DNA of 31,404 bases, from positions 1-31,404 of IMG/VR virus record IMGVR_UViG_3300043427_000209. One strand, given 5' to 3'. Of this stretch, positions 1 through 31,404 are shown in pieces. Below the pieces are notes generated by a model. That model was not told where the DNA came from. It saw only the letters and a program-made list of their open reading frames with translations, and ran no database searches. The stretch comes from a virus. Within the stretch, counting starts at the first letter, position 1, and every line of letters starts with the position of its first letter. The position numbers and the translations under genes were made by a program.

Positions 1-391
1 GTGTGTCGTTTTTGTCCCTAGGGGTAGCGTCAGAATTACCTAAGGGTGGCGTCAAATTTTCCCTAGGTAGGGACATGATGACGGTGTATTCGTTGGAGGT
101 GAACTCCACGCCTTCCTGCGGGTTTTCCGTTATGTCACCTTTGGCGTCGATGTAGCGGCGGGTGACGGTCACTGCCCCGAGGTCAACCAGTTCTTCTATT
201 GCTCGGTCTACGGTTTTGACGCTGACACGGCAGAGTTTGGCGATGGTGGCCCGGCTTTGGAAGCATTTGCTGGTTTGCCCGTTGGCGTACCGGTTGAGGC
301 ATCCGAACACTCGGACGGCTGCGGTGGAGATGTCGCCGTACAAAACCCATTCGGGGATCATGGCGAAATATTCGGTTGCTTTAGTTTTCAT
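1..391 (-). CDS. Winged-helix replication-initiator-like protein (3' end outside window)
   Basis: Read on the minus strand from an ATG at 391-389, the frame stays open for 130 codons to the window edge, so the C-terminus is missing. Residues about 1-85 look like a winged helix-turn-helix: an N-terminal stretch MIPEWVLYGDISTAAVRVFG, then the recognition part TIAKLCRVSVKTVDRAIEEL and a wing GAVTVTRRYID. This order (start helix, 'ATIAKLCxVS..TVxRAIxEL', wing) is typical of phage replication initiators of the lambda O N-terminal or HTH_36 type. The domain is followed by a low-complexity linker with repeating Pro, Leu, Asp and Asn, encoded by the tandem DNA repeats at 7-72. It is divergent from the rest of the window and has its own promoter. 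The DNA-binding domain is well supported; the replication role is inference, and a transcription regulator is the alternative. Confidence 0.72.
   Translation of the reverse strand, partial: MKTKATEYFAMIPEWVLYGDISTAAVRVFGCLNRYANGQTSKCFQSRATIAKLCRVSVKTVDRAIEELVDLGAVTVTRRYIDAKGDITENPQEGVEFTSNEYTVIMSLPRENLTPPLGNSDATPRDKNDT
7..72. repeat. Three imperfect 22-23 bp tandem repeats (iteron-like)
   Basis: Three units run head to tail at about 7-28, 29-50 and 51-72. Each holds an A/T-rich run followed by a core close to CCTAGGG, starting at 17, 39 and 62. The period of 22-23 bp is about two helical turns. They lie inside the linker of the divergent initiator-like gene, as the lambda origin iterons lie inside the O gene. 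The role as origin iterons is inference; the repetition is seen directly. Confidence 0.5.
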
Positions 392-445
392 TTTGTCTCG
401 TTCGGTCTAGTGGCCTATGTGTGCCGGCCCCACGCCAGCGATCTG

Positions 446-483
446 ATCTTACCACTTGCGTCTGCCCGGTCAAGTGGTATGCT
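446..483. promoter_or_regulatory. Overlapping divergent promoters with inverted repeat (putative operator)
   Basis: Minus strand: -35 TTGACC (473-468), 16-nt spacer, -10 TAAGAT (451-446), pointing to the gene starting at 391. Plus strand: -35 TTGCGT (456-461), 16-nt spacer, -10 TATGCT (478-483), pointing to the gene at 623. A perfect inverted repeat ACCACTTG (451-458) / CAAGTGGT (471-478) with a 12-nt centre overlaps both. The two promoters cannot be occupied together, and the palindrome is well placed for a repressor. The minus-strand promoter is the stronger match. Confidence 0.5.
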
Positions 484-570
484 GATGACGCACGGACGTT
501 CGCTTGTCTCGGGCGAGTGGATCTCCTTTCTCCACGATTATCCTTGGTCCGTCCGTAGCAACCCCACACC

Positions 571-609
571 GAGAAGCCCCCACCTTGCCTCCGAGGTCGG
601 GGGCTTCTC
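571..609 (+). terminator. Strong hairpin in the leader before the PP-loop gene
   Basis: Positions 571-581 (GAGAAGCCCCC) pair perfectly with 599-609 (GGGGGCTTCTC), and inside them ACCT (582-585) pairs with AGGT (594-597). The 11-bp GC-rich stem is a good intrinsic-terminator or attenuator candidate for transcripts from the promoter at 456-483. It lacks a U-tract, as is common in high-GC actinobacteria. It ends two bases before a second -10 box. Confidence 0.5.
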
Positions 610-610
610 C

Positions 611-616
611 TATACT
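611..616 (+). promoter_or_regulatory. -10 box of a leaderless promoter (PP-loop gene)
   Basis: TATACT lies exactly 6 nt before the ATG at 623, so a transcript starting about 7 nt downstream would begin at or next to the start codon. No good -35 is seen, and the upstream hairpin occupies that region. The same arrangement recurs at 16124, 17535, 24510 and 26672. Confidence 0.45.
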
Positions 617-622
617 GGGGGC

Positions 623-1435
623 ATGAAGATCATTTCCTATGGGGGAGGGGTTCAGTCAACTGCGATGATCGTGTTGGCTACCCAGGGCCGGATACCGGAT
701 GTTGATGCAGCTTTGTTCGCCAACGTGGGCGACGACTCGGAGCATCCGGTCACGTTGAAATATGTGCGGGAGATCGCGATCCCGTGGGCTGCGGAACGAG
801 GCTTACCGATCCACGAGTTGCGCCCTGTCCGTAAGGGGCAGGAAACCTCGTTGTACAAGGAGATCACGCAGGAGGGTTCTCGACGTGATTTGATCCCGGT
901 GTTCGGTGAGCAGGGCAACCCAATGGGCCGAGCCTGTACCGCCGATTTCAAGATCAAAACCTTGCACCGCTGGTTGCGGGCAAACGGGGCGACCAAGCAG
1001 AACCCGGCCTACGTGCAGTTGGGTATTTCGACTGACGAGATTGAGCGGGCTGGACGTGGCAAGGATGCCAGTATGGAGATCCGCCAATATCCGCTGCTTG
1101 ATTTGGGTATGAACCGGACTGACTGTATGGAGGTTATTCGGGGGGCCGGGCTGCCTGTTCCCCCGAAGTCGTCCTGTTTCTTCTGCCCGTTCCATTCCGA
1201 ACTGGTTTGGTCTGAGTTGCGGCGCGACGAACCGGAATTGTTTGAGAAGGCGCAACAGTTGGAAGATTTCGTGCAGGCCCGCAAGAAAGAGTCAGGGATG
1301 CGTCAGGTTTATCTGACCCGCAAGGGGGCGTTGAACCGTACCCGTTTGTCGGACACGATTTATGCGGCTGGGGAGACGTTGTTCGGTTCGGAGATCGGGG
1401 CGGATGGCTGCGATTCTGGTTACTGCTGGACATGA
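623..1435 (+). CDS. Phosphoadenosine phosphosulfate reductase-like PP-loop protein
   Basis: A 270-residue protein of the PAPS reductase / DndC-like adenylate-forming superfamily. The PP-loop that binds the phosphates of ATP is at residues 5-13 (SYGGGVQST). Other conserved parts are GRACTADFK (102-110), LGISTDEIERA (133-143), YPLLDLG (156-162) and a Cys-rich segment SSCFFCPFH (183-191) with a C-terminal CDSGYC (263-268). Cysteines 105, 185, 188, 263 and 268 could hold a metal or Fe-S cluster. The family is common in actinophages, usually with unknown substrate; sulfur metabolism, nucleotide or tRNA thiolation, and DNA modification are all possible. The ATG at 623 was chosen because the PP-loop must be near the N-terminus and a -10 box lies just upstream; the frame is open further upstream, but through the hairpin. 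The stop overlaps the terminase start as ATGA. Confidence 0.85.
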   Translation: MKIISYGGGVQSTAMIVLATQGRIPDVDAALFANVGDDSEHPVTLKYVREIAIPWAAERGLPIHELRPVRKGQETSLYKEITQEGSRRDLIPVFGEQGNPMGRACTADFKIKTLHRWLRANGATKQNPAYVQLGISTDEIERAGRGKDASMEIRQYPLLDLGMNRTDCMEVIRGAGLPVPPKSSCFFCPFHSELVWSELRRDEPELFEKAQQLEDFVQARKKESGMRQVYLTRKGALNRTRLSDTIYAAGETLFGSEIGADGCDSGYCWT

Positions 1436-3423
1436 CTGGTAACGAATATTCTGGCCGCCGCGACGTACCAGCCGAAGACAAAGTTCGGTTCTGGGCTTCC
1501 ATCAACGCTGGCATCTCGATCAAGGAAGCCTGCAAGATTGCGGGTATCCACTACAACACGGGCCAGAAGTGGGTGGCGAAGCAGAAGAAGTTGCAGGCTG
1601 ATGTTGCGGCTGCGAACTTCGCTGAGAAAAAAGCCACCTACAAAGCCAGTCGTGGTGGGAAACAGCTGGAAGAACTGCGCGCTGACCTGGACCAGATCGC
1701 AGAACTACCCCCAGTCATCCCGTATGAGCGTCTTTCCGAGCGCGCGAAACGAGGCTGGGACGATTTCGACTACTTCCGTCGCGTCTACCTGGGGCGCGTC
1801 CCCTCACCGTGGCAGGTTGAAGCCGCATACAAGATCGTCGAGTACCTGGAATCAGAAGAAAAAGAGTTCCTGGTCCTGAACTGCCCGCCCGGTGCAGGCA
1901 AATCCACCCTCTTTCACGATGTCGCTGTCTGGTGCATCGTCCGAAACCGGGCGATCCGCGTCCTGTACGGGTCGATTTCCGGCACGTTGGCGAAGATGTA
2001 CTCGCGTCGTATCCGAGAAACCCTGGAACGACCCACCCGCTACATCGCAGACCCGGAGTTGGTGAAGAAGGGGCTGGCGGTGGACGCCGAAGGGTGTCTC
2101 GCCCAGGACTACGGCAAGTTCAAACCGACCGCATCCGGCTCCCTGTGGCGTGCCGAAGAATTTATTGTCGAGCAGATGGGTTTGCAGGGGTTGGATAACA
2201 AGGAGCCAACCGTGTCGGCGTACGGTATTGACGCCGAGTTCATCGGCCATCGTGCCGACCTGTGTTTGTTTGATGACGTGGCCTCTCCGGAGAACGCGAA
2301 AGAGTCTGTTTCCCGTGACCGGCTGTTGGAGCGGTGGGATTCGATGGCGGAAGCCCGTTGTGATCCGGGCGGTTTGGTGGCGGTGATCGGCCAGCGGCTC
2401 GGACCTGGCGACCTGTACGCCCATTGTCTCAACAAGGTCACCTACGACGACATTGACGAGGATGATGGCGAGGACGCCACCGCCGAAGACAGCCTGAAAG
2501 ACCCGGTGAAGAAGCAGAAGTACCATCACATCACCTACAAGGCGTACTACGAAGAACTGGATTTCGGCCCGAAATCGCGGCGGAAAGATCATCCGGCCTG
2601 GCCGAACGGCCCCCTATTGGACCCGGTTCGCCTACCGTGGAAAGACCTGTCGTTCATCAAACACAACCAACCCAACAAATTCCGAGTTGTCTACCAGCAA
2701 GAAAACATTGACACTGACTACCAGCTGGTTGAGCGCACCATGCTCACCGGGGGTGTCGGTTTAGACGGCGTGTTCTATGAGGGTTGCATCGACCGGGATC
2801 GTCAGCCCGGTTGGATACCCCGAAACCTGACTCAGCCGTGGGTGTCGATCATTTCGGTGGACCCGTCACCCGCAAACTTTTGGGGTGTGATCTGGACTGT
2901 TGTCCAACCCGACTTGGGTTTGTACCACGTTGTAGACCTGGAGCGGGTCAAACTGACTGCCGAGGATCTGCTCGGCTACGAGTTGGCGACCGGGAAGTAT
3001 TCGGGTGTGCTGGAAGAATGGGTTTCCCGCGCCGATCAGGCCGGATACCCGGTGTCGCACATCATTGTCGAGGTGAACGCCGCCCAACGGTTCTTGTTGG
3101 CCCACGATTTTGTGCGCCGCTGGCAGGCAACCCGCGGTGTGACGATCATCCCGCACACCACCAGCCGCAACAAGATCGACGAAAACCTGGGCGTGGAAGC
3201 GTTGATCCCCCCGGTTGTGCGTACCGGATCGCTCCGTTTGCCGACCTTGACTGCGAACTGGAAGACACTCGCGCTGGTCGATGAGTTGACCACGTGGACG
3301 AAAGATAAGCGTAAGGGAACCGACTTGACGATGGCTCTTTGGTTCATGCTGTTGCACGCCCCGAAGCTCACCGACCCCAAGTTGCCGCCCCGAATGTGGC
3401 GACCATCGTTCCTAGCAGGGTAA
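1432..3423 (+). CDS. terL: Terminase large subunit with N-terminal HTH extension
   Basis: The 663-residue packaging motor pumps DNA into the prohead and cuts it. Walker A is NCPPGAGKST (about residues 149-158); Walker B is LCLFDDV with Asp281-Asp282; the C-terminal nuclease begins with ISVDPSPANFWG (about 475-487), and IIVEVNA (about 543-549) and a late Asp-rich stretch could supply further metal ligands. Residues about 26-50 (ISIKEACKIAGIHYNTGQKW) form a helix-turn-helix resembling the DNA-binding domain of small terminase subunits, followed by a charged helical linker to about residue 90. No separate small subunit gene lies upstream, so this fused domain may supply DNA recognition (inference). 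It is translationally coupled to the PP-loop gene. Confidence 0.93.
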   Translation: MTGNEYSGRRDVPAEDKVRFWASINAGISIKEACKIAGIHYNTGQKWVAKQKKLQADVAAANFAEKKATYKASRGGKQLEELRADLDQIAELPPVIPYERLSERAKRGWDDFDYFRRVYLGRVPSPWQVEAAYKIVEYLESEEKEFLVLNCPPGAGKSTLFHDVAVWCIVRNRAIRVLYGSISGTLAKMYSRRIRETLERPTRYIADPELVKKGLAVDAEGCLAQDYGKFKPTASGSLWRAEEFIVEQMGLQGLDNKEPTVSAYGIDAEFIGHRADLCLFDDVASPENAKESVSRDRLLERWDSMAEARCDPGGLVAVIGQRLGPGDLYAHCLNKVTYDDIDEDDGEDATAEDSLKDPVKKQKYHHITYKAYYEELDFGPKSRRKDHPAWPNGPLLDPVRLPWKDLSFIKHNQPNKFRVVYQQENIDTDYQLVERTMLTGGVGLDGVFYEGCIDRDRQPGWIPRNLTQPWVSIISVDPSPANFWGVIWTVVQPDLGLYHVVDLERVKLTAEDLLGYELATGKYSGVLEEWVSRADQAGYPVSHIIVEVNAAQRFLLAHDFVRRWQATRGVTIIPHTTSRNKIDENLGVEALIPPVVRTGSLRLPTLTANWKTLALVDELTTWTKDKRKGTDLTMALWFMLLHAPKLTDPKLPPRMWRPSFLAG

Positions 3424-3463
3424 TTCTGTTATCCTAGAGGCAGGACTGCCCATAGGAGACCGC

Positions 3464-5218
3464 GTGCGAAGTATCGAAGAAATTGTCGCCATCTATCGGC
3501 ACCGTCGTCGGGTGCAAGGCCCGATCTTTGACCAGATGCAGCGGGTGCGTGAATTGGCGAACGGCGATGTCATCATCCCATTGAATGAGTTGGACCGTAA
3601 CGCCCGGTCTTCGGTAGCGAATCTGCTGGTGCAGGGCTTGGATCAGACCTCGATGCGGGTGGCGTCCACCATGCCGCAGGTGTTTTTCCCGGCTTTCAAG
3701 GAAGGGTCGGAGCGTTCTAAGGAAACGGCGAACACCCGTAAGAAGGCGATGTTGGCGATGTGGGATGCCAACAAGATGAACATGAAGATGCGTCGGCGCG
3801 CCCGCCATATGCTCGCCTACTCGTCGTCGCCTGTCGTGATCAAGCCGGATTTCAAGACTTTGATCCCGAAGTGGCATATCCGTAACCCGTTGGACACGTT
3901 CCCCTGCCCCTCGGATGACCCGGATAACCCGGTGCCGGACGATGTGATCTTCACTTATCGGAAGCCGTATTCGTGGCTGGCGATGAACTATCCGGCCCAG
4001 GTGGACGGGAAGCTCCGGTTGGGTAAGGTGGATCACGACTCGATGTTCACCATTTTGGAGTACATCGACGCGAACGAGATTGTGATGGCGGTCATCGGCG
4101 CGGAAGATGACCCGAGCCTGAATCCGTATGAGCGGATGGGGGCTGATGCTGTCGAGTTGTTGCGCCTCCCGAACCGGGCCGGCGTCCCCCTTGTGGTGGT
4201 CCCGAACCGGATCACGTTGGATCGCCCACACGGCCAGTTCGACGGGTTGCTCGGGATGTATTACACCCGCGCCCGCCTCCAGGCGTTGACCGAAATCGCG
4301 ATTGAGCGAGGCATCTTCCCCGACGAATACCTGGTCGCCCGCCCCGGCGAGAACCCGGAGATCATCCAGCTGGCGTCCGGCAAGGAAGGGTTGCTTGGTG
4401 TTGTGAAGGGTGGCGACATCCGCACCCAGCAGGTCAACCCTGGCTACAAGACTGAGCAGGCGTTGGACCGCCTGGAACGGCAGGAACGTTTGGAAGGTGC
4501 GATCCCCGCTGAGTTCGGTGGCGAATCCGCAACGAACGTCCGTACTGGCCGGCGTGGCGAGAACGTGTTGGCTGCGACGGTGGACTTCCGTGTGCAGGAA
4601 GCACAAGAAATTTTCGCTGCTTCCCTCATGGAGGAAGACCGGATTGCGATTGCGATCGAGAAAGCGTATTGGGGTTCATCTTCCAAGTCGTTCTTTCTGC
4701 CTGGTCGGGCGACGGTCGGCAAGGTGGACTATGTGCCGAACAAGATTTGGGAAACCGATTTCCACTATGTCGCCTATTCGGCTGCCGGTTCGGATGTGAA
4801 CAACCTGATTATCGGGTTGGGGCAGCGTGTCGGCACCGGCCTCATGTCGAAAGAATCGGCTCGTGAGGCTGATCCGCTGATCTCCGACCCGGATATGGAA
4901 CACGATCGGATTGTGGCTGAGGGTGTGGAGGCGGCGTTGCTGTCTTCGATCCAGCAGCAGGCGGCGAATCCGCAAGGTCCGTATCAGCCTGCCGATCTCG
5001 CTCTGTTGGTCAAGAAGGTTCTTGCTGACAACAAGAGTTTGTATGATGCGGTCACGGAAGTGGACGAGGCAGCACGTGAACGTCAGGCTCAGGAGATGCC
5101 TGAGGGCGCACCGGAAACGATGCCTGGCCTGGCGATGCCTGGTATGGGTGCCGAGGCTCCGGTGGCTGGTCCTCCGGCTGGTGGTATTGAAGCGTTGTTG
5201 GCACAGTTGGGAGGCTGA
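3464..5218 (+). CDS. Portal protein
   Basis: A 584-residue protein directly after the terminase and upstream of scaffold and capsid, the usual portal position. Features in line with podovirus-type portals are an N-terminal helical part with basic residues, the core 'AYSSSPVVIKPDFK' and 'IRNPLDTFPCPSDDP' near residues 120-150, a long beta/alpha stem region, and a Pro/Gly/Met-rich C-terminal tail (about 545-584) ending in EALLAQLGG. The GTG start at 3464 is favoured by an AGGAG ribosome site 5 nt upstream; no ATG is near. A weak -10 (TATCCT, 3430-3435) lies in the 40-nt gap after the terminase. Family assignment rests on context plus general sequence character rather than on a catalytic motif. 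Confidence 0.85.
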   Translation: MRSIEEIVAIYRHRRRVQGPIFDQMQRVRELANGDVIIPLNELDRNARSSVANLLVQGLDQTSMRVASTMPQVFFPAFKEGSERSKETANTRKKAMLAMWDANKMNMKMRRRARHMLAYSSSPVVIKPDFKTLIPKWHIRNPLDTFPCPSDDPDNPVPDDVIFTYRKPYSWLAMNYPAQVDGKLRLGKVDHDSMFTILEYIDANEIVMAVIGAEDDPSLNPYERMGADAVELLRLPNRAGVPLVVVPNRITLDRPHGQFDGLLGMYYTRARLQALTEIAIERGIFPDEYLVARPGENPEIIQLASGKEGLLGVVKGGDIRTQQVNPGYKTEQALDRLERQERLEGAIPAEFGGESATNVRTGRRGENVLAATVDFRVQEAQEIFAASLMEEDRIAIAIEKAYWGSSSKSFFLPGRATVGKVDYVPNKIWETDFHYVAYSAAGSDVNNLIIGLGQRVGTGLMSKESAREADPLISDPDMEHDRIVAEGVEAALLSSIQQQAANPQGPYQPADLALLVKKVLADNKSLYDAVTEVDEAARERQAQEMPEGAPETMPGLAMPGMGAEAPVAGPPAGGIEALLAQLGG

Positions 5219-5220
5219 TC

Positions 5221-5619
5221 ATGGCCGAACAGTATGGCAATAGGTCCGATTTGCGGAATCCTGCGACACGGCAGGTCCGGTTCACGGGGCAGACGTATGG
5301 TGAGGGGGCGCAACAGGCGGCTTCTCAGCAGGCTGTCCCTCCGGGTTCTTCGCCGGCGCAGGTGCAGGCACAGCAGATGGCTGCCCGTCAGGCTCCACGT
5401 CCGGGCGCACAGCCTTTGTTGCGTCCGACCGACCGTCCGACCGAACCGATCACCGCTGGCGCAAACTTCGGTCCCGGCCCGAACGCAGCTCAGGCGGGTG
5501 TGGTCACTCGCATCATCCCGGTAGACGACACGATGGAAACCTTGCGTGCCTTGTACGCCGCATACCCGAACGAAGAACTTGCCAATATGTTGAGCAAGTA
5601 CGGGAACCAAGGTTACTGA
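5221..5619 (+). CDS. Small Gln/Pro-rich virion-associated protein, unknown
   Basis: A 132-residue protein placed 2 nt after the portal stop and overlapping the next gene by one base (TGATG). Residues about 25-100 are low complexity, rich in Gln, Ala and Pro, and probably disordered. The C-terminal 40 residues (VVTRIIPVDDTMETLRALY onwards) look folded and helical. I do not recognise a family. Its position between portal and the giant internal protein suggests a structural or assembly role, for example a portal-associated or head-filling protein. No catalytic motif is seen. Confidence 0.75.
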   Translation: MAEQYGNRSDLRNPATRQVRFTGQTYGEGAQQAASQQAVPPGSSPAQVQAQQMAARQAPRPGAQPLLRPTDRPTEPITAGANFGPGPNAAQAGVVTRIIPVDDTMETLRALYAAYPNEELANMLSKYGNQGY

Positions 5620-8600
5620 TGTCCGGTTTTGATTTTACGCCGGATGAAGAAAACCAACTTCAACGGGAACTTGATGAATCTGAGAATCGGATGGCTGCTG
5701 CGCGGGCGTCGATTGTTACTCCGCAGTTGTCGCAAAACCTGGCGAACTTTTACCGTCAGTATCCGTCAGCGAACCTAGGTGTTCTGATCCCCGCTGCTCG
5801 TGCCTATACAGACGGCAAGATGACAGAAGAACAGGCGCAAGAGTTCTTGGGTACTGTCGTAAAAAACTCGGTGTTGGAAAAGATCCGTGAATACGGTGCA
5901 ACACGTGAAAAGAAGAAGTCGTGGTGGGAACGTAACGTCCAAGACAAGTTCAAGACCGGTGTTCGCTACACGTTTGCTGGACTGAACTTTGTCCCGCAAG
6001 CGGTGACCAACCTTGCATCGCAGGCGTACGAGGTCGGCAAAACCGGCGACATTTCCGATTTTGATTTCAATGGGTTCTTCATCTCAACTGACATCGGCAC
6101 GCTGATCGCTAATGATGAGGTTGCGGGCGAGGGCTTTTTCTTGGGTGGTCGTGCAGCACAGTTGCAGGCGGAACGCGCCCGCGCCTATCGAGGCACTATT
6201 GATGGGCAGGCGTTCACTTTGGGCCGTGGTTTGGCGACGGTTGTTGCCCAGCCTGGTACCGAGGAATATCGCAGGTATTCAGGCATTGTTGATGCTGCCG
6301 CAGCGTTCGCTATCCCTTCCCTCCCTGGTTTGGGTGCGGCTAAAGGTGCCGCTGCAGGGCTAGCGAATCGGACTGGGTTGCGTGTTCTCGCCGGTTTGAC
6401 TGATGGCCCTTCCGCTGGGATCAACCCTGCGAAGGTCGCTGACTTTTTCAATAGCAGTTCTGGTCGCAAAATCATTGGGCGTATGTCCGAGATTAAAAGT
6501 GTGGACGAGTCGCTAGAAATTTTCCCGACTGCCGATCTGCGTTTCCACAAACAACTTGTTGATATTTCTACCAATGGGAAGTTGAATGCGGCCCAGAAGC
6601 AAGATGCGATGTCGCGTTTTGTGAACGACACGCTGGGTGCTGGCGATCCGACTCGCGGGATTGGCCCGAAGTCGATTGATGACATCAACATCTCCCGGTG
6701 GGACGACATGAAGTTGAAGGTCGCCCAAACACGCAGTCTTCCTGCGAGCCTGATGGCGAAAGTCCCTGGCCGCCATGTCATTGTTGCTGGAGGGAACGAC
6801 GCCGATCTTTTGCAGTCGGTGAAGAACGTCAATAACTATCTGAAAGTTTTGCGCGTTGACCCGAAGAAGCGTTCTGAACTAGTAGGCGATTTGACTAACG
6901 CTCTTGTTGACAACAACGGCAACGTAAGAAATGTCGTCGATAAACTTGACAACATTTTGAAGACAGCGTTGAAAGACTTTGGCGTAACAGACGAGTTGTC
7001 TGCCTCGCTCCGCTCAGGTATCCGCCAATTCAAAGACGCATACGACAGAGACCTATACGGTTTCATTGACGACCAAGGTAAGGCGTACTCGTTCGCTGAC
7101 ATGGGTGCCAAGTTCATTGACATGGACGGCAACCTTGTCGATGCCCCGCTAGCGACTGCTGGTATCCAGTCAGAGATGCTGAAGCACGGCCTGTTTCTCC
7201 CTGATCCTCGCCGTGTGCGCCGTATCGCCAACTCAGAAACCGGCCTCAGTTCGCTGCTGTCTTGGGTTGGCACCAAGCAGGGTTTGTTGAACGCCGAAAA
7301 TTTCGGTGATTTGCGTATGCCCCTTGTCGCAGTTGAGGCAATCCAAAACTATGTTTGGCGCCCCCTCACCCTCCTAACTGGTGGCTATGTTCTCCGAAAC
7401 ATGACCGACTCGCTTCTCCGTCAATCATTCTCACCTAACCTCAGGACTGGCGCGTTCCACCCGTGGGAACTTATCCAGGTCGCCATGCACAAGCGTTTCA
7501 AGGGCGACATTGAGGGCGTGCTGTTCCAGGGAGACCCTGAGGATTTGATCCGAAACGGCCAGCAGGAACTTGTTGAGGCGACTGCCGGTTCGTTGCGTGA
7601 AGGTTTGGACCCTGTTGTGCGTCAGGCCCGCGAACGCGCTACTGGCGTGTGGCGTCGAGTTCGCAGAGGCGATGGCATCACGGAATATCGTAACGCTTTA
7701 GCGGCGGAGATCGCGTTGCTGAACGGCGATGAGGTCGCCCGCAAATACGCGCAGGGCTGGTCAACAAAAGAAATCTTGAACTGGATGAAAAACAACCCAG
7801 ATGGACGCCTGTATGTACGCAAATTGCAGGGTCGCTGGTCTAACCGGACGTTGAACAACACAACAACCGGCGAAACAAAAGTTGGAACAGTCAAGTTCAT
7901 TGACGAAGCAGGCGAGTTCAACACAAAGAATCTTGAAACCTATATTGACCGTTACATCCGTCCCCGTGTCGAGGTAACGACTGGTGGCAGTTCCGTTCTT
8001 AAAAAGGCGATTGGTGATGGCGAGGTCGTGCTTGCTGACGGGACCGTTCTGAGCGCGTTCCGAACCTCACGCAAGGGGGACCAGATCATCGGCTACACCG
8101 ACGAGTTTTTGGATGAGGCGATGAAGGTCGTCAACGACCCGAACATCCAGTTGAAGGAATTTTACAAGTCGCAGGTTTACGCGGGCGGGGCTGCTGATGG
8201 GGCCGGGAACGCCTTGAACCGCGCACTTGACGGCTATAACCGTGTTGTCGATCTGTTCTTCTCCGAGCTGTACCCGAAGCGTGAAGCCTTCTTGAACCGT
8301 TCGCCGGCGTTCCGACAGTTCTATTACCAGTCTGTGAACCGTTTCTTTGACGAGTTGAAACCGGGCGAAGCGAAGCGCATCTACGACAACATCGCTGAAA
8401 CGATCATGGAAAGCCGTAAAGGCACTCGCGCCGCAGGCCGTAAGGTCACCGATAAAGACGTAACCAAATACATTGGTGACGGCGACATCGCTCAACGCCT
8501 CATTGACCGTGTTACTGGCAAAGTCAAGACCGCAGGCAATCTGAGCCTGGAACAGGTGAACGCCTACGCCAAGGGGTTCGCTCTCGACGAAACAAAGCGG

Positions 8601-10190
8601 TTGTTCTACAACGCTGCAGAACGATCAAACTTCTCCGACATTATGCGTGTTATCGCCCCGTTTGGGTCAGCATGGTATGAGGTCAGTAAGCGGTGGCTTG
8701 GCGACATGACCCGCAACCCAGAAATCTTGAAGCGTGGAGCCATGACCGTCCAGGGTTTGAAGAACGCTGACCCCGATGGGGACGGCAAAGGCTTCTTCTT
8801 CCGTGACCCGCAGACCGGCGAATACGTGTTCAACTATCCGTTCAGCGAACAGCTTGCACCGTTCATGCTGGGTTTGACAGGGGCGGTTGCCGGAGGTATC
8901 GGGTTCGGCCTGCCAGGTATCGCTATTGGTGGCACGCTTGGCGCAGGCGTCGGTACTGTCGTCCAGCCACAACTGGAAGGCATTAACACGGTTCTTGCTG
9001 CGCCAGCCAAAACACTCAGCATGGGACTCAATTTCCTGCCGGGTGTCGGCCCGGTAGCCCAGGTTGCGGCTAGCAAGATCATCCCCGACAAACCGAAATA
9101 CGATTTTGTTAAATCGTTGATCGCGCCTTATGGGGAACCCGAACTGGGTGTTGTCACTAAACCGGCATGGTTTGACAAGTTGTGGTCTGCGTTCTTCGCT
9201 GATCCAGAAAACGACCGCCTGTTCGGTGACATGGTGGTTGACACTATGCGCGCTCTTTCGACCACGGGCGAATACGATCTGACTTCGGCAACGGAACGTG
9301 ACCGCCTGGAACAGGATGCGAAATCAAAAGCACGAGTGTTGCTGACCCTGCGGGCGTTGGGGCAGTTCACTGGTCCGACACGGCCAACGGTTGAGTTCAC
9401 TATTGACACTAAACAGGGCGACGTTTATGCCGGGGAACTCGCAAAGATATTCCGTCAATTCCAGTCGGAAGATTTTGATACGGCAGTCCCACGTTTCTTG
9501 GACACGTTCGGTGAAGATGTTTTTCTGTATGTCGCCGGTAAGACCCGCGCCAATGCTGGCGGCTTGGACGCGACCAAAGAGTTTGGTAACTGGGAACGCG
9601 AAAACGAAGGGCTGTTTACAACGTACCAAGATGTAGCCGGATACTTCGCACCTACAGGGTCTAACTTTGATTACCGCGTTTACTTGCGCCAGCTGGAAAC
9701 AGGCAAACGGGAACGTTTAACTCCTGACGAGTTGATGAAAGAAGCGCAGGCTCTTGTCGGCAAATCGGTGTATCGCTATATTGTTCGTGCTGTTGGCCCG
9801 AAGCCGAACGAAGCGCAACGTGAAATGTTGCGTGGCGTGCGAACCGAACTTGAAGGCCAGTTCCCCGGTTTCGCTGAGGCACCATTGGACATCAACCGGT
9901 TTGACCGGCAGATCAGCCAGTTGCGTGAAGCGGCTAATGACCCACGTCTGGCGGATAACAAGGTGGCGGAAGGTCTCCGTTTGTATTTGCAGGCGCGAGA
10001 TGAAGCGTTGAAGGTTGTTCAGGCGCGCGGGTTCCCTTCTCTTGCTGGCGACAAGATGAATGATCTTCGGGGCCAGTTGCGCCAGGTCGGTGAACTTCTC
10101 GTCCAGCAGTTCCCCGAATTTGAGAGACTGTATGACCGTATTCTGTTCAACGAAATTGATTTGGATGTAGAGGTGCAAGGTGGCTCTTAG
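5619..10190 (+). CDS. Very large putative internal virion / ejection protein
   Basis: At 1523 residues this is by far the largest gene. The N-terminus is helical and acidic (many Glu/Gln); an Ala/Gly-rich segment lies near residues 225-262; the middle is a mix of charged helices; a Gly-rich hydrophobic region (about 1080-1130, with GAVAGGIGFGLPGIAIGG) could insert in a membrane. The C-terminal 300 residues are again helical and charged. No protease, muramidase or polymerase motif was found by eye. Large proteins with amphipathic membrane-active segments next to the portal in podoviruses are typically internal core proteins ejected into the cell with the DNA, and that is the inferred role. A tape-measure protein is less likely because it lies before the capsid gene. 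It overlaps its neighbours at both ends (TGATG; 11-nt GTG overlap), so translation is coupled. Confidence 0.75.
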   Translation: MSGFDFTPDEENQLQRELDESENRMAAARASIVTPQLSQNLANFYRQYPSANLGVLIPAARAYTDGKMTEEQAQEFLGTVVKNSVLEKIREYGATREKKKSWWERNVQDKFKTGVRYTFAGLNFVPQAVTNLASQAYEVGKTGDISDFDFNGFFISTDIGTLIANDEVAGEGFFLGGRAAQLQAERARAYRGTIDGQAFTLGRGLATVVAQPGTEEYRRYSGIVDAAAAFAIPSLPGLGAAKGAAAGLANRTGLRVLAGLTDGPSAGINPAKVADFFNSSSGRKIIGRMSEIKSVDESLEIFPTADLRFHKQLVDISTNGKLNAAQKQDAMSRFVNDTLGAGDPTRGIGPKSIDDINISRWDDMKLKVAQTRSLPASLMAKVPGRHVIVAGGNDADLLQSVKNVNNYLKVLRVDPKKRSELVGDLTNALVDNNGNVRNVVDKLDNILKTALKDFGVTDELSASLRSGIRQFKDAYDRDLYGFIDDQGKAYSFADMGAKFIDMDGNLVDAPLATAGIQSEMLKHGLFLPDPRRVRRIANSETGLSSLLSWVGTKQGLLNAENFGDLRMPLVAVEAIQNYVWRPLTLLTGGYVLRNMTDSLLRQSFSPNLRTGAFHPWELIQVAMHKRFKGDIEGVLFQGDPEDLIRNGQQELVEATAGSLREGLDPVVRQARERATGVWRRVRRGDGITEYRNALAAEIALLNGDEVARKYAQGWSTKEILNWMKNNPDGRLYVRKLQGRWSNRTLNNTTTGETKVGTVKFIDEAGEFNTKNLETYIDRYIRPRVEVTTGGSSVLKKAIGDGEVVLADGTVLSAFRTSRKGDQIIGYTDEFLDEAMKVVNDPNIQLKEFYKSQVYAGGAADGAGNALNRALDGYNRVVDLFFSELYPKREAFLNRSPAFRQFYYQSVNRFFDELKPGEAKRIYDNIAETIMESRKGTRAAGRKVTDKDVTKYIGDGDIAQRLIDRVTGKVKTAGNLSLEQVNAYAKGFALDETKRLFYNAAERSNFSDIMRVIAPFGSAWYEVSKRWLGDMTRNPEILKRGAMTVQGLKNADPDGDGKGFFFRDPQTGEYVFNYPFSEQLAPFMLGLTGAVAGGIGFGLPGIAIGGTLGAGVGTVVQPQLEGINTVLAAPAKTLSMGLNFLPGVGPVAQVAASKIIPDKPKYDFVKSLIAPYGEPELGVVTKPAWFDKLWSAFFADPENDRLFGDMVVDTMRALSTTGEYDLTSATERDRLEQDAKSKARVLLTLRALGQFTGPTRPTVEFTIDTKQGDVYAGELAKIFRQFQSEDFDTAVPRFLDTFGEDVFLYVAGKTRANAGGLDATKEFGNWERENEGLFTTYQDVAGYFAPTGSNFDYRVYLRQLETGKRERLTPDELMKEAQALVGKSVYRYIVRAVGPKPNEAQREMLRGVRTELEGQFPGFAEAPLDINRFDRQISQLREAANDPRLADNKVAEGLRLYLQARDEALKVVQARGFPSLAGDKMNDLRGQLRQVGELLVQQFPEFERLYDRILFNEIDLDVEVQGGS

Positions 10191-10914
10191 AAACGCGAAC
10201 AATCAGGGATCTTCAGGCGGCAGTTGGCTCGACCGTATTGGCGAAACCATCTCAGCCATCCAGGGTGCAGGCACAGGTGCCGATTACAATCCGCCGTCGC
10301 GCCTGGTTGTGCAGAACGGCAACTGGTCTGTCTACGACGGTGATGGGTTGGTCAGCCAGGACGGGCGTGTTCTAACAGACACACAAGGTAACCCCTACTA
10401 CTACGACTTGGAACGCGACACAGAGATCACGTTCTCAACGCTGTCCCCTACTGGGCGCACGCAACTCATGGAACAGCTGTTCCAAGCCGGGTTCATTTCC
10501 GAAAGCGGGATTGGTGATTTCACCCAGGAAATCAACGCGGTACGTGACTGGTTGTACTTCTCTAACCTGCAAGGTTTGGAAAAGCAGAACGCCTTAAATT
10601 CTCGTCTTGCCGGTGGGCCGTTGCAGATGCGCCGCCCGACAGGTATGGGTAGGCGTGTCACCAACCCTGAAGACATCAAGGTTGTCGCCAACCAGGTCGC
10701 CCAGCAGACGCTAGGTCGAGGGTTGACTGACGAGGAAGCCCAATATTTTGTTGGCATTCGGCAGGCGCAAGAACGCGGTGGTGGAGGGACGCAGGCGATG
10801 AGTCTTGACGTGTCAGCCCAGCAGTTCGCCCAGCAGGTAGCCCCAACCGAAGCAAATGCTTACGCCTATCTGGGTTATATGAACCAGTTGTTTGATTCTC
10901 TTGGAGGGATCTGA
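10180..10914 (+). CDS. Putative virion protein, unknown
   Basis: A 244-residue protein whose GTG start (10180) lies 11 nt inside the giant gene, with GAGG just upstream as ribosome site. The N-terminal 30 residues are Gly/Ser-rich. A beta-like segment follows (VVQNGNWSVYDGDG, then YYYDLERDTEITF), then a helical part with 'LTDEEAQYFVGIRQAQE' and a C-terminal helix ending MNQLFDSLGGI. The short W-containing beta segment recalls the N-terminal repeats of the next two proteins. No known family recognised; the position in an unbroken structural operon argues for a virion or assembly protein. Confidence 0.7.
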   Translation: MALRNANNQGSSGGSWLDRIGETISAIQGAGTGADYNPPSRLVVQNGNWSVYDGDGLVSQDGRVLTDTQGNPYYYDLERDTEITFSTLSPTGRTQLMEQLFQAGFISESGIGDFTQEINAVRDWLYFSNLQGLEKQNALNSRLAGGPLQMRRPTGMGRRVTNPEDIKVVANQVAQQTLGRGLTDEEAQYFVGIRQAQERGGGGTQAMSLDVSAQQFAQQVAPTEANAYAYLGYMNQLFDSLGGI

Positions 10915-12068
10915 TGGCTACTCCGCCGCCCCGCCCAACCGGACCTTTGCCGCCCAACAAGGTGTATGTCCTTCGCAACAACAAGTGGGTTGTTGAAGAC
11001 AAGGCTTTGCGTCCTGCCGGCCCTCTCCCGACCAACAAGACGTATGTTTATGACGAGGCTAAGAACTCGTGGCGTCTAGTCGATTCGTCTGTCGGCCCTC
11101 AGCCTGGCGAGCAGGCACGCCCCCAGCCGATGCCGTCGCCGGTACCGGCTCAACAGCAACGCCCTGCTGGTGGTGGTGGAATGGCGCAACCGCCTGCATC
11201 GCCGGTCCCGCCCGATTGGGAACAGGCTGCGAAAGAAATTTATGGCGGCTACTACTCAATCATTGAGAAGTTCCCTGACATCAAGGATTTGTTGTTGCGT
11301 GCCGTTTCGGAGAAATGGTCCCCGGATAAGTTCCGATACGAGTTGCGCCAGACGGAATGGTATAAGACAACCAGCGAATCGGCCCGTGCGTGGGACATAC
11401 AGTCTGGCCTCGACCCTGAAACCGCGAAACAAAAAGTTAAAGATCAAGCGGCTTCTCTCCGTACAACCGCATTGAATATGGGGGTTCGCATTTCGGATAG
11501 CGTTCTGAACACGCTTGCTACGGACTCGCTCAGGTGGGCCTGGACAGCGCAGGACATAAACGAAGCTATTGTTTTGGAAGCGAACAGGAATGGCGGCTCG
11601 CAGATCGCGCAGGGGTATTACGGCCAGCAGGCGAGAACCGGAGCGGCTGATTTTGGTTTGAGGTTGTCTGATTCAACGATCAGCGATTGGGCTTCAAGGA
11701 TCGCTAGTGGGCAGGAAACATTCCAGTCGTACCAGGACTTTTTAATGAACTCTGCCAAGGTGCTGTATCCGTCCTTGTCTAACGGGTTGGACCGTGGTTT
11801 GACTTTCCGTGATTTGACTGATCCTTACGCCCAGCAGGCGTCACGGATCTTGGAGATCCCGGCTTCGCAGGTGGACTTCACCGATCCGAAGTGGGCGCAG
11901 GCGTTCGCGTTCAAGGATGAGAAGGGTAACCCAACCCAGATGTCATATGGCGAGTGGGCCGACTATCTGCGAACCGATCCGAGGTTCGGGTGGGAATATA
12001 CTGATGATGCGAAGAATCGTGCGTATACGGTTGTGAACCGTTTGGCTGAATTGTTTGGAGCTGCGTGA
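10914..12068 (+). CDS. Putative internal virion protein with duplicated modules
   Basis: A 384-residue protein starting in a TGATG overlap. Residues about 6-55 hold two copies of a short unit, PLPPNKVYV..NNKWVV and PLPTNKTYV..KNSWRLV, followed by a Pro/Gln-rich linker to about residue 95. The rest is helical. The motif LRQTEWYKT (about 144-152) recurs in the next protein as IRQTEQYKT. A second internal repeat is NMGVRISDSVLNTLA (about 188-202) and DFGLRLSDSTISDWA (about 245-259). The C-terminal segment contains DPYAQQASRILEIPA and LRTDPRFGWEYTDDA. This pattern is seen in uncharacterised actinophage virion proteins encoded near large ejection proteins. Function unknown; an ejected core or head-associated protein is the best guess. 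Confidence 0.75.
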   Translation: MATPPPRPTGPLPPNKVYVLRNNKWVVEDKALRPAGPLPTNKTYVYDEAKNSWRLVDSSVGPQPGEQARPQPMPSPVPAQQQRPAGGGGMAQPPASPVPPDWEQAAKEIYGGYYSIIEKFPDIKDLLLRAVSEKWSPDKFRYELRQTEWYKTTSESARAWDIQSGLDPETAKQKVKDQAASLRTTALNMGVRISDSVLNTLATDSLRWAWTAQDINEAIVLEANRNGGSQIAQGYYGQQARTGAADFGLRLSDSTISDWASRIASGQETFQSYQDFLMNSAKVLYPSLSNGLDRGLTFRDLTDPYAQQASRILEIPASQVDFTDPKWAQAFAFKDEKGNPTQMSYGEWADYLRTDPRFGWEYTDDAKNRAYTVVNRLAELFGAA

Positions 12069-13252
12069 TGAGTGACGTTCAAGCGACATCGGGTCAACCG
12101 TTTAACCCGACTGTTCAGCCGCTCCCTTATGAGCGGTGGGCTGACCAGTTCAAGCAGAAAGCCCTTGACATTTTTGGTCGTCAGCAGCGTGGCGAGATCA
12201 CCCAGGCTGAGGCTGAGGCTGAGGCGAGGGCGAATGAGCAGGCGGCTCTTGCGTTCGCTGTTGGTCTTCCCTCAGCCACAACGCCTGGCACGACTCCACC
12301 TGCCGAGGAACAGCCCGACAACCGTTTCTCTGACCCGACTCAGCCTCCGGCCCCGTTGGAGGGCTACAAGTGGGTGTGGGATGGTGAGCGTTGGCAGCCG
12401 GTAGAGGACCGCACGGCCCAGCAGCGAGCCGAACAGCGCGAATCCTCTAAAGCAGTCATCCAAAACCTGCTGACCGAATACGGTTTGGGGAACCTCACCG
12501 ACTTTGTGAACGACCTGATCACCAAAGAAGACATCATCTCTGGCGACGTGATCCTCGGTCGTATCCGACAGACGGAACAGTACAAGACCCGGTTTGCCGG
12601 GAACGCCGCTCGACGATCTGCTGGTTTCAACGCCCTGTCCGAAGCCCAATACATTGCCCTAGAAAACTCTTACAGACAGGTGATGCGGGCATCCGGTCTG
12701 CCGACCGGGTTCTATGATTCGGGAGAGGACTTCAATACTCTGATCGGTGGCGACGTGTCCGTAGCGGAACTGTCGGCACGTGTGAACGAAGGCTACCTCG
12801 CTGTCCAGCAGGCGAACCCGCAGGTGATCAACGAGATGCGCCGCCTCTACGGGGTGGACGACTCGATGCTTGCCGCCTACTTCCTTGATCCGGCGAAGGC
12901 AACTCCAATGTTGTTGCGTCAGGCCCGATCCGCCCAGATCGCGTCCGAGGCCACGTTGCAAGCCCAGCAGGAAATCTCTGCGATGACCGCCGAGGAACTG
13001 GCTGTCGCTGGCATCACCCAACAGCAGGCCCGCCAAGGCTTCCAAACCATCGCGGAAGCCGAAGAACTGTTTGTCCCGCTGGTCGGCACCACCGAACAGG
13101 CGATCACGCAAGAGGAACAGATCGCCGGCGTGTTCGGTACCTCAGCCGCGGCACAGCAACGTATCCGTCAGCGATCCCGTGAACGGCAGGCTGCGTTCCA
13201 GGCTGGCGGCCAGTTCGCCGGCCAAGGCACCACCGTCACCGGACTCCAGTAA
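12068..13252 (+). CDS. Putative internal virion protein related to the preceding gene
   Basis: A 394-residue protein. The ATG at 12068 (TGATG overlap, GGAG 7 nt upstream) is preferred to the in-frame GTG at 12065. It has an acidic Gln/Ala/Glu-rich N-terminus with a run of Ala-Glu, a W-rich unit GYKWVWDGERWQPV (about 100-113), then helices with RIRQTEQYKTRF (about 166-177) that match the motif in the upstream protein. The C-terminal 100 residues are Gln/Ala/Glu-rich, strongly helical and end in a flexible Gly-rich tail. The shared motifs point to an old duplication or a shared docking module. No enzyme signature. It ends the first structural block just before a promoter. Confidence 0.75.
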   Translation: MSDVQATSGQPFNPTVQPLPYERWADQFKQKALDIFGRQQRGEITQAEAEAEARANEQAALAFAVGLPSATTPGTTPPAEEQPDNRFSDPTQPPAPLEGYKWVWDGERWQPVEDRTAQQRAEQRESSKAVIQNLLTEYGLGNLTDFVNDLITKEDIISGDVILGRIRQTEQYKTRFAGNAARRSAGFNALSEAQYIALENSYRQVMRASGLPTGFYDSGEDFNTLIGGDVSVAELSARVNEGYLAVQQANPQVINEMRRLYGVDDSMLAAYFLDPAKATPMLLRQARSAQIASEATLQAQQEISAMTAEELAVAGITQQQARQGFQTIAEAEELFVPLVGTTEQAITQEEQIAGVFGTSAAAQQRIRQRSRERQAAFQAGGQFAGQGTTVTGLQ

Positions 13253-13255
13253 TCC

Positions 13256-13283
13256 TTTACACGCAACAAGTTTCCTGTATACT
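13256..13283 (+). promoter_or_regulatory. Promoter for scaffold and capsid genes
   Basis: TTTACA (13256-13261), a 16-nt spacer and TATACT (13278-13283) form a near-consensus housekeeping-sigma promoter, starting 4 nt after the preceding stop. The transcript would carry a leader of about 85 nt before the ATG at 13377, containing small hairpins such as CCCC/GGGG near 13310-13321 and CACC/GGTG near 13338-13353. This is one of the best promoters in the window and sits where high expression is needed. Confidence 0.6.
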
Positions 13284-13376
13284 CAATACCGATCCCAATA
13301 GGGAGGAACCCCCACAAGGGGCGTAAGCAGCGATCGCACCTGCCTCCGGGTGTGGTTTGGGCAAAGGAGTGTACAT

Positions 13377-13820
13377 ATGGACGACAGCATGGACTTTGAG
13401 GAAACTCAGGATTCTGGACGCAACCCGCTTCGCGAGCGGATGAAGCAACTGGAAGCTGAGAACGCCGCCTGGAAAGCGAAGGCAGAAGCCGCCGCAGAAG
13501 CCGAACGAAAGTTGGCGTTTGTGGAAGCCGGAGTAGATCCGAGCCTCCCGGTCGCCAAATACTTTATGAAAGGCTATGACGGCGAGTTGACCCCTGAGGC
13601 GATCCGTCAGGCAGCCATCGAAGCACAGATCATCTCCGACCGTCAGGCCGCCCAGGTGAAGCAGGAAGCCGCAGCATGGCAACAGACCACCGCTGCAGCC
13701 GCAGGCAACACCACAGGCGAAGCCCCTGTGGACATTGTGACACGCATCAGTAATGCGAAGTCACAGCAGGAGGTCGAAATGCTGTTGGCCGAAGCACGAC
13801 AAACCCAAGCCTCCCTCTGA
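13377..13820 (+). CDS. Capsid scaffold protein (putative)
   Basis: A 147-residue, acidic, Ala/Glu/Gln-rich protein immediately upstream of the major capsid gene. Residues about 15-45 form a likely coiled coil (MKQLEAENAAWKAKAEAAAE) and the C-terminal 30 residues a second helix (SQQEVEMLLAEARQTQ). Size, composition and position are those of scaffolding proteins that guide prohead assembly and are then removed. A longer frame opens at 13350, but AAAGGAG at 13364-13370 clearly selects the ATG at 13377. The family cannot be proven by motif; a head-completion protein is the alternative. Confidence 0.78.
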   Translation: MDDSMDFEETQDSGRNPLRERMKQLEAENAAWKAKAEAAAEAERKLAFVEAGVDPSLPVAKYFMKGYDGELTPEAIRQAAIEAQIISDRQAAQVKQEAAAWQQTTAAAAGNTTGEAPVDIVTRISNAKSQQEVEMLLAEARQTQASL

Positions 13821-13864
13821 CTTCGGTTGGGGGGAACAAACCTCACTTGAAGGAGTGAACCCCA

Positions 13865-14824
13865 ATGGCAAACGAAACCACCACCTCGTCGGTGTCAGTT
13901 GATCAGGTCGCATTTGACCGGATTGCGTACTTCGCTCTCCGCTCGGAACTCCTGTTCGACCAGGCTGCCGACGTTCAGCCCACCGCTCAGTCGATGCCTG
14001 GAACTGGCGTGACCTTCACGATCTTCAACGATCTGTCGGCTGCCACCAGCACGCTGAACGAAGTGACCGACGTGACCCCTGCCGCGATGAGCGACAGCCA
14101 GGTGACCGTCACCCTCAACGAATACGGCAACGCCGTCATCACCACCGCCAAGCTCCGTGGCACCGCCTACCTCGATGTGGACGCCGTTGCGGCGAACGTC
14201 GTCGGCTACAACGCCGGTGACTCCATCGACCAGGTTGTGCGTGACGTTCTCGCCGGTGGCACCAACGTGATCTACGGTGGCGGTGGAAGCACCACCCCGT
14301 CGAGCCGTACCACGGTTGCCGCTGAGGACATCATCGAAGCGAACGACATCCGCAAGGTGACCGCTCAGCTTCGCAAGGCGAACGCCGCCACGTTCAACGG
14401 TCTGTACATGGGCTTCATCCACCCCGACGTGTCGTACGACCTCCGCAAGGAGACCGGCGCGGCTTCGTGGCGTGACCCGCACGTGTACGTGGACACGATG
14501 GGCATCTACAACGGTGAGATCGGAGCCTTTGAAGGTGTCCGTTTCATCGAGACGCCGCGTGCCAAGGTGTTTGAGAACGCTTCGGACGGTTCCGGTTCGA
14601 CCGGCACCATCGAGGTGTACTGCACGCACATCATGGGCCGTCAGGCTCTCGCCAAGGCACACTCGATTGCCGATGGCAACGGCTCGGTTCCGCGCATCGT
14701 GCGTGGCCCGGTCGTGGACACCCTCGCCCGTCTGCAGCCGATCGGCTGGTACTGGTTGGGTGGCTACAGCCGCTTCCGTGAGGCAAGCCTCCGTCGTATT
14801 GAGTCGGCTTCGTCGCTGGCCTGA
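13865..14824 (+). CDS. Major capsid protein, N4-gp56 family
   Basis: A 319-residue capsid subunit (HK97 fold). Segments matching the N4 gp56 family are an N-terminal arm rich in Ser/Thr, an E-loop-like region with TVTLNEYGNAVITTAKL (about 80-97), the central LRKANAATFNGLYMGFIHPD (about 168-187) and GEIGAFEGVRFIETPRA (about 218-234), and a C-terminal GPVVDTLARLQPIGWYWLGG. A GAAGGAG ribosome site precedes the ATG. Codon use is markedly richer in C/G-ending preferred codons than the neighbouring tail genes, as expected for the most abundant protein. It is followed by a hairpin that may limit read-through. Confidence 0.92.
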   Translation: MANETTTSSVSVDQVAFDRIAYFALRSELLFDQAADVQPTAQSMPGTGVTFTIFNDLSAATSTLNEVTDVTPAAMSDSQVTVTLNEYGNAVITTAKLRGTAYLDVDAVAANVVGYNAGDSIDQVVRDVLAGGTNVIYGGGGSTTPSSRTTVAAEDIIEANDIRKVTAQLRKANAATFNGLYMGFIHPDVSYDLRKETGAASWRDPHVYVDTMGIYNGEIGAFEGVRFIETPRAKVFENASDGSGSTGTIEVYCTHIMGRQALAKAHSIADGNGSVPRIVRGPVVDTLARLQPIGWYWLGGYSRFREASLRRIESASSLA

Positions 14825-14837
14825 TAGATCCGGTTCG

Positions 14838-14874
14838 CAGGTCGGGGCGTGCCTTCGTGGTGCGCCTCGGCCTG
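14838..14874 (+). terminator. Hairpin after the capsid gene
   Basis: CAGGTCGGGGCG (14838-14849) pairs with CGCCTCGGCCTG (14863-14874) over 12 positions including two G-U pairs, with a 13-nt loop. There is no U-tract. It could act as a partial terminator or as a 3' stabiliser that lets capsid mRNA exceed the downstream messages. Confidence 0.45.
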
Positions 14875-14894
14875 CTCTCACATGAGGGAGCTTT

Positions 14895-15263
14895 ATGAGC
14901 ATTAGCAATTACGCCGAACTGGAAATCCTTGACCATTTGACGGGTACCGCCTCTTGGACGGCACCTGCCGCTGTGTACATCAAGTTGCATACCGGCGACC
15001 CTGGTGAAGCCTGCACGAGCAACGCTGCGACCGAGGCAACCCGTAAGGCTGTCACGTTCTCTGCCGCGTCGTCGGGTGCGATCACGTCAAACGCGACGGT
15101 TGAGTGGACGAACGTTTCTACTACGGAAACCTACTCGCATTGGTCGTTGTGGGATGCTTCAACGGGTGGCAACGCTTTGTGGTATGGGGCGTTGTCGTCG
15201 TCTGCTGCTGTCACCGCTGGCGATACTTTCCAGATCACCCAGTTGCAGTTGACTCTCGACTGA
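14895..15263 (+). CDS. Small beta-rich virion protein (decoration or neck type)
   Basis: A 122-residue protein with the pattern LTGTASWTAPAAVYIKLHT near residues 16-34, then GDPGEA, a central beta region, THWSLWDA-like YSHWSLWDASTGGNALWYG (about 80-98) and an ending ITQLQLTLD. This layout belongs to a widespread phage family of small virion proteins, often encoded just after the capsid gene and generally annotated as hypothetical or minor structural proteins. A GAGGGAG ribosome site lies upstream of the ATG. Its position fits a capsid decoration or head-tail interface protein, but this is inferred. Confidence 0.75.
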   Translation: MSISNYAELEILDHLTGTASWTAPAAVYIKLHTGDPGEACTSNAATEATRKAVTFSAASSGAITSNATVEWTNVSTTETYSHWSLWDASTGGNALWYGALSSSAAVTAGDTFQITQLQLTLD

Positions 15264-15274
15264 TTGGGGTCTGA

Positions 15275-16114
15275 ATGTCTGATCCTCGTTTGGATCAACT
15301 GACGGACTTCACGTTCGCCTATACGGGCGGGCCGAGGTTCTTTGCAGGATTTGAGACTCTGGTTCGGACTGCTTCGGCGTCCGGGCTAGGGTCCGAATCT
15401 GCTTCCGGCGATTACATCCGTGCGCGTACCGCGTCGGGTGCCGGCGTTGGTGGCGGGTCTGCCACCTATACAGAGATTTTGCCGCGTACCGCTACTGGTT
15501 CTGGTGCGGGTACGACGGGTGGGGGTACGTCTGAACTGTTGATTGCGAAGCGTACGGCTTCTGCGTCCGGTACGGGTGGGGCCAGCGTGTTGTCTGGTTT
15601 GGCGTTGAAGAAGTCGGCGTTCGGTTCGGGGGCTGGTGCTGGTTCTGCGACCAGGCTGGTGATTGCGAAGCGTACGGCTTCTGGTGATGGCGTCGGCGCA
15701 TCATCTGTCACCGAGATCCTGACGGCGAAGCGCACCGCTTCAGGATCAGGTACGGGCGGCCAGTCGGCTACCGCGATCGAAAGTCTGCCTCGTACGGCTA
15801 CTGGTTCGGGTACTGGCTCAACGGGCGGTCAGGTCACCTGGAACAAACTGTTTATCTTCCGACCTCCGGTGAACGATTCGTTCTCTTGGTCGGACCGTCT
15901 GAACCCGGTGGAGGGTGACTTCTTGTTCCGCAAACTGGTGCCTGGAACTAGGGCGAAGAACGTCTACAAGTTGTTGGATGGTACGTACACCACGAACCAG
16001 CCTGCAGAGGTTGAAGATTATCTATTGGTGCATCTTGGGGCGCACAACAATTTTGTGTCTGCCGACGAGAAAGCTGATCTAGTATCTGCGGGCTATGGCG
16101 ATTACGTCACCTGA
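15275..16114 (+). CDS. Gly/Ser/Thr repeat virion protein
   Basis: A 279-residue protein in three parts. The N-terminus (residues 9-26) holds DFTFAYTGGPRFFAGF, nearly the same as the start of the tail protein at 19194. Residues about 30-190 are eight degenerate repeats of about 20 residues, each starting near RTASGSGTG and ending near a hydrophobic strand plus AK or LP. The C-terminal domain (about 190-279) contains FRPPVNDSFSWSDR and a closing segment DEKADLVSAGYGDYVT, a form seen at the ends of many small actinophage virion proteins. A fibre-like or spacer protein on the virion surface is plausible; no enzyme motif is present. Confidence 0.75.
   Translation: MSDPRLDQLTDFTFAYTGGPRFFAGFETLVRTASASGLGSESASGDYIRARTASGAGVGGGSATYTEILPRTATGSGAGTTGGGTSELLIAKRTASASGTGGASVLSGLALKKSAFGSGAGAGSATRLVIAKRTASGDGVGASSVTEILTAKRTASGSGTGGQSATAIESLPRTATGSGTGSTGGQVTWNKLFIFRPPVNDSFSWSDRLNPVEGDFLFRKLVPGTRAKNVYKLLDGTYTTNQPAEVEDYLLVHLGAHNNFVSADEKADLVSAGYGDYVT
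15361..15835 (+). repeat. Eight degenerate ~60-bp coding repeats
   Basis: The DNA encoding the RTASGSG repeats shows recurring blocks such as GCGAAGCGTACGGCTTCTG near 15546 and 15666 and a close variant at 15726. Conservation at the DNA level between copies indicates recent or ongoing duplication, so copy number may differ between relatives. Confidence 0.7.
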
Positions 16115-16129
16115 CAGACTGGCTAGAAT
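16102..16129 (+). promoter_or_regulatory. Putative leaderless promoter
   Basis: TTACGT (16102-16107), 16-nt spacer and TAGAAT (16124-16129), with the ATG at 16137 only 7 nt after the -10 box. It lies inside the end of the repeat-protein gene and across its stop. Confidence 0.38.
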
Positions 16130-16136
16130 CCAACAT

Positions 16137-16406
16137 ATGATCAAGCATCAGGAAACCCACCCTGGCCTGGACGTTGACGGCTGTTTCGGCTGCAAGATTG
16201 CGGGGATCTCGATTTCGTCTGCGGCGATGCCGGGCCGGAAGTCGGATTCGCATCGGATCAACGAAACCGAGAAGCAATGGCATAAGGATATGGATGCCTA
16301 CAAGCGGCTTCGTAAGGACGGCTTACAACCGAAGAAGATTGACGGGTCGCATATGGTGGAGGCGAAAGCCAAGGAGTCGTATCAGGTGGAAACCGGGCTG
16401 GTCTGA
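16137..16406 (+). CDS. Small conserved phage protein with CxxC
   Basis: An 89-residue protein from the ATG at 16137; an in-frame ATG at 16095 would give 103 residues and overlap the previous gene. The later start is preferred because a TAGAAT box lies 7 nt upstream and neither start has a good ribosome site. The pattern is a Cys pair in GCFGCKI, then ISISSAAMPGRK, then a charged helix with EKQWHKDMDAYKRLRKDGLQ and a C-terminal DGSHMVEAKAKE. This arrangement (CFGCKI / AMPxR / W-x-KD / AYKRLRxDGLQP) is a recurring small actinophage protein of unknown role, usually in or near structural blocks. Confidence 0.72.
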   Translation: MIKHQETHPGLDVDGCFGCKIAGISISSAAMPGRKSDSHRINETEKQWHKDMDAYKRLRKDGLQPKKIDGSHMVEAKAKESYQVETGLV

Positions 16407-17521
16407 TGCTCGGTTCGCTTGACGTTGTTTCCGTCAATATCCCGTATGTCGGGTATGGTCGGATGGCTGACTCGATTAGGGATGCTCTTGTGGATCGGGT
16501 GGAGTTGCGCCCTGATGCGTCGGCAGTTGTGTATGGGATTCCGCCTGACATGGTGAAAGGCTGGTACGAGGGCCAGCGTACGGCGGTGCTGACGATGTGG
16601 GAGACAACGAAGATCCCGCTCAGGTTCACCCGTCTGCTCCCGATGTTTGACACGCTGCTGGTTCCGTGTGGTTGGAACGCCGATCTGTTCGCCCCATATC
16701 ATCGGAACATCAAAGTGATACCACTAGGTATAGACGTAGATTTTTGGCGACCACAAGATGTTGTGGACAACGACCGGTTCACGTTTGTGACGGGCGGTTC
16801 CGGCTGGAAGCGTAAGGGTATAGATCAGGCGATCCAAGCGTTCCGTGACGCCGCCCTACCGGACAGCCGGCTGCTGATCAAGGTGACCCCACACCTGCTA
16901 GATAAGCCTGCCTCCTACGATTTTGGGCCTGACATAACGGTGGTGGAGAAGACGATGACGTTGGCTGAGGAACGGGCGTTCTACGCTCAGGCCGACTGTT
17001 TCATCTCGACCACTAGGGGTGAGGGGTTCGGGATGATCCCGTTGCAGAACTGTGCGTTGGGGAACCGGGTGATCGCCCCATCTCATACCGGCCATCTCAT
17101 GTTTGACCACCTGTTTGACTATGGGTTGTCTTGGGATTACGGCAAAGCAGAAATGCAGTATTTCAGCGACATCGGAGACTGGTTCGTGCCGGATCATTCG
17201 GAGCTGGTGGAGGCGATGGTGGACGCCTACGGGAAGGGTCGCCCGCCGTTGTGGGAACGCCAGATGCGGTGGGAATCTGCCGAGGTCTGGTCATGGGATC
17301 GGACAGCAGACAGCCTGCTAGAGGCGTTTCCTCCTGGTGTGCCGCTCGCAAACCCGAAGTGGGTGCCTGCCGGCCAGATTGTTGTGCGGGTCCGTACACT
17401 CCGCAAGGTGGAAGCTGATGTGGGGGCGTTCCGGTTGCGGTTCCCCGCCAACGCCGAGGTGGATGTCCCGGTGTCTACGCTGACGCATCTTGTCGAGTGC
17501 GGGCTGGTCACCGAAATCTAG
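16406..17521 (+). CDS. GT-B glycosyltransferase (GT4-like) with extra C-terminal domain
   Basis: A 371-residue protein starting in a TGATG overlap. Residues about 1-110 form the N-terminal Rossmann-like half, with PYVGYGRMADSIRDAL and WETTKIP. The hinge VIPLGIDVDFW (about 108-118), the basic GSGWKRKGID (about 131-140) and the donor-site segment STTRGEGFGMIPLQNCALG (about 199-217) are typical of group-1 transferases, with the E-x7-E type motif altered. A further piece after residue 315 (QIVVRVRTLRKVEADVGAF to the end) is not part of the catalytic fold and resembles small phage structural domains. Phage GTs can modify DNA bases, host surface or virion proteins; here the gene lies inside the virion block, so glycosylation of a virion protein is a reasonable hypothesis. 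Confidence 0.82.
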   Translation: MLGSLDVVSVNIPYVGYGRMADSIRDALVDRVELRPDASAVVYGIPPDMVKGWYEGQRTAVLTMWETTKIPLRFTRLLPMFDTLLVPCGWNADLFAPYHRNIKVIPLGIDVDFWRPQDVVDNDRFTFVTGGSGWKRKGIDQAIQAFRDAALPDSRLLIKVTPHLLDKPASYDFGPDITVVEKTMTLAEERAFYAQADCFISTTRGEGFGMIPLQNCALGNRVIAPSHTGHLMFDHLFDYGLSWDYGKAEMQYFSDIGDWFVPDHSELVEAMVDAYGKGRPPLWERQMRWESAEVWSWDRTADSLLEAFPPGVPLANPKWVPAGQIVVRVRTLRKVEADVGAFRLRFPANAEVDVPVSTLTHLVECGLVTEI

Positions 17522-17534
17522 CCTGGTTATGGGG

Positions 17535-17540
17535 TACACT
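17535..17540 (+). promoter_or_regulatory. -10 box of a leaderless promoter
   Basis: TACACT sits 8 nt before the ATG at 17549. No convincing -35 is present. There is no ribosome site before this ATG, which supports leaderless initiation. Confidence 0.38.
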
Positions 17541-17548
17541 TGACGGGT

Positions 17549-17809
17549 ATGGCTCAGTACCAGGGCAAGAACGTTTCTCTTAATTCGCCCCGTCCGATCA
17601 GGAAGGGTGAGCCTGGGTATGGCCGCAAGAAGTCTGTCGTCTACGTGAACACGGATAACGGCAAGATCAAGAAGGTCATGTTTGGTGATCCGAATATGAC
17701 CATCAAGAAGAATGATCCTGGTCGTCGTGCGAACTTTCGGGCGCGCCACAACTGCGATAACCCTGGCCCGAAGACGAAGGCCCGCTACTGGTCTTGTAAG
17801 GCGTGGTGA
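17549..17809 (+). CDS. Small basic conserved phage protein
   Basis: An 86-residue, strongly basic protein. Conserved-looking features are VYVNTDNGKIKKVMFGDPNM (about 33-52), KKNDPGRRANFRARHNCDNP (about 55-74) and the ending KARYWSCKAW. This 'RRxxFRARHNCD...KARYWSCKAW' signature occurs in many environmental tailed phages; the function is unknown, and a nucleic-acid-binding or capsid-maturation role has only been guessed. The two Cys and the His could bind metal. An upstream TTG (17540) is in frame, but the ATG at 17549 follows a -10 box at leaderless distance. It starts a run of four tiny basic genes. Confidence 0.78.
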   Translation: MAQYQGKNVSLNSPRPIRKGEPGYGRKKSVVYVNTDNGKIKKVMFGDPNMTIKKNDPGRRANFRARHNCDNPGPKTKARYWSCKAW

Positions 17810-17811
17810 GT

Positions 17812-17970
17812 ATGGCTGCGAAGAAAGCGTTTTGGGACACTAAGAATCCGAAGAAGAAGTCAACACCGTTGTCTGCTAGTCAGAAGAAGGCGGCTCAGGC
17901 TCGCGCTAAGAAGGCGGGTCGCCCCTATCCGAATCTGGTGGACAACGCCTGGGCGTCAAGGAGTAAGTGA
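17812..17970 (+). CDS. Tiny Lys-rich protein
   Basis: A 52-residue protein 2 nt after the previous stop; its own stop overlaps the next ATG. Eleven of the first 40 residues are lysine, with the core FWDTKNPKKKSTPLSASQKK and then ARAKKAGRPYPNLVDNAW. Similar small 'NPKKKS...AGRPYPNLVDN' proteins occur in other environmental phages. The charge suggests nucleic-acid binding or packing inside the capsid; function unknown. Confidence 0.7.
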   Translation: MAAKKAFWDTKNPKKKSTPLSASQKKAAQARAKKAGRPYPNLVDNAWASRSK

Positions 17971-18134
17971 TGATGTACGGCGGCGAATACATGAAGAAGA
18001 AGAAGGATCGCAACGGCGACAACGGCAACGGCGACTACGACGATGAGTCGGAAAAGTTGCGGGAGTACGGTTGTGTCGGCCCGACCTCGACGTTTAAGGA
18101 CATTTTGGCGACGTATAAGGGAGCGCGTAAGTGA
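17970..18134 (+). CDS. Tiny charged protein, unknown
   Basis: A 54-residue protein starting at ATG-ATG (17970 or 17973) in overlap with the preceding stop. A KKKK cluster (residues 9-12) is followed by an Asn/Gly/Asp-rich low-complexity stretch and a short helix with one Cys (LREYGCVGPTSTFKDILATY). No family recognised. The tight coupling on both sides supports that it is translated. Confidence 0.6.
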   Translation: MMYGGEYMKKKKDRNGDNGNGDYDDESEKLREYGCVGPTSTFKDILATYKGARK

Positions 18135-18313
18135 AGAAGTCTATGCGTCTAGGTGGTGGTGGGCGTTTTGCCGCCGTCGAGAGGTCGGCTGCTGCGAGTG
18201 GGGCAAAGAACCCTGCTGCCGTTGCTGCGTCTGCTGGTATGAAAAAGTACGGCAAAGCCAAGATGCAGAAGATGGCGCAGGCTGGCCGTAAGCGCGCTTC
18301 TAAAGGCAAGTGA
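18131..18313 (+). CDS. Small basic conserved phage protein
   Basis: A 60-residue basic protein with a GTG start overlapping the previous stop (GTGA). The layout MRLGGGGRFAAVERSAAA, then NPAAVAASAGMKKYGKAKMQ and GRKRASKG, is a recurring small phage family ('GGxGRF...NPxALAAxIGRKKYGKxKFQxMAxxGR') found near head-tail genes. The role is unknown. Its stop overlaps the GTG of the connector-like gene. Confidence 0.72.
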   Translation: MKKSMRLGGGGRFAAVERSAAASGAKNPAAVAASAGMKKYGKAKMQKMAQAGRKRASKGK

Positions 18314-19191
18314 CTACAGCCGGGACGCTCATTGACCGTACCGTTCAGAACCTTCTGGCGGGAACGGTGGAGGAACGCAACAAGCTTGCGTCGTCCCTTG
18401 ACGCCTCCACAACGTCGGTCCCGATTGAGTATTCGTTGGGGTCGTTGCGTGAACAAACCGTTTTCCAGGTTGATTCGGAGTTGATGTACATTTGGGAAGT
18501 CAACACGGCCAGCAAAACTTTGACCGTCGAACGTGGTTTCGGAGGGACAACCGCCGCGACACACGCCGACGCCGCGATCGTGACCGTCAACCCGAAGTTC
18601 CCCAGGTGGCAGGTTCTTCAAGCCCTGAACGACGATCTGGCGGATCTGTCATCCCCGATGAACGGCCTGTTCCAGATGAAGACCTTGGACATCTCGTACA
18701 ACGGCTCGGACCGCCAGGTGAATTTGACTGGCGTTACTAGCATGATCGACCTGTATGACGTGCGGTGGCGGTACACGTCGGACGATTATCCGGTGGTGCG
18801 GAACTATCGGTTGATGCGGGATATGCCGACCGCCGATTTCGCGTCGGGGTATGTGCTGACGTTGGATGAGCCGGTGATGTCTTCGACGATTCGGGTGATC
18901 TATAAGGATGCGTATGCGTCGTTTGCGTCGGAGGCGACTACGTTGGCGTCTACGGGTGCGTCGTCGTCGCTGGCTGATCTGCTGGTTCTCGGCGCACAGA
19001 TCCGCCTGTTGGCTTCCCGTGAGGTGAAGCGCAACTTCATTGAGTCGCAGGGCGATACTCGCCGTTCGGATGAGGTGCCGGCTGGCGCGATGAACGCTTC
19101 GGTGACGAACCTGTTGCGTTTGCGCCGTGACCGTATTCAGTCTGAAGCCGCCCGGTTGAGCCGCCAGTATCCGACTCGTATCAGGAAGTAG
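18310..19191 (+). CDS. Head-tail connector / tail adaptor-like protein
   Basis: A 293-residue protein with a GTG start (GTGA overlap). The N-terminal half contains beta segments with LDASTTSVPIEYSLG and ELMYIWEVN..TLTVERGFGG, a small beta module common in phage virion proteins (also seen in the fibre at 21048, 'VLVTRTG..TTLNVVSGGRG'). The C-terminal half is helical, with PRWQVLQALNDDLADL at about 97-112 and the last 90 residues (LADLLVLGAQIRLLASREVK). A structured order of beta module then helices, plus its place just before the large tail protein, suggests an adaptor comparable to the T7 tail-tube A protein. Inference from context; no sequence proof. Confidence 0.62.
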   Translation: MTTAGTLIDRTVQNLLAGTVEERNKLASSLDASTTSVPIEYSLGSLREQTVFQVDSELMYIWEVNTASKTLTVERGFGGTTAATHADAAIVTVNPKFPRWQVLQALNDDLADLSSPMNGLFQMKTLDISYNGSDRQVNLTGVTSMIDLYDVRWRYTSDDYPVVRNYRLMRDMPTADFASGYVLTLDEPVMSSTIRVIYKDAYASFASEATTLASTGASSSLADLLVLGAQIRLLASREVKRNFIESQGDTRRSDEVPAGAMNASVTNLLRLRRDRIQSEAARLSRQYPTRIRK

Positions 19192-19193
19192 TC

Positions 19194-21038
19194 ATGGCCG
19201 TCACCGGTCTGATTGATTTCACTACGGCGTTTACGGGTGGCCCGTCGTTTTATACGGGTGCTGGTGTTTCTCAGCTGGTGCCAGATGTTTTCCCGGTTGC
19301 TATTGCTGGTCATCCGTATCTGATTGATCAGAAGTCGGGTCGGTTCGGTCGGGCGTTTGAGGCTCGTGTGCGCGAGTCGGTGGATCAGAACAATATTCCT
19401 GGTGAGGCGACAATCAACCCGCAGGGTTTGTGGCGTCGTTCCCAGGTGTCGTGGCATAAGGGGTCTGGTCAGCCGTATGCGGATACGGGTGACGCGCAGG
19501 ACTACCGGTTTGATACGTCGAAGAATGTTGATCCGTGGACGAAGAACGAGTTGAAGTTGTTGCCGACGACAAGTCAGGCTTTGTCGTCTGTGAATACGAA
19601 TTTGCCGATGGTGGTGGTCGGCTCGTATCTGTATGTGGGTGATGGGCAGACGTTGAAGTACACCACCGATTTGTCGTCGTGGACTTCGGTGACGACTGGT
19701 GCGCCGGCTGCGGCGATTGAGGCGTTGACCACGGACGGCACAACTGTCTATATCTCGTACAACAATAATGCGATTTATTCGTCGTCGGCTGGTGGGGCGT
19801 CTGTCTCCCAGTACTATCCGACTTCGGGTTCTACGGCGTACACGTACACGTCGTTGAAGTACAACAAGGGCCGGATTGTTGCCCTGCATGACAACCACAT
19901 TCACCTGCCGGTTGGGTCGTCAACACACAGCCCGTTCTATGAGCATCCGAACGCCTCTTTTGATTTTGTGGATTCCTGCTCGGGGCAGAACGCGATCTAT
20001 GCGGGCGGGAACGCCGGCCAGACTGCGATCATCTATAAGATCACGGTGAAGTCGGACGGCACCCTGGATGTTCCGGTGGTCGCTGCCGAGCTGCCTCTGG
20101 GTGAAACCTTGTCGTCGTTGACCGGGTATCTGGGGTTTGTGGTGATCGGTACCAGCAAGGGTGTCCGGTTGGCGTCTGCTGACTCTAACGCGAACCTTGT
20201 GATCGGCCCCGTGTTGGAAACGTCGGCTGCGGTCAAGTGCGGGGTCGGTGACGGCAAGTACGTCTGGTACGGGTGGACAAACTTTGATGGTGATTCGACC
20301 GGGTTGGGTCGCCTTGACTTGTCCGAGTTGAACGGCGTGAACGAACCGGCGTATGCCTCGGATCTGATGGTGTCCGGGCAGGGTGCGGTGAACGCTGTCG
20401 TCAACTGGAACGGCACCCGGATCTTCACGGTGTCCGGCAAGGGTGTCTATAAGGAGTCCACCGACCTGTGTGCTGAGGGCTATCTGGTGTCGGGCGTGTG
20501 GCGGTGGGGTATCCCTGACCGCAAGTTCCTACCCCGGTTCGATACCCGGACGAAGCCGCTGGCTGGCTCGATTGTCACCTCGTTCTCGTATGACTCTGGG
20601 GCGTACGTTGATCTGCCTGCTGTCACCAACGGCGGGTCTACCGACAAGACGACGGTTGCCCCTCAGACCGGGTTCTCGGATGTGGCGATCAAACTCACGT
20701 TGAAACGGTCGGCTACCTCTAACACGTCTGGGCCGACGTTGACCCGCTGGCAGGCGCGGGCGTACGCAGCTCCGATCCGGGCGAGAATCATCTCCGTCCC
20801 CCTGATCTTGCACCACAAACTGAACGTCCAAGGTCGGGAATACTTCTTGGATGTGGAGTCAGAACTGAAGTACCTGGAGGGTTTGGTGAACGACGCCACC
20901 ATCGTCACCTACCAGGAGGCCTATGACTCCTACAATGTGGTCGTCGAGAATGTAGAATGGATACCGTTGGATTCTCTCCAATCCACTTGGGATTGGGAGG
21001 GTACAGCCGTCGTCACACTCAGAAGCATCGCAGACTAA
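19194..21038 (+). CDS. Large beta-rich tail protein (nozzle/propeller-like)
   Basis: A 614-residue protein beginning with LIDFTTAFTGGPSFYTG, nearly the same peptide as in the repeat protein at 15275. The middle part (about 135-420) shows repeated strand-turn patterns such as VVVGSYLYVGDGQTLKYTTD, TDGTTVYISYNNNAIYSSS and IVALHDNHIHLP, suggestive of a beta-propeller. A C-terminal domain (about 500-614) contains RARIISVPLILHHKLNVQG and VENVEWIPLDSLQSTWDWEG, similar to tail components with an OB or tube-like fold. In podoviruses the protein after the adaptor is the tail nozzle, often built around a propeller; this is the favoured but unproven role. Confidence 0.65.
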   Translation: MAVTGLIDFTTAFTGGPSFYTGAGVSQLVPDVFPVAIAGHPYLIDQKSGRFGRAFEARVRESVDQNNIPGEATINPQGLWRRSQVSWHKGSGQPYADTGDAQDYRFDTSKNVDPWTKNELKLLPTTSQALSSVNTNLPMVVVGSYLYVGDGQTLKYTTDLSSWTSVTTGAPAAAIEALTTDGTTVYISYNNNAIYSSSAGGASVSQYYPTSGSTAYTYTSLKYNKGRIVALHDNHIHLPVGSSTHSPFYEHPNASFDFVDSCSGQNAIYAGGNAGQTAIIYKITVKSDGTLDVPVVAAELPLGETLSSLTGYLGFVVIGTSKGVRLASADSNANLVIGPVLETSAAVKCGVGDGKYVWYGWTNFDGDSTGLGRLDLSELNGVNEPAYASDLMVSGQGAVNAVVNWNGTRIFTVSGKGVYKESTDLCAEGYLVSGVWRWGIPDRKFLPRFDTRTKPLAGSIVTSFSYDSGAYVDLPAVTNGGSTDKTTVAPQTGFSDVAIKLTLKRSATSNTSGPTLTRWQARAYAAPIRARIISVPLILHHKLNVQGREYFLDVESELKYLEGLVNDATIVTYQEAYDSYNVVVENVEWIPLDSLQSTWDWEGTAVVTLRSIAD

Positions 21039-21047
21039 GGATTAGGG

Positions 21048-22085
21048 ATGGCAGGTTACACTCGTAGAGCTTTCAAGGGGGCGGCTACCGCTACCACTTT
21101 GACTGCTTCCATGTCCAATGTGGCGACTTCTTGCACGATCGCCGCGTATACCGGTTGGCCGTATGGGTCGGACCCGTTCTATGTGGTCATTTCTCCTGGT
21201 ACTGCTGCTGAGGAGAAGGTGTTGGTGACCCGTACGGGGTCTACTGATACGACTTTGAATGTGGTGTCGGGTGGTCGTGGGGCGGATGATACGACGGCTC
21301 AGGCGCATGATTCTGGGGCCGGCATTTTCCCGGTGTTCACGGCGAAGGATGCGGATGAGGCGAATGTGGTTGCTTCGACGCAGACCACGAAGGGCGATCT
21401 GCTTCTTCATACCGGGTCGGCTCATGCCCGGTTGGGTGTTGGGACGAATGGTCACGCGTTGGTGGCTGATTCGGCTGAGACTGCGGGTGTGAAGTGGGCG
21501 GCTGTTGGTGATGTGACGACTGCCGGTTCGCAGACGTTGACCAACAAGACGATTGCCCTCGGATCGAACACGGTGTCGGGTACGTTGGCCCAGTTCAATA
21601 CGGCGGTCACGGATGCTGATTTGGCGTCGTTGGCTGGTACGGAAACCTTGACCAACAAGACGTTGACAAACCCGGTGGTGAACGGTGCGATCTTGGATCG
21701 TTCCGAGGAGAACTGGAATATTGTTGCGTCAGCTGCGACCGGCACAATCAACTTTGATGTGAACACGGCAAGCATCTGGTATTACACGAGTAACGCTTCG
21801 GCTAACCATACGATCAACGTGCGAGGCGATGGTTCTACTACGTTGTCGAGTTTGCTTGCTGTGGGTGATTCGATCACGGTGGCCTGGTTCAATACGAATG
21901 GTGCGACCGCGTACTATCCGAACACGTTTCAGATTGACGGGTCGTCGGTGACTCCGAAGTGGCAGGGTGGTACTGCTCCGACTGCGGGTAACGCCTCTTC
22001 GATCGACGTGTATGTGTATACGATTGTGAAGACGGCGGCTACGCCGACGTATACGGTGTTTGCTTCTCAGACAAAGTTTGCGTGA
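21048..22085 (+). CDS. Tail fibre protein (putative receptor-binding)
   Basis: A 345-residue Thr/Ser/Ala-rich protein. It starts with a small beta module (about 10-100; 'KVLVTRTGSTDTTLNVVSGG') like that in the connector protein. Next come DLLLHTGSAHARLGVGTNGH and the repeated SQTLTNKTIALGSNTVSG / TETLTNKTLTNPVVNG (about 160-225), a hallmark of tail-fibre shafts. The last 120 residues form a likely compact beta domain. AAGGA precedes the ATG. It is followed by three adhesin-like paralogues, so host recognition is probably spread over this set. Confidence 0.82.
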   Translation: MAGYTRRAFKGAATATTLTASMSNVATSCTIAAYTGWPYGSDPFYVVISPGTAAEEKVLVTRTGSTDTTLNVVSGGRGADDTTAQAHDSGAGIFPVFTAKDADEANVVASTQTTKGDLLLHTGSAHARLGVGTNGHALVADSAETAGVKWAAVGDVTTAGSQTLTNKTIALGSNTVSGTLAQFNTAVTDADLASLAGTETLTNKTLTNPVVNGAILDRSEENWNIVASAATGTINFDVNTASIWYYTSNASANHTINVRGDGSTTLSSLLAVGDSITVAWFNTNGATAYYPNTFQIDGSSVTPKWQGGTAPTAGNASSIDVYVYTIVKTAATPTYTVFASQTKFA

Positions 22086-22088
22086 CGT

Positions 22089-22649
22089 ATGGGCCTTGTC
22101 GCGGTTCGTTCTAATGCTGGCGTGTTTGGCCTCGGCTGGGGGAACAAGCTTGCTGATGCTGGGGCGATGACTGCCATCGCTAGCAATACGCTTGGATCGG
22201 ATTCGGCAAGCATCACGTTTTCTTCGATACCTGGTACGTATGACGATTTGATGGTTGTGTGTTACATCAAGAGCAACGGCACCAGTAATGAGTCAGCCCG
22301 GCTCAGGTTCAATTCTGACACGGGGTCAAATTATTCCAACACTTACTTGTATGGCGACGGCTCTAGCCCGGGTTATTACTATGACACCTCTCGCTCATAC
22401 ATCCAGAGTTATGCTTCTTCAACGGGTGTTTCAAATCAGGTAGCACACATTTTGAATTATGCGAACTCGTCCTACAAAAAGACCTGTCTGATGCGGTCGG
22501 CGCAGGATAATAACGGTTCTGGTTACACAAGTTTGGAAGTTGGCTTGTGGAACTCAACTAGCGCGATTACGTCCGTCACTCTTGTTTCTCAGACCAGTTT
22601 TCGTACTGGTTCCGTGTTTGCTCTTTATGGGATTAAGAAGGCGGCCTGA
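22089..22649 (+). CDS. Adhesin-like tail appendage protein, copy 1
   Basis: A 186-residue protein and the first of three tandem relatives. Shared landmarks are ITFSSIPGTYDDLMV (about 42-56), LRFNSDTGSNYSNTY (about 72-86), STSAITSV (about 156-163) and a C-terminal LYGIKKAA. A 30-residue N-terminal extension (GLVAVRSNAGVFGLGWGNKL) is unique to this copy. Base composition in this block is more A/T-rich than in the surrounding genes. The domain looks like a beta-sandwich of the kind seen in receptor-binding tips. No enzymatic motif. Receptor binding is inferred from position after the fibre gene. Confidence 0.7.
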   Translation: MGLVAVRSNAGVFGLGWGNKLADAGAMTAIASNTLGSDSASITFSSIPGTYDDLMVVCYIKSNGTSNESARLRFNSDTGSNYSNTYLYGDGSSPGYYYDTSRSYIQSYASSTGVSNQVAHILNYANSSYKKTCLMRSAQDNNGSGYTSLEVGLWNSTSAITSVTLVSQTSFRTGSVFALYGIKKAA

Positions 22650-22651
22650 TT

Positions 22652-23173
22652 ATGGCAGCGTTTGAAGCAATCGCATCTACGACAATCGGCACAGAGGCCG
22701 CGACTATCTCATTCACGTCAATCCCTTCATCTTACGAGCATTTGCAGTTGCGAGCATATGTAAGAACTGACAGAGGTTTCGGCGGGAACCAACTACTTTT
22801 TATGAGGTTCAATAGCGATACTTCATCTAATTACGCTTACCACCAGTTGAGTTATGACGGCGTTTCTCCTGCTGCTACTGGCGGCGCGTCCTCAACGCTC
22901 ATGTATTGTGGCTACGCAACAGGGGTTCTTGCGCCTACCGGCGTTTACGCTAGTTTTGTTGTGGACCTTCTTGATTACGCTTCAACAAACAAACACAAAA
23001 CAATGCGAAGTCTGGCTGGCAACGACTTGGCTGGCGGTGGATTTCTGGGCTTTCACTCTGGCGTTTGGATGAGTACAAGCGCAATATCGTCAATCCAGTT
23101 CGGGTTGGTGAACTCGTCAGCCAAACTTGTTACCGGTACTGTCGTGTCGTTGTATGGGTTGAGGAGTTCCTGA
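22652..23173 (+). CDS. Adhesin-like tail appendage protein, copy 2
   Basis: A 173-residue protein, 2 nt after copy 1. It carries the shared landmarks ISFTSIPSSYEHLQL (about 19-33), MRFNSDTSSNYAYHQ (about 51-65), STSAISSIQFGL and the ending SLYGLRSS. The middle third, between the conserved ends, differs strongly from the other copies, as expected if it carries the variable binding surface. It ends in a TGATG overlap with copy 3. See copy 1 for the reasoning on role. Confidence 0.7.
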   Translation: MAAFEAIASTTIGTEAATISFTSIPSSYEHLQLRAYVRTDRGFGGNQLLFMRFNSDTSSNYAYHQLSYDGVSPAATGGASSTLMYCGYATGVLAPTGVYASFVVDLLDYASTNKHKTMRSLAGNDLAGGGFLGFHSGVWMSTSAISSIQFGLVNSSAKLVTGTVVSLYGLRSS

Positions 23174-23694
23174 TGGCTATCACTCTTATTGCCCACACAG
23201 AAGTCGGTTCGGGCGGCGCGGCCAACATTGAGTTCACGTCGATCCCCAGCACCTACGATGATTTATGGATCGTGCTTTCCGCGCGTTTGTCCCTCGCGGG
23301 GTCGAACTACGCAGAAGTAGCTTTGCGTTTCAACGGGGTCACGACAACTTCTTACAGCCGGACTACCCTCACCGCCTTTTCAAGTACCGTCAACTCTGGG
23401 CGAGCCACCAACTCGTCATCTTATTTGCATGGTACTGTCCCCGCAGCAGACGCCAACTCAAACATTTTCGGCAGTTCGTCCATTTACATCCCCGCATACG
23501 CCAACACGTCAAACAATAAACAAATCATTTCAGAATCAAACGGCGAAAATAACAGCACAACAGCATGGTCGAACCAATACACGGCGGGCCTGTTCAGAAG
23601 CACGTCTGCGATTTCTTCAATCACTATTTTCCGTTCAAGCACAACGTTTGTCCAGTATTCAACAGCGACCCTGTATGGGATTAAAAAGTTCTAA
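23173..23694 (+). CDS. Adhesin-like tail appendage protein, copy 3
   Basis: A 173-residue protein. The frame opens earlier (from 23065), but the ATG at 23173 overlaps the preceding stop and places the shared start motif correctly. Landmarks are IEFTSIPSTYDDLWI (about 19-33), VALRFNGVTTTSYSR (about 49-63), STSAISSITIF and the ending LYGIKKF. It has an Asn/Ser-rich middle with many A/T-rich codons. Together with copies 1 and 2 it forms a paralogous array. Confidence 0.72.
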   Translation: MAITLIAHTEVGSGGAANIEFTSIPSTYDDLWIVLSARLSLAGSNYAEVALRFNGVTTTSYSRTTLTAFSSTVNSGRATNSSSYLHGTVPAADANSNIFGSSSIYIPAYANTSNNKQIISESNGENNSTTAWSNQYTAGLFRSTSAISSITIFRSSTTFVQYSTATLYGIKKF

Positions 23695-23703
23695 GGAGTA
23701 GTC

Positions 23704-23931
23704 ATGCCTACCAAACTCATTGTCAACTGCGAAACAGGACAGACTGAGGAAGTCGAACTGACCGCCGAAGAAATCGCCCAGGCCGAAGCCGACACACAGG
23801 CGTTCGCCGCAGAACAGGCTGCCCGCGAACAAGCCGAAGCGGAACAAGCCGCAGCCAAAGCATCCGCTGTCGCGAAGCTCGCAGCCCTCGGCCTCACCTC
23901 AGACGAAGTATCAGCCGCTTTCGGACTGTGA
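23704..23931 (+). CDS. Small acidic coiled-coil protein
   Basis: A 75-residue protein with a short beta start (MPTKLIVNCETGQTEEVEL) and a long Ala/Glu/Gln helix (about 20-60), ending in a helix LGLTSDEVSAAFGL. Such short helical proteins often follow fibre genes; a fibre chaperone or a small virion protein is possible. AAGGAG precedes the start. Its codons are far richer in C/G endings than those of the preceding adhesin genes. Confidence 0.7.
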   Translation: MPTKLIVNCETGQTEEVELTAEEIAQAEADTQAFAAEQAAREQAEAEQAAAKASAVAKLAALGLTSDEVSAAFGL

Positions 23932-24029
23932 AAACCATCGCCGGATTCACCCTCGGCTCCCTAATAACCGCAATCCTGCTCATCACCTACGCCAGCTACG
24001 AAACCCTCAGGAGCATCGACCGTGACTAA
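23928..24029 (+). CDS. 33-residue membrane protein at the head of the lysis cassette
   Basis: A GTG at 23928, overlapping the previous stop (GTGA), starts a 33-residue peptide: a Lys, one hydrophobic helix (IAGFTLGSLITAILLITYA) and a charged tail ETLRSIDRD. It overlaps the endolysin start by 8 nt. A single-span peptide beside an endolysin could be a small holin or holin regulator; this is inference. Its translation is supported by the double overlap. Confidence 0.5.
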   Translation: MKTIAGFTLGSLITAILLITYASYETLRSIDRD

Positions 24030-24504
24030 GCCCCGCAAATACACCGGCAACACCGACCCGCATCCGAAGGCCCGTCCTGGCACAGTCCGGTTTCAGGAGA
24101 CAATGGTGTTCCTGTTCGGGATGAAGAACCTCGGGATCTTTGCGAACCGTCCGGTGCGTGGCGGTAAGGGTTTGTCGGTTCATGCGACCGGTCGTGCCTG
24201 CGATTTGGGTGGCACCCCGAAGCAATGCAAAGAGGCGACAGCCTTCCTTTTCGACAACCGCTACGAATTGGGTATCGAGGAGTTGCATGACTATGTGGGC
24301 CACTACCAGCAGACCAAGGGTTTCGGGGCCGGCTACCGCTGCGACCGGGACGCCTGGAAGGTTTACGACAAGAACACGATCGGCCCTGGTGGGAACTGGG
24401 TTCACTATGAGATCACCCCAGAGTTGGCTGACAATCCGGCGAAGGTGGATGCCGCGTTCAAGAAGGTGTTGGATGGGATCGCCGCCGCCCTTGGTGGCAA
24501 GTAG
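24022..24504 (+). CDS. Endolysin, M15-type peptidase
   Basis: A 160-residue protein of the D-Ala-D-Ala carboxypeptidase / L-Ala-D-Glu peptidase (VanY, M15) group, which cuts the peptide stems of peptidoglycan. Zinc ligands fit SVHATGRACD (His54 and Asp61, with Arg58) and WVHYE (His128, catalytic Glu130 region). There is no signal peptide and no separate wall-binding domain; the short C-terminal helix (about 135-160) may serve in binding. The GTG start overlaps the small membrane protein. It belongs to the lysis cassette with the holin-like genes downstream. Confidence 0.83.
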   Translation: MTKPRKYTGNTDPHPKARPGTVRFQETMVFLFGMKNLGIFANRPVRGGKGLSVHATGRACDLGGTPKQCKEATAFLFDNRYELGIEELHDYVGHYQQTKGFGAGYRCDRDAWKVYDKNTIGPGGNWVHYEITPELADNPAKVDAAFKKVLDGIAAALGGK

Positions 24505-24509
24505 TCGGC

Positions 24510-24515
24510 TACAAT
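24510..24515 (+). promoter_or_regulatory. -10 box of a leaderless promoter (lipoprotein gene)
   Basis: TACAAT ends 6 nt before the GTG at 24522. It lies 6 nt after the endolysin stop. No clear -35; no ribosome site before the GTG, consistent with leaderless initiation. Confidence 0.38.
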
Positions 24516-24521
24516 AGACGG

Positions 24522-24665
24522 GTGAAAAGAACCGTACGCCTCCAACTCGCCCTCGTGGTAGGGGTGTCGTTGGCTACGTTCATCACCGCTTGCACCGACC
24601 GATACAGGAACCCTGCTGATGACCCAAGAAATCAACCCCCGTCAACTGCCCCCGCGTCCCCGTAA
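24522..24665 (+). CDS. Small Pro-rich lipoprotein in the lysis cassette
   Basis: A 47-residue peptide from a GTG. Residues 2-6 are basic (KRTVR), 8-22 hydrophobic, and a lipobox ITAC places the lipidated Cys at residue 24. The mature part (TDRYRNPADDPRNQPP...) is short and Pro-rich, similar in design to Rz1-type outer spanins, although a monoderm host would not need a spanin. It overlaps the next gene by 47 nt in another frame. A membrane-anchored lysis or exclusion factor is possible; function unknown. Confidence 0.52.
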   Translation: MKRTVRLQLALVVGVSLATFITACTDRYRNPADDPRNQPPSTAPASP

Positions 24666-24921
24666 GAAGCGGATGACCCCGGACGAGTTGGAAGCTCGTA
24701 CCCGTGCGGTGCTGATTTTGACGTTGGCTGGCGTGTTGGGGTTCTCGGTGATGGCTCTCCTGTACAGCCTGATTTTTGTGTATCAGCCCGCCGAGCAGTC
24801 CCCGAATGACGCCGCTTTCTTGGGCATCCTTGAACCGTTGATGTTCTCGATTGGTGGGGCGTTGACTGGTTTGGCTGCTGGCGGTGCGATGGCTCGCCGT
24901 AAAGACGACGACAGCGAGTGA
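24619..24921 (+). CDS. Holin-like membrane protein
   Basis: A 100-residue protein with a basic, Pro-rich N-terminus (residues 1-22), one hydrophobic helix (about 30-52, VLILTLAGVLGFSVMALLYS), a short loop, a second hydrophobic helix (about 68-90, LEPLMFSIGGALTGLAAGGA) and a charged end MARRKDDDSE. Two spans with a charged C-terminus and location after the endolysin fit a class II holin. It begins inside the lipoprotein gene. Confidence 0.65.
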   Translation: MTQEINPRQLPPRPRKKRMTPDELEARTRAVLILTLAGVLGFSVMALLYSLIFVYQPAEQSPNDAAFLGILEPLMFSIGGALTGLAAGGAMARRKDDDSE

Positions 24922-24924
24922 CCT

Positions 24925-25119
24925 GTGGAGGCGGTGTGGGTGCCGATCCTTGTCGCTTTGATCGGCGGCCCGGTCATGTGGTTTCTCGCCCGGTTTGATC
25001 GGCGTAACACGGAACAGCATGGTGAGAACCAGAAGGTTCTGACCCGTATTGAAGGTAAGATTGAACGTCTTGACCAGCGGGTTGATGACCATATAACCTG
25101 GCACGCTCACGACAAATAA
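24925..25119 (+). CDS. Holin-like small membrane protein with coiled tail
   Basis: A 64-residue protein (GTG 24925; the GTG at 24934 with GGAG upstream is an alternative giving 61). One N-terminal helix (VWVPILVALIGGPVMWFLA) is followed by a charged coiled-coil-like tail with IEGKIERLDQRVDDHITWH. This 'VPILVALIGGPxMWFL...E.K...D' plan recurs in lysis cassettes of actinophages. It is the last gene before the terminator. Confidence 0.65.
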   Translation: MEAVWVPILVALIGGPVMWFLARFDRRNTEQHGENQKVLTRIEGKIERLDQRVDDHITWHAHDK

Positions 25120-25140
25120 GCCCTGGTCACAGGGTTTTTT
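25118..25140 (+). terminator. Rho-independent terminator closing the late operon
   Basis: CCCTG (25121-25125), loop GTCA, CAGGG (25130-25134), then six T. The stem can extend by AAG/TTT pairing. It begins at the stop of the last holin-like gene and marks the end of the virion and lysis transcription unit. Confidence 0.75.
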
Positions 25141-25158
25141 CTTGAAAGGTACTTGACA

Positions 25159-25362
25159 TTGGACTCGACCCTTAGTCAACTCATCCCTGACATTCGGTAT
25201 TACCTGACTCGGGTGATGCCTAGGGGACAGCAGGAAGCCGACGATTTGGTGCGGCTGATTGCTAGATTGGAGGATTATGGGACTCGCGGAAAGGTTGGCG
25301 GTCGCACCTGTTGTGAAGCCGCAGATGTGTGCGGTCGGAAGGCTGCTGGAACGGCTGCCTGA
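25159..25362 (+). CDS. Small protein, unknown
   Basis: The frame starts at TTG 25153 or TTG 25159; the latter lies 9 nt after GAAAGG and is preferred, giving 67 residues. The first 40 residues look genuine and helical (LSQLIPDIRYYLTRVMP, then EADDLVRLIARLEDYG). The last 28 residues lie over the next gene in another frame and are Cys/Gly-rich, which may be read-through sequence without function. No family recognised. It is the first gene after the terminator. Confidence 0.45.
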   Translation: MDSTLSQLIPDIRYYLTRVMPRGQQEADDLVRLIARLEDYGTRGKVGGRTCCEAADVCGRKAAGTAA

Positions 25363-25549
25363 ACCGGAGGCGGTCGCGTTGCAGGATGCGATTGACAAGA
25401 TCAGAGTGGTAGATCCTGGTACCCGGAAGGGTCGATCTGAGGGCTACACGTCGGTCTGGTTGACGAACATTCTGAAAGATGAGGGGCATAACTTGTCCCG
25501 TCATACGGTGACCCGGCACGTGGCGAGGGAGTGCAGTTGTGGCTCTTAG
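25277..25549 (+). CDS. Small HTH-like protein
   Basis: A 90-residue protein from the ATG at 25277 with GGAGG upstream (the frame itself opens at 25259). The N-terminal part VKPQMCAVGRLLERLPEPEA is followed by DAIDKIRVVD and a likely helix-turn-helix, YTSVWLTNILKDEGHNLSRHTVTRHV (about 57-82, too long to give whole as one motif; key residues Trp, Leu, Asn, His, Arg), and a final CSCGS. It could be a regulator or a terminase-small-subunit-like protein. It overlaps the metallophosphoesterase start by 11 nt. Confidence 0.68.
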   Translation: MGLAERLAVAPVVKPQMCAVGRLLERLPEPEAVALQDAIDKIRVVDPGTRKGRSEGYTSVWLTNILKDEGHNLSRHTVTRHVARECSCGS

Positions 25550-26702
25550 CGATCGTTTGGCTTCGCCGCCGCCTGCGCCGAGCAAGGAGACTTTGGGGCG
25601 GCTCGCTGATCTACTCTCCCGGCAAGGTATCTCTGTCGATGAGGTCGGCAAGATCATGCGTGTGTCCGTGTATCAGTCACTCACGAAGAACGAGGACGGT
25701 GACGCGGAAATTCACGACCTGCTCGGAATCCAGTTTTCTCCTACGTGGGAGACAGGACCGGAGTGGGAGACTGTGCGACAGGGGCCACCCGCCAAGGTGA
25801 CTGTCCGGTTGCCGAAACCTGAGGCAAAACCTGACGGGTTTGAGGTGGCGGTGGTGCTGCCGGATATGCAGATCGGCTACTTCCGTGGTGTTGATGGTGG
25901 TTTGGAACCGACGCATGATGAGGCGGCGATCTCGATTGCTGAGGCGATCATCGCATCCGCCCAGCCAAACAAGATTGTGTTGGTGGGCGACAATCTGGAT
26001 GCCCCAGAGTTCGGCAAGTACCGGCTGTCGCCAGCGTTCTCGTTGACGACACAGGCCAGTATTGATCGGGCGACCGAGTTGTGTTTCCGTCTGCGGGCGT
26101 TGGCCCCTGATGCGGAGATCGTGTGGATCGCCGGCAACCATGAGGAGCGTATCTCTAATGCGACGTTGGACAATCTTAAAGCTGCGTACGGCATCAAGAG
26201 AGGTCTTGCACCTGATTCTCTACCCGTACTATCTATCCCGTTCCTTCTACGAATGGAAGAAAGTCAGATCGACTATCGACCGGGCTACCCTGCCGGGTCG
26301 TACTGGATCAACGAGCGACTGCGTGTCATACATGGAGACAAAGTTGCCTCCGGGGGCAGCACCGCACACAAGTACCTCGCCAACAGCAAAACCTCTGTCC
26401 TCTACGGTCACATTCACCGACGTGAATGGGCGGAACGTAGCCGTGAAGATTTCGATGGCGCGAAAACGATCATGGCGGCATCGCCTGGTTGTCTTGCGCG
26501 ATGTGATGGCAGCGTTCCGTCTACGAAAGGCGGCCTCGACCTGGAAGGGCGACCGCTTCCGATAGTGGAGGACTGGCAGCAGGGGGTGGGGGTGGTCACC
26601 TATCAGCCTGGTGACGGCGAGTTCTGGTATGAGCAGGTTCCGATCCATTCAGGCCGTGCCTGGTGGCGGGGTAAACTGTTCTCATGTCAGCCGAGTTTGT
26701 AG
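25539..26702 (+). CDS. Calcineurin-like metallophosphoesterase
   Basis: A 387-residue protein with the motif series of this superfamily: LPDMQIGY (Asp109-x-Gln111), VGDNLD (Gly150-Asp151, Asp154), IAGNHEERI (Asn200-His201-Glu202), HGD (265-267) and YGHIHRRE (His291, His293). These bind two metal ions and hydrolyse phosphoesters. Motif I has Gln in place of the usual His, a change common in phage members. Residues 1-100 are an N-terminal extension with a helical part (ETLGRLADLLSRQGISVDEV) that could bind a partner or DNA. The GTG start is supported by GAGGGAG upstream. Its substrate (nucleotide, DNA end or cyclic nucleotide signal) is unknown. Confidence 0.85.
   Translation: MALSDRLASPPPAPSKETLGRLADLLSRQGISVDEVGKIMRVSVYQSLTKNEDGDAEIHDLLGIQFSPTWETGPEWETVRQGPPAKVTVRLPKPEAKPDGFEVAVVLPDMQIGYFRGVDGGLEPTHDEAAISIAEAIIASAQPNKIVLVGDNLDAPEFGKYRLSPAFSLTTQASIDRATELCFRLRALAPDAEIVWIAGNHEERISNATLDNLKAAYGIKRGLAPDSLPVLSIPFLLRMEESQIDYRPGYPAGSYWINERLRVIHGDKVASGGSTAHKYLANSKTSVLYGHIHRREWAERSREDFDGAKTIMAASPGCLARCDGSVPSTKGGLDLEGRPLPIVEDWQQGVGVVTYQPGDGEFWYEQVPIHSGRAWWRGKLFSCQPSL
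26672..26677 (+). promoter_or_regulatory. -10 box of a leaderless promoter (zinc-ribbon gene)
   Basis: TAAACT lies 6 nt before the ATG at 26684, within the end of the metallophosphoesterase gene. No clear -35. Confidence 0.38.
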
Positions 26703-26806
26703 AGTGCGAGGAATGCGGAGCCGAGTATGACCGACGAGAACGACGATGCCCTGAGTGCGGAGGGAAGCGACGAGTGGGAGAAGGACGACCAGTTCGACCC
26801 CGATGA
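26684..26806 (+). CDS. 40-residue zinc-ribbon microprotein
   Basis: The peptide has two CxxCG knuckles, CEECG (Cys8, Cys11) and CPECG (Cys22, Cys25), separated by a charged loop, and a basic tail GKRRVGEGRPVRPR. This is a complete rubredoxin-like or ribbon zinc site. It overlaps the metallophosphoesterase by 19 nt and the next gene by 80 nt. The paired knuckles and the leaderless box make chance unlikely. Role unknown; nucleic-acid or protein binding. Confidence 0.6.
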   Translation: MSAEFVECEECGAEYDRRERRCPECGGKRRVGEGRPVRPR

Positions 26807-27104
26807 CGGTCAATGGCAGCTCGTGTTGGTTCAATGGGCTGACGCTCATAGTGGTGAGGAAGGTCCGGGTTGGACGGAGACGGAGAGTTATGTGCCGGGT
26901 CCGTGTATGCCGATGACTGTCGGCTGGGTGTGGCCGAACTGTAAGCCTGGCTATCTGACGTTGTGTGGGACGGTGATGAACACGGCGATCGAGCCGGAAA
27001 CGGTGAGCGGTGTTGAACACATCCCGATCGCGTGCGTGACGGCGGTGTATTCGTTGCATTATGCGACACCGATAGATCCGTTCACCGAAGAAATTAGTGA
27101 TTGA
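26727..27104 (+). CDS. Conserved phage protein of unknown function
   Basis: Up to 125 residues from the ATG at 26727. The first 30 residues are very acidic and lie over the zinc-ribbon gene; the domain proper starts near QLVLVQWADAHSGEEGPGWT (about 31-50), then SYVPGPCMPMTVGWVWPNCK and a beta-rich end with HIPIACVTAVYSL. The pattern 'W.DAHSG..GW...V.SVGWL...KPG.LTL' is a small protein type often seen in phage early regions. A later start, such as GTG 26823, cannot be excluded. Confidence 0.68.
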   Translation: MTDENDDALSAEGSDEWEKDDQFDPDDGQWQLVLVQWADAHSGEEGPGWTETESYVPGPCMPMTVGWVWPNCKPGYLTLCGTVMNTAIEPETVSGVEHIPIACVTAVYSLHYATPIDPFTEEISD

Positions 27105-27129
27105 CAAGAGCTTGCTACACCCGTAGGGT
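27101..27129 (+). promoter_or_regulatory. Promoter upstream of the HNH gene
   Basis: TTGACA (27101-27106, perfect -35), a 17-nt spacer and TAGGGT (27124-27129). It begins at the stop codon of the preceding gene and gives a leader of about 22 nt with an AAAGGA ribosome site. It could drive the HNH gene and the recombination genes downstream. Confidence 0.62.
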
Positions 27130-27157
27130 ATGACTGGGGTTAGCGAAAGGATAAAGA

Positions 27158-27658
27158 ATGGACACCAAGATTTGCTCTATTGACGGCTGCAAACGAAACG
27201 CAAGAAGTCGAGGATGGTGTCCAATGCACTATGCTCGTTTTCAACGTAATGGCGACCCAACGCTCGTCATTGACCGGTGGGCCAATCGCAGCACCGAAGA
27301 CCTGAATTGGTCAGTAAACGCAGACGGTTACCGATATGCGTATTACCAAAACAAAAGAATTTTGGAGCATCGTTTTGTTTGGCAGCAACATCATGGTCGT
27401 GTGTTACACCCCTTTGAGAACATTCATCACATCAACGGGATCAGGCATGATAACCGCATTGAGAACCTGGAACTGTGGACGAAAGCCCAACCTTGCGGCC
27501 AGCGTCCCGAGGATCTGGTGACGTGGGTTGTTGAGAACTATCCGGAACTAGTCGCAAAACAAATGAAGAAAGGTAAAGGTAGTGGGAAATCTCATAGTGA
27601 AACCCCAACACGGGTCAATCGAATGGTTGAGACTGCGGCATCGGGACGAGGACGGTAG
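27158..27658 (+). CDS. HNH endonuclease (homing-type)
   Basis: A 166-residue protein. A zinc-binding N-terminus uses Cys6, Cys11, Cys21 and His24 (CSIDGCKR...WCPMH). The HNH core spans about 68-107: ILEHRFVW, then ENIHHINGIRHDNRIENLEL, with His90-His91, Asn99 and Asn103 as likely active-site and structural residues. Codon use is more A/T-rich than in the neighbours. The last 25 residues (from about KSHSETPTRVNRM) are encoded over the start of the exonuclease gene in a different frame. This looks like a mobile homing-type nuclease gene inserted into the early operon. Confidence 0.85.
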   Translation: MDTKICSIDGCKRNARSRGWCPMHYARFQRNGDPTLVIDRWANRSTEDLNWSVNADGYRYAYYQNKRILEHRFVWQQHHGRVLHPFENIHHINGIRHDNRIENLELWTKAQPCGQRPEDLVTWVVENYPELVAKQMKKGKGSGKSHSETPTRVNRMVETAASGRGR

Positions 27659-28538
27659 GCCCGTCATCTCGGCGTCGGATGCGGCGGCTGTGCATGGTGA
27701 GCATCGGTTCAAGACCCGGCATCAGCTGTTCGCTGAGAAGCAGGCACCGGAACCGCCGATCTCGATCACGAACGCTGCGATGGAGCGTGGTAACCGGTTG
27801 GAGCCGGTGATTCGTGAGTGGGCTGGCGACCGTTTGGGTGTGCGTCTGGTGGAGCCTCGCTATATGTACGCCATCGAGAACGATACGGCACCGATGTTGG
27901 CGACGTTGGATGCGGTGGACGAATGGTCGTATGAGAACCAGCCGGATCAGCCTGCCGTGGTGGTTGAGATCAAGACGTACAACCGGGAGTGGGATGGTGT
28001 GCTGCCCCGCTACTGGTATTGGCAGGGTGTTCAGCAGGCGTTGTGTGCGAACGTGGAGACGATCACTTGGGCGGTGTTCGATGCGACACTCAGCTTGCAC
28101 CTGTATGAACAGCACGTCACCGAGGACGAGGCGTTGGAACATATCCGTGCGGTGCAGGATTTTGTGTTCTGGCTACGCATGGGTGAACCAAACCCGGAGT
28201 GGCCTGCTACGTACGATGACATTCAGGCGACGTATCCGCAGGCGTTGAGCGGTGTCGCTGATCTGAGCGAATACGCTCACCTGCTGTCCGAGTTGAAGGA
28301 TGTGCAGGCCCGCAAGAAGGAGATGTCTGCCACCGAGGACGAGTTGAAAGCGAAGATCGCCGGCTTGTTGGGTGACGCTGACACCGGTACGGTGGACGGG
28401 GCGACCGTGGTGACGTGGAAGAACCAATCACGTACGTCGTTCGACAGTAAAGGTTTCTCTGCGGATCACCCTGATCTGGCGGAGAAGTACACAAAGAGCA
28501 GCACGTTCCGTGTGTTGCGTGTGAAAGGAGAAAAGTAA
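27582..28538 (+). CDS. YqaJ-type exonuclease (lambda-exonuclease-like)
   Basis: A 318-residue PD-(D/E)XK nuclease. Landmarks are ISASDAAAVHG (29-39), ERGNRLEP (Glu74), MLATLDAVDE (Asp110), VVEIKT (Glu129, Lys131) and YWQGVQQALC (Gln148, Gln151). The C-terminal part (about 240-318) holds a coiled helix ELKDVQARKKEMSATEDEL and a beta end, as in recombination-associated members. It degrades one strand of double-stranded ends to make 3' overhangs for the annealing protein downstream. The GTG start at 27582 lies inside the HNH gene; GTG 27597 is an alternative. Confidence 0.88.
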   Translation: MGNLIVKPQHGSIEWLRLRHRDEDGRPVISASDAAAVHGEHRFKTRHQLFAEKQAPEPPISITNAAMERGNRLEPVIREWAGDRLGVRLVEPRYMYAIENDTAPMLATLDAVDEWSYENQPDQPAVVVEIKTYNREWDGVLPRYWYWQGVQQALCANVETITWAVFDATLSLHLYEQHVTEDEALEHIRAVQDFVFWLRMGEPNPEWPATYDDIQATYPQALSGVADLSEYAHLLSELKDVQARKKEMSATEDELKAKIAGLLGDADTGTVDGATVVTWKNQSRTSFDSKGFSADHPDLAEKYTKSSTFRVLRVKGEK

Positions 28539-28870
28539 TGAACGGTATCCGTGAGGCGGAACGGTTGCGTGACGAAGCCATCGAGCGTGGCTGGCAGAAC
28601 GCAGCTGAGAAGTTTCGTGACCTGTCGTTGCAGGCGATCATCGTGTTGTCTGAAACGGAAGACGAGTTCACCACCGACGACGTGTGGGAATACTTCGGTG
28701 AGAACAATGCCGGTCTGACGCATGATGGCCGTGCGTTGGGTGGTGCGATGAAGCGGGCTGAGGGTTTGGGGTTGATCGCCCCGACTGATAGGTTCGTGTC
28801 GAGTGAACGGGCGGCGTGTCATCGTCGGCCTGTCCGTGTGTGGGAATCCCTAGTGAAAGGAAACAAGTAA
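28538..28870 (+). CDS. Small conserved protein, possible winged helix
   Basis: A 110-residue protein, TAATG-coupled on both sides, with AAAGGAG upstream. Residues 1-30 form a charged helix. The rest looks like a winged-helix fold: ETEDEFTTDDVWEYFGENN, then DGRALGGAMKRAEGLGLIAP and a C-terminal RRPVRVWESL. Similar 'TTDDVW..F......R.LG.AM..A..LGLI' proteins occur in actinophage replication regions. It sits between exonuclease and annealing protein, so a loader or accessory role in recombination or replication is possible, not shown. Confidence 0.72.
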   Translation: MNGIREAERLRDEAIERGWQNAAEKFRDLSLQAIIVLSETEDEFTTDDVWEYFGENNAGLTHDGRALGGAMKRAEGLGLIAPTDRFVSSERAACHRRPVRVWESLVKGNK

Positions 28871-29517
28871 TGATTGAGAAGGATGTTGATGGGTTGCGGA
28901 AGATCCTGAAGGATCACGCTGTACCTGACCCGAGGATCGTGTCCAAGTTGCCGAAGGGTGGGGTGACGCTCGACTTCGTTGGTCACGCTGACATCACCCG
29001 CATCTTGATTGAGATCGACCCGACATGGAGCATTGACCCTGTAGCGTTCGACGACGCTGGTCTGCCGGCCCGTGTGAAGATCGGCAACATGATCCAGTCT
29101 GGGTTCTGGATGACGTTGCTCGGCCAGACCCGGTATTGCGTCGGTTCGGTGGAGGAACGCAAGTCTGATGTCGGCAAGGAGTTGGTGTCTGATGCGATCC
29201 GTAACGGTGCGATGCGGTTCGGTGTTGCCCTCTCGCTGTGGACTAAGGCTGAGTGGGAAGACCTGGCCCATACCCCTGCTGCCGCCCCGGAGATTGTTAC
29301 GTCAAAGAAAGTATCTTCGGTGAAAGCATCCAAGCCGGAGCCGGTACGTCCCGCCCACCCTGATGCACTCGCCAAGTTCGTCACCGTTTGTGCGGAAGCC
29401 AACCTCGACCACGATCGTGTGGCCGACCATGCCGGTGTGGATCTCACCGGAATCGTAACCACAGCGGATCTCGTGAAGCTGCGAGAATCGTTCAAACACC
29501 TGAAAGGGAATACATGA
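28870..29517 (+). CDS. Rad52-like single-strand annealing protein (putative)
   Basis: A 215-residue protein; the ATG at 28870 has GAAAGGA upstream and TAATG coupling (the frame opens earlier at 28816). The core runs from VTLDFVGHADITRILIEIDP (32-51) to SDAIRNGAMRFGVALSLW (107-124), the latter matching the 'SDAxKRAAxxFGIGxYLW' helix of Rad52-type annealing proteins. A basic linker (about 140-165) and a helical C-terminus (about 170-215) follow, like the protein-interaction tails of such recombinases. Placement between exonuclease and SSB strongly supports this role. Confidence 0.76.
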   Translation: MIEKDVDGLRKILKDHAVPDPRIVSKLPKGGVTLDFVGHADITRILIEIDPTWSIDPVAFDDAGLPARVKIGNMIQSGFWMTLLGQTRYCVGSVEERKSDVGKELVSDAIRNGAMRFGVALSLWTKAEWEDLAHTPAAAPEIVTSKKVSSVKASKPEPVRPAHPDALAKFVTVCAEANLDHDRVADHAGVDLTGIVTTADLVKLRESFKHLKGNT

Positions 29518-29894
29518 ATCAGATTACCGTGATCGGTAACGTCGGACGCCAACCCGAAGGCTTGAAGTACACAGGCTCAGGGCTGGCTGTCTTGAAGTTC
29601 TCTGTCGCAGACACACGCGGCAAGGATGACCAGAAGAAAACATCATGGTACGACATTGTGGTGTTCGGAGATCAGGCTGAAGCTGTCGTGGAACACATCG
29701 GCAAGGGTGACCGCATCATTGTGGCAGGCCGCCTGCAGGTGGAGGACTACGAGAAGAAGGACGGCAGCAAGGGCAAGCGTGTCGAGATCATCGCTGACGC
29801 TGTTGGCCGTGTCGTCCGTGACTCCAAGAACCCTGTCGATCAGTTGAAGCAGGCGTTCAACGCGACTGAAGTTCAGGATGAAGACCCATTCTGA
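29514..29894 (+). CDS. ssb: Single-stranded DNA-binding protein
   Basis: A 126-residue OB-fold protein. MNQITVIGNVGRQPEGLKYT, VLKFSVADTRGK, TSWYDIVVFGDQAE and KGDRIIVAGRLQVEDYE are classical SSB segments. The C-terminal linker is short and the tip DEDPF retains the acidic-Phe end that binds partner proteins. The ATG at 29514 overlaps the stop of the annealing protein (ATGA); the longer frame from 29388 is not the start. It protects ssDNA and works with the upstream recombination genes. Confidence 0.95.
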   Translation: MNQITVIGNVGRQPEGLKYTGSGLAVLKFSVADTRGKDDQKKTSWYDIVVFGDQAEAVVEHIGKGDRIIVAGRLQVEDYEKKDGSKGKRVEIIADAVGRVVRDSKNPVDQLKQAFNATEVQDEDPF

Positions 29895-30057
29895 TGACCA
29901 TTCGGTACGGTGGTGGTGCGCTTCCTGCGGGGAGCGCGTCACTACCCATGTACCATTGACGGAACCCCCCTACCATTGGTGCCGTACCCGTCGCGGGCGG
30001 CGGTACGACTTGGAGATTGAAGATGAGCAAGCAACGCGCAAAAGGAACGATGTTTGA
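29878..30057 (+). CDS. 59-residue Cys/His zinc-finger-like protein
   Basis: A frame shifted from its neighbours begins at ATG 29878 inside the end of ssb and stops at 30057 inside the nuclease gene. It reads RWWCASCGERVTTHVPLTEP then PYHWCRTRRGRRYDLEIEDE. Cys14, Cys17, His33 and Cys35 could form one zinc site. The form 'WWCxxCGxxVxxHVPLTEPPxHxC' is a plausible short zinc protein and fills what would otherwise be a 128-nt gap in a genome with almost no gaps. Function unknown. Confidence 0.55.
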   Translation: MKTHSDDHSVRWWCASCGERVTTHVPLTEPPYHWCRTRRGRRYDLEIEDEQATRKRNDV

Positions 30058-30358
30058 GTCTGCTGTCGCACAGTTTTTGCGTGACAACGGGTTCCCGTAC
30101 GCTGAGCGTCGTGCTTTGCAAGGGGTACAGGATAAGGGTGACCTGACTGGGATGCCTGGTCTGGTGATCGAGTGTAAGAATCATAAAGAGTTGTCGCTCT
30201 CGGAGTGGCTGAAGGAAACAGAAACGGAGAGGCAGAACGCGGGTGCCGAGTTCGGAATCCTGGTCGCTAAGCGGCGTGGGGTTTGGGATGCGGGCCAGTC
30301 GTATGCGGTTCTGACCCTTGAAGCTATGGCTCGCTTGTTGAAGCAGGCTGGCTACTGA
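30023..30358 (+). CDS. Holliday-junction-resolvase-like PD-(D/E)XK nuclease
   Basis: A 111-residue nuclease from the ATG at 30023 with GGAG 7 nt upstream (TTG 30017 is an alternative). Active-site residues fit GTMFESAVAQFL (Glu12), KGDLTG (Asp40) and LVIECKNH (Glu50, Lys52), the archaeal-Hjc or VRR-like layout. It would cut branched DNA before packaging or during recombination. It follows the annealing and ssDNA-binding genes, completing the set. Confidence 0.8.
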   Translation: MSKQRAKGTMFESAVAQFLRDNGFPYAERRALQGVQDKGDLTGMPGLVIECKNHKELSLSEWLKETETERQNAGAEFGILVAKRRGVWDAGQSYAVLTLEAMARLLKQAGY

Positions 30359-30373
30359 CCTAAGGAGAGTCCG

Positions 30374-30904
30374 ATGAGAACGATCGGTGTGCTAGTTCTT
30401 TTTGCGTTGTCCGGTATCGGATGTGACGCCCCGTCAGATTTGGTTCGGGACGAGTATCCGCCCCCGACCACCACAGCGGGGGTGAGCGTGGCTTATACGC
30501 CTCTACAGACCCCTATCCGGCCCGATTTGGGGCAGGTGATCCCGACCACAACGACCACCCTGCCGCCCGGCAAGTGCGCCGAATGGTATCCGTTGGCGAT
30601 CGAGGTCGGCTGGCCGGAAGCCGAATGGCCGAAACTCGACCGGGTGCTGTGGCGCGAGTCCCGGTGCCGACCGGAAGCGTTGAACGGCACCGACCCGAAC
30701 GGCGGATCATCCGGCCTGCTACAGATCAACCACTACTGGTGTAAGCCGTCGAAGTGGAGTGACGCTGGCTGGCTACAGGATCGGGATGTGGTGGAGTCAT
30801 GCCACGATCTGTTTGATGCCCGCAAAAATTTGCTTGCCGGGCTAACGATTTTTCTGTACGGTTTAGAGAAGCATGGCTACGGATGGGGTCCGTGGCGAGT
30901 CTGA
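30374..30904 (+). CDS. Lipoprotein lytic transglycosylase / lysozyme-like
   Basis: A 176-residue protein. A short hydrophobic signal (TIGVLVLFALSGIGC) ends in a lipobox with Cys17, so it should be exported and anchored to the outer face of the host membrane. A Pro/Thr-rich linker with TTTTTLPP follows (about 29-66). The catalytic domain (about 68-176) has LWRESRC with the catalytic Glu95, GSSGLLQINHYWC and a late helix, as in SLT/goose-lysozyme-type transglycosylases. Cys68, 98, 123 and 143 could form disulfides. It is placed in the early region, away from the lysis genes, so remodelling of the wall early in infection or exclusion of other phages is possible. Confidence 0.8.
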   Translation: MRTIGVLVLFALSGIGCDAPSDLVRDEYPPPTTTAGVSVAYTPLQTPIRPDLGQVIPTTTTTLPPGKCAEWYPLAIEVGWPEAEWPKLDRVLWRESRCRPEALNGTDPNGGSSGLLQINHYWCKPSKWSDAGWLQDRDVVESCHDLFDARKNLLAGLTIFLYGLEKHGYGWGPWRV

Positions 30905-30914
30905 AAGGAAAGAC

Positions 30915-31088
30915 ATGGGGAAAGAAGATCATCCGGCGTTCCGCAACAAAGACGCCAGCAACCAATACACCCTGTTTGAACTAATGAACCAGGCCGAACA
31001 GCTGATCGCCAACGTGCGTCGTGACGACGAACAAACAGCGATCGACATACGGTTCATCGACATCATGGTGCGCGAAGGATTCCGCTGA
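30915..31088 (+). CDS. Small protein, unknown
   Basis: A 57-residue protein from the ATG at 30915 with GAAAGGAAA upstream (the frame opens at 30873, within the previous gene). It is charged and helical, with HPAFRNKDASNQYTLFELMN and RRDDEQTAIDIRFIDIMVRE. No family recognised. The stop overlaps the next ATG (TGATG). Confidence 0.62.
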   Translation: MGKEDHPAFRNKDASNQYTLFELMNQAEQLIANVRRDDEQTAIDIRFIDIMVREGFR

Positions 31089-31249
31089 TGACAACCACCG
31101 GCTACGACATCGTGAAAGAACTAGAAGAAGAAGGATCAAACCTGTCGTGGGAAGCAGCAGAAACGATCCGCATCCTGCGGCGTGCGCTCGACGCACAGAT
31201 CGCCTACACGAACGCGATCCGAGACAACTGCGAGAAGAAGCATGGCTGA
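31088..31249 (+). CDS. Small helical protein, unknown
   Basis: A 53-residue protein starting in the TGATG overlap. It appears to be one or two charged helices (YDIVKELEEEGSNLSWEAAE, then RRALDAQIAYTNAIRDN). It overlaps the next gene by 8 nt. No family recognised. Confidence 0.6.
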   Translation: MTTTGYDIVKELEEEGSNLSWEAAETIRILRRALDAQIAYTNAIRDNCEKKHG

Positions 31250-31325
31250 CTTCATTCTCACCGGGATCATGGCCCTCTACATCACCGCCCTGGTGATCGC
31301 ATTTTGGAAAGCGTTTAGCGAATGA
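31242..31325 (+). CDS. 27-residue single-span membrane peptide
   Basis: From ATG 31242 the frame encodes one hydrophobic helix (FILTGIMALYITALVIAFW) and a short tail KAFSE, ending in an ATGA overlap with the WhiB start. Small membrane peptides of this size are common in phage early operons. The double overlap supports translation; the role is unknown. Confidence 0.48.
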   Translation: MADFILTGIMALYITALVIAFWKAFSE

Positions 31326-31404
31326 AAGACCAAGAATGGCGGCTTGCTGCAGCGTGCCGTGGAGTGGACACCAACCTGTTCTTCAACGAACGTGGCGACT
31401 CAAC
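31322..31404 (+). CDS. WhiB-family regulator (5' part only)
   Basis: The last 83 nt encode an N-terminus with WRLAAACRGVDTNLFFNERG. The 'ACRGxDTxLFF' segment with its first cluster Cys (residue 12) is the hallmark of WhiB proteins, 4Fe-4S transcription factors restricted to Actinomycetota and their phages; phage WhiB can block host WhiB2 or act in exclusion. The other three Cys lie beyond the window. Confidence 0.85.
   Translation, partial: MKDQEWRLAAACRGVDTNLFFNERGDS

Follow-up and report, generated by a model that had tools for sequence, protein, structure and literature searches.

Three paralogous genes of an uncultured tailed phage, conserved as a set, are candidate subunits of a heterotrimeric receptor-binding tip

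The gene triplet and its surroundings

The DNA analyzed here (the window) is the entire IMG/VR record IMGVR_UViG_3300043427_000209, 31,404 bases long and possibly itself a fragment. Since PHROG profile matches revealed genes for a terminase, a portal and a major head protein, the window belongs to a tailed phage. The deposited records nearest to its head protein were Streptomyces phages, which make up 29 of the 59 matches (best identity 44.9%). A 1523-aa ORF between the portal and head genes (5619-10190) has a partial PHROG match to a family without an assigned function, a protein at 14895-15263 matches Pfam Gp80 (podophage GP4 fiber I protein; E 1.2e-33), and a glycosyltransferase-like ORF (16406-17521; phrog_2170, E 2.4e-18) is found among the structural genes. 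The features of the locus are given below, where A, B and C denote three types of the family that are defined in the next section.

21048..22085, + strand: P0004, upstream protein, matching phrog_23837 (virion structural protein) at E 4.5e-37
22089..22649, + strand: gene 1 (P0001), 186 aa, B-type body plus N-terminal extension
22089..22166, + strand: 26-aa N-terminal extension of gene 1, proposed to be the only anchor of the complex
22652..23173, + strand: gene 2 (P0002), 173 aa, A-type body, no extension
23173..23694, + strand: gene 3 (P0003), 173 aa, C-type body, start overlapping the stop of gene 2
23704..23931, + strand: P0005, small acidic protein, 75 aa, conserved downstream neighbor

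Gene 3 starts at ATG 23173, which overlaps the TGA of gene 2; the TTG at 23065, where the listed ORF begins, was rejected as an over-extension. Part of the C-terminal half of P0004 matches records of Synechococcus, Prochlorococcus, Pelagibacter and Roseobacter phages. On the other side, a P0005-like ORF starts no more than 260 nt 3' of the cluster in 143 of 168 representative clusters, and P0005 is perhaps a fiber chaperone.

An earlier note, made from the letters of the window alone, had described positions 22,089-23,694 as a tandem triplet of diverged, adhesin-like paralogs with shared ends in an A/T-rich block. The triplet was borne out, with three ORFs in place and pairwise identities of 37% between genes 1 and 2 (BLASTP E 1e-26), 36% between genes 1 and 3 (E 2e-17) and 29% between genes 2 and 3 (E 4e-11). 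Judged from sequence, this similarity is far above chance and the three genes are paralogs. The shared ends held in part: F[ST]SIP..Y..L and STSAI[ST]S occur in all three proteins, whereas RFNSDT.SNY is limited to genes 1 and 2 (gene 3 has RFNGVTTTSY) and LYGIKK to genes 1 and 3 (gene 2 has LYGLRSS). The A/T-richness was also confirmed, since GC content was 0.493 in the block vs. 0.567 across the whole window. Of 596 sliding stretches of 1606 bases, just 3 had a GC content below that of the block, all of them overlapping it, and the lowest value among stretches clear of the block was 0.524.

The three proteins have no ready counterpart in the family collections. Pfam contained no family for any of them at E values up to 1, PHROG gave no match for gene 1, and the weak PHROG matches of gene 2 (E 0.14) and gene 3 (E 0.071) were both to families of unknown function. 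With P0002 as the sole query, neither relatives in viral contigs nor a match among PDB chain sequences was found, and profile searches of PDB chain sequences returned two chance-level matches (E 0.1 and E 3) and nothing else.

Three types and their conservation as a set

A first scan of IMG/VR with gene 3 as the query yielded 147 relatives among 184 candidate stretches, from which 80 loci were kept. A profile search of the ORFs in these loci and the window (81 in total) showed three family members in 68 of them; 8 had two members, 3 had one and 2 had four. In 10 of the 11 loci with fewer than three, the cluster begins less than 160 bases from the end of the locus; the eleventh is L004. A tree built by a quick method from the 171 proteins of 57 distinct triplets splits the family into three clades, A, B and C, with supports of 98, 97 and 99, respectively. 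Proteins of the same type were on average 46-53% identical between loci, and those of different types 32-34%. Given the three clades and the higher identity within types, the triplication predates this phage group.

Gene order was A-B-C in all 56 relatives included in the tree, and the window is the exception, with B-A-C. Type-specific HMMs trained without the window agreed with the placement of its genes in the tree: gene 1 lies in the B clade (support 97) and the B-type HMM wins by 31 bits, gene 2 falls within the A clade (support 98), where its long branch is flagged as unsure by the tree program, and the A-type HMM wins by 78 bits, and gene 3 lies in the C clade (support 99) and the C-type HMM wins by 60 bits. 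For all 996 members longer than 140 residues, types were assigned with a median margin of 102 bits, and two members had margins under 5 bits.

To escape dependence on gene 3, we also performed wider IMG/VR scans using B-type and A-type alignments as well as one A-type and one B-type protein of relatives. The wider sample consisted of the best 80 loci per scan (327 loci plus the window), and the type profiles applied to it were trained without the window. Merging loci that have an identical member left 262 clusters, 186 of which were complete, i.e., had more than 700 bases on both sides. One each of A, B and C, in the order ABC, was found in 167 complete clusters. The others were ABCABC (8), AABC (2), ABCB (2) and single cases of ABCABCABC, aBABC, ABB, BAC (the window), BAbBAC, C and b. 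The 76 clusters nearer an end were ABC (53), BC (9), AB (4), ABCABC (4), A (2) and one each of ABb, ABCABCABC, BCABCAB and C. Three complete clusters lack the set: L132 (ABB), L004 (C only) and L274, in which one domain forms the end of a 799-residue frame.

Several clusters depart from the plain set in detail. In L003, which is ABC, A is split into two pieces. L189, L235, L308 and L034 are ABC with one additional, distant domain; in L189 and L308 this domain is preceded by a stretch with GLKWAAPAGG and in L235 by a similar stretch, comparable to GVKWAA in P0004 of the window. L325 looks like two B-A-C sets, going by the type profiles, its third gene being ambiguous with a margin of 1 bit. Where ABC clusters are doubled or tripled, copies of the same type share 33-55% identity; sets were thus multiplied as complete units and have long been retained intact.

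Outside of the viral contigs, a scan of bacterial and archaeal genomes found two contigs binned with genomes: L332, which is A-B-C, and L331, which has A in two pieces, B, and a third gene fitted equally by the B and C profiles. Among 50,697 deposited phage records, members occurred only in OX376640 and OX376641 (one phage by name), and OX376640 is A-B-C. The family is therefore nearly absent from deposited phages, yet two of the IMG/VR scans yielded at least 575 and at least 585 relatives, respectively.

These counts bear on the origin that had been proposed for the triplet, namely duplication and diversification or an acquisition of receptor-binding tips. Duplication with diversification is supported, as an old and frozen event rather than a recent or freely copy-variable one. 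A fresh acquisition in this phage was not borne out, as the three orthologous types are old and one of each has been kept. A single copy in all relatives, which the earlier note had weighed against its own reading, is refuted by the 167 of 186 complete clusters with one each of A, B and C. With one of each in these clusters and further forms of the set in most of the remaining complete ones, the locus is neither a freely variable array nor a new arrival.

The set is also marked by a peptide on one of its members and by tight gene junctions. Among complete ABC clusters, 140 of 162 A-type members have at least 10 aa of N-terminal extension, compared with none of 167 B-type and none of 166 C-type members (the count covers members whose match starts no later than profile position 6). 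Where the order is B-A-C (the window and each half of L325), it is the B-type gene in first position that carries the extension. The extension therefore appears to be tied to gene position rather than to body type. By eye, that of the first gene of L325 resembles the extension of the A-type protein of L123 (MAISRF..S.L.QGLPK.Q..WD). For the window, the idea that its extension is a copy of an A-type anchor was rejected, as the best score, 36 (L242), was attained in 37 of 300 shuffles and is not significant. Stop-to-start gaps of -4 to 10 nt were observed at 158 of 167 A-B junctions and 143 of 167 B-C junctions. In one relative, an HNH endonuclease gene (HNH_3) lies between B and C of the triplet (L012:4435-4974), and the window contains an HNH_3 gene at 27158-27658; both are possible homing elements.

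Variable segments, subunit exchange and predicted fold

Divergence of the middle beside conserved ends, as previously noticed in the window, was found in all three types: mean entropy exceeds 3 bits within approximately residues 36-50 and 76-90. The modeled structure of gene 3 places these very variable segments at the loop that follows the third main strand and at a hairpin. To look at variation of whole subunits, we compared 229 distinct triplets in 26,106 pairs, and in 24 pairs one or two subunits were more than 85% identical while another was less than 60% identical. No pair had all three subunits above 85%, where the prior merging of loci with identical members removes near-identical phages and the plainest mosaics. 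The 24 mixed pairs show that subunits are exchanged singly, so that strict matching of partners is unnecessary, a point against the heterotrimer proposed below.

Some relatives carry additional domains. In L020, both B and C have long C-terminal Gly_rich_2 (PF21722) domains (L020:2870-4117 and L020:4120-5487), and in L034 a fibronectin domain precedes A. In the first three scans, C-terminal extensions longer than 60 residues were found in 8 of 205 B-type and 13 of 201 C-type members and in none of 191 A-type members. Gly-rich and fibronectin-type extensions are common in adhesins.

AlphaFold2, given a 45-row alignment, predicted gene 3 to be all beta, with a pLDDT of 93 and a pTM of 0.88. A Foldseek search of viral models (BFVD) with this structure gave 95 matches at E <=0.001, the best 50 of which were mostly unnamed phage proteins; those listed included proteins named Gly-rich (E 3.8e-16), fibronectin (2.5e-13), collagen (4.5e-12) and Stf (1.1e-11). 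These phage proteins share the predicted fold and are longer and multi-domain. Foldseek found nothing in the PDB at E 0.001 or below. VIA-align, for which Z below 8 is no evidence of homology, gave a GH32 enzyme (Z 7.8), the C-terminal domain of Chlamydia Pgp3 (Z 7.2) and C1QL2 (Z 6.2), with legume lectins and galectins also among the middling matches. These middling scores point to a jelly-roll-like sandwich with no proven relative. The adhesin-like character suggested earlier is thus supported by weak structural matches to a C1q/lectin-like beta sandwich, by the variable segments and by the Gly-rich and fibronectin-like extensions of relatives.

The match to C1QL2 brings to mind the C1q/TNF-like trimers. 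C1q has three paralogous chains in one trimer, with small jelly-roll heads and an adhesive function, and C1QA, C1QB and C1QC are neighboring paralogous genes. No sequence match between such trimers and the triplet was found, and unlike C1q, the triplet proteins have no collagen stem.

To model the subunits together, we made use of clusters in which the three genes lie in one frame. In L167, reading two stop codons as residues gives a chain of 503 residues. The alignment for the joined model contained 10 in-frame triplets, 10 A-B pieces and 10 B-C pieces, the two-gene pieces having been chosen from 60 A-B and 34 B-C. Four of the 14 in-frame triplets were omitted: L275, L238 and L303, which share a contig and overlap with L030, L167 and L259, respectively, and L226, whose extension is long. 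Among the 20 two-gene pieces, two come from L275 and hence repeat L030. An earlier joined alignment, in which single-domain rows were all placed on the C part, was dropped. AlphaFold2 returned a pLDDT of 84.7 and a pTM of 0.83 for the joined A-B-C chain of L167, with values below 50 only at the two artificial joints. A far lower pTM is expected for three equal domains without a defined mutual placement. The result therefore supports a compact A-B-C assembly, with nearness of the domains being forced by the joining into one chain itself. In VIA-align, about one domain of the joined model (101 residues) aligned with 5kca, an 807-residue chain whose title names a C1q trimer, and none of the listed PDB chains matched all three domains together. 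Since only one domain or so was aligned, a C1q-like arrangement is not shown by the joined model. On the question of a homo- or heterotrimer, which the earlier note had raised as a matter for prediction, the heterotrimer is the best-supported reading overall.

Assembly of the three subunits

The retention of the same three types by hundreds of uncultured phages suggests a joining of one of each rather than of three identical copies. Indeed, the fixed composition, the multiplication of whole sets, the single attachment peptide, the abutting genes and the confident joint fold all fit one chain per type. We therefore consider the triplet to be, quite probably, a heterotrimeric receptor-binding tip of 1:1:1 composition, in which a single peptide serves as the anchor and three rapidly evolving faces can each be exchanged on their own; its geometry, anchoring, receptor binding and 1:1:1 stoichiometry are what we infer from the genomic and modeled features described above. 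In such a tip of a tailed phage, the three genes would encode three different subunits, each a small jelly-roll-like beta sandwich. One chain each of the A, B and C types would assemble around a pseudo-threefold axis, equal synthesis of the subunits being favored by their abutting or overlapping genes. The gene read first would supply the sole N-terminal peptide, which would fix the trimer to the tail or to an adjacent fiber, and the variable segments would form three distinct, independently evolving faces that bind glycans or proteins of the host surface.

Two described systems resemble this arrangement. According to the accessible sections of the report, virophage DSLV2 has three consecutive PF07484 tail genes that form clades by position, and their products co-purify as a heterotrimer of ~55 kDa, taken as 1:1:1 and proposed to be a receptor-binding tip; tail proteins of this type occur in 44 further virophages (PMC12724248). 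Like these, the genes in the window are three consecutive, related genes in the same orientation with products that cluster by type across genomes. The domains differ, that of DSLV2 being PF07484 (gp37-like), which is absent from the window proteins along with any other Pfam family. In mycobacteriophage Mysterious, the available part of a preprint describes a baseplate heterotrimer of gp35, gp36 and gp37 with beta-sandwich-like domains, in which N-terminal projecting arms are contacted by a tail protein, gp35 bears a C-terminal extension, and six heterotrimers form a bowl (PMC13252515). The likeness to the triplet (a tailed phage, consecutively numbered products, a beta-sandwich type) is one of description. 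By analogy, the triplet family would work like the heterotrimers of DSLV2 and Mysterious. Multiplication of sets, swapped order with a position-bound extension and exchange of single subunits are features of the triplet family that go unmentioned in the accessible parts of both accounts (PMC12724248, PMC13252515). As far as the available text of two further reports goes, one heterotrimer, with two copies of gp31 and one of gp32, is a wedge of the baseplate and not a fiber (PMC10966104), and TNF-fold tips occur on Bdellovibrio fibers (PMC10769870). No published account of the triplet family itself was found in searches of the literature on phage heterotrimers, C1q-like phage tails, phage Mysterious, and freshwater actinobacterial phages whose tail genes are paralogous or hypervariable.

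The main alternative, which we regard as unlikely, is that A, B and C form three separate homotrimers at different places on the tail (e.g., stacked rings or three fiber types), each of them essential. Since one copy per ortholog follows if each type has its own essential place, the three orthologous types in one copy each are expected here too, and singly exchanged subunits fit well. Longer chains that end in a relative of the domain, expected to be homotrimeric, point the same way: that of L274 ends a 799-residue frame, and the extra copies in L189, L235 and L308 sit behind a long N-terminal stretch. However, homotrimers would not readily account for an extension that is confined to one type per set, is bound to position in the B-A-C clusters and leaves two of the three proteins without it. 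Nor do they lead one to expect the doubling and tripling of whole sets or a pTM of 0.83 for the joined chain.

Covariation was examined for signs of contact between subunits, by averaging the top 20 APC-corrected mutual-information pairs and comparing this score with 20 shuffled pairings. The score was 0.217 for A-B (shuffles at most 0.207) and 0.226 for B-C (shuffles at most 0.213), and A-C showed no excess (0.203 vs. a shuffle average of 0.203). With a downstream gene added as a control (192 triplets), column pairs with z>4 numbered, per 1000, 0.90 for AB, 2.18 for BC and 0.71 for AC, vs. 0.57, 2.02 and 2.52 for the control gene with A, B and C, respectively. Since the excess is about equal with the control gene, covariation was rejected as a sign of A/B/C contact and speaks neither for nor against it; the lack of a signal beyond the control is also what separate homotrimers would give. 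Mirror-tree correlations were slightly higher among A, B and C (0.34-0.41) than with the control gene (0.21-0.28), a difference that is not decisive.

It is more improbable still that the proteins form a heteromeric structural collar or ring of the tail or baseplate without direct host recognition, their variability reflecting relaxed constraint or escape: the Mysterious heterotrimer is, in the available part of its description, a baseplate bowl and not described as a receptor binder (PMC13252515), but the two high-entropy segments (mean above 3 bits) found next to conserved ends in every type, the Gly-rich and fibronectin-type extensions of some relatives and the one-by-one exchange of subunits between phages argue against such a role.

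The preferred reading, a heterotrimeric receptor-binding tip, can be extended to the family as a whole, here with more doubt than confidence: obligate, asymmetric A1B1C1 adhesins may be widespread in uncultured tailed phages, with faces exchanged by way of single genes and with some phages carrying two or three heterotrimers. Phage fibers and spikes are mostly taught as homotrimers. If true, a three-faced heterotrimer would be a combinatorial receptor-binding system, the phage counterpart of the three-chain head of C1q, and would explain how phages of uncultured bacteria could tune their host range by swapping a single gene.
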